Source: Rhizomicrobium palustre | GTDB lineage: Bacteria; Pseudomonadota; Alphaproteobacteria; Micropepsales; Micropepsaceae | Assembly (NCBI RefSeq): GCF_011761565.1 | Contig: NZ_JAASRM010000001.1 | Span: forward strand, 1,922,139 to 1,986,138 | Length of the DNA stretch: 64,000 nt | Direction: 5' to 3' | Notes under the pieces: generated by a model | Database searches by the model: none | What the model saw: the letters and a program-made list of their open reading frames with translations, nothing else | Told to the model about the DNA's origin: nothing | Translations under genes and position numbers: made by a program | In this document: in pieces, positions 1-64,000 of the stretch | How positions within the stretch are numbered: the stretch's first letter is position 1 | Layout: each line of letters begins with the position of its first letter

Positions 1-369
1 GTGCTGGAGGCGGAATTGCAGCGCAACCGGGCGGGGCGTGGCGGGTGTTGGAGTATAGAGTGGAGTTGTGACGATGGCCTCTTCCGAGCGGCGAATCCTG
101 GCGCTGTGGTTTCCGAGGCTGGCGACCGATCGTTTGCGGCGCCGCTGGCGGAGATCTCCGCCGCCTGGTGCCTCGCTGCCGCTGATCATGGTGGCGAAGG
201 TAGAGAATGCGATGCGGCTTACCGCTGTCGATGCCAAGGCCGAGTGGCTTGGGCTTCAGCCGGGCATGGCCTTGGCGAGCGCGCGCGCGCGGGTTCCCGC
301 GCTGAAGGTCATGGCCGCCAATGCGCCGGCCGATTCGAAACTGCTCGCCCGTCTGGCCGATTGGTGTGA
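1..369 (+). CDS. imuA: ImuA C-terminal end (partial, 5' end outside window)
   Basis: The frame opens at the window edge with LEAELQRNRAGRGGCWSIEW, which resembles the C-terminal end of ImuA, the RecA/SulA-like accessory protein of the ImuA-ImuB-DnaE2 translesion system. The residues after it (DDGLFRAANPGAV) also fit alphaproteobacterial ImuA tails. The first in-frame stop is at 367-369, so the frame overlaps imuB by about 300 bp in another phase. A short imuA/imuB overlap is normal in this class; this one is unusually long, so the last 70 or so residues may be an accidental extension past a lost stop. The identity rests on about 35 residues plus the position directly before imuB. Confidence 0.6.
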   Translation: MLEAELQRNRAGRGGCWSIEWSCDDGLFRAANPGAVVSEAGDRSFAAPLAEISAAWCLAAADHGGEGRECDAAYRCRCQGRVAWASAGHGLGERARAGSRAEGHGRQCAGRFETARPSGRLV

Positions 370-1582
370 CGGCTATTCCCCCTTTGTCGCAATGGATGCG
401 CCGCGGGGCCTGTTTCTGGATGTCACCGGCTCGACGCATCTCTTCGGTGGCGAGCAGGCCATGCTGCAAACCTTGAAGAAAGATCTGCGCCGCCAAGGCT
501 TCGAAGTGCAGGCCGCGCTGGCTGGAACCGCCATGGCCGCGCGGGCACTGGCGCGCTACCGCGATGAAGCGGTGGTACCGGTGGGCGGCGATCACGAGGC
601 GCTATCCGGCTTGCCGGTGGAGGCCTTGGCGCTGGACGCATCCGTCACCCATGCCTTTCGCCGGGCGGGGTTGAAGACTGTGGGCAAGGTCGCTTCACGC
701 AGTCGCGCCGAACTCACCGCTCGTTTTGGCGCCGCCATGGTGGCGCGTCTCGATACGGCTTTGGGATATGCTGAAACCCCCATCAGCCCGCGCCTGACAT
801 TGCCCCCTTATCGGGTTGAGCGTCGTTTTCCTGAGCCGGTGTCGACAGAAGCAGTCATGCTTGCCTGCCTCAAACAGCTCGCAGGCTATCTGGCCAAGAG
901 CTTGGAGGAGCGGGGCGAGGGCGCCAGGATGCTGGAAGCAGTGTTCTTCCGCGCCGATGGTGCTATCCGGCGTATCGCGGTCGAAACCGGTAGCCCCACC
1001 CGCGATCCCGCCCTTTTGGAGCGGCTTTTCCGCGAAAAGCTCGATGCGCTCATCGATCCGCTCGATCCAGGCTTCGGCTTCGATCTCATTCGCCTGGAAG
1101 CGCTGCGCAGTGAAGCCTGCCGCGATGATGCCGCCCAGCTTGGCGATAAGGCTGCCGACGAAAAACAGATTCACCACTTGATCGACCGCCTCGCGGCGCG
1201 CTTTGGCAGCGCGCGCGTTCTCGCTTTCCGCGCCCAAGACACCCATATTCCCGAACGCGCTTTCGCGGCGGTTCCGGCCCAATATGCAGAGTCTGCTAAG
1301 CACGCCTGGAAAGCGCTGCGCCGTTCGGCAGAAGCCCCCCGCCGTCCCTTGCGCCAGATGGTGCCGGAGCCGGTCTCGATCCTGTCCGATAACCGCTTTC
1401 GCTGGCGCAATGTGGTGCACCGCATCTCCCGCATGGAAGGGCCGGAGCGCATTGCCATGGAATGGTGGCGCGCCCCGGGACCGGCCCGCGATTACTTCCG
1501 GGTAGAGGATGACGAGGGGCGCCGCTATTGGCTCTATAAAGAAGAGGGTGAGCGCTGGTTCATGCACGGGGTGTTTGCATGA
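68..1582 (+). CDS. imuB: ImuB, Y-family DNA polymerase-like protein (catalytically inactive type)
   Basis: This 504-residue protein begins at GTG 68 (an ATG lies two codons on). It has the Y-family fold signature, but the usual N-terminal catalytic aspartate motif is replaced by ILALWFPRLATDRL and the SIDE-type motif by APRGLFLDVTG. That is diagnostic of ImuB, a non-catalytic hub that bridges ImuA, DnaE2 and the beta clamp in damage-induced mutagenesis. The C-terminal part (about residues 390-504) carries the family's RRPLRQMVPEPVSIL region and the closing DYFRVEDDEGRRYWLYKE segment. The stop overlaps the dnaE2 start (ATGA), implying translational coupling. Any LexA-controlled promoter would lie upstream of imuA, outside the window. 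Confidence 0.93.
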   Translation: MTMASSERRILALWFPRLATDRLRRRWRRSPPPGASLPLIMVAKVENAMRLTAVDAKAEWLGLQPGMALASARARVPALKVMAANAPADSKLLARLADWCDGYSPFVAMDAPRGLFLDVTGSTHLFGGEQAMLQTLKKDLRRQGFEVQAALAGTAMAARALARYRDEAVVPVGGDHEALSGLPVEALALDASVTHAFRRAGLKTVGKVASRSRAELTARFGAAMVARLDTALGYAETPISPRLTLPPYRVERRFPEPVSTEAVMLACLKQLAGYLAKSLEERGEGARMLEAVFFRADGAIRRIAVETGSPTRDPALLERLFREKLDALIDPLDPGFGFDLIRLEALRSEACRDDAAQLGDKAADEKQIHHLIDRLAARFGSARVLAFRAQDTHIPERAFAAVPAQYAESAKHAWKALRRSAEAPRRPLRQMVPEPVSILSDNRFRWRNVVHRISRMEGPERIAMEWWRAPGPARDYFRVEDDEGRRYWLYKEEGERWFMHGVFA

Positions 1583-4500
1583 ACTCCTATGCGGAGATCG
1601 CCGTCACCACCAATTTCTCTTTTTTGCGCGGCGCCTCACATCCGGCTGAGATGGTAGAAACCGCTGCGTGTCTGAAATACGCCGCCATCGGTATTGCTGA
1701 CCGCAATTCTCTGGCAGGCGTGGTGCGCGCCTATGATGCCATTCAACAGCTAGAGGGCGAGAAGCCTAAGCTCCTGGTCGGGGCGCGGCTGGTTTTCGCG
1801 GACGGCACGCCGGATATCATTGCCTATCCCAGTGATCGTGAAGCCTATGGGCGGCTCTGCCGTCTCATAAGTGTCGGTAAGTTGCGTGCCGCGAAAGGCG
1901 AATGCGTCTTGGCGCTGGACGATCTCTTGGAATGGCAAGAGGGTCTGTTGCTGGTGGTGATGGCGCCGCGCTTCGGGGAAGGAATAGAGGCACCAGAGCA
2001 TAAGCATGCTTGGAATATTTCCGCGCTCGGTGTGGTCCATCCAGAATGGCAGGCGCGCGAGATCGCATCGCTTCTGCCGATACTGACGGCGGAGGCGCAG
2101 GGTCGGGTCTGGCTTGGGGTGTCGATGCCGCTCATGGGCGATGATGCCCGCCGTCTCACCTATTGGAAATGTGTGGCAGATGCCGCCAGCGTGCCACTCA
2201 TCGCCACCAATGATCCCGTCTATCACATTCCTCAACGCCGCCCGTTGCATGATGTCGTCACCTGTATTCGCGAACATGTCAGCCTCGCCAATGCAGGGCG
2301 CCGGTTGGAAGCCAATGGGGAACGGCATCTGAAATCCTCGCGGGAGATGGCCGAGCTTTTTGCGGCGGCACCAGAAGCGATCACCGAAACGCTGAAGCTG
2401 GCGGAACGGGTCGGTTTCAGCCTTGATCAGATTCAATACAATTACCCCGACGAGCCGGTGCCCGAGGGCAAGACTGCGCAGCAGCATCTCGAAGACCTCA
2501 CCTGGGCGGGCGCCAAAGCGACGTATCACGGCTTCGTGCCGGAGAAGGTGGAAAAGACTCTGAAAAAAGAACTGCGTCTGATCGATCAGATGCAGATCGC
2601 GCCGTATTTCCTCACCGTGCACGACATTGTTTCTTTCGCTAAGGAAAAGGAAATCCTCTGCCAGGGGCGTGGCTCGTCGGCCAATTCCGCGGTCTGCTTT
2701 GTGCTTGGCATCACCGCTGTCGATCCCACTGAAGTCGATCTCTTGTTCGAGCGCTTCGTCTCCCAGGAGCGCAAAGAGCCGCCCGATATCGATGTCGATT
2801 TCGAGCATGAGCGCCGCGAAGAGGTGATCCAGGAAATCTATAGCCGTTATGGCCGCCACCGCGCCGCGCTTGCCGCCACGGTGATCCGCTATCGCCCAAG
2901 GAGTGCCATTCGCGAGGTCGGCAAGGTTTTTGGTCTGACCGAGGATGTCACCTCGGCCCTGGCTTCAGGGGTATGGGGAAGCTGGGGCGGGCGGCTGAAA
3001 GACAGCGAGGTGCGCCAGGGCCTGCTCGATCCCAGGAATGCGTTGATCGCCCGCGCGGTGGGGCTTGCCAATGAGCTGATCGGTTTTCCCCGCCATCTCT
3101 CGCAGCATGTCGGCGGCTTCGTGCTTACCCATGACCGGCTGGATGAACTCGTGCCGGTGGGCCCGGCCACCATGAAGGACCGTTGGTTCATCGAATGGGA
3201 TAAGGACGATATCGACGTCCTGCGCATGATGAAGGTCGATTGCCTGGCCCTCGGCATGCTGACCTGCATCCGCAAGGCCTTCGATCTCATCCGGGTGCAT
3301 GAGGGCAAGACCCTCACTCTGGCGGGCATCCCGCGCAAGGATGAATCCGTTTACAAGATGCTGCAGGAGGCCGACGCCATAGGCGTCTTCCAGGTCGAAA
3401 GCCGGGCGCAGATGAACATGCTGCCACGGCTTAAGCCGGAAAATTTCTACGATCTTGTCATCGAGGTTGCGATTGTCCGCCCCGGTCCGATCCAAGGCGA
3501 CATGGTGCATCCTTATCTTCGCCGCCGCTCTGGGAAGGAAGAGGTCACCTTTCCCTCGCCTGCGCCCGAACATGGCCCGCCCGATGAGCTTTATGAGGTG
3601 CTTAACAAGACCAAGGGCGTGCCGCTGTTTCAGGAACAGGCGATGCGGCTCGCCATTGTGGCAGCGAAATTCTCGCCTGAAGAGGCCAATGGTCTGCGCC
3701 GGGCAATGGCAACCTTCCGCAATCTCGGCACCATCGACAGTTTCCGTGAAAAATTCGTCGGCCGCATGGTGGCGCGCGGCTATGAACAGGACTACGCCGA
3801 ACGCTGTTTCCGTCAGATCGAGGGCTTCGGCTCTTATGGTTTTCCCGAGAGCCATGCGGCGAGCTTTGCCCATCTGGTCTATGTCTCGGCTTGGCTGAAG
3901 AAGCACCATCCGGCGGCGTTCTGCTGTGCGCTGCTCAATTCCCAGCCCATGGGCTTCTACGCCCCCGCCGAAATCGTCCGCGACGCCCGCGAGCATGGGG
4001 TCGATGTCCGCCATGTCGACGTCAATTTCAGCGATTGGCATAACACGCTGGAACCCGGCCTTGCGGTGCGGCTGGGTTTTCGCCAAGTCGAGAGCTTTCG
4101 CGAGGACTGGGCCGAGACCCTGCGCCTTGCCCGTGGCAATGGCTATCGCAGCGTCGAATCGCTCGCCAAGCGCACGGTGCTGCCCAAGCGCGCCATGGTG
4201 ATCCTCGCGGAAGCTGATTCTTTCCAGTCTTTGGCCACCGACCGGCGCGAAACCTTGTGGGCAGTTCGTCGCATCGCCGACCCGTCGGGCCTGCCGCTCT
4301 TTGACGCGCAGTATGTCGAGGCGCAGGAGCCGGAGAATATCGCGCCGCTGCCTGTGATGCCGCTCTCTGAACATGTGCTGGCCGATTATCAGATGCTGCG
4401 CCTGTCGCTGCGCGCACATCTCATGGAGTTCTTGCGGCCGCTCTTCGAAATCGAAGGCAGCAAAAGCTGTGCCGAAATCAATCAAGCCCCGGACGGCACG

Positions 4501-4848
4501 CCGGTCGCCTGCGCGGGAATTGTGCTCGTGCGGCAGATGCCCGGTGACGCGGGCGTAGTATTTGTAACATTGAGTGATGACACCGGGGTCACCAACGTTG
4601 TGGTCTGGCCACGTCTGGTCGAAACCTTCCGGCGTGAGATTATGTCTGCACGTCTCTTGCTCGTTTGCGGAAAAATTCAGCGCAGTGAAGAGGGCGTGGT
4701 GCATTTGGTCGCGGAGCGCATTTTCGACCGGACAATAGAGCTGGAGCGTCTTTCCGAAGACGGAGATGCTGTTTCAGATGGCCTGAGCGCGATGCATCGT
4801 CATCCGCGCAATGTGCGGGCCGTGCCGAAGTCGCGTGATTTCCATTAA
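1579..4848 (+). CDS. dnaE2: Error-prone DNA polymerase III alpha subunit DnaE2
   Basis: This 1089-residue protein is typical in length for DnaE2 (ImuC). The N-terminal PHP domain starts with YAEIAVTTNFSFLRGASHP. The polymerase core carries the catalytic acid motif PPDIDVDFEHERREEV at about residue 400 and the DnaE segments GRGSSANSAVCF and FPESHAASFAHLVY. A helix-hairpin-helix region and an OB-fold follow. It is the replicative-type polymerase that extends across lesions with ImuA and ImuB, giving SOS mutagenesis. It overlaps imuB by 4 bp. Palindromic DNA rather than another gene follows its stop, so it is the last gene of the cassette. Confidence 0.96.
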   Translation: MNSYAEIAVTTNFSFLRGASHPAEMVETAACLKYAAIGIADRNSLAGVVRAYDAIQQLEGEKPKLLVGARLVFADGTPDIIAYPSDREAYGRLCRLISVGKLRAAKGECVLALDDLLEWQEGLLLVVMAPRFGEGIEAPEHKHAWNISALGVVHPEWQAREIASLLPILTAEAQGRVWLGVSMPLMGDDARRLTYWKCVADAASVPLIATNDPVYHIPQRRPLHDVVTCIREHVSLANAGRRLEANGERHLKSSREMAELFAAAPEAITETLKLAERVGFSLDQIQYNYPDEPVPEGKTAQQHLEDLTWAGAKATYHGFVPEKVEKTLKKELRLIDQMQIAPYFLTVHDIVSFAKEKEILCQGRGSSANSAVCFVLGITAVDPTEVDLLFERFVSQERKEPPDIDVDFEHERREEVIQEIYSRYGRHRAALAATVIRYRPRSAIREVGKVFGLTEDVTSALASGVWGSWGGRLKDSEVRQGLLDPRNALIARAVGLANELIGFPRHLSQHVGGFVLTHDRLDELVPVGPATMKDRWFIEWDKDDIDVLRMMKVDCLALGMLTCIRKAFDLIRVHEGKTLTLAGIPRKDESVYKMLQEADAIGVFQVESRAQMNMLPRLKPENFYDLVIEVAIVRPGPIQGDMVHPYLRRRSGKEEVTFPSPAPEHGPPDELYEVLNKTKGVPLFQEQAMRLAIVAAKFSPEEANGLRRAMATFRNLGTIDSFREKFVGRMVARGYEQDYAERCFRQIEGFGSYGFPESHAASFAHLVYVSAWLKKHHPAAFCCALLNSQPMGFYAPAEIVRDAREHGVDVRHVDVNFSDWHNTLEPGLAVRLGFRQVESFREDWAETLRLARGNGYRSVESLAKRTVLPKRAMVILAEADSFQSLATDRRETLWAVRRIADPSGLPLFDAQYVEAQEPENIAPLPVMPLSEHVLADYQMLRLSLRAHLMEFLRPLFEIEGSKSCAEINQAPDGTPVACAGIVLVRQMPGDAGVVFVTLSDDTGVTNVVVWPRLVETFRREIMSARLLLVCGKIQRSEEGVVHLVAERIFDRTIELERLSEDGDAVSDGLSAMHRHPRNVRAVPKSRDFH

Positions 4849-4856
4849 GCCTGAGC

Positions 4857-4936
4857 GCGATGAGAATCGCTATCAGCCCAAACTGTGCCGATAAGATGCA
4901 TTCAGAATGCCTAATAATAGGCACACCTAACAGTTT
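4857..4936. repeat. Cluster of nested short inverted repeats
   Basis: Four perfect inverted repeats lie within 80 bp: GCGAT/ATCGC (4857-4870), GCATTC/GAATGC (4898-4910), GCCTA/TAGGC (4909-4922) and an outer pair AAACTGT (4880-4886)/ACAGTTT (4930-4936) that encloses the last two. No U-run follows, so a simple intrinsic terminator for dnaE2 is not obvious. It could be a structured RNA or a multi-site operator for the hydrogenase promoter. Confidence 0.5.
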
Positions 4937-4966
4937 CCTCATAAGACAATTGAGTACGCGTCGTAT

Positions 4967-4980
4967 TTGATTTTCCGCAA
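4967..4980. promoter_or_regulatory. FNR/FixK-type box upstream of the gltD-like/hydA1 unit
   Basis: TTGATTTTCCGCAA fits the FixK2-type consensus TTG(A/C)-N6-(T/G)CAA and is a relaxed FNR box (TTGAT-N4-ATCAA). It lies about 175 bp before the start at 5156. A near-identical box (TTGATCTTTCGCAA) lies upstream of hydC, the only other hydrogenase promoter region here. This suggests anaerobic or microaerobic activation by a CRP/FNR-family regulator. Confidence 0.5.
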
Positions 4981-5155
4981 AAGCGGGGCTGTTTGTCGCG
5001 ATACCCCAAATTTGCGTTTTCGCCTATGTATCCTGTTGCACTCTGCGATTACAGCAGAGGAGAAAAAAAGAGGCCCACACGGATTTGCGTGCCTCATCAG
5101 GGTTCGCGTCCAGGCGAGGTCTCTCTGCATAACTAAAAAGCAGGGAACCAGGATT

Positions 5156-7153
5156 ATGTCACATATCGTCTACGGCGTCTGGAACGGAGCCGTTCACGAC
5201 TACCGCGATCCAACAAAACCGGCGCCGGAAAATCCCGTTGCGTTGAAAAACATCGACGTCTTCAACGAAGGAAACCCCGTGCGCGCTTTCGTCGGCGACC
5301 GGGGTTTTTTCGTGTTCGACAAGGGCGTCAGCCTGATCGATACCTTCTGGCGCTATATGGACAAGGCTGCTGAACAGTCTTGCGGCAAGTGCACCCCCTG
5401 CCGGATGGGCACGGTGCTAGTCCGTGATGCGCTCGCTTCCCTGCGCAAGGGCGAGCTTTCCGCCCTCAACCTTGATGATATCACGGCGCTCGCCCGCCAA
5501 ATGAACGATACCTCGCTTTGCGGTCTCGGCATGACCTGCGGCCGGGCGCTGCTCGATGCCCTGGAAAATTTCCGTGACGAGTTCGAGGCCGAGATCGAAG
5601 AAGGCAAGCAACCCGATCAGGAAGGCATGGTCTATGTCACCGCGCCCTGCATCGAGGCTTGCCCCTCCAAGATCAACGTGCCGCAATACATCGATTACAT
5701 CCGCGACGGTAAGCCGTCCCATTCGCTCGGCGTCATCCTGCAGAAATACCCGATGGCCGCCACCTGCGGCCGCGTCTGCGTGCGCTTCTGCGAAATGGCC
5801 TGCCGCCGTAATCTGGTTGACGAAGCGGTGGGCATCAAAACCCTGAAGCGCTATGTCGCCGACTATCAGAAAGACACCGGCGCGCTCACCTTCTCCAAGA
5901 GCATGATCGCCGAACCGCTGCCGTCCTCCTTCAAGGTCGCGGTTGTGGGGGCCGGCCCGGCGGGCGTATCCGCCGCCTATCACCTTCTGTTGCACGGCTA
6001 TCATGTCGATATCTATGAAGCGATGCCGCAAGCTGGCGGCATGGCCGCGATCGGCATTCCCTCCTACCGCCTGCCGAAGGACATCCTGAAGTCCGAAATG
6101 GACATCATCACCGCGTTAGGTGGCCGCTTCCTCTTCAACCAGAAGCTCGGCAAGGATTATTCGGTCGACGATCTCTTCGCCAAAGGCTACCGCGCCGTGT
6201 TCCTCGGCCTTGGCTGCCAGGAAGGCACCAAGATGGGCGTCGCCAACGAAGACACCTCGCTCAAGGGGTATGAATCCGGCATCGGCTTCCTGCTCAAGGT
6301 GCATGACCATGTGGCGGGCATCAAGCCGGTCAAGCTGGAAGGCGATGTCGTGGTCGTCGGCGGCGGCAACGTCGCGATGGACTGCGTCCGCTCGGCTATC
6401 CGCATGGGCGCGCGCACGGTGCATCTCGTCTATCGCCGCACCCGCGATGACATGCCCGCCGACAAGGAAGAGATCACGGCCGCTGAGGCGGAAGGCATCG
6501 TGATGCATTATCTTACCAACCCGACCGAAATCCTTTCGGAAGACGGTAAGGTGGTGGGCGTGAAGCTGGTGCATATGCGCCAGACCGAGAAGGACGCCAA
6601 GGGCCGCCGTAATGTCGAGCCGATCCCCGGCACCGAACGCGTGCTGGCGTGCTCGACCGTGATCGCCGCCATTGGCCAGCAGGTCCAGTCCGGCGCCATC
6701 CAGGACAAGGATGGGGTCAAGCTCAACAAGTGGAAGTGCATCGACGCCGATCACGCCTCGCTGATGACCTCGCGCGAAGGTGTTTTCGCGGGCGGTGACT
6801 GCGAGACGGGTGCGGCGACGCTTATCAGCGCCATGGCGGCAGGCCTAAAAGCGGCGCGCGCCATCGACGATTGGGTGCGTCTCGGCAAGGTGCGGTTTTT
6901 CCCGCGCTCGCGCATGCGCCAGATCCTGAAAGACAACAACGTGCTCGCCCATGGCGTCGAGGAAATTCCGGTCAAGTCGGAATACCGCGTCCACCATCCC
7001 GAGCTTGATCCTGAAATCCGCAAGCAGATGTTTGAGGAGGTGGAGCGGCCGATCAGCCGCGAAGAGGCCTATCACGAGGCCAAGCGCTGCATGCGCTGCT
7101 ATCGCGTCTATTCGGTGGTCACGGCGCAAGCCGTGCCCGAGTCCCACAATTAA
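5156..7153 (+). CDS. NuoF-type 4Fe-4S domain / GltD-like NAD(P)H oxidoreductase fusion, partner of HydA1
   Basis: This is a 665-residue flavoprotein. Residues about 60-140 resemble the C-terminal 4Fe-4S domain of NuoF/HydB (SCGKCTPCRMG with C76, C79, C82, plus C122 in LCGLG). Residues about 155-640 are GltD/NfnB-like: cysteines in CIEAC and CGRVC..FCEMAC for two 4Fe-4S clusters, an FAD site GAGPAG (265-270), a second Rossmann motif VVVGGGNVAMD, the NADP-type signature VYRRTRDDMPA, and the closing FAGGD FAD motif. The FMN- and NADH-binding part of NuoF is absent. It lies 13 bp before hydA1, so it probably passes electrons between NAD(P)H and that hydrogenase. The start follows a weak CAGGA site and is where NuoF-like residues begin. 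The arrangement resembles the glutamate-synthase-linked group of [FeFe]-hydrogenases. Confidence 0.82.
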   Translation: MSHIVYGVWNGAVHDYRDPTKPAPENPVALKNIDVFNEGNPVRAFVGDRGFFVFDKGVSLIDTFWRYMDKAAEQSCGKCTPCRMGTVLVRDALASLRKGELSALNLDDITALARQMNDTSLCGLGMTCGRALLDALENFRDEFEAEIEEGKQPDQEGMVYVTAPCIEACPSKINVPQYIDYIRDGKPSHSLGVILQKYPMAATCGRVCVRFCEMACRRNLVDEAVGIKTLKRYVADYQKDTGALTFSKSMIAEPLPSSFKVAVVGAGPAGVSAAYHLLLHGYHVDIYEAMPQAGGMAAIGIPSYRLPKDILKSEMDIITALGGRFLFNQKLGKDYSVDDLFAKGYRAVFLGLGCQEGTKMGVANEDTSLKGYESGIGFLLKVHDHVAGIKPVKLEGDVVVVGGGNVAMDCVRSAIRMGARTVHLVYRRTRDDMPADKEEITAAEAEGIVMHYLTNPTEILSEDGKVVGVKLVHMRQTEKDAKGRRNVEPIPGTERVLACSTVIAAIGQQVQSGAIQDKDGVKLNKWKCIDADHASLMTSREGVFAGGDCETGAATLISAMAAGLKAARAIDDWVRLGKVRFFPRSRMRQILKDNNVLAHGVEEIPVKSEYRVHHPELDPEIRKQMFEEVERPISREEAYHEAKRCMRCYRVYSVVTAQAVPESHN

Positions 7154-7166
7154 GGAGCGCCCCACC

Positions 7167-9017
7167 ATGGATAATCATCACAACAACGGCGGCGGCGAAA
7201 AGAAGATCCTGCACGCCACCATCAACGGCATGGCCGTCGAGGCCGAGGAAAACGAAACCATCCTGCATTGCGCCCGCCGCTATGGCGTCTATATCCCGAC
7301 GCTGTGCGAGCTCGACGATATCGATCACACCCCCGGCACCTGCCGCGTCTGTCTGGTCGAGTTCGAAGTCACCAATGGCTCGGGCGTGAAGCTCGCCACC
7401 TCCTGCAATACACCGGTGGTGGAAGGCATGGTGGTGCAGACCCGCTCCCCGCGCGTCCGCAGCGCCCAGCGTTTGCAGGTCGAACTCCTCCTGGCTGACC
7501 ACGATCAGGATTGCGCCACTTGCGTGCGCCACGGCAATTGCGAACTGCAAGACGTGGCCCAGTTCGTAGGCCTGCATGAAAACCGCTTCTTCAAGCCGGA
7601 ATTCGTGGAGAAACGTCCGATCGACGATTCTTCGCCCGCCATGATCCGCGACATGTCCAAATGCATCCGCTGCCAGCGCTGCGTCGCGATTTGCCGCGAA
7701 GGCCAAGGCGTGGATGCGCTGGTGCAGATCGGTATCGGCCAGGAAAAGGCCGTCGGCTTGCGCAATGGTCTGAACCAGAAGGACTCTACGTGCGTCACTT
7801 GCGGCCAATGCGTGCTGGTCTGCCCGACCGGTGCGCTGGGAGAGCGTGACGAAACCGATAAGGTGCTCGATTGGATCTATGATCCCGAGATCGTCACCGT
7901 CTTCCAATTCGCCCCGGCTGTACGCGTGGCCTTTGGCGAGGAGTTCGGTCTTCCGGCGGGTGCCAATGTCCAAGGTCAGATCATCACGGCCCTAAAGCAG
8001 ATCGGCGCCGATATCGTGCTCGATACCAACTTCGCCGCCGATTTGGTGATCATGGAAGAAAGCGCCGAGCTCTTGAAGCGGCTCTCCGCCGGCAAGCGCC
8101 CGACCTTCACCTCCTGCTGCCCGGCTTGGATCAATTTTGCGGAAATCCATTATCCGGAAATCCTGCCCTATCTCTCTTCGACCAAATCGCCGATGCAGTC
8201 GATGGGCGTGATCTGCAAAACCTATCTACCGGAAAAGATGGGCCTGGACCCGAAGAAGGTTCGCACCATCGCTATCATGCCCTGCACCGCGAAGAAGGAC
8301 GAAGCGGCCCGCGGCCAGCTCAAGCTCGAAACCGGCGATGCCGAAATCGATGCCGTGCTGACCACCCGCGAATTCGCCCGCATGCTGCGCCGCGAGGGTG
8401 TCAACATCGCCAAATGCGAACCGTCGGATTTCGACAACCCGTATATGAGCGAGTTCTCCGGCGCGGGTGCCATTTTCGGTACCACCGGCGGCGTGATGGA
8501 AGCAGCCGTCCGCACCATGTACTACGTCGCCAATGGAAAAGAATATGACCTCATCGAATTCGAGCAGCTGCGCGGCTTCGATGGTGTGCGTTCGGCGACC
8601 GTCGATATGGGCGGCTCCATCGGCATCGTGAAAGTGGCGATGGCCCATGGGCTGAAGCCCGCGCGCGAACTGGTCGAGCAGGTACTCGCGGGTAAGGCTG
8701 ATTTCGATTTCATCGAGATCATGGCTTGCCCGGGCGGCTGCGTCGATGGCGGCGGCAACCTTCGCTCCAAGAAGGCCTATATGCCGAACGCCATGAAGCG
8801 CCGCGGCACGCTCTACACGGTCGACCGTCAGCAGAAGGTCCGCCAGTCGCATAACAATGAGCAGATCAAAGCGCTCTATCGCGACTTCCTGGAGAAGCCG
8901 TATTCCGACAAGGCCCATCACCTCCTGCACACCATGTATAACGACCGCAAACTCGACCTGAAGCGGACAGTGAAGGAAATCTGGGACGATCTGACGATCT
9001 CCGATCCTCTGTATTAA
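7167..9017 (+). CDS. hydA: [FeFe]-hydrogenase catalytic subunit HydA1
   Basis: This 616-residue protein has multi-cluster architecture. The order is an N-terminal [2Fe-2S] domain (TLC, GTCRVC, TSC), a His-Cys3 [4Fe-4S] motif (HDQDCATCVRHGNC), two ferredoxin-type clusters (CIRCQRCVAIC and CVTCGQCVLVCP), then the H-cluster domain. All three H-cluster motifs are intact: L1 TSCCPAW (C317 ligand, C318 proton relay), L2 MPCTAKKDE (C373) and L3 MACPGGCVDGGG (C521, C525). It catalyses reversible H2 formation in the cytoplasm and has no signal peptide. AAGGAG precedes the ATG. It shares an operon with the GltD-like fusion, and a terminator follows, separating it from hydCBA2. Confidence 0.96.
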   Translation: MDNHHNNGGGEKKILHATINGMAVEAEENETILHCARRYGVYIPTLCELDDIDHTPGTCRVCLVEFEVTNGSGVKLATSCNTPVVEGMVVQTRSPRVRSAQRLQVELLLADHDQDCATCVRHGNCELQDVAQFVGLHENRFFKPEFVEKRPIDDSSPAMIRDMSKCIRCQRCVAICREGQGVDALVQIGIGQEKAVGLRNGLNQKDSTCVTCGQCVLVCPTGALGERDETDKVLDWIYDPEIVTVFQFAPAVRVAFGEEFGLPAGANVQGQIITALKQIGADIVLDTNFAADLVIMEESAELLKRLSAGKRPTFTSCCPAWINFAEIHYPEILPYLSSTKSPMQSMGVICKTYLPEKMGLDPKKVRTIAIMPCTAKKDEAARGQLKLETGDAEIDAVLTTREFARMLRREGVNIAKCEPSDFDNPYMSEFSGAGAIFGTTGGVMEAAVRTMYYVANGKEYDLIEFEQLRGFDGVRSATVDMGGSIGIVKVAMAHGLKPARELVEQVLAGKADFDFIEIMACPGGCVDGGGNLRSKKAYMPNAMKRRGTLYTVDRQQKVRQSHNNEQIKALYRDFLEKPYSDKAHHLLHTMYNDRKLDLKRTVKEIWDDLTISDPLY

Positions 9018-9084
9018 AAAGCCGGTGGCGCGCCCGGGGGCGAGCCGCTGATAAGAACCAAGCCGTTGATACGGCTGTATCCTT

Positions 9085-9117
9085 GAGGGGGCCGAAAGGT
9101 CCCCTCTTTGTTTTTTG
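9085..9117 (+). terminator. Intrinsic terminator after hydA1
   Basis: The stem GAGGGG/CCCCTC with a GCCGAAAGGT loop is followed by TTTGTTTTTT. It ends the gltD-like/hydA1 unit, so hydC onwards needs its own promoter. Confidence 0.85.
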
Positions 9118-9121
9118 GGTC

Positions 9122-9135
9122 TTGATCTTTCGCAA
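9122..9135. promoter_or_regulatory. FNR/FixK-type box upstream of hydC
   Basis: TTGATCTTTCGCAA matches TTGA-N6-GCAA and differs from the 4967-4980 box only in the spacer. It lies just after the hydA1 terminator and about 137 bp before the hydC start, as expected for an activator site of the second hydrogenase unit. Confidence 0.5.
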
Positions 9136-9271
9136 GGAAAGAAAATTTCACCCCTGATTTTATGGGTTTGACCGGCGCGGGCCGGATCAAGCGGGACGTG
9201 TTCTTTCGAGCGTGTGCCCGGTCTTTTCGTTTGGGCATGCGCCGCCGTCCCTTTTTCGAGGGAGGAGCGGC

Positions 9272-9769
9272 ATGGATGCGCAACAGCAATGGCGGACCGA
9301 GGTCGAACAGCTCGTCCGTGTCCATGGACGCAGCCGCACGGCCTTGATGCCGATCCTGCAGGATATCAACCGCGCCCATAGCTATATCCCGGAAGGCGCG
9401 ATGCTGGCGGTCTCCTCCGCACTGTCTGTGCCACGCACCGAAGTCTATGGCGTCGCCAGCTTCTACGCCTATTTCAGCGTCAAGCCGCGCGGGCGTTATG
9501 TCATCCGCGTCTGCCGTACCATCTCCTGCGCCAAACAGGGCGAGTATCACCCCGCCATCGCCACCCTCATCACCGAGCTTGGTATCGGCTTTGGCGAAAC
9601 CACGCCCGACGGCCTCTTCACGCTCGAGCAAACCAATTGCTGCGGCATGTGCGATCAAGGCCCCTCCATGGTGGTCAATGAAGACGTGCATGTGCGCCTC
9701 AGCGAGGCGAGCGTACGGGCGCTGCTGACTGAGTATCGCCAGCGTGCCGGAGCCGAATTGAAACATTAG
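9272..9769 (+). CDS. hydC: NuoE-like [2Fe-2S] subunit of NADH-linked [FeFe]-hydrogenase (HydC)
   Basis: This 165-residue thioredoxin-fold protein is of the NuoE/HydC family. Four ligand cysteines are visible in VCRTISC and TNCCGMCDQGP, separated by about 40 residues as in the family. The N-terminal helical part (LMPILQDINRAHSYIPEGAM) matches the NuoE helical bundle. It would hold one [2Fe-2S] cluster between the flavin subunit HydB and the rest of the complex. A strong GGGAGGAGCGG ribosome site fixes the start at 9272. It is the first gene of the hydC-hydB-hydA2-hydE cluster; the gap to hydB is 11 bp. Confidence 0.93.
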   Translation: MDAQQQWRTEVEQLVRVHGRSRTALMPILQDINRAHSYIPEGAMLAVSSALSVPRTEVYGVASFYAYFSVKPRGRYVIRVCRTISCAKQGEYHPAIATLITELGIGFGETTPDGLFTLEQTNCCGMCDQGPSMVVNEDVHVRLSEASVRALLTEYRQRAGAELKH

Positions 9770-9780
9770 GGGAGGCCAAA

Positions 9781-10992
9781 ATGCCAGAATCCAAGATGGA
9801 CCCGAAATCGGTACGCGGTTTTGTCGGCAACAAGCTCTCCTTCTCGGATATCTCCGCCAGCGAAGCCTTGAAATCCGCGGCGCAAATGGATGGCGAAGAT
9901 ATCGTCGCCATCGTCAATGCCTCCGGCCTTAAAGGGCGGGGCGGGGCAGGCTTTCCCACCGCCAAGAAATGGGAATATGCCCGCGGCCAGGAAGGCCATC
10001 CCAAATACATCATCGGCAATGCCGATGAGGGTGAGCCCGGCACGTTCAAGGACAGGCTGATCCTGACCGATTTTCCCGAACTCGTCTTCGCAGGCATGGC
10101 GATTGCTGGCCGCGCCGTAGGGGCGGAGTTCGGCATCCTGTACCTGCGCGCCGAATATGGCTGGCTGCGCGCCCATCTCGAAACCGCCATCGAACGCTGC
10201 CGCGACGAAGGCATGCTCGGCAAGGTGATCGGCGGGGCGAAGGATTTCTCCTTCGACATTTCCATCCGCATGGGCTCGGGCGCCTATATCTGTGGCGAGG
10301 AAACCGCGCTGCTGGAATCCCTTGAAGGCCGCCGGGGTGATGCACGCAACCGCATCCCCTTCCCGGTGCAGGCGGGCTATCTCGGCAAGCCCACCGTGGT
10401 GAACAATGTCGAGACCCTGGCCTGGGTGCCCTGCATTCTCCTGAAAGGCCCTTCCTGGTTTGCATCCCGCGGCACCCGAAAGGCGCCCGGCGCTTGGCTC
10501 TTTTCGGTCTCGGGCGATTGCAAGCGGCCCGGTGTTTACGAATATCCCTTCGGTACCTCGCTTCGCCAAATCCTCGCCGATGTCGGCGCGGAGGATGCCA
10601 AGGCGGTGCAGGTGGGCGGGGCGAGCGGAACTTGCGTGCCGCCCGCAGAATTTGACCGCACGCTCACACCCGGCGATCTTGCCACCGGAGGCTCGATTAT
10701 CGTCTTCGGCCCGGGGCAGGACATGTTCGCGGTGGCGGAGAATTTCCAGCATTTCTTCGCCGATGAATCTTGCGGCCAATGCATTCCCTGCCGGGTCGGC
10801 AATCAGCGCCTTCTGGAAGCCATCGCGCGCATGCGCAAAGTAGGGCTCGACCGCGAGGCCGAACGCAATGTGCGTCAGCTCGCCCAAACCATGAGCGTCG
10901 CCTCAAAATGCGGTCTCGGCCAGATGAGCCCGCGTGCCTTTCTTTCCATCCTCAACACTTTCGCGGGCGATCTGCCTGCCAAGCATGCGTGA
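9781..10992 (+). CDS. hydB: NuoF-like FMN/NADH subunit of [FeFe]-hydrogenase (HydB), short form
   Basis: This 403-residue protein has the NuoF core: FMN-binding GRGGAGFPTAKKW, NADH-binding GNADEGEPGTFKDR, the segment GSGAYICGEETALLESLEG, and the 4Fe-4S site ESCGQCIPCRVG plus KCGLGQ near the C-terminus. Thermotoga-type bifurcating HydB is over 600 residues, with an extra N-terminal [2Fe-2S] thioredoxin domain and a C-terminal two-cluster ferredoxin domain. Both are missing here, so the size is that of NuoF itself. It would connect NADH to HydA2 through HydC. Whether the complex bifurcates with ferredoxin cannot be decided from sequence; the missing C-terminal domain favours simple NADH coupling. 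Confidence 0.93.
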   Translation: MPESKMDPKSVRGFVGNKLSFSDISASEALKSAAQMDGEDIVAIVNASGLKGRGGAGFPTAKKWEYARGQEGHPKYIIGNADEGEPGTFKDRLILTDFPELVFAGMAIAGRAVGAEFGILYLRAEYGWLRAHLETAIERCRDEGMLGKVIGGAKDFSFDISIRMGSGAYICGEETALLESLEGRRGDARNRIPFPVQAGYLGKPTVVNNVETLAWVPCILLKGPSWFASRGTRKAPGAWLFSVSGDCKRPGVYEYPFGTSLRQILADVGAEDAKAVQVGGASGTCVPPAEFDRTLTPGDLATGGSIIVFGPGQDMFAVAENFQHFFADESCGQCIPCRVGNQRLLEAIARMRKVGLDREAERNVRQLAQTMSVASKCGLGQMSPRAFLSILNTFAGDLPAKHA

Positions 10993-11003
10993 AGGGGATC
11001 ACC

Positions 11004-12902
11004 ATGGACGTCGAAACCATCACCCTCACCATAGACGGCAAAGACATCTCCGTCGCGCCGGGCACCACAGTCCTGGAAGCAGCCCGCATCGCGGGGATTC
11101 ATATTCCCACCCTCTGCCATCACGACGATCTCTGCTCGGAAGCGCTGTATTCCCAGACCAGCGAGAGCGATCGGCCCAAGCATGAAGAAAGCGGCATGCT
11201 GGCGACGCCGTCCTCCTGCCGCCTCTGTCTGGTGGAGGTGGAGGGGCTTTCCAAGCTCCATGCCTCCTGCGCTTTGCCGGTGCATGGGCCGATGACGGTT
11301 CGCACCACCTCGGCCGCGATCCGCCATGCCCGCCGCGATATTCTCGAATTGATGATGAGCGAGCATTACGGCGATTGCTTCGCCTGCGCCCGCAACGGCA
11401 CCTGCGAATTGCAAAAGCTCTGCGAGGATTACGGCGTCACCAGCGAGCGCTTTGGCCGCCCCCGTGCGCCGCTCTTCGACAAGGCCGCGCCCGGCAACAT
11501 CATCATGCGCGACATGAATAAATGCATCCTCTGCCGTCGCTGCGTGCGCATGTGCGCGCTCTATCAGGGCGTCTATGCGCTGACCACCGAGGGGCGCGGC
11601 GATCACAGCCGCATCTCGACCTTCATGGGCCGAGAAATGAAGGATGCAGCATGCATCAATTGCGGCCAATGCATTAATCGCTGCCCAACCGGGGCGCTGA
11701 CCGAACGCGACGACACCGAAGCGGTGTGGCAGGCGATCGAGGACCCGGACAAGATCGTGGTGATCCAGACCGCGCCTGCGCCCCGCGCCGCGATTGGCGA
11801 GGCTTTTGGCTGCGAGCCCGGCACCGCGCTCACCTATCAGCTCAACACAGCGCTGCGCCGGATCGGCTTCGACAAGGTGTTCGACACCACCTTCTCCGCC
11901 GACCTCACCATCATGGAAGAGGGCGCCGAGCTGCTCTCCCGGCTTTATAAAGGGCTTGTGCTCAAGGATAACGCGGCGCGGCTGCCGCAATTCACCTCCT
12001 GCTCGCCGGGCTGGATCAAATTCATCGAGCATTTCTATCCGGCGTATCTGCCCAACCTCTCCTCGGCCAAAAGCCCGCAGCAGATGATGGGCGCGGTGAT
12101 CAAAACTTATTTCGCCGAAAAGAATGGCTGGGACCCGTCCCGCATCGTCTCGGTCTCGCTGATGCCTTGCACCGCCAAGAAATTCGAAGCGGCGCGGCCC
12201 GAGATGGATTCCAGCGGTTTCCGCGATGTCGATTACGCGCTGACCACCCGCGAGGTGGCGCGAATGCTGAAACAGGCGGGCATTGAACTACCCAAGCTGG
12301 AAGGCTCGCCTTTCGATGATCCCTTCGGCGTGTCGTCCGGTTCCGGGGTAATTTTCGGGGCGACGGGCGGGGTGATGGAGGCCGCGCTCAGAACCGTGGT
12401 CGAACTCGTGACCGGCGAAAAAGTGGAATACCTTTTCGACAAGGCCGACATCAAACCGGTGCGCGGCTTCGATGGGGTGCGGATGGCCGAAATCCCCATC
12501 ACGTCGGTTGGGCCGGTGCCGAAGCTGCTCGCCCATCTAATGCCGGATTTCGACTGGCTGAAAGGCGTCACCCTCCGCGTCGGTTTGGCACATGGCACCA
12601 TCAATGCCATGCGGGTGCTGCAGGATGTCGCTGAGGGCGGGCCGCTTTCGACCTGTCATTTCATCGAATTCATGGCTTGCCCGGGCGGCTGCCTGGGCGG
12701 GGGCGGGCAGCCCATTCCGACCGACCGGGAAATACGTACCGCCCGCGCCAAGGCGCTCTATGGCGAGGATGCGCATGACGTGGTACGCAAGTCTCACGAA
12801 AATGCGGATGTGTTACGCATCTATCGCGAGTTTTTCACGGAAGGGCCGCTAAGCCGCAAGAGCCATGAACTTTTGCACACCCGCTACAAAGAAAGGGTCT
12901 AG
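11004..12902 (+). CDS. hydA: [FeFe]-hydrogenase catalytic subunit HydA2 with Cys-to-Ser change in motif L1
   Basis: This 632-residue second hydrogenase has the same cluster order as HydA1: an N-terminal [2Fe-2S] domain, HYGDCFACARNGTC, CILCRRCVRMC, CINCGQCINRCP, then the H-cluster domain. L2 is MPCTAKKFE (C389) and L3 is MACPGGCLGGGG (C559, C563). L1 reads TSCSPGW, so the H-cluster ligand C333 is kept but the following proton-relay cysteine is Ser334. Other proton-path residues seen in clostridial CpI (MEEGAEL, LSSAKSP) are kept. The [2Fe-2S] domain has a loop of about 30 residues between TLCHHDDLC and PSSCRLC. It follows hydB by 11 bp and so is the catalytic subunit of the NADH-linked trimer. 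The start has AAGGGGAT upstream. Confidence 0.95.
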   Translation: MDVETITLTIDGKDISVAPGTTVLEAARIAGIHIPTLCHHDDLCSEALYSQTSESDRPKHEESGMLATPSSCRLCLVEVEGLSKLHASCALPVHGPMTVRTTSAAIRHARRDILELMMSEHYGDCFACARNGTCELQKLCEDYGVTSERFGRPRAPLFDKAAPGNIIMRDMNKCILCRRCVRMCALYQGVYALTTEGRGDHSRISTFMGREMKDAACINCGQCINRCPTGALTERDDTEAVWQAIEDPDKIVVIQTAPAPRAAIGEAFGCEPGTALTYQLNTALRRIGFDKVFDTTFSADLTIMEEGAELLSRLYKGLVLKDNAARLPQFTSCSPGWIKFIEHFYPAYLPNLSSAKSPQQMMGAVIKTYFAEKNGWDPSRIVSVSLMPCTAKKFEAARPEMDSSGFRDVDYALTTREVARMLKQAGIELPKLEGSPFDDPFGVSSGSGVIFGATGGVMEAALRTVVELVTGEKVEYLFDKADIKPVRGFDGVRMAEIPITSVGPVPKLLAHLMPDFDWLKGVTLRVGLAHGTINAMRVLQDVAEGGPLSTCHFIEFMACPGGCLGGGGQPIPTDREIRTARAKALYGEDAHDVVRKSHENADVLRIYREFFTEGPLSRKSHELLHTRYKERV

Positions 12903-14013
12903 GCCTTCCTCGCCAGAATTCGCTGAACTGGCGGCAAAGCCGGAGCTCACGCGCGCCGATCTGATCAAGCTGCTCTCTGCCAAGGCGGAAGACGAAATCG
13001 AAGCGGTCCGTGCCGAAGCCGAGCGGGTGCTACTGGCCGAATGCGGCAATGGTGTTTACCTGCGCGGGCTGGTCGAAGCCTCCAACGCCTGCGCCTGCGA
13101 TTGCCTTTATTGCGGCATCCGAAAATCCAACCGCGAGGTTAACCGCTACACGCTTTCGCTGGAAGATATCCTCTCCTGCGCCCGCCAATGCGCCGAGATG
13201 GGCTATGGCTCGATGGTGATCCAATCGGGCGAGCGTGCGGACAAGAAATTCATCGATCTCATCGAAGAGGCGGTGCGCCGCATCCGCATCGAAACGGTCA
13301 GCGAGAAACAGCCCGAAGGTCTCGGCATCACGCTCTGCATCGGCCAGCAGACGAAGGAAACCTATCAACGCCTCTATGCGGCCGGAGCGCATCGCTATCT
13401 GCTGCGTATCGAGAGCACCAATCCCAAACTCTTCGCAGCCATCCATCCCGCCGAGCAAAGCTTCGAAAGCCGGGTGGAATGTTTGAAGCTGTTGCGCGAG
13501 GTCGGCTATCAGGTCGGCACCGGCGTGATGATCGGCCTGCCGGGCCAAACCCTCGAAGACCTCGCTGACGATATTCTCTTCTTCTCCACCCTCGATATCG
13601 ACATGATCGGCATGGGTCCGTTCATCCCGCATGCAGGCACGCCTTTGGGCGATTTGCCTTGCCCAGATGTGGCCGAGCGCTTACGGCTGGCTTTCCTGAT
13701 GATTGCCGTGACGCGCCTCAAGCTTCGCGACGTGAACATCGCGGCGACCACCGCACTTCAGGCGCTCGATCCCATCGGGCGCGAAAAGGGCCTTCGTTTC
13801 GGGGCCAATGTGATCATGCCCCAGATGTCGCCCACCGAAGTGCGCGCTGATTACCAGCTTTATCCCGGCAAGCCTTGCATCGACGAGAATGCGAAAGACT
13901 GCCAATCCTGCCTGAATATGCGGGTGGAATTTGCGGGCCGCAAAATCGGGCTTTACGCCTGGGGCGACTCTCTCCATGCCAGGAAGCGTCAAACTGGGGG
14001 CGGGCATGGCTGA
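12865..14013 (+). CDS. hydE: [FeFe]-hydrogenase maturase HydE (radical SAM)
   Basis: This 382-residue radical SAM protein has the SAM-cluster motif CX3CX2C within ACACDCLYCGIR and HydE features: NCxY-type contacts around SNREVNRYTLS, SGE in VIQSGER, and GTGVMIGLPGQT. A second cluster motif CX7CX2C (CIDENAKDCQSC) sits near the C-terminus, as in Thermotoga HydE. HydE acts on the Fe-organometallic product of HydG during assembly of the di-iron subcluster. The start at 12865 overlaps hydA2 by 38 bp and has only a weak ribosome site; no better in-frame start was found. Its 3' end overlaps the aspartase-like gene by 8 bp. Confidence 0.93.
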   Translation: MNFCTPATKKGSRPSSPEFAELAAKPELTRADLIKLLSAKAEDEIEAVRAEAERVLLAECGNGVYLRGLVEASNACACDCLYCGIRKSNREVNRYTLSLEDILSCARQCAEMGYGSMVIQSGERADKKFIDLIEEAVRRIRIETVSEKQPEGLGITLCIGQQTKETYQRLYAAGAHRYLLRIESTNPKLFAAIHPAEQSFESRVECLKLLREVGYQVGTGVMIGLPGQTLEDLADDILFFSTLDIDMIGMGPFIPHAGTPLGDLPCPDVAERLRLAFLMIAVTRLKLRDVNIAATTALQALDPIGREKGLRFGANVIMPQMSPTEVRADYQLYPGKPCIDENAKDCQSCLNMRVEFAGRKIGLYAWGDSLHARKRQTGGGHG

Positions 14014-15388
14014 ACGGCAGGAAAGCGATGGCCTCGGCGAAATTGCGATTGCCGACGGCGCTTTGTGGGGCATCCATACAGAACGGGCGCGGCTGAATTT
14101 TCCCACCACGGGGCGGCGCGTACCTTATGTGCTGATCGCCTCCATGGCGGTGGTCAAACACGCCTGCGCGGTGACCAATGCCGAGCTTGGGCATTTAAAG
14201 CGCGACGCCGCTGACGCGATTATTGCCGCTTGTGCTGAGGTGTGTGAGGGCGGGGCGATGGAGCGCCAGTTTCCGCTCGACGCGTTGCAAGGCGGGGCCG
14301 GCACCTCCACCAATATGAATCTCAATGAGGTGATTGCCAATCTCGCATTGGCGCATCTCGGCAAGGCGCCGGGCGACTATGCGAGCGTGCATCCCTTGCA
14401 CCACGTTAATCTCCATCAATCGACCAACGACGTATATCCCACCGCCTTGCGCATAGCCGCGATTGCGGGCGTGCGGCGGCTCGCCGATTCCTTCGCCAAG
14501 CTGCAAGGCGCCTTCCAGGAAAAGGAAACCGCCTTTCAAGCGATCCCGAAAATGGGCCGCACCGAATTGCAGCCCGCCGTGCCGATGACGCTGGGCCAGG
14601 AGTTTTCCGCTTTTGCCGAAGCCATCGCGCGCGACCGCTGGCGCACCTTTAAATGCGAAGAGAGGCTCAGGCTCGTCAATCTTGGCGGCACCGCGATTGG
14701 CACTGGGCTGACCGCGCCGCGCGCTTTCATCTTCCGTGTCATCGAAGTCTTGCGCGCGCTGACCGGCATGGGTCTGGCACGCAGCGAAAATGTTATCGAC
14801 GGCACGGCCAATGCAGATGCCTTTGTCGAGGTTTCGGGAATCCTCAAAGCCTCCGCCGCCAATCTCTCCAAGATCGCGGCCGATCTGCGTCTGTTGCATT
14901 TCCTGGGCGAAATCGCGCTGCCACCCTTGCAGGCGGGGTCCTCCATCATGCCGGGCAAGATCAATCCGGTGATGACGGAGTCGGTGATGCAGATCGCCAT
15001 GGCAGTCAGGGCCAATGATGCGGTGATCGCCGAATGCGCCGCCCATGGCACGCTGCAGATCAATGAGTATATGCCGCTTCTGGCCTTCACGCTTCTGGAA
15101 AGCCTGGAGATGCTGAACTCCGCCGCGCGTGCTTTCACCAAACATGTTGCCGCTATCGAAGCGGATGCTGCGCGCTGCGCCGCGTATCTTTCCGACAGTC
15201 CGACGCTCGTCACCGCCTTTCTGCCCAAGATCGGTTATGAGCGCGCCGAGGTACTGGCGAAAGAATACGCCGTTGCCAAAGCCGGTAAGCCCGAACTTTC
15301 TTTGCGGGAGTTTCTGGTCTCGCGCCTCGGTCACGGCATCGTGGACGAAGTTCTCTCCGCACCCAACCTCATCAAACTTGGTCACTAG
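14006..15388 (+). CDS. Aspartate ammonia-lyase-like protein (fumarase/aspartase superfamily) in hydrogenase maturation cluster
   Basis: This 460-residue protein belongs to the fumarase/aspartase superfamily. The signature loop GSSIMPGKINPVMTE, the active-site segment GGAGTSTNMNLNEV and the HQSTNDVYPTAL motif are all present and match aspartase or class II fumarase. The start is ATG 14006, overlapping hydE by 8 bp; an upstream in-frame start at 13931 lies inside hydE and is unlikely. Aspartase genes recur between hydE and hydF in other hydrogenase clusters. A plausible role is local supply of ammonium for the dithiomethylamine bridge of the H-cluster, which is inference. Aspartase and fumarase activity cannot be told apart by eye; the context favours aspartase. 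Confidence 0.85.
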   Translation: MAERQESDGLGEIAIADGALWGIHTERARLNFPTTGRRVPYVLIASMAVVKHACAVTNAELGHLKRDAADAIIAACAEVCEGGAMERQFPLDALQGGAGTSTNMNLNEVIANLALAHLGKAPGDYASVHPLHHVNLHQSTNDVYPTALRIAAIAGVRRLADSFAKLQGAFQEKETAFQAIPKMGRTELQPAVPMTLGQEFSAFAEAIARDRWRTFKCEERLRLVNLGGTAIGTGLTAPRAFIFRVIEVLRALTGMGLARSENVIDGTANADAFVEVSGILKASAANLSKIAADLRLLHFLGEIALPPLQAGSSIMPGKINPVMTESVMQIAMAVRANDAVIAECAAHGTLQINEYMPLLAFTLLESLEMLNSAARAFTKHVAAIEADAARCAAYLSDSPTLVTAFLPKIGYERAEVLAKEYAVAKAGKPELSLREFLVSRLGHGIVDEVLSAPNLIKLGH

Positions 15389-15420
15389 CTTCATGCGGAA
15401 GAGGGTCGGATAATTTTACG

Positions 15421-15447
15421 TCATGGCCGGGCTCGACCCGGCCATCC
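15421..15447. repeat. Small palindromic repeat before hydF
   Basis: A perfect stem ATGGCCGGG-CTCGA-CCCGGCCAT (15423-15445) is flanked by TC and CC. It is of the TCATGGCCGGGCTCGACC type that is widespread between genes in Alphaproteobacteria. A related but imperfect copy lies at 21248-21277. It has no U-run, so it is a repeat or weak hairpin rather than a clear terminator between the aspartase-like gene and hydF. Confidence 0.7.
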
Positions 15448-15508
15448 AGTCTTTTGCGTGGCCATGACGGTGATACAAAAACAAAAAGACAAATCGGGAT
15501 TTGGAAAC

Positions 15509-16756
15509 ATGGATCTGCCGGTTACTCCTAAAGCCAGCCGCCTTCATATCGGCATCGCCGGGCGGGTGAATGTCGGCAAATCCTCTTTCCTCAATATGTT
15601 GGCGGGCCAAGACCTCGCTATCACCTCCGCTCTGCCGGGCACCACTACCGATGTGGTTGAAAAGACCATGGAGCTGTTGCCGCTCGGCCCTGTAACCCTG
15701 ATCGATACGGCAGGTATCGATGATGCGTCCGAGCTTGGCAGCCAGCGCATCGCCATGACCCAAAAGGCGCTGCGCCGTGCCGACATATTGGCGCTGGTGG
15801 TCACGCCGGACGCCTGGAGCGCTTACGAGGATAATCTCATCAACGAGGCGCGCGCCGCCAAGGTGCCGGTCCTGATCGTGATCAATAAGACCGACCTTGC
15901 CGAGCCTTCGGCGGATTTTCTCTCGCTGATCGACGTCAAGCGGCTGGCCTGGATTTCCGGCAGCGCCACGGGCGGAGCTGCGGAAAGCTTCCGTCAAGCC
16001 TTCAAGGATGCGGTGCGCGGTCTTTTGCCCACATTATATACAGCACCACCGAGCCTTCTGGGCGATCTCTTGCCGCCGGGCGGTCTCGCGGTACTGGTGG
16101 TGCCGATTGATCTGGGCGCACCCGCAGGGCGATTAATCGTGCCCCAGGTCCAAGCTTTGCGCGATCTGCTCGATAGCGATGCCAGCGCTCTGGTGGTGAA
16201 GGATCGCGAATACGCCGCGACCCTTTCGCGTCTCAAAACGCCGCCTGATCTCGTCGTTTGCGATTCCCAGGTGGTAGCGCGTGTCGTTGCCGATACGCCG
16301 CAGGGTATTCCGCTCACGACCTTCTCGATCCTCTTTGCCCGTTTTAAAGGCGATCTCAATGCGCTGGCCCGCGGGGCAGGCGTTTTGAACCGGCTGAAGC
16401 CCGGCGATCGCATCCTGATTGCGGAAGGCTGCTCCCACCATCCCCTGGAAGACGATATCGGCCGGGTGAAAATTCCGCGCTGGCTCCGGCAATTTTCAGG
16501 CTGCGAACTCGATATATCCACCTGCGCCGGCCATGATTTCCCGGCCGATCTCAAGGATTATCGGCTTATTATACACTGTGGCGGATGTGTGATGACGCGC
16601 CATGAGGTCTTGGCGCGCATGGGTGAAGCCGAGACGGTTCAGACAGAAATGACCAATTACGGGCTCGCCATTTCGGTGCTTCAAGGGGTGCTGGAAAGGG
16701 CACTATCGCCATTTCCAGGCGCTTTAGCAGCCTATAAGGGGCATTTTGGTACGTAA
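15509..16756 (+). CDS. hydF: [FeFe]-hydrogenase maturation GTPase HydF
   Basis: HydF is the scaffold GTPase that assembles the di-iron subcluster and delivers it to HydA. The N-terminal GTPase domain shows the P-loop GRVNVGKSS, switch motif PGTTTD, DTAG and NKTD. The C-terminal domain carries the cluster ligands CSH (in EGCSHHPLED) and HCGGC, the family's CxH...HCxxC signature. I chose ATG 15509, which gives MDLPVTPKASRLHIGI and matches the usual short HydF N-terminus (415 residues); GTG 15458 and ATG 15464 are in-frame alternatives close to the palindromic repeat. It lies 120 bp after the aspartase-like gene in the same direction. Confidence 0.93.
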   Translation: MDLPVTPKASRLHIGIAGRVNVGKSSFLNMLAGQDLAITSALPGTTTDVVEKTMELLPLGPVTLIDTAGIDDASELGSQRIAMTQKALRRADILALVVTPDAWSAYEDNLINEARAAKVPVLIVINKTDLAEPSADFLSLIDVKRLAWISGSATGGAAESFRQAFKDAVRGLLPTLYTAPPSLLGDLLPPGGLAVLVVPIDLGAPAGRLIVPQVQALRDLLDSDASALVVKDREYAATLSRLKTPPDLVVCDSQVVARVVADTPQGIPLTTFSILFARFKGDLNALARGAGVLNRLKPGDRILIAEGCSHHPLEDDIGRVKIPRWLRQFSGCELDISTCAGHDFPADLKDYRLIIHCGGCVMTRHEVLARMGEAETVQTEMTNYGLAISVLQGVLERALSPFPGALAAYKGHFGT

Positions 16757-16876
16757 AAACGCCTAAGCGGCCCTTGCAAGTCAGTTATTCTTCACTAGCT
16801 ATTCCCCGTAATGTGACTGGTATTCGTCGGCGGAGGGCATTATCGCCCTGTCGCGCACATTTTTACGGGAATCACA

Positions 16877-18073
16877 ATGGCACGCGAAGAAACCTTGCGC
16901 GACGGTAGCGCTCTGGCGATGCAGAGCTCTGGCCGCTTCATGACCGGCCGCATGCGCTGGGTTTTGATCATTTCCGGGATCGTCTTCGCGCTTTTGATCC
17001 TCTGGCTGAAATTCGTGCCTTGGCTGTTCATGAATGTGATCATGTCCAAGAGCGACTTTATCCAGCCGCAGGCGGTTTCGACCACCCATGCCGTCAAATT
17101 GCCGTGGCAAGGCCAGGTTTCCTCTGTGGGTACGTTGCATGCCGTGCAAGGCGCGGATATGGCCGCGGAAGTGGCCGGCATCGTCACCAAGATCAATTTC
17201 CAGCCCGGCCAGGACGTCCAGAAGGGTGATCTCCTCATCCAGCTGCGCGATGACAGCGACCGGGGCACGCTCGCCGCGCTGCGTGCCACCGCCGATCAAT
17301 ATACCGTGACCTACAAGCGCAACGCCGCGTTGGCCCAGTCCAACGCTATTTCCAAGCAGGCCTATGATCAGGCGCTCGCCAATTGGAAGTCGGCGGTTGC
17401 TCAGGCCGAAGCCCAAGCCGCGATGGTGGAGAAGAAAGCCATTCGTGCCCCCTTCTCGGGCCGCATCGGTATTCGTCAGGTGGATGTCGGCCAGTATGTC
17501 AATGCAGGCACCACGATGGTCACCCTGCAGCAGCTCGATCCCATCAATGTCGATTTCACCGTGGCCCAACAGCAGGCTGTGATCCTGAAGCCGGGCGATC
17601 CGATCACGGTGACGACCGACGCGGTGCCGGGCAAGGTCTTCAAGGGCAAGATCCTGGCGCTCGACCCCAAGGTGGATTCGGCCACCCGCAATGTTCGCGT
17701 GCGCGCCGAAATCAGCAATCCAGGCAAAATCCTCCTGCCGGGCATGTTTGCAAATGTCAGCACCGATATCGGCACGCCGCGTCCGCAGCTCACCCTGCCG
17801 CAGACCGCCGTCACTTATAATCCCTATGGTGACGTCGTCTATGTGGTGACGCCGGCCAAGAACGATAAGGGCAAGGACATTCTGGTTGCCAATCAGCGCT
17901 TCGTCACGGTTGGCGAAACCCGCGGCGACCAGGTGGCCATCCTGTCGGGGATCACCGAGAAAGACGTGGTCGTCAGCGCCGGTCAGCTCAAGCTGAAGAA
18001 TGGCGCTGTCGTCTTCGTCAATAATTCGATCCGTATGCCCAATGACGCTGCGCCTAACCCGATCCAGCAATAG
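16877..18073 (+). CDS. RND efflux periplasmic adaptor (membrane fusion protein)
   Basis: This 398-residue protein has one N-terminal membrane segment (about residues 27-52, RWVLIISGIVFALLILWL). It continues with the barrel-sandwich/lipoyl halves (AEVAGIVTKINFQPGQDVQKGDLLIQL and RAPFSGRIGIRQVDVGQYV), a short alpha-hairpin between them and a beta-barrel domain. This is the MFP/HlyD layout of AcrA-like adaptors, anchored by a membrane segment rather than a lipid. It lies 28 bp before the RND pump gene and would connect it to an outer-membrane channel that is not encoded here. The substrate cannot be told from sequence. Confidence 0.92.
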   Translation: MAREETLRDGSALAMQSSGRFMTGRMRWVLIISGIVFALLILWLKFVPWLFMNVIMSKSDFIQPQAVSTTHAVKLPWQGQVSSVGTLHAVQGADMAAEVAGIVTKINFQPGQDVQKGDLLIQLRDDSDRGTLAALRATADQYTVTYKRNAALAQSNAISKQAYDQALANWKSAVAQAEAQAAMVEKKAIRAPFSGRIGIRQVDVGQYVNAGTTMVTLQQLDPINVDFTVAQQQAVILKPGDPITVTTDAVPGKVFKGKILALDPKVDSATRNVRVRAEISNPGKILLPGMFANVSTDIGTPRPQLTLPQTAVTYNPYGDVVYVVTPAKNDKGKDILVANQRFVTVGETRGDQVAILSGITEKDVVVSAGQLKLKNGAVVFVNNSIRMPNDAAPNPIQQ

Positions 18074-18101
18074 GCCCGTTTAAGAGATAGGCGCGACGCC
18101 C

Positions 18102-21100
18102 ATGAATTTTACCGATCTCTTCATCAAGCGCCCGGTCCTTGCGATCGTGGTGAGCTTGGCCATTTTCGTGATCGGCCTAAGAGCAATCACCTCTCTGCCG
18201 GTACGCCAGTATCCGGTGATGCAGAACGCCGTGGTGACCATCACCACGGCCTATTACGGCGCCAGCCCTGAAACGGTGGCGGGCTTCATCACCACGCCGC
18301 TGGAAAACGCGGTCGCCCAGGCGGACGGCATCGACTACATGTCGTCCAAATCGGTGCAGGGGATGTCGACCATCACCGTCAATCTGCGCCTCAACCAAGA
18401 CGCCTCCAAAGCGCTGGCGCAGATCATTACCCAGGTCAATTCGGTCAAGAACCAGATGCCACCGCAGGCGCAGGCCTCGGTGATCTCCATCGCGGTCGGC
18501 CAATCGACGGCGGCGCTCTACATCACCTTCAATTCCAAGGTGCTGCCGACCAACAAGATTACCGACTATCTGATCCGCGTGGTGCAGCCACAGATTCAGG
18601 CCGTGCCGGGCGTGCAGCAGGCCCAGATTCTCGGCGGCAAGACCTTCGCCATCCGCGTCTGGCTCGATCCCCAGAAGCTCGCCGCCTACAACCTCACGGC
18701 TACGGACGTTTATAATGTCCTTGGCTCGAACAACTATCTTTCCGCTGTGGGCCGTACCCGCGGGCAGATGGTGCAGATCAACCTGACCGCCTCGACCAAT
18801 CTGCATTCGGTGGCGGAGTTCGAAAATCTCAACATCAAATCCAGCAACGGGGCCTATGTACGGCTCGCCGATGTAGCGCAGGTGACCCTCGGCTCGACGG
18901 ATTACGATTCCCAGGCCCGCTTCGACGGTAACCAGGGCGTGGTGATCGCGGTCAACGTCACCCCCAGCGCCAACGTGCTGGATGTGATCAAGGGCGTGCG
19001 GGCGACGTTGCCCACCATCAATGCCCAGCTGCCGAAGGGGTTGGACTCCTTTGTCGCCTATGACTCGACCAAGTTCATCTCCTCGGCCATCGATGAGGTG
19101 GAGCACACCCTGATCGAGGCGATCATCATCGTGATTTTGGTGATCTTCGTCTTCCTGGGGTCTCCGCGCGCGGTGATCATCCCCATTGTGACCATCCCCT
19201 TGTCGCTCATCGGCGCGGGGATATTCATGATGGCCTTTGGCTTCACGCTGAACCTTCTCACCCTTTTGGCCTTCGTGCTTGCCATCGGCCTGGTGGTGGA
19301 CGACGCCATCATCGTGGTGGAGAACGTCAGCCGCCACATCGAGGAGGGCAAGAGTCCCTACGACGCCTCGATCCTGGCGGCACGCGAGCTTGGCGGGCCG
19401 ATCATCGCCATGGGTATCGTGCTCATCGCGGTCTATGTGCCGATTGGCTTCATCGGCGGCTTGACCGGCGCGCTCTTCACCGAGTTCGCCTTCACCCTGG
19501 TGGGCGCGGTGGCGATCTCGACCATCGTGGCCTTGACCTTGTCGCCTATGATGTCGAGCCGTCTGCTCCTGCCGCATGGTGCGCGCCGTTCCGATCTTGA
19601 GCGCCGCATCGTTACTTATATCGACGAGAAGTTCGAGAAGCTGCACACGGCCTACAGCAAGGCGCTGCATAGCGTTCTGAACGACCTGCGTGTGGTGGTG
19701 GTGTTTGCCGCGATCATCTTTGTGATGATCGGTTTCCTCTTCGTCTCGTCCAAGAACGAACTGGCGCCGAGCGAAGACCAGGGCTTCATGCTGGCCATGC
19801 TGACGCCCTCGCCGACCTCGACTCTGGAACAATCCTCTATCTGGCAGGCCCAGGCCCTGAAAGTGGCGCGGTCTTTCCCGGAGACGGACCACACCTTCCA
19901 GATCTCGTCCTCGACCATGAACCTGATGGGCATCGTCTTGAAGCCCTGGAGCGAACGCAGCCGTTCGGCCGATCAGATTCAGCAGTCGCAGGATAAGACC
20001 AAGGTCACGTTGCAGTCGGAACTCTCCAAGATCGCGGGCGTGCGCGCTGCGGCCTTCCAGATTCCGCCGCTGCCGGGCCCGGGTGGCCTTGGCGTCCAGT
20101 ACGTCATTCAGACCACGCAGGGCTTCACCCAGCTCAACGAGGTGACGCAGAAGATCGTTGATGAAGCCGAGAAATCGGGCAACTTCTTCTACATCGACTC
20201 CAGCCTGAAATACGACAACCCGCAGATCGAAGTCGTGATCGACCGCGATAAGGTGGCGGGCATGGGGCTGACCATGAGCGATGTCGGCAATGCGCTGACC
20301 TCGATGCTGGGCGGCGGTTATGTCAACTACTTCGACCTTTCGGGCCGCGCCTATCAGGTGATCCCGCAGGTGCAGCAGAACTTCCGCCTCAATGCGAGCC
20401 AGCTCTCGAGCTATTACATCCGCTCGTCGAGCGGCTCCTCGATCCCGCTGTCCACCGTGGCGACGCTGAAGAGCAAGGTCACCCCGGAATCGCTCGATCA
20501 CTTCCAGCAGCAGAATGCGGCCACTTTGACCCTCATTCCGCGGCCGGGCATCACCACGGGCGATGCCGTCAATATCCTGAACGGGATCGCCGAAAAGGTG
20601 ATGCCGCCGGGTTATAAGGTGGACTATGCCGGTGCCACCCGCCAGTTCATGCAGGAATCGAGCGCGCTGATCGAAACCTTCGCTTTCGCGCTGATCATCA
20701 TCTTCCTGGCGCTGGCGGCTCTGTTCGAAAGCTTCCGCGATCCTCTGACCATCCTTGTCTCGGTGCCGATGTCGATTGCCGGTGCGCTTCTCTTCGTCGC
20801 CTTGGGCGTCGGCGGGGCGAGCCTCAACATCTACACCGAGGTGGGTCTCGTCACCCTGATCGGCCTGATCTCCAAGCACGGCATTCTGATCGTGCGCTTC
20901 GCCAACGACCTTCAGATCCACCAGGGCTATTCCAAGCGCCAGGCGGTGGAAGAGGCCGCGGCGATCCGCTTGCGCCCGATCCTGATGACCACCGCAGCCA
21001 TGGTCTTGGGCGTGATGCCTTTGATCTTCGCGGCGGGTGCAGGCGCGGCAGCGCGCTACAACCTCGGTCTGGTGATCGCGACCGGTCTTGCCATCGGCAC

Positions 21101-21188
21101 GCTCTTCACCCTCTTCGTGGTGCCCGCGATCTACGTCCTGATCGCCCAGCAGCACAAACATGAAGAAGCTGAACCCGCAGCGCATTAA
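18102..21188 (+). CDS. RND multidrug efflux permease (AcrB/MexF-like, HAE1 family)
   Basis: At 1028 residues it has the standard length for HAE1 pumps. It opens with NFTDLFIKRPVLAIV and the first transmembrane helix, then the porter-domain motif YYGASPETV. TM4 carries the proton-relay aspartates in GLVVDDAIIVVENV. A second large periplasmic loop and the closing helices (GLISKHGILIVRFAND, RPILMTTAAMVLG) follow. It is an inner-membrane, proton-driven exporter of hydrophobic compounds working with the adaptor upstream. No repressor gene adjoins the pair. A strong terminator follows at 21213. Confidence 0.95.
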   Translation: MNFTDLFIKRPVLAIVVSLAIFVIGLRAITSLPVRQYPVMQNAVVTITTAYYGASPETVAGFITTPLENAVAQADGIDYMSSKSVQGMSTITVNLRLNQDASKALAQIITQVNSVKNQMPPQAQASVISIAVGQSTAALYITFNSKVLPTNKITDYLIRVVQPQIQAVPGVQQAQILGGKTFAIRVWLDPQKLAAYNLTATDVYNVLGSNNYLSAVGRTRGQMVQINLTASTNLHSVAEFENLNIKSSNGAYVRLADVAQVTLGSTDYDSQARFDGNQGVVIAVNVTPSANVLDVIKGVRATLPTINAQLPKGLDSFVAYDSTKFISSAIDEVEHTLIEAIIIVILVIFVFLGSPRAVIIPIVTIPLSLIGAGIFMMAFGFTLNLLTLLAFVLAIGLVVDDAIIVVENVSRHIEEGKSPYDASILAARELGGPIIAMGIVLIAVYVPIGFIGGLTGALFTEFAFTLVGAVAISTIVALTLSPMMSSRLLLPHGARRSDLERRIVTYIDEKFEKLHTAYSKALHSVLNDLRVVVVFAAIIFVMIGFLFVSSKNELAPSEDQGFMLAMLTPSPTSTLEQSSIWQAQALKVARSFPETDHTFQISSSTMNLMGIVLKPWSERSRSADQIQQSQDKTKVTLQSELSKIAGVRAAAFQIPPLPGPGGLGVQYVIQTTQGFTQLNEVTQKIVDEAEKSGNFFYIDSSLKYDNPQIEVVIDRDKVAGMGLTMSDVGNALTSMLGGGYVNYFDLSGRAYQVIPQVQQNFRLNASQLSSYYIRSSSGSSIPLSTVATLKSKVTPESLDHFQQQNAATLTLIPRPGITTGDAVNILNGIAEKVMPPGYKVDYAGATRQFMQESSALIETFAFALIIIFLALAALFESFRDPLTILVSVPMSIAGALLFVALGVGGASLNIYTEVGLVTLIGLISKHGILIVRFANDLQIHQGYSKRQAVEEAAAIRLRPILMTTAAMVLGVMPLIFAAGAGAAARYNLGLVIATGLAIGTLFTLFVVPAIYVLIAQQHKHEEAEPAAH

Positions 21189-21212
21189 GCCGCTGAAGTT
21201 CTTCGAAAAAAC

Positions 21213-21244
21213 GAAAGGCCGCTGGGAACAGCGGCCTTTTTTCT
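21213..21244 (+). terminator. Intrinsic terminator after the RND pump
   Basis: AAAGGCCGCT-GGGAAC-AGCGGCCTTTTTTC forms a GC-rich stem followed by a T-run, 25 bp after the pump stop. Confidence 0.9.
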
Positions 21245-21247
21245 TTC

Positions 21248-21277
21248 GTCATGGCCAGGTCAGGTCCGGCCATGACG
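21248..21277. repeat. Imperfect small palindromic repeat
   Basis: TCATGGCC...GGCCATGA around an AGGTCAGGTCC centre resembles the palindromic repeat before hydF but has a degenerate core. It lies between two convergent transcription units. Confidence 0.5.
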
Positions 21278-21302
21278 GGTAGAGTAGGGGGGCGATCTCC
21301 CA

Positions 21303-21334
21303 AAAACAAAAGGGCCGCCTTTTGGGCGACCCTT
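21303..21334 (-). terminator. Intrinsic terminator of manD (minus strand)
   Basis: Read on the minus strand, AAGGGTCGCC-CAAAA-GGCGGCCCTT forms a stem with one mismatch, followed by TTGTTTTTG. It lies about 95 bp beyond the manD stop. Confidence 0.65.
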
Positions 21335-21425
21335 GGAATTCTTGCGATATAACGAATGTGGGAATTAGGGGCGCAGGGTTCAAGGGGTAATTCGAAAATT
21401 TCCTCGAACCCGGACCGCGCGCCCC

Positions 21426-22640
21426 TTACCAGTTACACATCGCGCCGCCCTGTTCCAGGCGGTTCACCGGCAAATACGCCCGCTTATAGGGATACTTGGC
21501 GGCTTCCTTCTCATCGATATCGCAGCCATGGCCCGGGGTTTCGCTCGGATGCATGAAGCCGTCCTCGAAGGTGTAATTGACCTTGAAGATGCTCTCCATC
21601 TGCTCGGAATGGGGCATGTGCTCCTGAATACCGAAATTATGGATCGCCATATCGAAATGCAGGGCGCTCGCCATGGTGATGGGGGAGAGGTCGGTGGCGC
21701 CATGAAAGCCCGTCTTCACATTGAAGAGATCGGCGAAATGCGCGATCTGGCGCAGATGCGTGATGCCGCCCGCATGCACGATGGTGGCGCGGATATAATC
21801 GATGAGCTGCTCTTGGATCAGGGTACGGCAGTCCCAGATCGAGTTGAAGATTTCGCCAATCGCCAAGGGCGTGGTGGTGTGCTTGCGGATGATGCGGAAG
21901 TTTTCCTGATTGTCGTCATCCACCGTGTCTTCCAGCCAGAAGAGGCGATAGGGCTCCAGATCCTTGCCGAGGCGCGCCGCTTCGATCGGGGTGAGGCGGT
22001 GATGCACGTCGTGGAGCAGATGCACGTCATCGCCCAAAACGCGGCGGCCCTCTTCGAAGAGCTTCGGCAGCGAGCGCATGTACTTCTCGGTCGACCAGAG
22101 GTTTTCGGTCGGGATATCGGCATCGGCGGGCTCGTAAGCCTCTTTGCCTTTCGGCACGCCATAGGTCGATTTCAGCCCCGGCACGCCCGCCTGCAAGCGG
22201 ATGGCCTTATAGCCCATCTCCTTATGCTTCACGGCGTCTTCCAGCGTGTCCTCGATGGTTTTGCCATTGGCATGGCAATAGACCAGCACGTTGTCGCGGC
22301 TCGCCCCGCCGAGGAGCTGATAGAGCGGCAGACCCGCCACCTTGGCCTTGATGTCCCACAGCGCCATGTCCACCGCGGCAATCGCCGACATGGTGACCGG
22401 TCCCCGGCGCCAATAGGCTCCGCGATAGAGGAACTGCCAGATGTCCTCGATACGGTGAGCGTCGCGCCCGATCAGGCAGGGGATGACGTGATCTTGAAGA
22501 TAGCTGGCTACGGCCAGCTCGCGGCCATTCAGGGTGGCATCGCCGACGCCATAGACGCCATCCTTGGTTTCGATCTTCAGGGTCACGAAATTGCGGCCCG
22601 GACTCGATACGATGACGCGGGCGGCTTCGATCTTGAGCAT
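21426..22640 (-). CDS. manD: D-mannonate dehydratase ManD (enolase superfamily)
   Basis: This 404-residue protein of the mandelate-racemase/enolase superfamily is close in length to characterised ManD proteins such as that of Novosphingobium. Motifs include the N-terminal capping domain ([14 protein letters not shown]), the metal-site region [34 protein letters not shown], and the C-terminal [12 protein letters not shown] with [25 protein letters not shown] typical of the ManD/RspA group. It would dehydrate D-mannonate to 2-keto-3-deoxygluconate, the step after UxuB (43022) in glucuronate breakdown. It is divergent from the sugar symporter, with a LacI-type operator 26 bp before its start. 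RspA-like homologues can have weak or other activity; the context favours mannonate. Confidence 0.88.
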
Positions 22641-22665
22641 GGCAGTTCTCCCTGGGCGATGCTAT

Positions 22666-22679
22666 TGTGACCGGTAACA
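22666..22679. promoter_or_regulatory. LacI-type operator O1 upstream of manD
   Basis: TGTGACCGGTAACA is an imperfect 14-bp palindrome centred on CCGG, 26 bp before the manD start. It belongs to the operator family repeated across the xylan locus. Confidence 0.6.
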
Positions 22680-22788
22680 CAAGCGGTGGGGCAGGGCGAG
22701 TCAAGGGGCTGTATTGCCGGGGGCCAGCATGCCGCATCGCAGGATCGGTTTTCAAACGGCTTGGGCAGCGGCGGCGCTAAAACGCCCG

Positions 22789-22817
22789 TTGCTCTTTGAT
22801 AACGCTAACACTAAGCT
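22789..22817 (+). promoter_or_regulatory. Putative promoter of the GPH symporter
   Basis: TTGCTC and TAAGCT are separated by 17 bp. The operator at 22797-22810 fills the spacer, a layout that gives direct repression of RNA polymerase binding. Confidence 0.4.
22797..22810. promoter_or_regulatory. LacI-type operator O2 upstream of the GPH symporter
   Basis: TGATAACGCTAACA is closely similar to the Caulobacter XylR operator (recalled as TGTTAGCGCTACCA) and to the sites at 39267 and 44555. It sits between the putative -35 and -10 of the symporter promoter. Confidence 0.65.
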
Positions 22818-22981
22818 TTGTGTCCATAAACGAGCTGCCGGATGAACGCAAATGTGGAGGGGCCATTGCGATGCCCGCCCCCATTGCGAAGTTTGAGGCG
22901 GTCATAACAAAGTGAGGGCCGCCGTCTCCCAAGGAGCGAGCGGAAAAGAGCCCGGCAAAAGCCGGCGACAGGGAGGGATGA

Positions 22982-24349
22982 ATGAGTCACAAACTTTCTT
23001 TCACCGAGAAGGCTGGCTATGCCCTCGGCGATCTGGCAGCCAATTTCGTCTTCCAATTCATGATCTCGCTGCAGGTGACGTTCTATGTGGACGTCTTCGG
23101 CCTGCCGCCAGATCAAGCCGCCTTCATGTTCCTGGTGGTCGGCATCGCGGTCGCCTTCGTCAACCCGATCATGGGCGTGATCGCGGACCGCACGGTGACC
23201 AAATGGGGTAAATTCCGCCCCTGGCTGATCTGGACGGCGCTGCCTTTCGGCGTCATCGGCGTCTTGACCTTCACCACCCCCGATATCTCGCCCGCCGCCA
23301 AGCTGATCTATGCCTGGGTCACCTATGCGTTGCTGCGCGGCATCTACACGGTCAACAACGTGCCTTACGCCTCGATCAATGCGGTGATGACCGATGATCC
23401 CGATGAGCGTAACTCGGCCTCGCAATTCCGTCAGATCGCGGCCAATTCCGCAGGCTTCATCGTCGGCGCCCTGGTGGTGCCGCTGATCAACATCTTCGCG
23501 GGCGGCTCCAAGAACCCGGCCGATCTGGCGCGCGGTTATCAATACACCATGGGCATTTTGATGGTCACCGCCATGGTGATGTTCGTGATCTGCTTCCTCA
23601 CCACCAAGGAACGCATCATTCCCGATCCGCAGCAGAAGCGCTCGCTGAAGCAGGATGTGTCCGATCTCTTCTCGAACAAGCCCTGGGCGATTCTCTTCCT
23701 TGCCACGCTGTTCTATTTCGCCGCCCTCTGCATGCGCGGCAATGCCATGCTGCCCTATTGCAAGCTCTTCCAGGGCGATGAGAACATCTTCTCCTGGCTG
23801 AACGGTTTCGGCCTCGCCTCGCTGCTCGTCGGCGTCGCCTGCTCGAACTTTGTTTCGATCCGCATCGGCAAGAAGCATCTCTTCTTCATCTCCATGCTGC
23901 TTACCGGCCTTCTCACCGTTTCCTTGATCTTCCTGCCCGCGGGTAACACCCCGCTGGTGGTCGGTGTGGAAGTGCTGCGCCAGTTCTCCTTCGGTATCTC
24001 CGGTCCGATCCTGTGGTCGATGATGGGCGACGTCGCCGATTACGGCGAATGGAAGAAGGGCCGCCGCGCCGATGGCATCATCACCTCTGCGGTGGTGTTC
24101 GCCCTCTGGATCGGCCTCACCCTCGGCCAGGCGGCTGTGGGCGCGCTGTTCTCCTTCTATGGCTATGCCGCTGGCACCGCGACCCAGACTCCGGAAGCCG
24201 TTCATGGCGTGGTGTTGACCGGCGGTCTTTATGCCGGTGCCTGCTTCCTGATCGCTGCGGCGCTTCTCATGGTCTATCCGCTTAACCGCGCGGAAAATAA
24301 GAAGATCGCCGAGGATTTGATCGCGCGCCGCAAGGCCCGTCAGGCCTGA
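22982..24349 (+). CDS. GPH-family sugar:cation symporter (probable xylo-oligosaccharide or uronide transporter)
   Basis: This 455-residue membrane protein has about 12 hydrophobic segments. The N-terminal LSFTEKAGYALGDLAANFVFQ and the loop ADRTVTKWGKFRPWLIW are GPH (MelB/XynP-like) signatures. It would take up sugars with H+ or Na+ across the inner membrane. It sits directly upstream of the signal-less beta-xylosidase GH52, the pairing expected for import of xylobiose or xylo-oligomers followed by cytoplasmic cleavage. It is controlled by the operator at 22797. A hairpin of about 36 nt (24370-24405) separates it from GH52 without a T-run, so read-through is likely. Confidence 0.9.
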   Translation: MSHKLSFTEKAGYALGDLAANFVFQFMISLQVTFYVDVFGLPPDQAAFMFLVVGIAVAFVNPIMGVIADRTVTKWGKFRPWLIWTALPFGVIGVLTFTTPDISPAAKLIYAWVTYALLRGIYTVNNVPYASINAVMTDDPDERNSASQFRQIAANSAGFIVGALVVPLINIFAGGSKNPADLARGYQYTMGILMVTAMVMFVICFLTTKERIIPDPQQKRSLKQDVSDLFSNKPWAILFLATLFYFAALCMRGNAMLPYCKLFQGDENIFSWLNGFGLASLLVGVACSNFVSIRIGKKHLFFISMLLTGLLTVSLIFLPAGNTPLVVGVEVLRQFSFGISGPILWSMMGDVADYGEWKKGRRADGIITSAVVFALWIGLTLGQAAVGALFSFYGYAAGTATQTPEAVHGVVLTGGLYAGACFLIAAALLMVYPLNRAENKKIAEDLIARRKARQA

Positions 24350-24369
24350 TCGCCGCGCTTTATCTTAAG

Positions 24370-24405
24370 ACCGGCAGCGCCCATGAAAACTTGGGGGCTG
24401 CCGGT
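24370..24405 (+). other. Intercistronic hairpin between symporter and GH52
   Basis: CCGGCAGCGCCC pairs with GGGGGCTGCCGG around a 10-nt loop. No T-run follows. It could stabilise the upstream message or attenuate; it is not a clear terminator. Confidence 0.5.
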
Positions 24406-24436
24406 GGTTCCCCCACAATAAAATAAGAGGAAACCC

Positions 24437-26707
24437 ATGAGCATCCGCCGTCCGCTTTCCGGCCCGATCGGGTTCAATGCCCAGCATTCGCCTATGGGCG
24501 CCTTCATGAGCTTTACCTGCGGCAATCCCGGTACCAAAGGCGGTATCGGCCTGCAGATCGGCCAGCCCGCCGACCAGGAAGTCTTCATCGGCCTGATCGA
24601 TGGCGACCGCTATGCCGACGCCACGCTGAAGTGTCTGCCCTTCTATGTCGGTGCGGCCTCCAACGCTGCCGAAGCCTTCATGGTGGAACAGGCTGGTCCC
24701 TCTGAAGCCAATGTGCGTCCGGATGCCGAACCCTTCGCCGAGAACGAAATCAAGCGCTCTTATGGCTGGGCGACCGATAGCTGGGAAGCCGGCGATCTCA
24801 CCTTCACGGTTTTCTCGCCCTTCGGCCCGATCCCGGACCCCTCCAAGTCCTCCGACCGCGATATGCGCGATGCGCTGCGCCCCGCCGTGGTGGCTCAGCT
24901 CATCATCGACAATACCAAGGGCACCAAGCCCAAGACCGGCATCTTCGCCCTCAACCATTCGCGCCCCGGCCCACGCATGATCACCGACGATCTCGGCGGC
25001 TCGGCCCGTGTCGGTTTTGCCTTCCGCCGTGAGGCGGGTGTTGCCGCCGAGGTGGTGGATATCACGGGCAATGGTGCGAGCGATAAGCCGCATGCTTTCG
25101 GCTTCATGCGCTGGTCGGCGACGGATGGCATCCGCGAGAAGTTCAACCCCGTGCATCTGTTGGGTTCCTGCCCGGGCATCGGCTTCGAAGTTCCGGCGGG
25201 CAAGCGCTATGCGATGACGCTGGCGATCGGCTCTTATCTGGAAGCTCCGGTCACCACGGGCCTGTCGGGCAAGTATCTTTATACGCGCTACTACACCGAT
25301 CTCACCGATGTGCTGCGTTCGACGCTGGATGCCGCTGCCAAGGTGATCGAAAAATCCGATGCGCTCGATGCCAAGCTCGAAGCCGCCACGCTCTCCGATG
25401 ATCAGAAGTTCCTCATCGCGCACGCGACCCACAGCTATTACGGCTCGACCCAGCTCCTCGAAATCGACAAGCAGCCCTTCTGGGTCGTGAACGAAGGCGA
25501 GTACTGCATGATGAACACGCTCGACCTTTCGGTCGACCATGTGTTCTGGGAACTCGACCATAATCCCTGGGTGGTGAAGAACCTGCTCGATAATTTCGTC
25601 AGCCATTACAGCTACACCGACAAGGTGAAGGTCTATAAGGATGCGGGCGTGTCGGTGCACAGCTTCGACCATGACCCGAGCCAGCCGCCGCCCCCGCCGG
25701 ATGCAGCCCAGCTCTCGCGCGCCTATGAGACGGCGCCGGGCGGCATCAGCTTCTGCCATGACATGGGTGCGCATAATAACTTCGCGCCCAAGGGCCGTTC
25801 CTCTTACGAGCTTGCCAACCTGACCTCGACCTTCAGCTATATGACGGTCGAACAGCTCTGCAACTGGACGCTGACGGCGGCCTGCTATCTCGCCAAGACG
25901 CGCGACACCTCCTGGCTGAAGAAGAACAAGAAGATCGTCGAGGAAGTCCTGGAAAGCTTCGTCAATCGCGGCGGCGAGGTGGGCTTTGCCCAGTTCGACT
26001 CCGACAAGACGGCGGGCGGCCAGGAAATCACCACCTATGACAGCCTCGACCATAGCCTCGCCCAGACGCGCAACAACGTCTATATGGCGGTGAAGTGCTG
26101 GGCCTCCTATCGCGCCCTGAACCTGTTGTTCCGCGACCTTGGCGACAAGAAAGCCGCCCAGAAGGCGCAGGAGCTGGCCGAGAAGGTAGCTGGTTTCGTC
26201 GCCGATCAGGCGGTCGATGGCGTTTTGCCCGCGATCTTCGAGAAGGACAATCCGGGCTACAATTCCCGCATCCTTCCCGCCGTTGAGGGCTGCGTCTATC
26301 CCTACTACTTCGCCAAGACCGGTTATGCCGGCATCAAGCCGGAAGAGGTGTATGCCAGCGCCGCCGAGAAGCGCATGTATGACGCGCTGAAGCTGCACAC
26401 CGAAAAGCTGCTGCTCGACCCGGAAAAGCGCTCGGTCTTCGCCGATGGCGGCATTAAGCTCTCTTCTACGTCTAACAATAGCTGGATGAGCAAGATCTCG
26501 ATCTTCCTCGATGTGACGCGCCGCGTGTTTGGTCTGAACGCCAATCCGGCGGTGGCTGAGGTGATCAAGAAGGCCGACGCCGCACATGTTACTTGGCAGG
26601 CAGTGGGTTCGGCCTATTGGGCTTGCTGCGACCAGATCGTGTCGGGCGAGGGTAAGGCGAGCCGCTATTACCCGCGCATCATCACCAGCGCGCTTTGGAT
26701 CGACTAA
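24437..26707 (+). CDS. GH52 beta-xylosidase
   Basis: This 756-residue protein has GH52 hallmarks throughout. The start FNAQHSPMGAFMSFTCG and the segment ATDSWEAGDLTFTVFSPF match Geobacillus-type enzymes. The nucleophile region is VVNEGEYCMMNTLDL (E353 or E355) and the acid/base region is ITTYDSLDHSL (D535 or D538). There is no signal peptide, so it acts in the cytoplasm on imported xylobiose and xylo-oligosaccharides, releasing xylose for XylA. GH52 is a small family best known from Firmicutes. It follows the symporter and has its own downstream terminator (26734). Confidence 0.93.
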   Translation: MSIRRPLSGPIGFNAQHSPMGAFMSFTCGNPGTKGGIGLQIGQPADQEVFIGLIDGDRYADATLKCLPFYVGAASNAAEAFMVEQAGPSEANVRPDAEPFAENEIKRSYGWATDSWEAGDLTFTVFSPFGPIPDPSKSSDRDMRDALRPAVVAQLIIDNTKGTKPKTGIFALNHSRPGPRMITDDLGGSARVGFAFRREAGVAAEVVDITGNGASDKPHAFGFMRWSATDGIREKFNPVHLLGSCPGIGFEVPAGKRYAMTLAIGSYLEAPVTTGLSGKYLYTRYYTDLTDVLRSTLDAAAKVIEKSDALDAKLEAATLSDDQKFLIAHATHSYYGSTQLLEIDKQPFWVVNEGEYCMMNTLDLSVDHVFWELDHNPWVVKNLLDNFVSHYSYTDKVKVYKDAGVSVHSFDHDPSQPPPPPDAAQLSRAYETAPGGISFCHDMGAHNNFAPKGRSSYELANLTSTFSYMTVEQLCNWTLTAACYLAKTRDTSWLKKNKKIVEEVLESFVNRGGEVGFAQFDSDKTAGGQEITTYDSLDHSLAQTRNNVYMAVKCWASYRALNLLFRDLGDKKAAQKAQELAEKVAGFVADQAVDGVLPAIFEKDNPGYNSRILPAVEGCVYPYYFAKTGYAGIKPEEVYASAAEKRMYDALKLHTEKLLLDPEKRSVFADGGIKLSSTSNNSWMSKISIFLDVTRRVFGLNANPAVAEVIKKADAAHVTWQAVGSAYWACCDQIVSGEGKASRYYPRIITSALWID

Positions 26708-26733
26708 GCGCCGCTGCGAGCATCAGGCGTTGG

Positions 26734-26766
26734 AACGGCCGGGCGAAAATCCGGCCGTTTCTTTTA
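26734..26766 (+). terminator. Intrinsic terminator after GH52
   Basis: AACGGCCGG-GCGAAAAT-CCGGCCGTT is a perfect 9-bp stem followed by TCTTTT, between GH52 and the first GH10 gene. Confidence 0.8.
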
Positions 26767-26792
26767 AAAGCAAGAACACACGGGAGAAACTA

Positions 26793-27905
26793 ATGCGCAA
26801 ATTTGGGATGTTTGCCGCCGCCGCAGCGATTACGGCGCTGATGGTTCCGGCCATGGCCGTCGAGACGCTGAAGGACGCCTTCAAAGGCGATTTCGTGGTG
26901 GGCGCCGCGCTCAACGCACGTCAGATCACTGGGCGCGATGCCAAGGGCGATGCCATCGTCTTGAAAGAGTTCAACACCATTTCGCCCGAGAACGATCTGA
27001 AATGGGAACGCATTCATCCCAAGCTCGGCGGCTATGATTTCTCCATCGCCGATCAGTATGTGGAATTCGGCCAGAGGAATAATCTCTACACCGTCGGCCA
27101 TGTTCTGGTGTGGCACGCTCAGACGCCGAAATGGGTGTTCGAGAATGCCGATGGCACGCCCGTCAGCAAGGACGAGCTTTTCGCCCGCGTGAAAGAGCAC
27201 ATCTTCACCATCGTCGGTCGCTATAAGGGCAAGATCAAAGCCTGGGATGTGATCAACGAAGTCGTCGGCGACGATGGCAAGATGCGCCAATCGCTCTGGT
27301 ATAAGATCGGCGGCGAAGAGCTGTTCGTGCAAGCCTTCAAATGGGCGCATGAAGCGAACCCCAAAGCCGAACTGACCTATAACGACTACAACATCGAAAA
27401 TCCGGGCAAGCGCGAAGAGGCGTTGGCGCTGGTCAAGCGGCTGAAAGCGGCGGGCGCGCCCATCACCACCGTCGGCATTCAAGCCCATTACACCCTTGCC
27501 GAACCCGACCTGAAACTTCTCGACGAGGCCATCACCAAATTCTCCGCCCTTGGCGTGAAGGTGGCGCTGACCGAGCTTGATATCGACGTGTTGCCCCGCC
27601 CCAATATGGGCGCGACCGCTGATGTCTCGCTGAAATTCGCGTCTGACCCGAAATATAATCCCTATGTGAACGGGCTTCCGGATGACGTGCAGGCCAAACT
27701 CACCGAGCGTTACGCGCAAGTCTTCGCCATCGCGAAGGCCCATAAGGATGTGGTGAACCGCATCACGCTCTGGGGCGTGACCGATGGCGATAGCTGGCAC
27801 AATGGCTGGCCGATCCCGGGCCGCACCGCCTATTCGCTGCTCTTCGACCGTGCCGGAAATCCCAAGCCTGCTGTGGCGGCCATTCTTAAGGATGCTGGGA
27901 AGTAA
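26793..27905 (+). CDS. GH10 endo-1,4-beta-xylanase (secreted, Sec signal)
   Basis: This 370-residue protein starts at ATG 26793. Residues 1-22 (MRKFGMFAAAAAITALMVPAMA) are a Sec signal peptide. The GH10 barrel shows the acid/base E156 in WDVINEVV and the nucleophile E261 in ALTELDID, plus NDLKWERIHP and HVLVWHAQTP. It cleaves xylan backbone in the periplasm or outside the cell. It is of the classical single-domain GH10 type and differs clearly from the two Tat-signal GH10 proteins downstream. Its 3' end overlaps the convergent esterase gene by 20 bp. Confidence 0.95.
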   Translation: MRKFGMFAAAAAITALMVPAMAVETLKDAFKGDFVVGAALNARQITGRDAKGDAIVLKEFNTISPENDLKWERIHPKLGGYDFSIADQYVEFGQRNNLYTVGHVLVWHAQTPKWVFENADGTPVSKDELFARVKEHIFTIVGRYKGKIKAWDVINEVVGDDGKMRQSLWYKIGGEELFVQAFKWAHEANPKAELTYNDYNIENPGKREEALALVKRLKAAGAPITTVGIQAHYTLAEPDLKLLDEAITKFSALGVKVALTELDIDVLPRPNMGATADVSLKFASDPKYNPYVNGLPDDVQAKLTERYAQVFAIAKAHKDVVNRITLWGVTDGDSWHNGWPIPGRTAYSLLFDRAGNPKPAVAAILKDAGK

Positions 27906-29217
27906 GCCCGCTTCTGACGAAAGTCAGAAAGGTTTCCCAATTAGGCTGCATCGTGTGACCGAAGGGGTGTTGGCGCCAAGCCAGCGCCCCTTTTGTTACG
28001 AGGGTGCCAACGGCAGGCATTTCGGTCGTGCCAAGCGCGCCCGCGCCGAGAAGCTGATAGACCGGGCTTGCCGCGACTGTCGCCAAAAACATGCCGCGCT
28101 GATCGGTCCAGGCATCTTCCATCGGGTTGGTGCCATCGCCGATACCGGCACTGATCAAGACGGGGCGCGGGGCTGCGAGCGCGATCAGCTCATGGCCGTC
28201 TACCGGCAGATCGGCAGCGGTTTTGGGGCCGCCATAGGCGATGAAATTGCCCGCCATCCAATGATGCTCACCTTCGCCGGAAAGGTTCTCAAGCTTTTCC
28301 CCGAAATTTCGCCGCAGCAATTTCGCCCCGCCCGCGCCCGACGAGGAGATGTAGCCAAAAGCGAGGCGCGGCTCGAACGCCATCGCCACCAACGCCGCCT
28401 TGCCATAGCGCGAATGCCCCGCCACACCGATCTTTCGCGCATCCACGCGCTTGTCCGTGGACAGAAGATCGATCACCCGGCTCACGCCCCAGCCCCAAGC
28501 GCGCAAAGCGCCCCATTGATCGGGTGTACGATAGCCGCCGCGATTGGTGAGCCCGATAATCCCTTCACGCAGTTTCTTGGGGTCATCGGCCTGCACGCTG
28601 GTCGGCACATATTCGACATAGCCCCAGCCCGCTTTCAAAAGCTGGTCACGCCAATCTTCGCCTTGCCCCGCGGGGACCGGCATATTCTCCCAAGGTCCTT
28701 TGAAGGTCAGCACGATCATCACCGGCACTGGGCCTTTGACACCTGCGGGCAGGGTGACGTCGGCGACGATATCGACTTTCAGCGCAGGGTAGGCACTGTT
28801 ATCGGCATGGCCGATATAATGGGTGGTGACGGCCTTCACGGCGCGGGCCGGGGGAACCTCCGCGCCGGTCATTTCCCAGCGCACCGCCGGGACCTCTTTC
28901 GGCACGCGGCCATAGATCTCGCGCTCGAACAGTTCCGCGATTTCTGGGCGGCGTTTGCTCCACCAATCCTTCGGCGTTTTCACCGCGGTTCCATCCGCCG
29001 CGACCAGCGGATCGGGCAGGGTGTAGCTTCCGGCTTTTGTCTCATCGAAATTGGCAAAGTTGGGCGAGGCGCGGTTGAAGCCTTCCGCACCGGGCCGGAC
29101 GGAGGTGATAGACAGCACCTCTAACATCCTCTGGTAATCGGATGGCTCCGCCGACACTTTTTCCGCGATGAAGGGGATGATCAAAAGGGCGAGAGAAGCT
29201 CGCAGAAACCGTCGCAT
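27886..29217 (-). CDS. CE15 glucuronoyl esterase-like alpha/beta hydrolase
   Basis: This 443-residue protein has a signal peptide (about residues 1-23). The CE15 nucleophile elbow GVAGHSRYGKAAL places Ser269, and the catalytic His is in HPFGHTMQPNW (His417 or His421). Further family segments are FEREIYGRVP, HHWMAGNF and LPVDGHELIALAAPRPV. It should cut ester bonds between 4-O-methylglucuronate of xylan and lignin alcohols. Where many CE15 enzymes have a Glu after the elbow strand, this one reads ISSSGAGG, so the catalytic acid must come from elsewhere, perhaps the TNPMEDAW loop (365-370). It is divergent from the second GH10 gene, with a perfect operator between them. Confidence 0.83.
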   Translation of the reverse strand: MRRFLRASLALLIIPFIAEKVSAEPSDYQRMLEVLSITSVRPGAEGFNRASPNFANFDETKAGSYTLPDPLVAADGTAVKTPKDWWSKRRPEIAELFEREIYGRVPKEVPAVRWEMTGAEVPPARAVKAVTTHYIGHADNSAYPALKVDIVADVTLPAGVKGPVPVMIVLTFKGPWENMPVPAGQGEDWRDQLLKAGWGYVEYVPTSVQADDPKKLREGIIGLTNRGGYRTPDQWGALRAWGWGVSRVIDLLSTDKRVDARKIGVAGHSRYGKAALVAMAFEPRLAFGYISSSGAGGAKLLRRNFGEKLENLSGEGEHHWMAGNFIAYGGPKTAADLPVDGHELIALAAPRPVLISAGIGDGTNPMEDAWTDQRGMFLATVAASPVYQLLGAGALGTTEMPAVGTLVTKGALAWRQHPFGHTMQPNWETFLTFVRSGLTSQHP

Positions 29218-29251
29218 GCCGTAAAGCCTCGTTGAGCCATTCGGGGATCGG

Positions 29252-29265
29252 TGATACCGGTATCA
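29252..29265. promoter_or_regulatory. Perfect LacI-type operator between CE15 and GH10
   Basis: TGATACCGGTATCA is an exact 14-bp palindrome lying 35 bp before the CE15 start and 66 bp before the GH10 start. It is well placed to control both divergent genes. Confidence 0.7.
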
Positions 29266-29330
29266 GCACCGTACAAAACAAAGAGCCGCTGGATGATAAA
29301 CCCAAAGCCGCGGCCGACAAGGAGGATGCC

Positions 29331-30542
29331 ATGACCTTATCGCGCCGTCAGTGCATTGCCGCGAGCCTTGCCGCCGCAGGCAGCCTTGCGATGCCCGAAG
29401 CTCTGGCGAAAACCGTGAAGGCTGGCACCGCACCGGATTCCCTGAACGCCATCGCCAAAGGCAAAGGCCTGATGTTCGGCAGCTCCATCGGCGAGAAATC
29501 GACCGAAGGCGAAGTGGCGCTTCTGCCGCCCGAAATCCGCGCTCAGCCCCGCCGCGCCGCCTCCTTTGCCGATCCCAAAGTGCGCGAGATCACCTTGCGC
29601 GAATGCGGCATCGTGGTGCCGGAAAATGAACTGAAATGGTATGCGGTGCGTCCCGACCCCGTGACCTATGATTGGTCCGGCGCCGACACCATCATCCATT
29701 GGGCCCGCAAGAATGGACTTTTGGTGCGCGGCCATAACCTTTTCTGGAATGCCATGCGCTGGACGCCCAAATGGGTCTCCGAGGTCGATTTCGGCTCGCG
29801 CCCAGCCACGGCCGCTGAAAAGATGCTGCGCGATCACATCTTCAAGGTCTGCAAACGCTACGGCAATGCGATCTTCAGCTATGACGTGATCAACGAGACC
29901 ATCGATTCCAAGACCGGCGAGCTGGAGCCGACGCCGTTCACCAAAATTCTCGGCTACAACGTGATGGACATCTGCTTCCACGCCGCCAAGGAAGCCGCTC
30001 CCCATGCCGAGCTGGTCTATAACGATTTCCCGAGCTGGGGCGCCGACGGCACCCATCGCGCCGCTATCGTCAAGCTGCTCGAATATGCCAAGAAGAAGAA
30101 TCTGCCGCTCGATACCCTCGGCGTGCAGGCCCATATCGGCTTTGGCAATACCGGCGGCGGCCCGGGCAGCCAGCGCGACGAGACCGCCTGGCGCAAATTC
30201 CTCGATGATGTGACGGGCGAGGGCTTTGGCCTCATCATCTCGGAATTCGACATCAACGATAAATCCGCCCCCACCGAGATCAAGGCCCGGGACGCGGAAG
30301 TGGCGGCGCTGACCAAGACCTGGCTCGACATCATGCTGGCCTATCCCCAGATGCGCTATGTCATGGCCTGGGGGCTGGTCGATAAATACTCCTGGCTGCA
30401 GGAATTCATCCCGCGCGCCGATGGCACGCCGCAGCGTTGCGCCCTTTATGACAACGACTACCGCGCCAAGCCCTTGCGCGAGGCCTTCGCGGCGGCTTTT
30501 GCCGCGGCCCCGGCCCGCCCGCCCATGAAAGTCAGCCCCTGA
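29331..30542 (+). CDS. GH10 endo-xylanase with twin-arginine-like leader (copy A of a pair)
   Basis: This 403-residue protein starts at ATG 29331 after AAGGAGGATG. The leader TLSRRQCIAASLAAAG is twin-arginine-like. The catalytic domain has E189 in YDVINETID (acid/base) and E305 in IISEFDIND (nucleophile), with ENELKWYAVRPDPVTYDW as substrate-site context. It is paralogous to the next gene: both share the linker APDSLN, the ENELKWY block, the VMAWGL segment and a C-terminal AAAFAAAPARP tail. It probably acts in the periplasm on xylo-oligomers or branched xylan. An open frame runs back to 29232, but that start lies in the operator region. Confidence 0.93.
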   Translation: MTLSRRQCIAASLAAAGSLAMPEALAKTVKAGTAPDSLNAIAKGKGLMFGSSIGEKSTEGEVALLPPEIRAQPRRAASFADPKVREITLRECGIVVPENELKWYAVRPDPVTYDWSGADTIIHWARKNGLLVRGHNLFWNAMRWTPKWVSEVDFGSRPATAAEKMLRDHIFKVCKRYGNAIFSYDVINETIDSKTGELEPTPFTKILGYNVMDICFHAAKEAAPHAELVYNDFPSWGADGTHRAAIVKLLEYAKKKNLPLDTLGVQAHIGFGNTGGGPGSQRDETAWRKFLDDVTGEGFGLIISEFDINDKSAPTEIKARDAEVAALTKTWLDIMLAYPQMRYVMAWGLVDKYSWLQEFIPRADGTPQRCALYDNDYRAKPLREAFAAAFAAAPARPPMKVSP

Positions 30543-30635
30543 AAGCCTTCAAACCTTGATGAGGCAAGAATAACCATCTTGGCCGAACCAGCCCGGCGGC
30601 AGTACGCTCGCCGCCTTGTTGGACCGGAGTGATAG

Positions 30636-31895
30636 ATGACCTCCTTTTCCCGCCGCAATTGGCTTCTCTGTGCTGGGGCTTTCGCCGCTGAGGGCGCTTT
30701 CGCGGGCGCGCCTAAGCGCGAGAAGAAACATGGCCGTGGCCATATCCACCACCACACCAATTTCGAGGCGGCGGGCAGCGCGCCCGATAGCCTGAATGGT
30801 CTGGCGGTAGGAAAGGGCCTCGCCTTCGGGGCTTGCATCGGCACGGCCTCCAAGAAGCCGCCGCTTCTGAAATCGACCACAGCCAAGCCCGCCAAGCCGC
30901 GCCCCGCGGCCTTCGATGATCCCCAGCTTCGCGGCCTTTTCGTCTCGCAATGCGGCATCCTGGTGCCGGAGAATGAGCTGAAATGGTACGTCGTGCGCCC
31001 CGGCCCCAAGACGTATGATTTTGCCCGTGCCGATATGCTGATGGCTTTCGCGGCCCAATATAAGCTTGCGGTGCGCGGCCATACGCTGCTCTGGAACCGC
31101 TCGAAATGGTCGCCCGAATGGCTGAACAGCTATGACTTTGGCTCCAAACCCGTCGCGGAAGCCGAGCGGCTCTTGAAGGACCACATCAAGACGGTCGCCA
31201 CCCGCTATGGCGAGCACATCTTCTCTTATGATGTCGTGAACGAGACCATCGCGCCTGCCACCGGCGAGATGGAAGACGCGCCCTTCACCAAGGTCCTGGG
31301 GCCGGAGGTCGTGGATCTTGCTTTCCGCCTGGCGCGCGAAGCCGCCCCCAAGGCGCAGCTCGTCTATAACGACTATATGGGCTGGGCGCCCAAAGATGCC
31401 GCCCATCGCGCGGGCGTCTTGAAGCTGCTCGAGCGCTTGAAGAAGAACAATGTTCCGATCGATGCTTTGGGGCTGCAATCCCATATTGACGCCGCCGCCA
31501 TCTCGGGCGGAGTTCCTTCCAATGCCGATCTCGCCGAATGGAAGAAGTTCCTCGATGCCGTGGTGGCGATGGGGCTCGATATCATCATCAGCGAGTTCGA
31601 CGTCAACGATAAGGGCCTTACCGGCAGCATCGCCGAGCGTGATCGGGCGGTGGCCGATTATGCGAAAGTCTATCTCGACACGGTCCTCGCCTATCCCCAG
31701 ACTCGCTATGTAATGGCCTGGGGTCTGGCCGACCGCTATTCCTGGCTGCAAGGCTATGCAGCGCGGCCTGATGGGTTGCCGCAAAGATGTTTGCCTTACG
31801 ACGATTCCTACCGTCCCAAAGCTTTGCGGCAGGCCATGGCTGATGCTTTTGCCGCCGCCCCCGCCCGTCCACTTCTGCCGTTGAAACCCGCATAA
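30636..31895 (+). CDS. GH10 endo-xylanase with Tat signal (copy B of the pair)
   Basis: This 419-residue protein has a twin-arginine leader FSRRNWLLCAGAFA. A His/Lys-rich linker (KREKKHGRGHIHHHTNF) precedes the GH10 domain. Acid/base E203 lies in YDVVNETI and nucleophile E320 in IISEFDVND. It resembles the gene just upstream over the whole catalytic domain, so the two look like a tandem duplication that has diverged in leader, linker and substrate loops. The His-rich stretch could bind metal, which is unusual for a GH10 and is inference. The gap to the Gfo/Idh gene is 12 bp, so they form one operon. Confidence 0.93.
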   Translation: MTSFSRRNWLLCAGAFAAEGAFAGAPKREKKHGRGHIHHHTNFEAAGSAPDSLNGLAVGKGLAFGACIGTASKKPPLLKSTTAKPAKPRPAAFDDPQLRGLFVSQCGILVPENELKWYVVRPGPKTYDFARADMLMAFAAQYKLAVRGHTLLWNRSKWSPEWLNSYDFGSKPVAEAERLLKDHIKTVATRYGEHIFSYDVVNETIAPATGEMEDAPFTKVLGPEVVDLAFRLAREAAPKAQLVYNDYMGWAPKDAAHRAGVLKLLERLKKNNVPIDALGLQSHIDAAAISGGVPSNADLAEWKKFLDAVVAMGLDIIISEFDVNDKGLTGSIAERDRAVADYAKVYLDTVLAYPQTRYVMAWGLADRYSWLQGYAARPDGLPQRCLPYDDSYRPKALRQAMADAFAAAPARPLLPLKPA

Positions 31896-31907
31896 GGAGT
31901 TATCAGC

Positions 31908-33248
31908 ATGGCTAGCCGGAGACAGGTCTTAAGCGGCGCGGCTGCCGCAATTCTTACCTCTGGCTGGCGGGCTTATGCCGCCGGGCGCCCCTATCGTGTG
32001 GGTGTGATCGGTTCGGCCTGGATGGGTCGCTGCAATCTTTTCGCCCTGATGCAGGTCGCGCCGGTGGAGGTGGTCGCCTTCGCTGATGTGGATGCGACCG
32101 CGCTGAAGAATCTCGTCAACGCCACCATGGCGTTCCCCGATTCCGTGGTGAAGCCGAAAAAGGCGCCCGCGACCTATAAAGACTATCGCCAGATGCTGGC
32201 GCAGCATCACTTCGATATCGTCATCGTGGCGACGCCCGATCATTGGCATGCGCTGCCCGCGCTCGCCGCCATGAAGGCTCGCGCGCATGTCTATCTCGAA
32301 AAGCCGATCACGGTGGACATTGCCGAGGGCAAGGCACTCGTCACTGCGGCACGCAAATATAATCGCGTGGTGCAGGTCGGCACCCAGCGCCGCGCTTCCC
32401 CGCCCCATGCCGAAGCATGCAAACTGGTGCGCAGCGGCGAACTTGGCAAGGTCGGCATGGTGGAGCTTTATGGGCTTTATCATCAGCGCCCGGCGAAATT
32501 CAGCCCCGTTGTGGCGCCGCCCAAGACGCTTGATTGGGATTTCTATTGTGGACCCGCGCCGCTGGTGCCCTATCGCGCCGAGATCAATCCGATCAATTGG
32601 CGGGCCTTTCGCGAATTCGGCAATGGCTATATCGCCGATCTCGGCGTGCATTTCATCGATTGCGTGCGCTGGATGCTGGAGCTTTCCTGGCCCAAGACCA
32701 TCAGCTCCGATGGCGGGGTCTATGTCGACAAGGCTTCGATTGCGAGCGTGGTCGATACCCAGACGGCGGTGTGGGATTACGGCGATACGCTTTTCACCTG
32801 GAAAGGCCGCCAATGGGGCGAGATTCCGGAAAACGAAGCCTGGGGCGCAAAGCTCTATGGCGAGAAGGGCACGCTGACGCTCACCTCTTCGGCCTACGAA
32901 TTTTCGTCCCTGAAGGGTGCGATGCGCAGCGGCGATCTTTCGGAGGAACGCAAAAAGTTCCCCAATGATGTGAAGCTTGATCGCATGGATCGCGAACTGG
33001 TGCCACTGACGCGCCCGAATATGCGCGATTTCCTCGCCGCCATCGAACAGAACAAGCGCCCCATCGCCGATGTGGAGGAGGGCTATATCTCCACCTCCAC
33101 CGCGATCCTCGCCAATATGGCGATGGATTTGAAACGGCCCTTACATTGGGATGCCAAAGCCGAACGCCTGATCGGCGATGACGAAGCCAATAAGCGGCTG
33201 ATCCGGCCCTATCGTGCCCCTTGGGTGCATCCGGCGTTAGCCGCATAA
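31908..33248 (+). CDS. Gfo/Idh/MocA-family oxidoreductase with Tat leader
   Basis: This 446-residue protein has leader ASRRQVLSGAAAAILTSG (twin-arginine). The Rossmann motif GVIGSAWMGRCN lies at about residue 34, and the family's EKPITVDIAEGKAL motif contains the catalytic-type Lys. The segment YIADLGVHFIDCVRWML matches the C-terminal domain signature. Exported Gfo/Idh proteins occur in Bacteroidetes and Acidobacteria sugar loci and bind NAD(P) tightly before Tat export. Here it is in operon with GH10 and GH67 genes, so the substrate is probably a uronide or xylo-oligosaccharide. The actual reaction cannot be named from sequence. Confidence 0.88.
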   Translation: MASRRQVLSGAAAAILTSGWRAYAAGRPYRVGVIGSAWMGRCNLFALMQVAPVEVVAFADVDATALKNLVNATMAFPDSVVKPKKAPATYKDYRQMLAQHHFDIVIVATPDHWHALPALAAMKARAHVYLEKPITVDIAEGKALVTAARKYNRVVQVGTQRRASPPHAEACKLVRSGELGKVGMVELYGLYHQRPAKFSPVVAPPKTLDWDFYCGPAPLVPYRAEINPINWRAFREFGNGYIADLGVHFIDCVRWMLELSWPKTISSDGGVYVDKASIASVVDTQTAVWDYGDTLFTWKGRQWGEIPENEAWGAKLYGEKGTLTLTSSAYEFSSLKGAMRSGDLSEERKKFPNDVKLDRMDRELVPLTRPNMRDFLAAIEQNKRPIADVEEGYISTSTAILANMAMDLKRPLHWDAKAERLIGDDEANKRLIRPYRAPWVHPALAA

Positions 33249-33266
33249 AAACAAAACGAGGAAACG

Positions 33267-34550
33267 ATGCTGCGCAAATTTCTGGTAGCTGGTGCCGCGC
33301 TCGCGCTTGCGGGTTGTGCGTCCGTTCCGCAATCACCGGTGCAACAGGCCGCGCCTGCGGTCAATCCCGCGCGCATCGATGCCACGCTGAAAAACTTCAC
33401 CGATGCCGGAAAGCTCGCGGGCGCTTCGGCGCTGGTGACGGTCGATGGCAAGGAAGTTTATTCGGGCGCCTTTGGCTATTCCGATCGTGAAGCCAAAAAG
33501 CCGATGGCGCGCGATACCATTGTGCAGATCTATTCCATGACCAAGCCCATCACCGGTGTTGCGCTGATGAAGCTTTGGGAAGAGGGCAAGTTCCGGCTCG
33601 ATGATCCGGTCGCCAAATACATTCCCGAGCTCGCCAATGTGAAGGTGCTGCAAGGTCTCGATGCCAAGGGCAAGCCCATCCTGGTGGCGCCGGTGCGCCA
33701 GATGACCATCCGCGATGTCACGCGCCACACGGCGGGGCTGACCTATTGCGGCGGCGATATCCGCCCCGAGATGGCGCAGTTCTGTGCCGATAAGCCGATG
33801 AAGCCGGAATATACGCTGGATGAATTTGCCCGCCGTTTGGGCCAGATCCCGCTGGAATACCAACCCGGCGAGCAGTGGAAATACTCTTTCGGTGTGGATG
33901 TGCAGGCGCTTCTTGTGCAGCGCATTTCCGGCATGCCCTTCGATCAATATCTGAAGAAGACCGTGCTTGATCCTCTCGGCATGAAGGATACCGGCTTCTA
34001 TGTGCCGCCGGAAAAGCAGAACCGCCTGATGGCCGTCTATGATGTTGGGACCGACGGCACGCTGACGCGCGAGAATGACGCCGATGCGCTTTCCTTCCCC
34101 ACCAAGCGCTGGCCGCTCACGCCCGGCGGCTATGGGCTTTCTTCCACCCTTGATGATTACAGCCGTTTTGCCCGCATGCTTTTGGGGGAAGGCGCGCTCG
34201 ATGGCGTGCGCATTTTGCAGCCCTCCACCGTGCGGCTGATGTCCACCAGCGTGCTTGATCCCGCGGTGACCGATCGCATCTGGCTGCCGTCTAAAGGGCA
34301 GGTTGGTTTCGGGATTGATTTCGCCGTGCGCATCGCCCCGCCCAAGGCGGCGGATGAATCCAGCGGCGCGGTCGGCGAGTTCTTCTGGGATGGGCGCAAT
34401 TACACGCTCTTCTGGGTGGATCCTAAAAACAAGCTCACCGCCGTCTTCTTCACCCAATACGTCCCCTTCGGACGTGTACCCGCCCACAAGGCTTTCCGCG
34501 ATGCCGTCTATGAAGGATTCGATCCTTCGGCGGTCGCACCCAAACCATGA
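33267..34550 (+). CDS. Beta-lactamase-fold serine hydrolase, lipoprotein
   Basis: This 427-residue protein has a lipobox LALAGC, giving lipidated Cys17. The class C/penicillin-binding fold shows SMTK (Ser90, Lys93) and a YSFG motif in the YxN position; the downstream GYGLSSTLDDYSRF is typical of EstB-like esterases. Proteins of this group are often esterases or peptidases rather than antibiotic-resistance enzymes. Its place between the exported oxidoreductase and GH67 suggests removal of an acyl group from xylan fragments at the membrane, which is inference. The gaps on both sides are about 20 bp, so it belongs to the 29331-38955 operon. Confidence 0.85.
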   Translation: MLRKFLVAGAALALAGCASVPQSPVQQAAPAVNPARIDATLKNFTDAGKLAGASALVTVDGKEVYSGAFGYSDREAKKPMARDTIVQIYSMTKPITGVALMKLWEEGKFRLDDPVAKYIPELANVKVLQGLDAKGKPILVAPVRQMTIRDVTRHTAGLTYCGGDIRPEMAQFCADKPMKPEYTLDEFARRLGQIPLEYQPGEQWKYSFGVDVQALLVQRISGMPFDQYLKKTVLDPLGMKDTGFYVPPEKQNRLMAVYDVGTDGTLTRENDADALSFPTKRWPLTPGGYGLSSTLDDYSRFARMLLGEGALDGVRILQPSTVRLMSTSVLDPAVTDRIWLPSKGQVGFGIDFAVRIAPPKAADESSGAVGEFFWDGRNYTLFWVDPKNKLTAVFFTQYVPFGRVPAHKAFRDAVYEGFDPSAVAPKP

Positions 34551-34570
34551 AAGACCAATAGGAAACACTC

Positions 34571-36763
34571 ATGAAATTCCTGCCGCTTCTGGCGCTTGCC
34601 GCGCTGGGACTGACTGCCGCCGCGAGAGCCGATGACGGCTATGATCTGTGGCTGCGCTATCATCCGCTGGAAAAGCCGCTGGCTGCGCGCTATGCGCCTG
34701 CCGCGACCGAGGTTGTCAGCGCCGCCCATTCGGCGACTGCCGATGTTACCCGCGCCGAATTGGTGAAAGGGCTTTCGGGCCTTTTGGCCAAGAAGGTCGC
34801 GGTGGGTGAAAGCGTGCATCAAGCGGGCGCGGTGCTGTTCGGCACGCCGGAAAATTCCGCCACCATCAAGAACCTGAACCTGCCGCTTGGGCAGCTCGGG
34901 CCGGAAGGCTACCTCATCCGCTCGGCGGTGGTGGGGGGCAAGAAGCTTACCGTGATCGCAGGCAATAGCGATGTCGGCGTGCTTTATGGCGCCTATCGCT
35001 TCTTGAAGCTGATCCAGACCCATGAGGCCATCGACAAGCTCGATATTGCTTCGGCGCCGAAGGTGAAGCTGCGGCTTCTCAACCACTGGGACAATCTCGA
35101 TGCCACTATCGAGCGTGGTTATGCCGGGTCGTCCATCTTCAAATGGTGGGAATTGCCCGAGCATGTCTCGCCGCGCATGGTCGATTACGCCCGCGCCAAT
35201 GCCTCCATCGGCATCAATGGCACGGTGCTGATCAATGTGAACGCCTCTTCGCTGGTCCTGACGCAGGAATATCTGCAAAAGGCCGCCGCGCTGGCCGATA
35301 CTTTCCGCCCCTATGGCATCAAGGTCTATCTTGTCGCCCGCTTTTCCGCACCGATTGAAATCGGTGGCCTGAAAACGGCGGACCCGCTTGATCCGCAGGT
35401 GCGCGAGTGGTGGAAGCACAAGGCGGATGAAATCTATCACTACATCCCCGATTTCGGCGGCTTTTTGATCAAGGCCAATTCCGAAGGCCAGCCCGGCCCC
35501 GGCGATTACGGCCGTACCCATGCCGAAGGCGCCAATATGTTTGCCGAAGCCTTGGCCCCGCATGGCGGCGTCGTGATGTGGCGCGCTTTCGTTTACAGCC
35601 ACGAAGTGCCGGATGACCGCATCAAACAGGCCTATAACGAGTTCAAGCCGCTGGATGGCAAGTTCCTGCCGAACGTCATATTGCAGGTGAAGAACGGGCC
35701 GTTGGATTTCCAGCCGCGTGAGCCCTTCAGTGCTTTGTTCGGGGCGACGCCCGCGACCAATACCGGTCTCGAAGTGCAGATCACCAAGGAATATCTCGGT
35801 TTCAACACCCACCTCGTTTATCTCGGCACCATGTGGCAGGAGCTCTTGGGCTCCGACACCTTCGCCAAAGGCCCAGGCTCGACGGTTGCCAAGGTGATCG
35901 ATGGCTCGATGTTCGGCTATAAGCAGACCATGATGGCCGGTGTCTCCAATATCGGTTCCGACCGCAATTGGTCCGGCTCGATCTTCGATCAAGCCAATTG
36001 GTATGCCTTCGGGCGCCTTGCCTGGGACCCGGAAGCGAAAGCCGATGTCATCGCGTCGGATTGGGTGAAGCAGACCTTCACCTCCAATCCCGCTTTCCTA
36101 AAACCCGTCACGGCCTTGATGATGGGCTCGCGTGAAACCGCGGTCGACTACATGACCCCGCTCGGCCTTGCCCATCAGATGGGAACCTCAGGCCATTACG
36201 GGCCGGGGCCGTGGGTGGATAGCGCGGGTCGCGCCGATTGGAATCCGGTCTACTACAATCGCGCTGACAAATCGGGCATCGGCTTTGAGCGCGGCCCCTC
36301 GGGCTCCAATGCCGTGGCGCAGTATTTCCCGCCGCTCTCCACCATCTGGGCCAAGCCCGAAACCACGCCGGAAAATCTGCTGCTCTGGTTCCATCATGTG
36401 CCGTGGAACTACGCCATGAAATCCGGTCGCCCCCTCTGGGATGAGCTGGTCGGGCGCTATGACCAGGGTGTTGCCAATGTCGATGCCATGGCGGCGGAAT
36501 GGTTGAACCTGAAGCCCTATGTCGATGACGAACGCTTTGCGCTCACCGCCGATTACCTCACGATCCAAAAGCGTGATGCGCGGCTCTGGCGCGATGCTTC
36601 GATTGCCTATTTCCAATCGGTTTCGGGCCTGCCTTTGCCGGCAGGGGTGAAGAAACCCCCGCATAGCCTCGGGTTTTACGAGCAGCTCGAATGGCCTTAT
36701 GCGCCGGGGCAGGGCGCGCCGGGCCGCAAGATCAAACCGCCGCCAGTCGAAGTGGCGCAATAA
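34571..36763 (+). CDS. GH67 alpha-glucuronidase, copy A
   Basis: This 730-residue protein has a signal peptide (KFLPLLALAALGLTAAARA). The GH67 core begins with DGYDLWLRYHPLE. Catalytic residues by motif are acid E305 in ANSEGQPGP and the base pair D379 (GPLDFQPREP) and E407 (ITKEYLG), at spacings like those of Cellvibrio GlcA67A. It removes 4-O-methylglucuronate from the non-reducing terminal xylose of xylo-oligosaccharides, here in the periplasm. It is followed after 23 bp by a second GH67 of the same design. Confidence 0.95.
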   Translation: MKFLPLLALAALGLTAAARADDGYDLWLRYHPLEKPLAARYAPAATEVVSAAHSATADVTRAELVKGLSGLLAKKVAVGESVHQAGAVLFGTPENSATIKNLNLPLGQLGPEGYLIRSAVVGGKKLTVIAGNSDVGVLYGAYRFLKLIQTHEAIDKLDIASAPKVKLRLLNHWDNLDATIERGYAGSSIFKWWELPEHVSPRMVDYARANASIGINGTVLINVNASSLVLTQEYLQKAAALADTFRPYGIKVYLVARFSAPIEIGGLKTADPLDPQVREWWKHKADEIYHYIPDFGGFLIKANSEGQPGPGDYGRTHAEGANMFAEALAPHGGVVMWRAFVYSHEVPDDRIKQAYNEFKPLDGKFLPNVILQVKNGPLDFQPREPFSALFGATPATNTGLEVQITKEYLGFNTHLVYLGTMWQELLGSDTFAKGPGSTVAKVIDGSMFGYKQTMMAGVSNIGSDRNWSGSIFDQANWYAFGRLAWDPEAKADVIASDWVKQTFTSNPAFLKPVTALMMGSRETAVDYMTPLGLAHQMGTSGHYGPGPWVDSAGRADWNPVYYNRADKSGIGFERGPSGSNAVAQYFPPLSTIWAKPETTPENLLLWFHHVPWNYAMKSGRPLWDELVGRYDQGVANVDAMAAEWLNLKPYVDDERFALTADYLTIQKRDARLWRDASIAYFQSVSGLPLPAGVKKPPHSLGFYEQLEWPYAPGQGAPGRKIKPPPVEVAQ

Positions 36764-36786
36764 GAACAAACGAAGGGCAGATACTG

Positions 36787-38955
36787 ATGAAACGGGCGAT
36801 ATTGGCTGCCGTGGCGCTGGCGGCGGTGGCAGGCGCGGCCAAGGCCGAGGATGGTTATGACCTCTGGCTGCGCTATCGCCCGTTGGAAAAAGCGGTTATC
36901 GCGCGCGATGTGCCTTATGCCTCCGCCATCATGGCGCAAGGCGCATCGCCCACCATCCTCGCGGCGCGCGAGGAATTGCAGCGCGGGCTTTCAGGGTTGT
37001 TGGGCAAGCGTGTCCCGCTCGCCACGGCGCTGAAATCCGGCACCATCCTGATCGGCACGCCGAAAGATCTCGCCATCGCCAAACTCGCCCTGCCGCTCGA
37101 AAAGGCGGGGGCAGAGGGCTATGTCATCAAAACCGTCGGCCGCACCACCGTGATCGCAGGCAATAGCGATGTCGGCGCGCTGCATGGCGCTTTTGCCTAT
37201 CTGCGTTTGGTGCAAACCCGCGGCATGCTCAACTCTCTGGATATTGTGTCCGCGCCCAAGATCGGCCTGCGCATGCTCAACCATTGGGACAATGTCGATC
37301 GCACGCTGGAGCGCGGCTATTCGGGCATTTCCATCTTCAATTGGTGGGAGCTGCCGGGCCATCTTGATCCGCAGTATAAGGATTATGCCCGCGCTAATGC
37401 CTCGCTCGGCCTTAACGGCACGGTCTTGACCAATCCCTCAGGTGTTTCGGCGGCGACCAGCCTTGAAACCGCCTGGATCAAGAAAGCCGCGGCGCTGGCG
37501 GGCGTGATGCGTCCTTATGGCATCAAGGTCTATCTCTCGGTGCGTTTCTCTGCGCCGATGGAAGTCGGGGGCCTCAAAACCGCCGATCCGCTCGATCCCC
37601 AAGTCCGCCAGTGGTGGAAGGACAAGGCCGACGAGATCTACACCCTGATCCCCGATTTCGGCGGCTTTCTCGTAAAGGCCAATTCGGAAGGCCAGCCGGG
37701 GCCGCAGGATTACGGCCGTTCCCATGCCGATGGCGCCAATATGATGGCCGAAGCCTTGGCCCCGCATCACGGCATCGTCTTGTGGCGCGCCTTTGTCTAT
37801 TCGCCGAGCCCCGAAGATCGCGTCAAACAATCCTATAACGAGTTCAAGCCGCTCGACGGCAAGTTCCTGCCTAATGTGATCGTGCAGTCGAAGAACGGTC
37901 CTCTGGATTTTCAGCCGCGCGAGCCCTTCAGCCCTGTTTTTGGCGGGTTGCCCAACACCTCCACGGGCATGGAATTTCAGATCACCAAGGAATATCTCGG
38001 TTTCGAAATCCATCTCGTTTATCTCGCGCCTCTCTGGCAGGAGGTGCTGCGCTCGGACACCTTCGCGAAGGGCGAGGGCTCGACGGTGGCCCGCGTGGTG
38101 GATGGCAGCCTCTTCCAGCGCCCGCTTTCCTCCATCGCGGGTGCGTCCAATATCGGCACCGCGCGTAACTGGTCGGGTTCGATCTTTGATCAGGCCAATT
38201 GGTATGCCTTCGGACGTCTCGCCTGGGACCCTGACCTCGACAGCAAAACCATCGCTGAGGAGTGGCTGAAGCAGACCTTCACCGCCGACCCCAAATTCGT
38301 GGAGCCCGTCACCGAGATGATGCTGGGGTCGCGCGAGACCGCGGTGGACTACATGACGCCGCTTGGCCTCGCCCATCAGATGGCGACCAGCCATCATTAT
38401 GGCCCCGGCCCTTGGGTGGATGATGCCGGACGCCCCGATTGGAATCCGGTCTATTACGCGCGGGCCGATGAAAACGGCATTGGCGTGGATCGCACCGCCA
38501 CCGGCGCCAATGCGGTCAGCCAATATGCCGCGCCCGTGGCGAAAGCCTTCTCCGATCCCAAGGCCACGCCTGAAAATCTGCTTCTATGGTTCCATCATCT
38601 GCCTTGGAGCTATGCGATGCCATCAGGTGGCAATTTATGGGAGTCTTTGGTGCATCATTACGCGCATGGCGTGAACAAGGTCGCTGAAATGCAGACGCGC
38701 TGGCAGGCGATGAAGCCCTTCGTGGACGCAGAGCGGTTTCAAATCACCGCTGATTTCCTTGCGATGCAGAAAGAGAACGCAGAGCTGTGGCGTGATGGCT
38801 CCATCGCGTATTTTCAGAGTGTCTCGCATTTGCCTTTGCCAGACGGCGTACCTGCGCCAGCGCACCCGTTGTCGTTTTATAAATCGCTCAAATTGCCTTT
38901 CGCGCCCGGCAGTCCCGGCCGTACAGCCTCGCCATTCGCACTGACGGGAAAGTGA
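36787..38955 (+). CDS. GH67 alpha-glucuronidase, copy B
   Basis: This 722-residue protein starts at ATG 36787 and begins with a signal peptide (KRAILAAVALAAVAGAAKA). E301 lies in ANSEGQPGP, D374 in GPLDFQPREP and E402 in ITKEYLG, so all catalytic residues are kept. It is similar to copy A from end to end, including the YDLWLRY start and the VDYMTPLGLAHQM block, and so arose by tandem duplication. Keeping two complete periplasmic GH67 enzymes suggests different substrate lengths or decorations. It is the last gene of the operon that begins at 29331; the receptor gene that follows has its own promoter. Confidence 0.95.
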   Translation: MKRAILAAVALAAVAGAAKAEDGYDLWLRYRPLEKAVIARDVPYASAIMAQGASPTILAAREELQRGLSGLLGKRVPLATALKSGTILIGTPKDLAIAKLALPLEKAGAEGYVIKTVGRTTVIAGNSDVGALHGAFAYLRLVQTRGMLNSLDIVSAPKIGLRMLNHWDNVDRTLERGYSGISIFNWWELPGHLDPQYKDYARANASLGLNGTVLTNPSGVSAATSLETAWIKKAAALAGVMRPYGIKVYLSVRFSAPMEVGGLKTADPLDPQVRQWWKDKADEIYTLIPDFGGFLVKANSEGQPGPQDYGRSHADGANMMAEALAPHHGIVLWRAFVYSPSPEDRVKQSYNEFKPLDGKFLPNVIVQSKNGPLDFQPREPFSPVFGGLPNTSTGMEFQITKEYLGFEIHLVYLAPLWQEVLRSDTFAKGEGSTVARVVDGSLFQRPLSSIAGASNIGTARNWSGSIFDQANWYAFGRLAWDPDLDSKTIAEEWLKQTFTADPKFVEPVTEMMLGSRETAVDYMTPLGLAHQMATSHHYGPGPWVDDAGRPDWNPVYYARADENGIGVDRTATGANAVSQYAAPVAKAFSDPKATPENLLLWFHHLPWSYAMPSGGNLWESLVHHYAHGVNKVAEMQTRWQAMKPFVDAERFQITADFLAMQKENAELWRDGSIAYFQSVSHLPLPDGVPAPAHPLSFYKSLKLPFAPGSPGRTASPFALTGK

Positions 38956-39043
38956 TTGCGGCGCGAAACTGTTCTGAAAATGGCGCCCAGGGTGATCGTA
39001 AGTGACGCATACGCAATTTCGCTGGGTGCAAGTTTTGTGGGTA

Positions 39044-39057
39044 TGAGACCGATAACA
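39044..39057. promoter_or_regulatory. LacI-type operator (upstream auxiliary site) of the receptor gene
   Basis: TGAGACCGATAACA fits TGNNACCGNTANCA and is the weakest of the seven sites. It is about 220 bp from the main site, so repressor looping is possible. Confidence 0.4.
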
Positions 39058-39227
39058 CTACTTGGTGCCATTTCAACGCGTTGTGCAATTCCTTAGAGTT
39101 ATTCTATTCCTGATGAGGCGTGAAAGTGATGGTTCGAACATCAGAATTTTGAGTTAGACCATCACTTGCATTGGTGTCCGGCTGGCAACACACGCCCCTA
39201 AATGTCCAAATTCCTGCCTTTGTATTC

Positions 39228-39256
39228 TTGACCGGCCCCGGGCACAGGCTTAATCC
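39228..39256 (+). promoter_or_regulatory. Putative sigma-70 promoter of the TonB receptor
   Basis: TTGACC, a 17-bp spacer and TAATCC. The operator at 39267 begins about 11 bp after the -10, over the expected transcription start. Confidence 0.55.
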
Positions 39257-39266
39257 TTTTCGCGAC

Positions 39267-39280
39267 TGATACCGCTAACA
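39267..39280. promoter_or_regulatory. LacI-type operator at the receptor transcription start
   Basis: TGATACCGCTAACA lies just downstream of the putative -10 (TAATCC), a classic repressor-blocking position. It is near identical to the sites at 22797 and 44555. Confidence 0.7.
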
Positions 39281-39414
39281 TCAGCAACGCGCCGGTAACG
39301 GCCAGGGTGGCAGTTAGGGAGACCGACAGCTTAAGCCTATAGGCCAGCCATAAACCGGCGAATGGTGGGTTACAGAACCCGCAAACAAAGCCATCGCACT
39401 AAGGGGAGGAATTG

Positions 39415-42400
39415 ATGACATCCAAAGCGATGACTCGTACCCGCTTGTTGGGTACGACAGTATTGGCAGGCGTGGGCCTCGTGCTCGCCTCTGCGCCTGC
39501 TTTCGCGCAAGACCAGCTCGAAACGGTCACCGTGACCGGCTATCGCGCCTCTCTGGCGGAATCGACCAGCGCCAAGCGTGAATCGGTGAACTTCCAGGAT
39601 TCGGTGTTCGCGCAGGACATCGGCAAGTTCCCGGACACCAACATCGCCGAAGCCTTCAACCGCATCCCTGGTGTGACCATCAACCGTGAGAACGACGGTT
39701 CGGGTATGCGCATCGCCATCCGCGGTCTCGACACCAACCACGTCAAGATCACGTTGAACGGCGCGACCGTGCAGACGGCTTCGACCGGCAACACCGATGC
39801 CGGCGGCGCCAACCGCGAAGTCGACCTCAACATCTTCCCGATCGAATTGTTCACCCAGCTCACGGTCGACAAGACCGCGAAGGCCGACCAGCTTGAAGGC
39901 GGCGCAGCGGGTAACGTGAACATGCGCAGCGCCCGTCCGTTCGACAATCCGGGCACGCATTTCTCATATAACATGCAGGCCACGGATTATGCCCGAAATG
40001 GCAACCCCGGCGGCCGCGGCACTCTGATTGCCAGCACCACCCAGGGCAAATTCGGCGTTCTCGTTGGTCTGTCGGGCGCCTGGAACCGCGTGATGATCAC
40101 CGGTTACGAAGGTGCCTTCAACAGCCTGACCGTGCCGAGCCTGAGTGATGTGCAGTACTACACTCAGAAGCAGATCACCGCGTTTGAAGCCGCGGCTGGC
40201 GTGGCGCCGGGCGCCTATCCCGCGGGCAAGACCTCCTGGTGTACCACCAGCAACGCGACTTCGCCGAACACCACCTCGACTGCTCCGGTCTCGACCTGTA
40301 ACCCCATTGGCGGCCAGAACGGCTGGAATCCCCCGAAGGTGTTCCCGAACACCGGCGTGCCTGCTGCGTATGTCGGCAAGACGGTGACGGGCGATGCGCT
40401 GCTCGCCTTGAACCCCGGCCTGACCCAGAACCAGATCGCCTCCGCGATCGTTCCGCGTACCGGCCGCCCGATGTTCGAAAAGGGCACCCGCAACCGTTAC
40501 AACGGTATTCTCTCCTTCGAATACCGTCCCACGGATGCGATGCACTTCTACCTCGACAGCATCTTCGGCGTGCTCGAGAACAACCTGAACCGCGAAGACC
40601 TGATGTGGGGCGCGCGCTCGGGTGCCGCGATCCCGATGAACATGCAGGTCGATAAGAACAATGTCGTCACCTATGGCGACATGGCCAACGCCTATATGAC
40701 GCTCGAAGCGCGTCCCTATAAGGAAAAGTCGGACTATATCAGCCTCAACCCGGGCATGGACTGGCAGGTTTCCGACCTGCTGAACGTCAAGGCCCAGGTC
40801 AACTACAGCCGCGCGCACTTCTTCCGCGACTCCCCGTCCTTCTTGTTCTCGACTCCGAACGCCATCGTGCATTACGACAACACTGGCGCGACGCCGACCT
40901 TCTCCATGTCGGGTCTCTCCGGCGCGAATGGTCTGCAGGATCCGACGAACTACGGCTGGTATTCGACCTCGGCCCTGCGTCTGCAGCAGGAACGCCGGTC
41001 TGAATTCACCGACGGCGCCCATCTCGACGTCTCCTATGGCGGCGACGAGTTCAGCGTTCAGGGCGGCTTTGCTTTCGACGATCAGTATCGCCTGATCCGT
41101 GGTTACGACAACGGTGGCCTCTTCGGCGAGGCTGGCTGTAACCTCAACCCGACGACCTATATCCCGGGTCCGAACAAGACCTTCTCTTGCGCGGCCACGC
41201 CGGACGCCATTCCGGGGGATTGGACCAAGTGGTGGGGTGTTACCGACATCAACGGCAATGGTTATACCAAGGGCATGGCTTTCCCGAAGGCGCAGGGCCC
41301 GCTCCTGCCGAACTCGGCCATCCCGCAGTATCTGTCGCCTGGCCCGAATGGCTTCGTAAATGTGAACTACGACGGCCTCAAGACGGCGACCAACTACCAA
41401 TACTATGCCACCACCCCGCCGCCGGGTGCGCCTGCCAACCTCCAGGATCCGGGTCGTACCGGCTTCTCGACGGGCACGAACACCAACATCTCTTCAAGTA
41501 TCATCGACGAGAAGACGACCGGTCTTTACTTCATGATCAACGGCACGCTGCATCGCGGCGAGCAGAAGCTGAAGTATAACATCGGTGCGCGTTGGGCTCG
41601 CACGATCCAGACGGTTACCGGCTACACCTCGGCCGTCGATCCGCGTAACACCTGGACGATCGATTGCGCCAATCCGACCTATGCCTCGCTTGTTCCGCTG
41701 GATGCCAACAAGAATCCGACCTGCACCACCGGCACTATCAATGTGGCGGCGCCGGATGGCACGCGTTATCCCAACTCTGTCGTCCCGACGACGGCGAAGT
41801 CCACCTATGAGGCTTTCCTGCCGTCTGTGAACCTGGTCTGGGAAGTGTTTGACGACTTCCAGATCCGCGGCGCTGTTTCGCGCACCATGACTCGCGCCAA
41901 TCCCGCGAACATGCTGCCGAGCCTTGGTGGCGGCGGCTCGGGCGGCGACGCCTTCAGCCTCGGCAACCCGAATCTGCGTCCGTTCTACTCCACCAACATC
42001 GACCTCGGCGCCAACCTCTTTACCGGCGGCGAAGGTTATTTCGGTGTCGGCATCTTCAAGAAGATGGTCACGGGCTTCCCGAGCAACTACACCTCGTACC
42101 AGAAGTATCCGTGGCTGGCGCAGTACGGCACCGTGTTCGCCAACAACGCGGTCGGTTCTTCGCAGTACATCAACCTCGTCAATCTGGCGACGGCTGGCGG
42201 CTGCTGGGATCCGGCGAAGGGTTCTGCCAACACGCTGGATTGCGTCAACGTCCAGGTCACCCAGGCGCGCAACGCCTCTGGTCTGGAAACCATCAAGGGC
42301 GTCGAGCTGAACTGGGTCCAGCCGCTCGACTTCTACCTTGAGCAGTTCGGCATGAAGGGCTTTGGCTTCACCGCGAACGCGACCTTTGTCTCGACCAAGA

Positions 42401-42795
42401 CAACGCCGAACTCGGCGGCTCCCTCGGTCGTCTTGGGCGTGTCGCCGATGACCATGAACCTGACCGCCTACTACGAAAACGACGGCATCATGCTGCGTGG
42501 GTCTTACTCCTACCAGCGCGGCACCATCGTCGGCTCGAACGCCTACGGCATCATCGCGGGCATCCCGAGCTTCACCGAAGAACGTTCGATGGACTATGGC
42601 CAGGTCGATATCTCCTCGAGCGTCAAGCTCTCCAAGTTCTTCGGAGAAATTCCGACGGATCCGGAGCTGACCTTCGACGTGCAGAACCTGACCCATGCCC
42701 TGAACGGCCGTTCCTACAAGCAGTATCCGAACCTGATGAACTACTCTTATCGTCCGGGTTCGCTGTTCCTGCTCGGCGTTCGCGGCAGCCTGTAA
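39415..42795 (+). CDS. TonB-dependent receptor, probable xylo-oligosaccharide uptake
   Basis: This 1126-residue outer-membrane protein starts at ATG 39415 after AAGGGGAGGA (a TTG lies one codon earlier). It has a signal peptide (to about residue 36, APAFAQ), a TonB-box-like ETVTVTG just after it, and a plug domain with FPDTNIAEAFNRIPGVTINRE. A long beta-barrel follows, rich in Asn/Tyr/Thr and ending in GVRGSL. Its size fits carbohydrate receptors of Caulobacter and Xanthomonas type. The operators upstream and the surrounding xylanases indicate xylan fragments as cargo. TonB, ExbB and ExbD are not in the window. A hairpin follows at 42807. Confidence 0.92.
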   Translation: MTSKAMTRTRLLGTTVLAGVGLVLASAPAFAQDQLETVTVTGYRASLAESTSAKRESVNFQDSVFAQDIGKFPDTNIAEAFNRIPGVTINRENDGSGMRIAIRGLDTNHVKITLNGATVQTASTGNTDAGGANREVDLNIFPIELFTQLTVDKTAKADQLEGGAAGNVNMRSARPFDNPGTHFSYNMQATDYARNGNPGGRGTLIASTTQGKFGVLVGLSGAWNRVMITGYEGAFNSLTVPSLSDVQYYTQKQITAFEAAAGVAPGAYPAGKTSWCTTSNATSPNTTSTAPVSTCNPIGGQNGWNPPKVFPNTGVPAAYVGKTVTGDALLALNPGLTQNQIASAIVPRTGRPMFEKGTRNRYNGILSFEYRPTDAMHFYLDSIFGVLENNLNREDLMWGARSGAAIPMNMQVDKNNVVTYGDMANAYMTLEARPYKEKSDYISLNPGMDWQVSDLLNVKAQVNYSRAHFFRDSPSFLFSTPNAIVHYDNTGATPTFSMSGLSGANGLQDPTNYGWYSTSALRLQQERRSEFTDGAHLDVSYGGDEFSVQGGFAFDDQYRLIRGYDNGGLFGEAGCNLNPTTYIPGPNKTFSCAATPDAIPGDWTKWWGVTDINGNGYTKGMAFPKAQGPLLPNSAIPQYLSPGPNGFVNVNYDGLKTATNYQYYATTPPPGAPANLQDPGRTGFSTGTNTNISSSIIDEKTTGLYFMINGTLHRGEQKLKYNIGARWARTIQTVTGYTSAVDPRNTWTIDCANPTYASLVPLDANKNPTCTTGTINVAAPDGTRYPNSVVPTTAKSTYEAFLPSVNLVWEVFDDFQIRGAVSRTMTRANPANMLPSLGGGGSGGDAFSLGNPNLRPFYSTNIDLGANLFTGGEGYFGVGIFKKMVTGFPSNYTSYQKYPWLAQYGTVFANNAVGSSQYINLVNLATAGGCWDPAKGSANTLDCVNVQVTQARNASGLETIKGVELNWVQPLDFYLEQFGMKGFGFTANATFVSTKTTPNSAAPSVVLGVSPMTMNLTAYYENDGIMLRGSYSYQRGTIVGSNAYGIIAGIPSFTEERSMDYGQVDISSSVKLSKFFGEIPTDPELTFDVQNLTHALNGRSYKQYPNLMNYSYRPGSLFLLGVRGSL

Positions 42796-42806
42796 GTCAT
42801 TTCCCA

Positions 42807-42833
42807 CCGGCCCTGCCCAAAAGGCAGGGCCGG
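42807..42833 (+). terminator. Hairpin after the TonB receptor
   Basis: CCGGCCCTGCC-CAAAA-GGCAGGGCCGG is a perfect 11-bp stem followed only by GTTACC. A second hairpin with a T-run follows immediately, so the two act as one termination zone. Confidence 0.6.
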
Positions 42834-42844
42834 GTTACCTCCCT

Positions 42845-42925
42845 CGAACATTACGGCGCATCGCAAGATGCGCCGTTTTTTTGTTTGGGCGCAGGGCATC
42901 GCAAGATGTGCCGTAATGTTCGGGC
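42845..42925. repeat. Nested inverted repeat with internal terminator hairpin
   Basis: GGCGCATC-GCAA-GATGCGCC (42855-42874) followed by seven Ts is an intrinsic terminator. The left arm, CGAACATTACGGCGCATC, is also complementary to a second arm near 42901-42922 that ends in GTGCCGTAATGTTCG, with one mismatch. Two alternative structures are therefore possible. Confidence 0.65.
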
Positions 42926-42982
42926 GGGGTGGTCAGGCTGTGATTTCGCGTCTTCGCGTCACCGCGCCGCTGGAATTTTCCG

Positions 42983-43011
42983 TGACCAGAGGGTGGGATT
43001 TGCGGTAAAGA
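42983..43011 (+). promoter_or_regulatory. Putative promoter of uxuB (leaderless or near leaderless)
   Basis: TGACCA, 17 bp, TAAAGA. This predicts transcription starting at about 43018-43022, at or next to the ATG 43022. No Shine-Dalgarno sequence is seen in the preceding 25 bp. Confidence 0.35.
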
Positions 43012-43022
43012 TACCGGTACCA
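43009..43022. promoter_or_regulatory. LacI-type operator overlapping the uxuB start codon
   Basis: AGATACCGGTACCA is a near-palindrome on CCGG whose last base is the A of the uxuB ATG. It overlaps the putative -10 and the start site. Confidence 0.6.
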
Positions 43023-44473
43023 TGACCGAAAAAACCGCCCCCCGCCTCAGCGCCAAGACCCTGCACCTCGCCAAGCAAGGGGTCGTGTTGCCCACATACG
43101 ATCGCGCGAAAACAAGTATCGGTATCGTGCATTTTGGCCCGGGCGCTTTTCATCGCGGTCACCAGGCCTGCTATTTCGATTCCCTTCTCGCGTCTGATCC
43201 GCGCTGGGCGATCTCGGGCGCCGAGCTGATGCCGAACGGTCTGGCCGAGGCGGCGGTGGAGCAGGACCATCTTTATGTCGTGGCCCAGCTCGATGCGCAG
43301 CTTCGCTATCGCGTCGTTGGTTCGCATACGGAATATTTGAAGGCGCATGGCCAGACCGAAGCGATTTTCGCGCGGCTGATGGATCCGCGCGTCAAGCTCG
43401 CCACCATGACCGTGACCGAGAAAGGCTATTATCTCGGCGGTGATGGTAAGCTCGATCTTTCCAATCCGGCCATCAAAGCCGATCTCGAAAATCCCCATGC
43501 ACCCAAGACCGTGATCGGCTGGGTGACCGAAGGCCTGGCGCGCCGCAAGGCTGCGAAGATGGTGCCGTTTGTGCCGGTCTCCTGCGATAACATGGTGATG
43601 AATGGCCATAAGCTGCATGCGGCTGTTCTGGCCTTTGCCGAAGCGCGCGGCGATAAGGACCTTTTGGCCTGGATTACCGATAACGTCCGCTTCCCCTCCA
43701 CCATGGTGGATTCCATCACGCCTGCGGCTACCGATGAGCTGAAAGCGCGCATCGAAGCTGAAACGGGCCTTCGCGATGAAGCGCCGGTGCAGCGTGAAGC
43801 CTTCCTGCAATGGGTGGTGGAAGACATGCTGGGCGAGGATGCGCCCGATCTCGCCAGCGTCGGCGTGTTGATGGTGAAGGATGTTGCGGCTTACGAATTC
43901 GCCAAGCTGCGTCTTCTCAATGGCGCCCATTCCACGCTCGCTTATGCCGGGCTGATGCGCGGCCGCGAGTCGGTGGGCGAGGCGATGGCCGATGGAAAGC
44001 TCAGCCATGCCGTCGAACGCATGATGCGCGAAGATATGGTGCCGACGCTGCATCCCGCGCCCGGCCTCGACTTCTCAAGCTACATCACCGATCTGTTGAA
44101 CCGCTTCCGCAATCCCGCGCTGACCCACAAGCTGATTCAGATCGCCTCCGATGGCTCCTTGAAGCTGCCGATCCGTATCCTTGGGCCGGTGGAAGATGCG
44201 CTCGCGGCAGGCCGTCCCATCACCCGCTTCATGATTTCGCTCGCTGCCTGGATGCGCTTTGTCGGCCGTCAGGCCAAGGCGGGCGTGGTGCTGGCCGATC
44301 CGATAGCCGCCAAGCTTGCCGCGGTCGGGGCGAGTCTCACAGGCAATCCGGCCACCGATGTCGCCGCGTTTCTCGCCTTAAGCGAAGTCTTCCCTGCCAA
44401 GTTGGCTGGGAACGAACAATTTAAGTCAGCGTTGACAAAGGCTTATGCGGATTTTGAGGCGCTGCTGGATTAA
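43022..44473 (+). CDS. uxuB: Mannitol dehydrogenase-family oxidoreductase, probable fructuronate reductase (UxuB)
   Basis: This 483-residue protein of the long-chain mannitol dehydrogenase family has the NAD-binding region HFGPGAFHRGHQACYFD, the mid-protein VTEKGYYLG and the catalytic helix motif VKDVAAYEFAKLRLLNGAHSTLAYAG (catalytic Lys and the N..H pair). In this setting it most likely reduces D-fructuronate to D-mannonate, which ManD then dehydrates. The glucuronate isomerase UxaC and the KDG kinase and aldolase are not in the window. Mannitol or arabinitol dehydrogenase is the alternative reading. An operator overlaps its start codon. Confidence 0.85.
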   Translation: MTEKTAPRLSAKTLHLAKQGVVLPTYDRAKTSIGIVHFGPGAFHRGHQACYFDSLLASDPRWAISGAELMPNGLAEAAVEQDHLYVVAQLDAQLRYRVVGSHTEYLKAHGQTEAIFARLMDPRVKLATMTVTEKGYYLGGDGKLDLSNPAIKADLENPHAPKTVIGWVTEGLARRKAAKMVPFVPVSCDNMVMNGHKLHAAVLAFAEARGDKDLLAWITDNVRFPSTMVDSITPAATDELKARIEAETGLRDEAPVQREAFLQWVVEDMLGEDAPDLASVGVLMVKDVAAYEFAKLRLLNGAHSTLAYAGLMRGRESVGEAMADGKLSHAVERMMREDMVPTLHPAPGLDFSSYITDLLNRFRNPALTHKLIQIASDGSLKLPIRILGPVEDALAAGRPITRFMISLAAWMRFVGRQAKAGVVLADPIAAKLAAVGASLTGNPATDVAAFLALSEVFPAKLAGNEQFKSALTKAYADFEALLD

Positions 44474-44540
44474 TTGCGGCAGCGTCCATTTCCCCAGGTG
44501 AAAAGCCTGTGCGCAGCGTTATTTTGTCCATTGGCGGCGG

Positions 44541-44546
44541 TATAAT
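44541..44546 (+). promoter_or_regulatory. Putative -10 element of xylBA
   Basis: A perfect TATAAT lies 9 bp before the operator at 44555; a -35 is poorly defined (GTTATT at 17-bp spacing). The transcript would start inside the operator. Confidence 0.45.
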
Positions 44547-44554
44547 CCTGTGTA

Positions 44555-44568
44555 TGATAACGCTACCA
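44555..44568. promoter_or_regulatory. LacI/XylR-type operator of xylBA
   Basis: TGATAACGCTACCA differs at two positions from the Caulobacter XylR site as I recall it (TGTTAGCGCTACCA). It lies immediately downstream of TATAAT and about 90 bp before the xylB start. Confidence 0.7.
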
Positions 44569-44654
44569 AATTTAATCCGACTAGCGTAGTCTGGTATATA
44601 AGAGCCTCAAAATAAGCGTCCGGCCGTGAGCCGGGCCGGGGAGCGGCAGGAAGC

Positions 44655-46115
44655 ATGTATCTAGGTATCGATATCGGCACCTCGAGTGTCAAAGCCGTCC
44701 TGATGGACGAAAAGGGTGCGCTGGTGGCGCAGGGTTCGTCCCCGCTCACCGTCGAGCGCCCGCATCCGTTATGGTCGGAGCAAAATCCCGATGCGTGGTG
44801 GCGAGCAACCGTTGCCGCGGTGCGCGCGCTGCCGGAGCGCGAACGTCAGACGGTGAAGGGCATTGGCCTTTCGGGCCAGATGCACGGCGCCACGCTGCTC
44901 GACGCAGCCGACAAGCCGCTGCGTCCCGCGATCCTGTGGAATGACGGCCGCTCGGAAGCCGAGTGCGCTGAGCTCGAAAAGAACGAGCCCCGTTCGCGCG
45001 CCATCACCGGCAATATCGCGATGCCGGGGTTCACCGCGCCGAAGCTGCTCTGGGTCAAGCACCATGAGCCCGAGATCTTTGCGAAGACCAAAACGGTTCT
45101 GCTGCCCAAGGATTATGTCCGCTTGAAACTCACCGGCGAGAAGGCCGGTGATATGAGCGACAACGCTGGCACGTTATGGCTCGATGTCGCCAAGCGCGAC
45201 TGGTCTGATGAGATGCTGGCCGCGACCGGCCTCACCCGCGATCATATGCCGAAGGCTGTGGAAGGCACTGCGCCGACCGGCAAGCTGACGGCGGAAGCCG
45301 CTGAAGAACTCGGCCTGCCGCAAGTCGTGGTGGCGGGCGGTGGCGGCGACAATGCTGCTTCGGCGGTGGGCGTTGGCGTTGTGGCGCCGGGTCAGGCCTT
45401 CCTCTCGCTCGGCACCTCGGGCGTGCTTTTTGTCGTCAATGACAAGTTCCGTCCCAATCCGGAGAAGGCGGCGCATGCCTTCTGCCACGCCATTCCGGGC
45501 GTCTGGCACCAGATGGCGGTGATCCTGACGGCGGCGTCTGCGATCGACTGGGTTGCTAACCTCACCGGCATCAATGATGTGGTGGAAACGGTGGCGGGCG
45601 CCGAGCGTCGCGGCCTTCGTCCGCAAACCCCGATTTTCCTCCCTTATCTTTCCGGCGAGCGCACCCCGCATAACGATCCCTATGCGCGCGGCGTGTTCTT
45701 CGGCATGGGCGCCGACACCACCCAAGCTGATCTCGCTTATGCGGTGCTTGAAGGCGTGGCGTTCGCCTTCGCCGATGGCATCGATGTGTTGCGTGAAGCG
45801 GGCTCGGCCATCAACGACACCACTGTCGTTGGCGGCGCGGCGCGTCTTCCCTTCTGGGGCCCGATGCTCGCATCGGCTCTCGATATTCCGCTGACCTATC
45901 GGGAAGGCGGAGAAGTGGGCGGTGCTTTCGGTGCGGCCCGCCTTGGCCTCCTGGCCGCAACCGGGGCTGACCCGGTTGAAGTTTGCACGGCACCGAAAGT
46001 GTCGCGCGTCGTTGAACCAGTACAGCAATTGAAGGACCAGATGGCGCCCCGGCGGGCTCTGTTCGTGGACCTCTACAAGAGCCTCAAACCATCTTTCAGG
46101 GAGTTTGGCAGATGA
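44655..46115 (+). CDS. xylB: Xylulokinase XylB
   Basis: This 486-residue FGGY-family kinase starts with YLGIDIGTSSVKAVLMDEKG (phosphate-1 motif). The xylulokinase-type SGQMHGATLLD and the ADP-site GGAARLPFWGPMLAS follow. It phosphorylates D-xylulose with ATP for entry to the pentose phosphate pathway. GGAGCGGCAGGAAGC precedes the ATG. Its stop overlaps the xylA start (ATGA). The presence of xylA and xylB shows an isomerase route; a Weimberg-type oxidative xylose pathway, as in Caulobacter, is not encoded here. Confidence 0.95.
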   Translation: MYLGIDIGTSSVKAVLMDEKGALVAQGSSPLTVERPHPLWSEQNPDAWWRATVAAVRALPERERQTVKGIGLSGQMHGATLLDAADKPLRPAILWNDGRSEAECAELEKNEPRSRAITGNIAMPGFTAPKLLWVKHHEPEIFAKTKTVLLPKDYVRLKLTGEKAGDMSDNAGTLWLDVAKRDWSDEMLAATGLTRDHMPKAVEGTAPTGKLTAEAAEELGLPQVVVAGGGGDNAASAVGVGVVAPGQAFLSLGTSGVLFVVNDKFRPNPEKAAHAFCHAIPGVWHQMAVILTAASAIDWVANLTGINDVVETVAGAERRGLRPQTPIFLPYLSGERTPHNDPYARGVFFGMGADTTQADLAYAVLEGVAFAFADGIDVLREAGSAINDTTVVGGAARLPFWGPMLASALDIPLTYREGGEVGGAFGAARLGLLAATGADPVEVCTAPKVSRVVEPVQQLKDQMAPRRALFVDLYKSLKPSFREFGR

Positions 46116-47425
46116 GCATTTTTTCGGAAGTCGGGCCGATCAAGTATGAAGGTCCGGAAAGCACCAACCCGCTGGCCTATAAGGTCTATGACAAGGACCG
46201 CGTGGTTCTCGGCAAGAAGCTCGGCGAATGGCTGCGCTTGACGGTTGCCTATTGGCACTCGTTCTCCTCTTTCGGCTCCGACATGTTCGGCGGCGGCACC
46301 TGGAACCGTCCGTGGTCCGGTCATGTCACGCAGGAATTGGCCGCTGCCCGCGCCGATGCCGCGTTTGACTTCTTCACCCGCCTCGGCACGCCCTATTTCG
46401 CGTTCCATGACGCGGACGTGATCGCTGATGCGGCCACGATCGGCGAGCACATCGACAATCTGAAGAAGATGGAAGAAATCTTCCAGAAGAAGATGTCGCA
46501 GACCGGCGTGAAGCTGCTCTGGGGCACCGCGAATGCCTTCTCGCATCCGCGTTATGCCGCTGGCGCCGCCACCAATCCCGATCCGGAAGTGTTCGCCTAT
46601 GCGGCGGCGCAGGTCCGTGCGGCCATCGAAACCACCCATCGCCTCGGCGGTGAGAACTACGTCCTCTGGGGCGGCCGCGAAGGCTACGACACGCTCCTCA
46701 ACACCAACCTCAAGAAAGAGCTGGAGCATTTCGGCGCCTTCTTGAAGATGGTCGTCGAGCACAAGCACAAGATCGGCTTCAAGGGCACCATCCTGATCGA
46801 GCCGAAGCCCTTCGAGCCGACCAAGCATCAATATGACCGCGACACCGCCACCGTCTTCGGCTTCCTGCAGAAGAACGGCCTGGAAAAGGAAGTGAAGGTC
46901 AATATCGAAGTGAACCACGCCACGCTCGCCAACCTCGACTTCGAACATGAAGTTGAAATGGCCTATGCGCTCGGCATCATGGGCTCGCTCGACATCAACC
47001 GCGGCGACCCGCGCTCGGGCTGGGATACGGACCAGTTCCCGAACAATTCGCAGGATCTCTCGGTGGCCTTCCTGCCGATCCTGGAACATGGCGGCCTCGG
47101 CACCGGCGGCTGCAACTTCGACGCCAAGCTGCGCCGTCAGTCGGTCGATGTGAACGACCTCTATGCCGCGCACGTTGCCGGTATCGACACGCTGGCCCGC
47201 GCCGTTCTCTCGGCCGAAGCCATCATCAAGGACAAGCGCCTGGCCGATGCTAAGGCCGCTCGCTATGCCGGTTGGGAAGCCGGTCTTGGCAAGGACATCG
47301 AGGCTGGCAAGTACACCCTCGACACCCTGGCCGACCACGCGATCAAGGCGAACCTCAACCCGGCGCCGAAGTCGGGCAAGCAGGAAATCCTGGAATCGAT
47401 CGTCTCGCAGTGCCAGAAGGTCTAA
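46112..47425 (+). CDS. xylA: Xylose isomerase XylA
   Basis: This 437-residue protein is the long (class II) type. The active-site motif YFAFHDADV holds the catalytic His; LIEPKPFEPTKHQYD and VNIEVNHATLANLDFEHE are metal and Lys sites, and LDINRGDPRSGWDTDQFP is a metal site. It converts D-xylose to D-xylulose, using two divalent metal ions. It overlaps xylB by 4 bp and is followed by a strong terminator. Confidence 0.97.
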   Translation: MSIFSEVGPIKYEGPESTNPLAYKVYDKDRVVLGKKLGEWLRLTVAYWHSFSSFGSDMFGGGTWNRPWSGHVTQELAAARADAAFDFFTRLGTPYFAFHDADVIADAATIGEHIDNLKKMEEIFQKKMSQTGVKLLWGTANAFSHPRYAAGAATNPDPEVFAYAAAQVRAAIETTHRLGGENYVLWGGREGYDTLLNTNLKKELEHFGAFLKMVVEHKHKIGFKGTILIEPKPFEPTKHQYDRDTATVFGFLQKNGLEKEVKVNIEVNHATLANLDFEHEVEMAYALGIMGSLDINRGDPRSGWDTDQFPNNSQDLSVAFLPILEHGGLGTGGCNFDAKLRRQSVDVNDLYAAHVAGIDTLARAVLSAEAIIKDKRLADAKAARYAGWEAGLGKDIEAGKYTLDTLADHAIKANLNPAPKSGKQEILESIVSQCQKV

Positions 47426-47465
47426 GCCTTACGGCCTAGAGCTTCGGGTCTACGCCTGAACCGAA

Positions 47466-47499
47466 GAACCTCCCTCTGCATCGCAGGGGGAGGTTTTTT
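47466..47499 (+). terminator. Intrinsic terminator after xylA
   Basis: AACCTCCCTCT and AGGGGGAGGTT pair around GCATCGC, followed by TTTT. It is the end of the xylBA unit. Confidence 0.85.
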
Positions 47500-47510
47500 G
47501 TTGTCTTTTT

Positions 47511-47714
47511 CACCTCCCCCTTGCGGGGAGGTCGATGCGCCGAAGCAGAGCGCAGGCGGATCGGGTGGGGGTAAGCGCAGACGCAAGCACTGCGCTTTCA
47601 GCATCGTGTCACCCCTCACGCATTTTCGAAATCACTTCGCCCGCGTCGCGATCCCTTCACCCGAAATGCTCCGCTTACGCTCTCGCATTTCGACCTCCCC
47701 GCAAGGGGGGAGGT
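47511..47714. repeat. Complete inverted-repeat element (MITE/REP-like, about 204 bp)
   Basis: The left arm ACCTCCCCCTTGCGGGGAGG continues TCGATGCG; the right arm (47690-47713) is its reverse complement apart from a 1-base difference in the C-run and a 2-base insertion near the inner end. Each arm is itself a hairpin (CCTCCCC/GGGGAGG). No coding potential is seen inside. Confidence 0.7.
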
Positions 47715-47762
47715 TAAAATAGGTCCATATTCTGCGCCAGCGGTAACAGCATTTTCCCCTTT

Positions 47763-47840
47763 CACCTCCTCCTTGCGGGGGCGTGTAGCCCCAGCGTGCG
47801 AGCGAAGCGCGTAGGTGCTTCGGGTGGGGGTAAGCGCAAT
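47763..47840. repeat. Partial second copy of the inverted-repeat element
   Basis: It begins with CACCTCCTCCTTGCGGGG and contains CGGGTGGGGGTAAGCGCA (47821-47838), identical to 47562-47579 of the complete copy and at nearly the same offset. The right arm is missing. Confidence 0.65.
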
Positions 47841-47955
47841 GGCTTGCCTCTATGCCAACGTCCGCTTTGAGCCAGAAGTTGCCGCTCATCCCGTTCAAAG
47901 CGCGCCCAAACTTCGCTACGATTAGGCGGGTGAGCACGGCAGGTGCCGTCAGAGG

Positions 47956-48303
47956 ATGCATGTTCAAAAAGCTATTTTCGTTCCTGCGGTCATCGCCTCA
48001 CATCCACATCCGACAAACTCCCCCAGGACGGATTTTGAACTCGTGGAGCTGCTAGACCGCTTTCTCGACGATCGCCTAAAATACGAGTTGGAATGGGACG
48101 ATTTCATTTCCTGGGAACACGACAATCCGAACATTGAAGCAATCAGATTGCGGATTGCGGAAACCGAAAGCCTATTTTTCTCCAGTGCCATCTCTGATCG
48201 ACAGTGTGCGGTGGATTTGCTGGTTGCCGAGCGAAACAGGGCTGCGGCCCTGGTTGGCGTGTCAGCTCGCACAAGCCCCGTCGTACAACTGCCCCTTCGC
48301 TGA
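47956..48303 (+). CDS. Small hypothetical protein, possibly frameshifted
   Basis: This 115-residue frame is not one I recognise. Residues about 27-105 (from DFELVELLDRFLDD through WDDFISWEHDNP to LLVAERNR) look like a genuine acidic helical protein, whereas the first 25 residues (QKAIFVPAVIASHPH) do not. Four bases downstream, ATG 47960 in another frame starts MFKKLFSFLRSSPH, a natural-looking N-terminus, with AGAGG just before it. A single frameshift near 48030 would join the two. It may therefore be a small gene broken by a frameshift, or an ORF that starts later. Base composition is more AT-rich than in neighbouring genes. Confidence 0.4.
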   Translation: MHVQKAIFVPAVIASHPHPTNSPRTDFELVELLDRFLDDRLKYELEWDDFISWEHDNPNIEAIRLRIAETESLFFSSAISDRQCAVDLLVAERNRAAALVGVSARTSPVVQLPLR

Positions 48304-48947
48304 TCGTACTATGTGTGTCTGGCTGGCCTTCCAATGACAGCCTTGCTTTGCATTACAAACGGCAACAATTGGCGCAAAGCAGACTCCCGCATCTGCCTCT
48401 CACTGGCGTCATCAAATGTGATCGCTTCTTTGCTTGAAGCTATGCACCGCGCTTCCCATCTCAGTAAGGTTCTTTGACCGCGCTGAATCCAGAAATGCCC
48501 ATCTGCTTCCACGCCTCCTCCGGGCCACGAGGGGGGGGAATCACGAAAAGTGAAAAACAGAAATCCGCGTTTCGGCTCCGCTTGCGCGCAGCCCTCTTGT
48601 AAGAAGGCGAATGTCGTGGCGCTCCAGGGGGTTGCCGCCCAAATCGGGGATTTGTTTTCACGTTTTTACATTTGGCGGAGCACTGCCCACGCGCACCGTC
48701 TTCCCAGCTTTCGCTGTCTTTCCCTTCATGAACTGAACAGTGTTTTTCTGCTGCTGACCGCGCGAAAGGTTCATTTTTCGGCAGCCTGACCGCGAAGCTG
48801 CCTCATCGGTATTCATTTACTAAAGAAGCGCAGGTTTTCTACGGCTTTAGCTTGAGCTCCCGCAGAAATTTAACAAAGATCAGCGACAGTGCCCCTGGGG
48901 GGTGATTCTCGCCCTTCCACTTGCGACAGGATTTTCGGACATAGACC
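48304..48947. other. Gene-free region before glgP
   Basis: In these 644 bases I see no convincing gene on either strand; short frames lack ribosome sites and natural codon use. It includes a G-run (GAGGGGGGGGAATC at about 48529) and AT-richer DNA from 48660 on. It presumably holds the glgP promoter, which I could not place. Confidence 0.5.
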
Positions 48948-51476
48948 ATGGTCACCACGCCCCTTTTGGAATTGCCGGACGAAATTGCGAGCTTGCGATC
49001 CATTGCCTTGGATCTGCGCTGGACCTGGAGCCACGAAGGCGATGCGCTCTGGGGCTATATCGATGAGAAGCTGTGGGATCGCACCCTCAATCCCTGGACT
49101 GTGCTCCAGGGTGCCAGCCGCGAACGCTTGAAGCAGCTTGCCGCTGACAAGGCCTTCCTTGCCAAGCTCAAGGCCTTCGAGGATGCCCGCACCGAATACC
49201 TCACGACACCCGGCTGGTTCCGCGATGCGGGCGGCCATGCCAAAGTCGGCGGTATCGCATACTTTTCCATGGAGTTCGGTCTTGGCTCTTCGCTGCCGAT
49301 CTATGCCGGCGGTCTCGGCATTCTCGCCGGTGACGTGCTGAAATCGGCGTCCGACCTCGACATTCCGGTGGTCGGCATCGGCCTTTTGTATCAGGAAGGC
49401 TATTTCCGCCAGCTGATCGACTCTGCGGGCATGCAGCTCGAAACCTATCCCTATAACGAGCCTGCCGCGATGCCGGTCGAGCCGGTGATTCTGCCGGAAG
49501 ATGGCTGGCTGCGCATTGGCCTCGAACTGCCGGGCCGTATTGTCTATTTGCGCGTTTGGAAGGCTACCGTCGGCCGTGTCACCCTTTATCTTTTGGACTC
49601 CAACGATCCGGTGAACTCGCCGCTCGATCGCGGTATCACCGCGAAGCTTTATGGCGGCGGTCCGGAACTGCGCCTGATGCAGGAAATCGTGCTCGGCGTC
49701 GGCGGCTGGCGCGTGATCGAGGCGCTGCATCCCGAAGTCGAAATCTGCCACGTCAATGAAGGCCACGCCGCCTTCGCGATCATTGAGCGCGCCCGTCAAT
49801 TGGCGCTGAAGTCGAATCTCGATTTCTGGGAAGCTTTGTGGGCGACGCGCGCTGGCAATCTCTTCACCACCCATACGCCGGTGGCGGCGGGCTTTGACCG
49901 CTTCCCCGCCGATCTCTTGCGCAAATATCTGCCTTATGTCGAAGGCGCGCTGCATGGGCGCGGCGTCAAGATCGATGATGTCATCGCCCTTGGCCGCGCC
50001 GATCCCAGTAATCACGACGAAGCCTTCAACATGGCGTTCCTGGCCGCGCGCGGCTCGGGCATCACCATCGGCGTGTCGCGCCTGCATGGCGAAGTCTCCC
50101 GCCGCATCTTCCAGCCGCTTTTCCCGCGCTGGCCGTCCTGCGAAGTGCCGGTCGGCTATGTCACCAACGGCGTGCATATCCCGACTTGGGATTCCACGGG
50201 CTCGGATCGCATCTGGAACAAGGTCTATGGCAAAGGCCGTTGGCGCACGCCCACGGGCAAAACCCGCGAGCCGGTTTCGCCGGACGTGATTTCGGATGAA
50301 GAACTCTGGTCGATGCGCGGCGAAGGCCGCCAACGTCTGGTGCGTTATGCCCGCCAGCACTTAAGCCGTCAGCTTCGTGAAGGTGGCTTCAGCCTCGATG
50401 AGATCCGTAGAGCCGACACCGTGCTGGACCCGAATGTCTTGACGCTCGGCTTCGCGCGCCGCTTCACTGAATATAAGCGCCCGAACCTTTTGCTGCGTGA
50501 TCTCGAACGCTTCGACAAGCTCCTGCACAACGCCGCTTTCCCGGTGCAGATCGTGGTCGCAGGCAAGGCTCATCCGGCCGATGGCGTCGGCAAGGAAATG
50601 ATCCAGAGCTGGATCAACCTGGCGCGCAATCCGCGCTATCGCCACCACGTCCTGTTCCTGGAGGATTACGACATCTCCCTGGCGCAGGAACTGACCCAAG
50701 GTGTCGACGTGTGGATCAACACGCCCCGCCGTCCGTGGGAAGCTTGCGGCACCTCCGGCATGAAGGTGCTGGTCAACGGCGGCATCAACTGCTCCACTCT
50801 CGATGGCTGGTGGGACGAGGCCTATACCGATGAGGTGGGCTGGTCGATCGGCGATGGTTCGGGCGGCGCGGCCGAAGATGTCGATGCCCGCGATATCCAG
50901 AGCCTCTATGAAGTGTTGGAAAAGAAGGTCATTCCGGAATTCTATGACCGTGACAGCACCGGCCTGCCGCGCGCTTGGCTGAATCGCATTCGCGAAAGCA
51001 TGGGCCGCTTGACGCCGCAATTCTCCGGCGCGCGCATGATGACCGATTATGTCGAGCAGGCTTATTACCCGCTCGCCAAGACGGTGCGTGAACGCCTGAA
51101 GGACCGCTGCGCCGAGGCCAAGGCGATGAATCAGTGGGCGCGCCTACTGCATTCGCGCTGGAACTCGCTGCATATCGGCCAGCCGGTCATCAATCAGAAC
51201 GATGGCGCGCCGCATGTGGTGGTGCCGGTCTATCTTGGCGAAGTCGAGCCGGGTTCGGTGCGGGTGGAAATGTTCGCCGATCAAACCGCCGAGCATGCGC
51301 CAGAGGTGATCATGCTCCATCAGGAGCATCCCATCGTGGGCTCGACCAATGGCTATATTTTCGCGGGCGCCATTTCTTCGCCGCGGCCGTTGGAAGATTT
51401 CACCGTGCGCGTGGTGCCTTATCATCCCGGCGCGCATCTGCCCGCCGAACTGCCGCTGATTTCCTGGCAGAAATAG
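48948..51476 (+). CDS. glgP: Alpha-glucan (glycogen) phosphorylase
   Basis: This 842-residue GT35 phosphorylase is of the Thermotoga/archaeal-like branch with an N-terminal DUF3417-type region (LPDEIASLRSIALDLRWTWSHEGDALWGYID). The substrate loop is FSMEFGLGSSLPIYAGGLGILAGD, and HVNEGHAAF and VTNGVHIPTW are family motifs. The PLP-binding Lys is in ACGTSGMKVLVNGG. It releases glucose-1-phosphate from glycogen or maltodextrin in the cytoplasm. It is transcribed toward a bidirectional terminator zone; glgA on the other strand and glgBX-malQ complete the pathway. ADP-glucose pyrophosphorylase (GlgC) is not in the window. Confidence 0.95.
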   Translation: MVTTPLLELPDEIASLRSIALDLRWTWSHEGDALWGYIDEKLWDRTLNPWTVLQGASRERLKQLAADKAFLAKLKAFEDARTEYLTTPGWFRDAGGHAKVGGIAYFSMEFGLGSSLPIYAGGLGILAGDVLKSASDLDIPVVGIGLLYQEGYFRQLIDSAGMQLETYPYNEPAAMPVEPVILPEDGWLRIGLELPGRIVYLRVWKATVGRVTLYLLDSNDPVNSPLDRGITAKLYGGGPELRLMQEIVLGVGGWRVIEALHPEVEICHVNEGHAAFAIIERARQLALKSNLDFWEALWATRAGNLFTTHTPVAAGFDRFPADLLRKYLPYVEGALHGRGVKIDDVIALGRADPSNHDEAFNMAFLAARGSGITIGVSRLHGEVSRRIFQPLFPRWPSCEVPVGYVTNGVHIPTWDSTGSDRIWNKVYGKGRWRTPTGKTREPVSPDVISDEELWSMRGEGRQRLVRYARQHLSRQLREGGFSLDEIRRADTVLDPNVLTLGFARRFTEYKRPNLLLRDLERFDKLLHNAAFPVQIVVAGKAHPADGVGKEMIQSWINLARNPRYRHHVLFLEDYDISLAQELTQGVDVWINTPRRPWEACGTSGMKVLVNGGINCSTLDGWWDEAYTDEVGWSIGDGSGGAAEDVDARDIQSLYEVLEKKVIPEFYDRDSTGLPRAWLNRIRESMGRLTPQFSGARMMTDYVEQAYYPLAKTVRERLKDRCAEAKAMNQWARLLHSRWNSLHIGQPVINQNDGAPHVVVPVYLGEVEPGSVRVEMFADQTAEHAPEVIMLHQEHPIVGSTNGYIFAGAISSPRPLEDFTVRVVPYHPGAHLPAELPLISWQK

Positions 51477-51502
51477 GCCAGGAAATAGATATGTAAAATA
51501 AA

Positions 51503-51545
51503 CAAGCCCCCGAGGAGATCTCTTCGGGGGCTTTGATTTTTTCCG
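51503..51545 (+). terminator. Intrinsic terminator after glgP
   Basis: AAGCCCCCGAGGAGA pairs with TCTCTTCGGGGGCTT, followed by TGATTTTTTCC. Confidence 0.85.
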
Positions 51546-51559
51546 TACGCTCAAAAGAA

Positions 51560-51597
51560 AAAACAAACAGCAATGCGAGGGCGAGAAACGCCCTCGA
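51560..51597 (-). terminator. Intrinsic terminator of the DUF2934 gene (minus strand)
   Basis: CGAGGGCG-TTTCT-CGCCCTCG is a perfect stem read on the minus strand. It is followed by a T-rich tract ending in TTTGTTTTTTC. Confidence 0.7.
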
Positions 51598-51617
51598 GCT
51601 TTGCCATGATCAGATGG

Positions 51618-51902
51618 TCAGACCACCTTCTTCAGATCCGCATCATCATGCGCGAGCTTGTCGGACACGCTCTTGGCCGGCGGGGTCGAGATCGGCAGCA
51701 CCGGCAGCACAAAATCGGTCGACTCGCCGCCCATGGAAGCCATTGAAGCTTCTTGGACTTTTGCCGCGGCTTCACGTTCAAGCTCTTCCTTGGCGCGCAG
51801 CCAATATTCGGCGTCCTTGCCGTGCTGGCAGCCTTCGCTCTCCCACAGCAAATAGCTGCGGGTGCGGATTTCATCATCGGTGACAATGGGTGTCGTGGGC
51901 AT
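51618..51902 (-). CDS. DUF2934 domain protein
   Basis: This 94-residue protein has a DUF2934 core DDEIRTRSYLLWESEGCQHGKDAEYWLRAKEEL in residues about 9-42 and a variable Ala/Ser-rich tail. CAGGAGAA lies before the ATG. The function of the family is unknown. Such genes often sit beside glycogen and trehalose genes in Alphaproteobacteria; a second one here (60687) also adjoins the glycogen cluster. It lies 78 bp downstream of glgA on the same strand and may be co-transcribed with it. Confidence 0.8.
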   Translation of the reverse strand: MPTTPIVTDDEIRTRSYLLWESEGCQHGKDAEYWLRAKEELEREAAAKVQEASMASMGGESTDFVLPVLPISTPPAKSVSDKLAHDDADLKKVV

Positions 51903-51980
51903 GACGTTCTCCTGCCCGTCTTCGTTAGATGCCGGCTAACACGCGGCAATCTGCGCGACTGGCGCACACATCTTAACCAA

Positions 51981-53504
51981 TCAAACTGCGGCTTGTCTTG
52001 TTGTTTCTGGTTCAGCAACGGATTTGTGTTGGTCCCTGTCGCCGAGGTCGATGGCGATGCCGCTCGCCGCGCTGTAGAGCGCTGCATATTGGGTGGCGCT
52101 GGCATCCCAACTGAAGTCTTGCGCCATCGCTTGCAGTTGCAGCCGCCGCCATGTCAGCGGCTCACGATAAAGTGTGAGAGCCCGTGTGATCGCCGCTTTC
52201 AGATCGTCGACAGCAATCTTGTCGAATACAAACCCCGTCGCGCTGCGGTCAGCAATGCTTGCCGCAGATGCGTCGACCACGGTGTCGGCAAGACCGCCCG
52301 TGCGGCGGACGATGGGCAAGGTGCCGTATTTCAAGGCGTAAAGCTGGGTCAGGCCGCAAGGCTCGAAACGCGCGGGGGCCAAGAGGATATCGGCGGCGGC
52401 TTGCAGGCGGTGCGCCATGGCTTCGTCATAGCCGATCACCGTCGCGCAGCGATGGCTATAGAGCTCGCGCGCCTGATCGAAGCCGGCTTCCATCTTGGGA
52501 TCGCCTTCGCCGACGGAGACGAACTGCGTATCCTGGTTACAGAGCCAGGGCAGCGCCTCCAGGATCACGTCGGCCATCTTCTGGTGGGTGATGCGGCTGA
52601 CAAAGCCGATCAGCGGCACATCGGGGCGCAGCGGCAGGCCAAGTTCCTCCTGCAAGGCGGCTTTGCAGGCCCGTTTACCGGAGATATCGCTCGCATGGAA
52701 ATGATGCGGCAGCGCCGGATCGCTCGCGGGATTCCAGAGTGCGTCGTCTATCCCGTTGAGGATGCCGCTGAAATCGGCGCCACGCAGCTTTAAGACCCCT
52801 TCCATGCCACAGCCGAATTCGGGAGTGAGGATTTCGCGGGCGTAGGTCGGGCTGACGGTGGTCACCCGGTCGGCATAGCGAATCCCCGCCTTAAGGAAAG
52901 AAATCTGATTGTAGAACTCGATCCCGCCCGGCTGGAAATAGGCGCGCGGAAGGCGGAGCTTACTCAGCCATTCTGGAGAGAAATTGCCCTGGAAGGCCAT
53001 GTTGTGCGTTGTAAAGATAGTCGCCGGACGTTCGGCCTCTTCGAGGGACAAATAAAAGGGCACCAAACCGGCATGCCAATCGTTGGCATGAACGATATCT
53101 GGCCGCCAGGATATGCCCAGGCGGTTCATTGCGAGGGCGGCGCTGACGTGAGCGAGATAAGCAAAGCGAAGAGGGTTATCCGGCCATTCCGCGCCGGCTT
53201 CGTCCTGATAGAGCCCGCCCGGGCGGCGGAAAAGGCTGTGGCTGTCGATCAGATAGACCGGCAGATCGCTGCCAGGAAACTTGCCTTCGACCAAGGTGGC
53301 ATCGGCAATGCCGAGCAGCGGCGGGATTTTGGCAATGATGCGGGGTTTCTCGATGCGCATGAAAGCGCTCGGATAAGCGGGCATGACCAGACGGACATCG
53401 AGGCCGAGACGCCGCAAAGCCAGGGGCAGCGCACCCGACACGTCCGCCAGCCCTCCGGTCTTGGCGAGGGGGTAAGCTTCCGCCGTGGCAAACAGAACCC
53501 GCAT
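51981..53504 (-). CDS. glgA: Glycogen synthase GlgA (ADP-glucose type)
   Basis: This 507-residue GT5 protein begins MRVLFATAEAYPLAKTGGLADV, which contains the KTGGL ADP-glucose-binding motif. HANDWHAGL and TTHNMAFQG are GT5 core motifs, and the C-terminal half has RFEPCGLTQLYALKYGTLPIVRRTGGL. It extends glycogen chains from ADP-glucose. It is divergent from glgB across about 190 bp that must hold both promoters. The C-terminus carries about 20 residues beyond the usual family end. Confidence 0.95.
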   Translation of the reverse strand: MRVLFATAEAYPLAKTGGLADVSGALPLALRRLGLDVRLVMPAYPSAFMRIEKPRIIAKIPPLLGIADATLVEGKFPGSDLPVYLIDSHSLFRRPGGLYQDEAGAEWPDNPLRFAYLAHVSAALAMNRLGISWRPDIVHANDWHAGLVPFYLSLEEAERPATIFTTHNMAFQGNFSPEWLSKLRLPRAYFQPGGIEFYNQISFLKAGIRYADRVTTVSPTYAREILTPEFGCGMEGVLKLRGADFSGILNGIDDALWNPASDPALPHHFHASDISGKRACKAALQEELGLPLRPDVPLIGFVSRITHQKMADVILEALPWLCNQDTQFVSVGEGDPKMEAGFDQARELYSHRCATVIGYDEAMAHRLQAAADILLAPARFEPCGLTQLYALKYGTLPIVRRTGGLADTVVDASAASIADRSATGFVFDKIAVDDLKAAITRALTLYREPLTWRRLQLQAMAQDFSWDASATQYAALYSAASGIAIDLGDRDQHKSVAEPETTRQAAV

Positions 53505-53696
53505 ATGGTCCTCTCGCGGAGACCTAGCATCGAAAATAATCGAATACGTCGGCCCGCTGTATTAGTCGGAAACTATAAAACCCTATTCTGGTAAAACTCT
53601 TATTACTGGAGCGAATCAAAAATGACACTCAGACCATCGTGACTGCAAATTTCATCTTCGTAAGATCAATGCACCTCCAAAAGGTCGGATAAAGCA

Positions 53697-55907
53697 ATGC
53701 CGGAATCAGCAAAGCGTAGTGCCCCAGTGATGAACGTGCCGCGTGACGAGCGTATGCAAAGTATCGTCGGGGGCGATGATCACGATCCTTTTTCCTATCT
53801 GGGCCTGCATCACGATCCGGCCTCTGGCAGCTATGTGGTGCGGGTTTACCGCCCCGGCGCGGACCAGATCGCGGTACTGAACCGCTCCAGCGGTGCCGAA
53901 ATTGCCAAGCTTTCCAAGGTACATGACGCGGGTCTCTTCGCAGGCACCATTGGCAAGGAGGGCGTTGATTACCGTCTCTCCGTTGATGGACGAGTGGAAG
54001 AAGACCCCTATCGTTTCGGGACCATTCTGGGCGATCTCGAGCGCTATCTGCATGCTGAGGGTAATTATTTGCGCGCCTACGAGAAAATGGGTGCGCACCC
54101 CACCGTTATGGATGGTGTCGAGGGCACCAGCTTCGCGGTTTGGGCGCCGAGCGCGCGCCGTGTCAGTGTCGTTGGTGACTTCAATCATTGGGATGGCCGT
54201 CGCCATGTCATGCGCCTGCATCCCGGTGCCGGCATCTGGGAAATTTTCATTCCGGAGGTGGGCGCGGGTGCGCGCTACAAATTTGAGATCAAGACGCAGG
54301 ACGGCGCCGTTCTTTTGAAGGCCGATCCCTTCGCATTCCAGGCCGAGCTGCCGCCGAAGACGGCCTCGGTCGTCTCCGCCGATGCGAAGATTGGCGCGGT
54401 GCGCGAAGCCACGGGCAAGGGCCCGTCCTCAGACCGGCACGCGCCGATTTCGATCTATGAAGTGCATCTCGGCTCCTGGCGGCGAATCCCTGAAGAGGGC
54501 AATCGGGCGCTTAGCTATCGTGAACTCGCCGATACGCTCGTGCCCTATGTGAAAGAGATGGGCTTTACCCATATCGAAATGATGCCGATCAACGAGCATC
54601 CCTTTGGCGGCTCCTGGGGCTATCAGCCCACAGCACTTTTCGCGCCGACCAGCCGCTATGGCTCACCGGAAGATTTTCGCCATTTCGTGCGGGCCTGCCA
54701 TGAGGCGGGCATTGGCGTGATCCTGGACTGGGCGGCGGGGCATTTCCCCTCCGATGCCCATGGCTTGCATCTTTTCGATGGCTCATATCTCTACGAGCAT
54801 TCCGATCCGCGCGAAGGCTTCCACCCCGATTGGAACAGCTACATCTATAATTTCGGCCGTAACGAGGTGAAGGGCTTCCTGCATTCCAATGCGCTGTTCT
54901 GGCTGGACCGCTATGGCATCGATGGGCTGCGCGTGGATGCGGTCGCTTCGATGCTCTATCGCAATTACAGCCGCAAGGATGGCGAATGGGTGCCGAACAA
55001 ATTCGGCGGCATCGAGAATCTGGAAGCTATCGACTTTTTGCGCCGTATGAATGAGCTCGTTTATGCCGAGCATGGCGACACGGCCACCATCGCAGAGGAA
55101 TCCACCTCTTGGCCGATGGTCTCGCGGCCGGTCTATCTCGGCGGGCTCGGCTTTGGCTATAAATGGAACATGGGCTGGATGCACGACACGCTGCAGTACA
55201 TGTCCAAAGAGCCGGTCTTCCGCAAATACCACCACAATGATCTGACCTTCGGTCTGATATATGCCTTCAGCGAGAATTTCATCCTGCCCCTCAGCCATGA
55301 CGAGGTGGTACATGGCAAGGGTTCGCTGATCTGCAAGATGCCCGGCGATCTCTGGCAGAAGTTCGCCAACCTGCGCGCCTATTACACCTTCATGTATACG
55401 ATGCCAGGCAAGAAGCTGCTCTTCATGGGGGCGGATATCGGCCAGTGGAACGAATGGAACCATGACGCGAGTCTGGATTGGCATTTGCTCGAACATAAGG
55501 AACATGCCGGGCTGAACCTTGCCCTGAAGGATCTCAACTGGCTCTATCGCAATCGCACGGCGCTCCATCAGAAGGATTGCGAGCCGGAAGGGTTCTCCTG
55601 GATCGATTGCAACGATACTGAGGCCAGCGTGATTTCCTATATTCGTCGCGGCAATGATCCTGACGACTTTGTAGTGGTCGTGTGCAACTTCACACCGGTG
55701 GTGCGCGAGAAATACCGCGTCGGCGTGCCGAAAGCGGGCAGCTATTACGAGGCCTTCAATTCGGATTCCGAATATTATGGCGGTAGCAATGTCGGCAACG
55801 GTGCGAATTTGAAAACGACAGGTCAAGCGGTTCACGCTCAGCCCGACAGCCTTTGCCTGACGCTTCCGCCGCTTGGCGCGATTGTCCTGGTGCCGGAGGG
55901 CCGCTGA
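53697..55907 (+). CDS. glgB: 1,4-alpha-glucan branching enzyme GlgB
   Basis: This 736-residue GH13 protein has an N1 domain and a CBM48 (about residues 120-220, [20 protein letters not shown]), followed by the catalytic barrel. Catalytic motifs are [12 protein letters not shown] (Asp nucleophile), [10 protein letters not shown] (Glu acid) and [13 protein letters not shown]. It forms alpha-1,6 branches in glycogen. The glgX GTG start lies 2 bp after its stop, so they are translationally linked. Confidence 0.96.
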
Positions 55908-55909
55908 AC

Positions 55910-58012
55910 GTGACCACGGGCTTGCGGCTCAAACAGGGCCGTCCTTATCCCCTCGGCGCCCATTTCGACGGCGAGGGGGTGAATTTTGCGATCTTCTCCG
56001 CCCATGCGGAAAAGGTGGAACTCTGCCTGTTTGATGAGGCTGGGCATGAACGCGCCCGTGTCGCCTTGCCGGAAAAGAATGAGGATGTCTGGTTCGGTTA
56101 TCTGCCTGTGGCCCGACCAGGGCTGCTTTATGGCTATCGCGTCTATGGGCCTTACGATCCATTGGGTGGGCATCGCTTCAATCCCAACAAGCTTCTTATC
56201 GATCCATACGCGCGGCTGTTGACGGGACCGATCGAATATAGCCCCCTGCAGCGCGGCTACCGCCAGGACGATCCGAGAGTGGATCTTTCTTTCGATACAC
56301 GCGATTCCGCACCAGTGGTGCCCAAATGCATTGTCACTGCGCCGCTCGATGGTTTGATTGAAACGGCGATGCACACGCCGCGTTCGCACAGCGTGATCTA
56401 TGAGTTGCATCTGCGCGGCTTCACCAAGCAGCACCCGGATGTTGACCCCGCGCTGCGTGGAACTTGCGCCGGCCTCTCTTCACCCGAGGTGGTGCGCTAC
56501 ATCCGCGATCTCGGCATTACGGCTGTCGAGCTGTTGCCCATTCACCCCTTCACCACCACTTCGGTGCTTGCCGCTGAGGGGTTGAGCGAATATTGGGGCT
56601 ATAACTCGGTCAACTTCTTCGCCGCTGAGCCACGCTATCTCTCCAAGCCCGATATCTCCGAGTTCCGCCGCATGGTGCGCGCCTTCCATGATTCCGGGAT
56701 CGAGGTGATACTGGATGTGGTTTTCAACCATTCCGGTGAAGGCAACGAGCTTGGCCCGACGCTTTCCTTCCGTGGCATCGACAACGCCAGCTATTACTGC
56801 CTTGCCGAAAACAAGAGCCGCTATCGTGATGTGACCGGCTGCGGCAATACCCTCAACCTCGATCATCCGCGCGTTCTGCAGATGGTGATGGATTCCCTGC
56901 GTTATTGGGTCGAAGTCATGGGGGTTGATGGTTTCCGCTTCGATCTCGCAGTTACCTTGGCGCGGCGCGAAGGAGAGTTCGATCCCACGGCTGCGCTCTT
57001 TGCCTGCATCGCGCAAGATCCGGTGCTGGTGAAAACCAAGATGATCGCCGAACCATGGGATCTTGGCCCAGGTGGTTATCGCCTTGGCGGCTTTCCCACG
57101 CGCTGGGTGGAATGGAATGACCGCTTCCGCAATGACATCCGCCGCTTCTGGCGCGGAGACGCGCGGGTGGGTGATCTGGCACAACGTCTCGCTGGTTCCA
57201 GCGACGTCTTTCCGGAGCGGCTGCCGACAGCGGGGGTGAATTTTATCACCGCGCATGACGGCTTCACGCTGGAAGATCTGGTTTCCTATAACTTCAAGCA
57301 CAATGATGCCAATGGCGAAAACAATCGCGATGGCACGGGCGAGAACTTCTCCTGGAATTGCGGCATAGAAGGGGTGACCGAAGATCTCGCGGTGCTCAAG
57401 CTGCGTGAACGCCAGAAGCGCAATCTTTTGGCTAGCCTTCTTCTCTCGCAAGGCATCCCCATGCTGGTCGCTGGTGATGAATTTGGCCGGACCCAAAAAG
57501 GCAACAACAACGCTTATTGCCAGGACAATGAGATTGGTTGGGTGGATTGGAACGCGCTCTCCAAGAACCGCGATCTCGTCGCCTTTGTCCGCAAGCTGAT
57601 CAAGCTTCGGGCCGATCATCCGGTGTTCCGCCGCTCCGCCTTTTTCCTCGGCGATCCCGCGGAAGGAAGTTATGTCAAGGATATCGTCTGGTTGGCGCCA
57701 GATGGCGAAGAGATGGGCGAAGCCGATTGGCAAGCCATGCATATGCGCGCGCTGGGCGTTCGCTATGCGGCCACCGCTGAAATGGACCTTGAAACCTATT
57801 CCCGGCGGCTCGATCCACATTCCTTCCTTTTGCTTGTGAATGGGGGAGAAGAGCCGGTCGAATTCGTGCTGCCTGATGTGCCGTTCGATTCCCGCTGGCA
57901 TTGGATCGTCGACACCGGTGCGCCGGATGGCGAGGCTTCGGGCCGTTTTGCCGCTCAAACGAGATTTCACCTCGCAGCCCATAGCTTGGCGCTGTTCGAG
58001 GGTGATGTGTAA
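55910..58012 (+). CDS. glgX: Glycogen debranching enzyme GlgX
   Basis: This 700-residue isoamylase-type GH13 starts at GTG 55910 after GGAGGG (55895-55900). The frame extends upstream into glgB, but that extension reads as an out-of-frame glgB tail. A CBM48 (GEGVNFAIFSAHAEKVELCLFD) and a barrel with GVDGFRFDLAVTL (nucleophile), KMIAEPWDLG (acid) and FITAHDGFTLEDLVSYN follow. It removes side chains from phosphorylase-limit glycogen. malQ follows after 12 bp. Confidence 0.95.
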   Translation: MTTGLRLKQGRPYPLGAHFDGEGVNFAIFSAHAEKVELCLFDEAGHERARVALPEKNEDVWFGYLPVARPGLLYGYRVYGPYDPLGGHRFNPNKLLIDPYARLLTGPIEYSPLQRGYRQDDPRVDLSFDTRDSAPVVPKCIVTAPLDGLIETAMHTPRSHSVIYELHLRGFTKQHPDVDPALRGTCAGLSSPEVVRYIRDLGITAVELLPIHPFTTTSVLAAEGLSEYWGYNSVNFFAAEPRYLSKPDISEFRRMVRAFHDSGIEVILDVVFNHSGEGNELGPTLSFRGIDNASYYCLAENKSRYRDVTGCGNTLNLDHPRVLQMVMDSLRYWVEVMGVDGFRFDLAVTLARREGEFDPTAALFACIAQDPVLVKTKMIAEPWDLGPGGYRLGGFPTRWVEWNDRFRNDIRRFWRGDARVGDLAQRLAGSSDVFPERLPTAGVNFITAHDGFTLEDLVSYNFKHNDANGENNRDGTGENFSWNCGIEGVTEDLAVLKLRERQKRNLLASLLLSQGIPMLVAGDEFGRTQKGNNNAYCQDNEIGWVDWNALSKNRDLVAFVRKLIKLRADHPVFRRSAFFLGDPAEGSYVKDIVWLAPDGEEMGEADWQAMHMRALGVRYAATAEMDLETYSRRLDPHSFLLLVNGGEEPVEFVLPDVPFDSRWHWIVDTGAPDGEASGRFAAQTRFHLAAHSLALFEGDV

Positions 58013-58024
58013 CCAGGATAGTTC

Positions 58025-60184
58025 ATGGACGCGAAAGAAGTTCTCCTGAAACTCGCCGCCGAGGCCGGCATCGAGGATCATTACTGGGATATGCATGGTG
58101 AGCGTCACGACACGACGCTTGAGACCATTCGCGGCCTGTTGAAGGCTTTCCACATTCCGGCCGAAACCGATGAAGAAGCTCTCGCGAGCCTGAACGCGTT
58201 CTGGCGCGAGCCCTGGATGCGTCTTCTGCCGCCTGTGCTGGTGCTGCAAGAAGGGGCGCCAGCTCTTATTCCCTTGCGCGCATGGGAAGAAGATGGGCAG
58301 AAGAGCATCAATTGGCAGCTCGTGCTGGAAGATGGCGAACCTTCTGGCGGTGTTGCGCGATTGGGCGATCTTCCCCATGACGATATCGCCTATTTCGATG
58401 GCAAGCGCGTTTTCCAGCATCGCTTGAAGCTCGACGCATTGCCCCCCGGTTATCACCGCTTTTCTGCAGATGGCTTCACCACACGGCTGATCGTGGCGCC
58501 TGCGCGCTGCTATCTGCCGGAAAAACTTAAGACCCAGCGCGTCTGGGGACTGATGCTGCAGCTCTACTCTCTCAAGTCCAAAGCCGATTGGGGTGTGGGC
58601 GATTTCGCCGATTTGAAAAAGCTCAGCGATACGGTGGCGGAGGCTGGTGGGGATGCCATTGGTCTTAACCCGCTACACACGCTGTTTCTCAATACGCCGG
58701 AAAACGCCAGTCCTTATTCCCCGGCGAGCCGTCTCTTTCGCAATCCGCTCTATCTCGCCATTCCCGAGATGGCGGATTTTGCCGAATGCGAGCCTGCGCA
58801 AACCCGCGCTGCGTCTGCCGATTATCGTGCAGCCTTGGAAAAGTCGCTTCATGAAGAGTTGGTGGACTACAAAACCGTCGCGGCACTGAAGCTGCCGGTG
58901 TTGGAGCTTCTCTATCAGAGCTTCGTCTCTCAGCATCTCGAAAAGAATGATGCGCGCGCCCAAGCCTTTAACGCCTATATCCGTGACAAGGGCCGCGATC
59001 TTGAGGGGCTGTGCACCTTCCAGGTGTTGGTCGAAAAACTCGGCACCCAGAACTGGCTGGAGTGGCCGCAGGAATTGCGTGATCGTGATGAGCCTGCCCT
59101 AACAGCCTTCCGAAGCGAGGCTTCCGCGCGCATCGGCTTCTACCAGTACCTGCAATGGCAATCCGAATTGCAGTTCGCCGAAGCCGCCAACCATGCGCGC
59201 GAGCAGGGCATGGCGGTGGGTCTTTATAACGACCTCGCCGTCAGCGTCGATGCCAGCAGTGCCGACCATTGGAATAACCAAGCCCTCTTTGCCACTGGTG
59301 CGCGCGTGGGTGCGCCGCCCGATCCCTTTAATGAGAAAGGGCAGGATTGGGGCGTGGTCCCGCTCAATCCCTTGCGCTTGCGCGAGACGGGCTACGACTA
59401 TTTCACCGCGCTGCTGCGCTCCAACATGCGCCATGCAGGGGCCTTGCGCATCGATCATGTGATGGGGCTGACGCGGCTTTACATTGTGCCGCCGGGCGGC
59501 AAGCCTTCCGATGGTGCTTATGTGCGCTATCCTTTGACGGACCTGCTTGCGATCACCGCGCTCGAAAGCCAGCGCAACAAATGCCTCGTCATTGGCGAGG
59601 ATCTCGGCACGGTTCCGGCGGGTTTCCGCGAGCGCCTGCAGGAAAGCGCGATCCTCTCCAGCCGTGTGCTTTACTTCGAGCGGTCACATGACACGTTTAA
59701 AGAACCTGCTGAATATCCCGGCCTTGCGGCGGTGTCGGTCTCAACCCACGATCTTGCCACTCTGTCGGGCTTCTGGGTGGGAGACGATCTCGCGGCCAAG
59801 GATCGCCTGGGTCTTTTCAAGGATGCGAAGGAACAGGATTTCGCGACCAAGATTCGCGCTGGGGATAAGGAGCAGCTTCTGGCGGCCCTCGCCAAACACA
59901 AGCTTTTGCCGAAGAGTGTTGATCCGGAAGCGGCATCCGATTTTGCGTGGTCGCCCGAGCTGACCTCAGCGGTGCACCGCTATATGGCCTCTGCGCCGTC
60001 GGCCCTTTTCATGGTGCAGATGGATGATTTCCTGGGGCAGGTGCATCAGGCCAATCTGCCGGGTTCGATCACGGAATATCCCAATTGGCGACGGAGGCTG
60101 GAACGGCCCTTGGAGGAGCTTTTGGCAGAGCCTGACCTCAAAGCGGCTATGGCGGCGATCACCAAAGCGCGCCAGCCGTTATAG
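58025..60184 (+). CDS. malQ: 4-alpha-glucanotransferase MalQ (GH77)
   Basis: This 719-residue GH77 protein has family motifs LYSLKSKADWGVGDFADL, LRIDHVMGLTRLYIVPPG (nucleophile region), CLVIGEDLGTVP (acid) and VSTHDLATLSGFW. The N-terminal extension of about 170 residues is of the bacterial long type. It disproportionates maltodextrins left by GlgX and GlgP. It is the third gene of the glgB-glgX-malQ operon. Confidence 0.95.
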   Translation: MDAKEVLLKLAAEAGIEDHYWDMHGERHDTTLETIRGLLKAFHIPAETDEEALASLNAFWREPWMRLLPPVLVLQEGAPALIPLRAWEEDGQKSINWQLVLEDGEPSGGVARLGDLPHDDIAYFDGKRVFQHRLKLDALPPGYHRFSADGFTTRLIVAPARCYLPEKLKTQRVWGLMLQLYSLKSKADWGVGDFADLKKLSDTVAEAGGDAIGLNPLHTLFLNTPENASPYSPASRLFRNPLYLAIPEMADFAECEPAQTRAASADYRAALEKSLHEELVDYKTVAALKLPVLELLYQSFVSQHLEKNDARAQAFNAYIRDKGRDLEGLCTFQVLVEKLGTQNWLEWPQELRDRDEPALTAFRSEASARIGFYQYLQWQSELQFAEAANHAREQGMAVGLYNDLAVSVDASSADHWNNQALFATGARVGAPPDPFNEKGQDWGVVPLNPLRLRETGYDYFTALLRSNMRHAGALRIDHVMGLTRLYIVPPGGKPSDGAYVRYPLTDLLAITALESQRNKCLVIGEDLGTVPAGFRERLQESAILSSRVLYFERSHDTFKEPAEYPGLAAVSVSTHDLATLSGFWVGDDLAAKDRLGLFKDAKEQDFATKIRAGDKEQLLAALAKHKLLPKSVDPEAASDFAWSPELTSAVHRYMASAPSALFMVQMDDFLGQVHQANLPGSITEYPNWRRRLERPLEELLAEPDLKAAMAAITKARQPL

Positions 60185-60200
60185 CGCCGCGTTGCGGCGC
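60184..60200 (+). other. Short intercistronic hairpin after malQ
   Basis: GCGCCGC-GTT-GCGGCGC is a perfect 7-bp stem with a 3-nt loop at the malQ stop. There is no T-run, so termination is doubtful. Confidence 0.45.
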
Positions 60201-60246
60201 AGTAGACAAAGGCCTACCGTCACCAAGCTTTTAAGGATGCGTCGCC

Positions 60247-60690
60247 ATGGAAGGGCTTCATCGGATCGTCGCGGGCCACAGCTTCTTCGCCGGCATGGCG
60301 GAGGAGCACATCAATGTGCTCACCGGCTGCGCCAAGAATGTCCGCTTCGAGCCGGAGGAGTATCTCTTTCACGAAGGCGACACCGCAGATCAGCTTTACC
60401 TCCTGCGGGCGGGTACAGTGGCGCTGGAGGTGAACAAGCCCGGCGCATCAATCACGATTCAGACCGTGGGTGAGGGCGAGATCGTCGGTGCTTCCTGGCT
60501 GGTGCCGCCCTATCGCCGCGGTCTATCGGCTCGGGCTGTGGATCTCACGCGTGCGCTTGCCTTCGATGCGGCTTGCCTGCGCGGTAAATGCGAGGCCGAT
60601 CACGACCTCGGCTATGAAATGATGAAGCGCTTTCTGCCGATCCTGATTCAGCGCCTGCGCGCGGCACGGCGGCAAATTCTGGAAGGCTAG
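60247..60690 (+). CDS. Cyclic nucleotide-binding domain protein (no DNA-binding domain)
   Basis: This 147-residue single CNB domain (CRP-like beta-roll) has FEPEEYLFHEGDTADQLYLLRAGTVAL (beta 2-4 and hinge) and VGEGEIVGASWLVPP (in the phosphate-binding-cassette position). The usual Arg-Ser/Thr of the cAMP pocket is not obvious; the segment reads PPYRRGLSARA. The helix-turn-helix of CRP/FNR regulators is absent. It lies 62 bp after malQ and could sense a nucleotide or small ligand and act by protein contact, possibly on glycogen metabolism, which is inference. It overlaps the convergent DUF2934 gene by 4 bp. Confidence 0.8.
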   Translation: MEGLHRIVAGHSFFAGMAEEHINVLTGCAKNVRFEPEEYLFHEGDTADQLYLLRAGTVALEVNKPGASITIQTVGEGEIVGASWLVPPYRRGLSARAVDLTRALAFDAACLRGKCEADHDLGYEMMKRFLPILIQRLRAARRQILEG

Positions 60691-61022
60691 GCGTTCTTCT
60701 CGCCTTTGGGTTTGGCTGCCTTTTTCGTTTTGGGGGCGGTAGTCTTTGCGGCCGTTTTCTTCGCGGCCGTCTTGCCGGGCTTTTTCGGCGCAACCTCTTT
60801 TGCGGTTTCCGCAGCGGCGAGTGCGACTGGCTCTTTGGCGGCGGGCTTCGCCACTTTGGTGGCTGCCTTTTTCACAGGCGTAACGCTCAGGATCTCGGCT
60901 TCGGCCTGTGCCCAATGTTCGTGCTCTTTGCCATGCGGGCGGCCATCAGCCTCCCACAGATAATAGGCCTTCAGGGCGATTGCCTGACGGATGTCATCTG
61001 AAATCGGTGCCTTCGCTTTCAT
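60687..61022 (-). CDS. DUF2934 protein with histone H1-like Lys/Ala-rich tail
   Basis: This 111-residue protein starts at ATG 61022 with GGAGGTAGAG upstream; the longer open frame to 61229 runs into the terminator of the next gene. Residues 1-45 are DUF2934 (SDDIRQAIALKAYYLWEADG and HGKEHEHWAQAEAE). Residues about 50-111 are a low-complexity KKAA/PKK/TAAKK tail like the C-terminus of bacterial histone H1-like proteins. The tail suggests nucleic-acid binding. No function is known for the head domain. Confidence 0.75.
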   Translation of the reverse strand: MKAKAPISDDIRQAIALKAYYLWEADGRPHGKEHEHWAQAEAEILSVTPVKKAATKVAKPAAKEPVALAAAETAKEVAPKKPGKTAAKKTAAKTTAPKTKKAAKPKGEKNA

Positions 61023-61101
61023 CTCTACCTCCGAAGCACAACTAGTACGGCAGTCTTCAGAAAAACCGAAAACAATTTTTTCCGCAGCGATGGTGCAAAA
61101 G

Positions 61102-61131
61102 AAAACGCCGGCCCCGAAGGACCGGCGTTGC
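61102..61131 (-). terminator. Intrinsic terminator of the Nfn-like gene (minus strand)
   Basis: Read on the minus strand, AACGCCGGTCC-TTCG-GGGCCGGCGTT is a stable stem followed by TTCTTTTG, 23 bp after the stop. Confidence 0.8.
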
Positions 61132-61153
61132 AAGTTCAGATGTGGAGGGTTTC

Positions 61154-63994
61154 TCAGAGGCCGTGTTTGCTGCGGCTCTCGGCTTCTTGAACCTTGAACT
61201 GATTGAAGCGGGGCAGGAACTTGTCCCAATCAATCGTATGGGCGTCGAGTTCCGGCCCGTCGATGCAAGCATGCTTGCGCACCATCTTGCCATCGATATT
61301 GACCGGCACCATGCAGGCGCCGCACATGCCCGTCGCATCCACCATGATGGAGTTGAGGCTGACGACGGTCGGAACCGCGTATTTCTGCGTCAGTTCCGAA
61401 ACCGCCCGCATCATCAGCGGCGGGCCGATGGCGATGACTTCCGCGATGTGGCGGTCACCCACCTTCTTATCCGCATCCAGCCAGCGCTGCAGCGGGGTGG
61501 TGACAAAGCCCTTCTCGCCGAAGGTGCCGTCATTGGTGCAGTAGACGACGTTGAGCTGATCGCCGAACTCGGCCTTCAGCGCGTCCACGCGTTCGCCTTC
61601 ACCGATCCAGAACAGGGCGCTCTGGGTGCGATAGCCGGCGATCAGAGTGACGTGATTGCCGAGGCGCAGGTGCTCACGGGCGATCGGATAGACCGGCGGC
61701 AGACCCAGGCCACCAGCGCAGAACACGACCGTTTCTGTCTTCGGGTCGTATTTGTGCAGGTGAGAGGGCAGGCCGAGCGGGCCCGCGATACCTTCCAGGC
61801 TTTCGCCCGGCTGCATCTTGTTCATCAGGAGCGAAGACACGCCCACGCCCTGGATCGCCAGGGTGATGGTGCCGTGTTTGGCGTCCCAGTCGGCGAGCGT
61901 CAGCGGGATCAGCTCACCTTTGGCGGTGGGCAGCACGCGGACGAACTGACCGGCCTTGGCGGATTTCGCCACCATCGGCGCCTTCACCGTGATCTCGACG
62001 ATGTTGTCGGCGATTTCGCGGCGCTGGACGATGGTGAACTTGGTCTGAGCCTTGTTGGTGTATTCCCCAGCCTTGGCGACCATTTCCTTGATCTCGGCAG
62101 GCGAGTAGGGATTTTCGGCCGCGATCTGAATGGCGGCGGATTTGCCGTCGCCAGCCGCGTTCACCGCGGTGGAGCCGCCGCGGGTGGCATCGCCGCCCGA
62201 GTAGACATCCTTCAGCGTGGTCTCCAAGCCGTTCTCGACGATCAGCGTGCCCCATTTCGAGGTTTTGATACGGGGTTCGCTGTCCTTGATGATCGGGTTG
62301 GAGTCATTGCCCAGCGCCATGATGACGAGATCAACCGCGATGGTCTCGGTCTGACCCGTCGCCACCGGCGAACGGCGACCGGAGGCATCGGGAGCGCCCA
62401 GTTCCATGACGTCGAGGATGGCATGGCAGACCTTGTGATCGCCGCCCGAGACGAACTCGCGCGGGGACCGAAGGACGGCCAAGTTGATATCCTCTTCCAA
62501 GGCATGGGCCAGCTCTTCCACGCGGGCCGGCATTTCCTTCTTGGTGCGGCGATAGACGATGGTGACATTCGCCCCCAGGCGCTTGGACGTGCGCGCCGCA
62601 TCCATCGCGGTGTTGCCACCGCCGATGATGATGACGTTCTTGTCCTTCACGATGGGAAGCGGCGTCTCGTATTCGTCCAGACGCGCCTGCATGAGATTGA
62701 CGCGGGTGAGGAACTCATTGGCGCTCATCACGCCATTGAGATGCTCGCCCGGGATGTTCATGAAGCGCGGCAGGCCGGCGCCGGTACCGACGAAGATGCG
62801 ATAGAAACCGGCATCTTTCAGGTCCTGCAAGGTGGCCGTCTTGCCGACGACGAAGTTCTTCACGAACTTGCCGCCGAGACGGTTGATCTTGCCGACCACA
62901 TTGTCGATCAGCGCGTTGGGCAGACGGAATTCAGGAATGCCGTAGCGCAAGACGCCGCCGAGGTCGTGAAAGGCCTCGAACACCGTCACCGGATAGCCTT
63001 CGACCGAGAGGAGGTAGGCGTTGATCAAACCGGCGGGACCGGAACCGACCACCGCGATTGGCGGCTTCTCGGCGCGAGCCCATGGCGTGACGTAGTCCTT
63101 CCACTCGTTCTCGTCGATGCCGTTCTTCTCTTCTTCCAGGCGCTGGCGTTCCGGCAGATACCATTCAAGCTGGCCGATTTCGATCGGCTGGCCTGAGATA
63201 TTGCAGACGCCTTGGCACTGGTGCTCTTGCGGGCAGACGCGGCCCGTCACGTTGGGCAGCGGGTTGAGCTGTTCGATCAGCTTCAAGGCATCCTTGAGTT
63301 TGCCTTGGCCCATGAGGTTGAGCAGATCCGGAATCTTGATGACCAGCGGGCAGCCGCCTTTTTTGCGGCCCTTGGCATCGAGACAGCCGGTCTGGCAGGG
63401 GCGGTCTTCGCACTGCTTGTCGCGCAGGACTTCAAGCCAGACGAAGAGGTCGACTTCGCGCATGGAGTAACCCAGCGCGCGATAGCCGAGATAACCCGTG
63501 GTCACCAGTTCGAAGTCGTTTTTGCGATCTTCGGCGGGGCGGACGTAGGGGTGAATGAAGTTTCCGCTCGGCCAGTTCTCCGACAAGCCCTTGAACATCG
63601 GGTATTTGTCGGAGAGATGCTTGTCGATCGCCTGGATGAACTTGCGCTTGAACTTGAGCGGAACCGCCCAGATGAACCGTTGCAGAATGGTCGACATTTC
63701 GTCGTCCTTCAGCAAGAGGTTCCACAGCACCTTGGTGAAGTCGGCGCCAAGTTCGTTCTGCTTGAACTCCCAGACAATCGCCGCCGTGCCGTCGTCAATG
63801 AAGACTTGGCGCAGAGACTTCGGATCGTTGAGGAGGCGCTTCCGCAGCAGCTGAAGCTGCTTTTGGAAGACCTGGAAGGCTTCTGTGCCTTCCAGCTCCT
63901 CGATCTGGGCTTCCGTCGTTTCGCGGGCCAGCGCTACCTGACGGTAGCGCGCAAGGTCCTCGCCGACGTTGTTTTTAATGGCCTCACTGCTCAT
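61154..63994 (-). CDS. NfnB-NfnA-like fusion flavoprotein (NADPH/ferredoxin transhydrogenase type) with extra N-terminal domain
   Basis: This 946-residue protein has three parts. Residues 1 to about 185 are a helical domain I do not recognise. Residues about 190-640 are NfnB/GltD-like: CEDRPCQTGC, GRVCPQEHQCQGVC (4Fe-4S ligands), VVGSGPAG (FAD), IIIGGGNTAMDAARTSKRLGA and VYRRTKKEMPA (NADP site), YSGGDATRG. Residues about 650-946 are NfnA/SudB/PyrK-like: an FAD/NAD domain and a [2Fe-2S] site GMCGACMVPV...KHACIDGPELDAH. Nfn enzymes couple NADH, NADPH and ferredoxin by flavin bifurcation. Here both subunits are in one chain in the order B-A. It is separate from the hydrogenase island but fits the same fermentative redox economy. 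Sulfide dehydrogenase (SudAB) is the alternative. Confidence 0.88.
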   Translation of the reverse strand: MSSEAIKNNVGEDLARYRQVALARETTEAQIEELEGTEAFQVFQKQLQLLRKRLLNDPKSLRQVFIDDGTAAIVWEFKQNELGADFTKVLWNLLLKDDEMSTILQRFIWAVPLKFKRKFIQAIDKHLSDKYPMFKGLSENWPSGNFIHPYVRPAEDRKNDFELVTTGYLGYRALGYSMREVDLFVWLEVLRDKQCEDRPCQTGCLDAKGRKKGGCPLVIKIPDLLNLMGQGKLKDALKLIEQLNPLPNVTGRVCPQEHQCQGVCNISGQPIEIGQLEWYLPERQRLEEEKNGIDENEWKDYVTPWARAEKPPIAVVGSGPAGLINAYLLSVEGYPVTVFEAFHDLGGVLRYGIPEFRLPNALIDNVVGKINRLGGKFVKNFVVGKTATLQDLKDAGFYRIFVGTGAGLPRFMNIPGEHLNGVMSANEFLTRVNLMQARLDEYETPLPIVKDKNVIIIGGGNTAMDAARTSKRLGANVTIVYRRTKKEMPARVEELAHALEEDINLAVLRSPREFVSGGDHKVCHAILDVMELGAPDASGRRSPVATGQTETIAVDLVIMALGNDSNPIIKDSEPRIKTSKWGTLIVENGLETTLKDVYSGGDATRGGSTAVNAAGDGKSAAIQIAAENPYSPAEIKEMVAKAGEYTNKAQTKFTIVQRREIADNIVEITVKAPMVAKSAKAGQFVRVLPTAKGELIPLTLADWDAKHGTITLAIQGVGVSSLLMNKMQPGESLEGIAGPLGLPSHLHKYDPKTETVVFCAGGLGLPPVYPIAREHLRLGNHVTLIAGYRTQSALFWIGEGERVDALKAEFGDQLNVVYCTNDGTFGEKGFVTTPLQRWLDADKKVGDRHIAEVIAIGPPLMMRAVSELTQKYAVPTVVSLNSIMVDATGMCGACMVPVNIDGKMVRKHACIDGPELDAHTIDWDKFLPRFNQFKVQEAESRSKHGL

Positions 63995-64000
63995 GAATGA

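Follow-up and report, generated by a model that had tools for sequence, protein, structure and literature searches.

Two [FeFe] hydrogenases in one operon of Rhizomicrobium palustre, with a GltD fusion lacking the FMN domain and a putatively exchanged hydG

Introduction

[FeFe] hydrogenases are uncommon in Alphaproteobacteria, as had been stated in a first-pass annotation of the locus described here: PF02906 was found in 24 of 385 sampled genomes of the class (that of R. palustre included) and hydG above cut-off in 12 of 381. The chromosome of Rhizomicrobium palustre carries two such enzymes in a single island, which raises the questions of what electron carriers they use, in which direction they work and how they reached this lineage. 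The island was studied in a window, i.e., the whole stretch of 64,000 nucleotides analysed, and positions are those of the window unless the genome is named. The products of the island are probably two soluble [FeFe] hydrogenases of group A through which fermentation electrons are vented as H2. The kinds of enzyme are familiar and their families already known; the arrangement is new. The unusual points are the pairing of two hydrogenases, the absence of a flavin domain and a maturation gene that appears to have been exchanged.

Gene content of the island

Profile matches confirm the annotated gene order at 5156–16756, namely gltD fusion, hydA1, hydC, hydB, hydA2, hydE, an aspA-like gene and hydF, all on the + strand. 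PF02906 has only two matches in the genome, both of them island HydAs (296.7 and 282 bits), and both proteins also pass TIGR02512 (499 and 483 bits against a cut-off of 406). With an H-domain, the L1–L3 motifs and accessory Fe-S domains (PF02906, PF02256, PF13510, PF10588 and Fer4 by Pfam), they are group A [FeFe] hydrogenases. The top-scoring model for both is the NCBI model "NADH-dependent [FeFe] hydrogenase, group A6", with scores of 715 and 763 that lie below its cut-off of 765. The dN/dS values of the seven genes tested (0.07–0.16) indicate purifying selection.

HydA2, HydB and HydC

Both HydAs had been annotated as having complete H-cluster ligands. This holds for HydA1 (7167–9017), in which the motifs TSCCP, MPCTAK and ACPGGC are complete, but not for HydA2 (11004–12902, start codon ATG 11004), which has an insert in its N-terminal 2Fe-2S domain and, in the motif TSCSP, a Ser for the cubane ligand at the CpI Cys300 position. 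The same Ser is present in the solved 7q4v HydA and in 86 of the 93 named HydA ORFs sampled by similarity from beyond the genus, and is thus compatible with a multimeric HydABC type. Decay of HydA2 is ruled out as its cause, since it is found in all ten copies of the genus and is common in HydAs of the HydABC type. The dN/dS of HydA2 is 0.07–0.12. Its closest solved structure is the 7q4v HydA (556 bits; TSCSP in both), which we take to be from the bifurcating HydABC of Acetobacterium woodii.

HydA2 is preceded by a NuoE-like [2Fe-2S] subunit, HydC (9272–9769, start codon ATG 9272; PF01257, 3e-43), and a short NuoF-like FMN/NADH subunit of 403 aa, HydB (9781–10992). Residues that distinguish bifurcating from non-bifurcating HydB have been described (PMC7311640): A/E, M, F and GGPSG together with extra Fe-S domains in the bifurcating type (A3), and T/S, K/S/A, Y and no GGPSG in the non-bifurcating type. 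The island HydB has T and K at the T. maritima A232 and M234 positions, GGASG instead of GGPSG, no extra Fe-S domain and, in GAYICGEE, a Y in place of the F of the T. maritima and 7q4v chains; this last site is printed as 367 in PMC7311640, the aligned F being counted at 312, and was matched by the GAF/GAY motif. The pattern is that of the non-bifurcating, NADH-dependent type and is identical in all ten island genomes, while the full bifurcating pattern occurs in 32 other rows. A CxxCxxCxxxC motif is absent from the island HydB and occurs twice in 30 of those 32 rows. As each site examined in HydB has the non-bifurcating residue, HydA2BC most likely depends on NADH and does without ferredoxin.

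HydA1 and the GltD fusion

The gene at 5156–7153 encodes an NADH_4Fe-4S domain, Fer4_20 and an FAD/NAD(P)H module like GltD and NfnB. By Pfam, the NADH_4Fe-4S domain is the last domain of NuoF/HydB, and the FMN domain (Complex1_51K) is absent. PDB matches of the fusion are the GltD-like chains of Stn and Nfn, with residues 36–155 matching the end of HydB-like chains. HydA-linked homologues from beyond the genus whose N-terminus is visible number 14, and every one of them keeps the FMN part of HydB (Pfam was run on two of the 14). The fusion is proposed to be the partner of HydA1, and from the fold of its GltD module we infer a preference for NADP(H). Both proteins are constrained, with dN/dS values of 0.08–0.12 for HydA1 and 0.11–0.12 for the fusion.

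HydA1 is weakly placed in the tree (78/94), on a long branch. Searches beyond the genus found no close kin: in 398 genomes of the phylum there was no full-length match above 42% beyond the own genome, and a one-protein query of viral contigs gave no relatives. The best plasmid match (45.7%) is from Peptoclostridium, where the neighbours are NuoE- and NuoF-like. According to the portion of HydDB dealing with group A2 (PMC5037454), a GltD domain, and not NuoF, is found in the protein downstream of HydA. Here the GltD protein lies upstream of hydA1 and hydC downstream, which places the pair outside A2 by that rule, though it may work like A2. We tentatively suggest, while regarding it as rather doubtful, that HydA1 and the FMN-less NuoF-tail/GltD fusion form an unrecognised subtype passing electrons from NADPH (possibly together with ferredoxin, via FAD and Fe-S clusters) directly to H2, that, sharing an operon with an NADH hydrogenase independent of ferredoxin, it gives the cell separate NADH and NADPH vents, and that the present HydG replaced the operon's own. 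An FMN-less GltD hydrogenase would be a testable simple case for the "glutamate synthase-linked" group.

Maturation genes

The island was said to include its maturases, which is correct for the radical SAM maturase HydE (12865–14013; TIGR03956, 344 bits against 255) and for the GTPase/scaffold HydF (15458–16756, start codon uncertain; TIGR03918, 498 bits against 326), which has both C-terminal HydF domains by Pfam. It is not correct for hydG, which is absent from the island and lies 1.07 Mb away at 3,005,722–3,007,110 of the genome. With it the HydEFG set is complete, all three above their family cut-offs, and a broken pathway is thereby ruled out. Between hydE and hydF lies an aspartase-like lyase gene (14006–15388) that passes NF008909 (530 bits against 510) and scores 435, below the 681 required, with the stricter aspA model TIGR00839. 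An aspA gene has been linked to hyd maturation as a source of ammonia for the dithiomethylamine bridge of the H-cluster (PMC11736057), and by analogy the same role is proposed for this lyase.

The hydG of R. palustre and the one at the head of this operon in sister genomes are not orthologous: HydG clades A and B do not form one clade (AU p 4.1e-5). The other genes common to both operons are 64–81% identical to those of the window. At the operon head, where sister genomes have hydG, the window has the gltD fusion and hydA1. By identity, the nearest relatives of the hydG of the window's branch are Bacillota HydGs, and seven other alphaproteobacterial HydGs share a well-supported group with clade A and Bacillota rows in a tree that carries long-branch warnings. 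As judged from these sequences, hydG was exchanged within the genus. In the window's branch a copy close by identity to Bacillota HydG, placed elsewhere in the chromosome, would have taken over from the presumed former one. Judging by this exchange, HydG can apparently be replaced while HydE and HydF stay, a point that matters for the specificity of the HydG–HydE handover.

Distribution and origin

The island occurs in 10 of 69 genomes of the genus, eight of them with hydA1 and each with hydG. Among 96 genomes of the order, hydG above cut-off is found in exactly the ten that have island HydAs and in none of the 27 outside the genus. The eight-gene order between dnaE2 and the mfp/RND genes is repeated in four other genomes (L053, L055, L056 and L057), and since the genome is a single contig, misassembly, a concern raised at first, is very unlikely. 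GC, GC3 and codon use of the island match the rest of the window; this native codon use, the low dN/dS and the shared synteny agree with the annotated long residence, and residence does look long. In the rpoB tree (19 rows, partial loci dropped; usable in five of ten island genomes; row G064, 63% over 953 residues, disregarded as bad) four clade A genomes are monophyletic (100/100), and so is the group that they make up with G062 and the island-free G060 (100/99). In a quick HydE tree G019 groups with L068 (SH-aLRT 95), and neither G019 nor clade B has imuB-dnaE2 adjoining the island, so the history within the genus is not simple; the HydF tree is likewise a quick tree and lacks the window row. 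A clean empty site beside dnaE2 was not found; nine island-free genomes have imuB-dnaE2 with neither hyd genes nor the mfp/RND pair in the stretch read.

Could the enzymes descend from an old alphaproteobacterial [FeFe] hydrogenase that was massively lost elsewhere? The presence of PF02906 in the 24 class genomes speaks for this, as does one alphaproteobacterial HydA (G183, long-branched and with about 50% identity) inside the HydA2 group. That group otherwise consists of other phyla (Propionigenium, Myxococcales, Auribacter, Omnitrophota and Kapaibacterium rows), the other sampled HydAs of the class lie elsewhere in the tree, and hydG is confined to 10 of 69 genomes of the genus and none of the remaining 27 of the order, all of which makes vertical inheritance quite improbable. 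The window rows are absent from the large HydA tree, where relatives stand in for them, and included in a second one; the many deep vertical alphaproteobacterial branches that would have removed the novelty were not seen. The HydA2 operon seems to have entered a subclade of the genus once, probably from another lineage of anaerobes. The annotated alternatives, old acquisition and fermentative lineage, both fit and are not exclusive.

Proposed physiology

One PFOR of 1177 aa is encoded in the genome, far above cut-off (1694 against 911 bits); the idea that both POR-type proteins are PFORs was rejected because only this one passes. A NiFe-hydrogenase (PF00374) had no match in the genome. The two results fit fermentative H2 production and the suggested fermentative lineage, with the restriction that 77 of the order's 96 genomes have PF01558 and PFOR is therefore not specific to island carriers. 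Two candidate sites resemble what we take to be the FNR/FixK consensus. TTGATTTTCCGCAA (4967–4980, no strand assigned) lies in a conserved block upstream of the gltD fusion, with TTGA and GCAA kept in four of five aligned genomes, and TTGATCTTTCGCAA (9122–9135, no strand assigned) upstream of hydC, with TTGATCTTT and CAA invariant in five. Strict TTGAT-N4-ATCAA with one mismatch allowed has four matches in the window and none in an island promoter; the looser TTGM-N6-KCAA, picked after the sites were seen, has five where 5.55 are expected across the window, and two of the five lie in the two promoter regions of the island. Anoxic regulation through these sites is possible.

From these features we infer the carriers and the direction as follows. 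Once oxygen is exhausted, both hydrogenases would dispose of fermentation electrons as H2. NADH would pass a hydride to the FMN of HydB, and electrons would reach the HydA2 H-cluster along the Fe-S chain without ferredoxin, so that H2 would be made only at low H2 pressure and the cell would depend on H2 consumers nearby. A non-bifurcating HydABC thus changes the predicted physiology. HydA1 and its fusion would serve another carrier, most likely NADPH, via the GltD FAD and the NuoF-type [4Fe-4S] domain. HydE, HydF and the unlinked HydG would mature both HydAs, with ammonia for the bridging ligand coming from the aspartase-like enzyme. If read so, the island could vent spare electrons of NADH and NADPH as hydrogen gas.

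Other roles can be weighed against this one. HydA2BC could be an electron-bifurcating enzyme (HydDB group A3) that draws on both NADH and reduced ferredoxin, as its best solved relative, the 7q4v HydA, presumably does, and the PFOR would supply the ferredoxin; a 403-aa HydB that lacks the extra Fe-S domains and departs from the bifurcating pattern at all the diagnostic sites compared makes this distinctly improbable. That HydA1 and its trimmed partner are degenerating, or regulatory and H2-sensing instead of catalytic, is suggested by the absence of the FMN part that the 14 homologues keep, but is very improbable with intact motifs, equal constraint on both proteins and no sensor domain by Pfam. 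Uptake of H2 to provide NADH or NADPH for biosynthesis or respiration is unlikely, if less so: enzymes of this kind work in both directions, the genome has no match to a NiFe uptake hydrogenase, and according to the HydDB entry (PMC5037454) H2 oxidation in group A2 may be tied to NAD reduction, while the PFOR and the absence of other hydrogenases fit fermentation and the possible FNR/FixK-like sites suggest anoxic expression.

Comparison with known systems

The fermentative venting system proposed here shares parts with several known ones. As in the glutamate synthase-linked group A2 outlined in HydDB (PMC5037454), a HydA stands beside a GltD-like protein, which in the island lies upstream, carries the last NuoF domain as a fusion and lacks FMN. 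Like the Stn transhydrogenase of Sporomusa ovata (PDB 8oh5; PMC10482914), it has a GltD-like NADPH module that supplies a NuoF/NuoG-like Fe-S chain; Stn contains no hydrogenase and retains its FMN bifurcating module, whereas the island module adjoins HydA1 and is without FMN. The aspA-linked maturation operons (PMC11736057) likewise have an aspA-like gene beside hydF; the island operon differs in the absence of hydG, apparently exchanged. The 7q4v HydABC has a HydB of 599 aa with the bifurcating pattern, and the island a HydB of 403 aa with the other. Overall, HydA2BC resembles Hyd1ABC in its set of subunits, its HydB residue pattern and its predicted ferredoxin independence, and differs in its alphaproteobacterial host, in being known from sequence and in sharing one operon with a second hydrogenase and a GltD fusion.

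Gene content and composition of the island

In the window (1,922,139-1,986,138 of the 4.26 Mb genome, one contig), family scans bore out the gene set proposed in the first-pass annotation. All genes lie on the forward strand, in the order gltD fusion (5156-7153), hydA1 (7167-9017), hydC (9272-9769), hydB (9781-10992), hydA2 (11004-12902), hydE (12865-14013), an aspartase-like gene (14006-15388) and hydF (15458-16756). HydA1 and HydA2 were the only PF02906 matches in the whole genome. The GC level is flat throughout the island, and GC3 of the island genes was 0.66-0.79 versus 0.72 +/- 0.07 in 21 other ORFs of the window, taken as the longest non-overlapping frames. Codon-use distance to the pool of these ORFs was 0.66-1.16 for single island genes and 1.01 +/- 0.29 for the ORFs themselves. 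Comparison with three relatives gave dN/dS of 0.067-0.157 for seven island genes (hydE left out).

The two hydrogenases and their partners

The gltD fusion, the proposed partner of HydA1, contains NADH_4Fe-4S, Fer4_20 and Pyr_redox_2 domains. In the PDB it matches Stn-, Nfn- and related GltD-like chains best, and residues 36-155 align with the end of HydB-like chains. Fourteen homologues at named loci outside the genus have a visible N-terminus; these are open frames of 998-1144 aa, and the FMN-binding part of HydB is present in each (Pfam scan on two). In five further homologues clipped at contig ends, this part is still visible in two (L108, L130). It is absent from the six full-length genus copies (the window and L053-L057), and the copies in L061 and L011 are cut. 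Distant GltD-like proteins without the NuoF part (L188-L193, L197-L199; 28-33% identical) were excluded from the homologue count. In Stn, a GltD-like NADPH module is described as feeding a HydBC-like core (PMC10482914). By analogy with Stn, HydA1 with the fusion is probably NADPH-linked.

The first-pass annotation had also credited both enzymes with complete H-cluster ligands, which holds for HydA1 (TSCCP, MPCTAK, ACPGGC). HydA2 has TSCSP in 10/10 genus copies, and alignment with a CpI chain places the serine at the second residue of CC (C300, counted from the printed numbering), a cubane ligand; the description is therefore wrong for HydA2. The HydA of 7q4v, presumably from A. woodii and the best solved match of HydA2, likewise has TSCSP. 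Among 93 distinct HydA ORFs at named loci outside the genus, drawn from the top-ranked 80 of the 596 relatives that a capped scan confirmed, 86 have the serine, a share that is biased because the loci were ranked by similarity to HydA2. In the same similarity-chosen sample (L069-L147), serine was present in 24 of 29 next to a HydB of bifurcating pattern, in all 39 next to one of non-bifurcating pattern, and in 23 of 25 others. TSCSPGW has been reported from Melainabacteria (PMC3787301). A role in the proton pathway is described for Cys299 (PMC11376134), and work on CrHydA1 suggests that cluster integration requires the cubane cysteine (PMC11966682). Decay of HydA2 was rejected as the origin of the serine, the trait being shared with all ten genus copies, 7q4v and most relatives sampled. 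A natural serine at the cubane position may be the norm among HydABC enzymes, as judged from a sample chosen by similarity. Separately, the N-terminal [2Fe-2S] domain of HydA2 has a variable insert (positions 11133-11210) that separates its first two Cys residues; of the two hydG kinds of the genus, clade A has a longer insert than clade B.

Residues that tell bifurcating from non-bifurcating beta subunits are given in PMC7311640. At the 232/234 sites the island HydB carries T and K. Its GAYICGEE motif has a Y that is F in the T. maritima and 7q4v chains, and GGASG replaces GGPSG. The F/Y site is printed as 367 in PMC7311640 and the F aligned at 312 here, and the site was matched by motif. Among 108 HydB/NuoF-like rows (the window plus 107, some genomes counted twice), the non-bifurcating pattern was scored in 52, the bifurcating one in 32 and a mixed one in 24; 21 of the mixed are NuoF-like rows, placed there mostly because the search pattern missed their first site. 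The non-bifurcating pattern is found in the HydBs of 10/10 island genomes, in the MAG locus L068 and in L069-L073, which are the nearest named relatives of HydA2 among the best 80 of 596 and belong to several phyla. Given these residues and the row survey, HydA2BC is best read as an NADH-dependent enzyme that would work without bifurcation, and a bifurcating (A3) label given by default to L069-L073 would probably be wrong, since they carry the same pattern.

Maturation by two kinds of HydG

The hydG gene stands alone at 3,005,722-3,007,110 of the genome, among adjoining ORFs that look unrelated. Matches over the cut-off were obtained in 10/96 order genomes, exactly the ten genus genomes with island HydAs. 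Clade A comprises the hydG of the window's genome and seven more at 73-90% identity to it, each of the seven on a different contig from the island. Clade B (G023, G062 and the named MAG locus L068) has the order hydG-hydC-hydB-hydA2-hydE-aspA-hydF, with hydG at the head; its hydG is 47-50% identical to the window's, and the remaining shared genes 64-81%. A careful tree of 28 HydGs, which gave long-branch warnings, grouped clade A, at 100/100, with two Bacillota rows (58-60% identical) and seven further rows from Alphaproteobacteria, whereas clade B joined a single alphaproteobacterial row (98/97). A single clade of A plus B was rejected by the AU test (p 4.1e-5). Otherwise similar hyd operons of one genus are served by two hydG genes that are not orthologous (L003, L052, L174-L182, L068); the clade A copy probably replaced the one at the head of the operon. 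Aspartate with AspA can supply the bridging-ligand nitrogen, and aspA is often close to hydF (PMC11736057).

G009 and G010, of another genus, carry another kind of HydA and gave no match to hydG. HydA homologues of ~700 aa with TSCCP, MPCTAK and a C-terminal extension were observed in these two genomes (L015/L063 and L014/L062, respectively), in G276 (L040/L066) and in G485 (L150).

Distribution, origin and physiology

The island was found in 10 of the 69 genus genomes, eight of which have hydA1. In one carrier, G019 (L023, G019:C40), PF02906 also matched a third time, far more weakly (89.5 bits). In an rpoB tree of 19 rows, one of them bad (the gene was matched in 22/30 genomes), four genomes of clade A grouped together (100/100), and then with G062 and the island-free G060 (100/99), which would fit a single gain plus either one loss or a gap in a draft. 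HydA2 falls among rows from Propionigenium, Myxococcales, Auribacter, Omnitrophota and Kapaibacterium; one alphaproteobacterial row, G183, also lies inside this group and favours old vertical inheritance of [FeFe] hydrogenase in Alphaproteobacteria with massive loss, an explanation that we still consider improbable.

The genome encodes a PFOR of 1177 aa (1694 bits, cut-off 911) and gave no PF00374 match, a combination that supports fermentation; PF01558 occurs in 77/96 order genomes, so island carriers are not singled out. There is also a POR-like protein of 1697 aa (431 bits, below the cut-off of 911; G000:C1:1986122-1991215, minus strand; L193 2123-7216), whose 3' end reaches the right end of the window and whose C-terminal stretch is rich in Cys. 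Other island genomes, and the island-free G063, likewise hold open frames of 1655-1711 aa with PF01558. Candidate FNR/FixK-like sites, read against what we assume to be the FNR/FixK consensus, lie in conserved blocks 5' of gltDf and hydC. Disposal of fermentation electrons as H2 by the island hydrogenases, with a non-bifurcating HydA2BC, is the reading that we hold with fairly good confidence. The G183 row, together with the weaker score of the second POR protein, slightly lowered this confidence and raised that in vertical inheritance by as little.

Comparison with known systems

The GltD-like NADPH module described for Stn (PMC10482914) resembles the GltDf module. Under the HydDB rule as set out for group A2 (PMC5037454), HydA1-GltDf falls formally outside A2 because its GltD protein lies upstream. 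Overall, the enzyme families are known and the host is uncommon; the partner architecture is new, and it comes with an exchange of the maturase.
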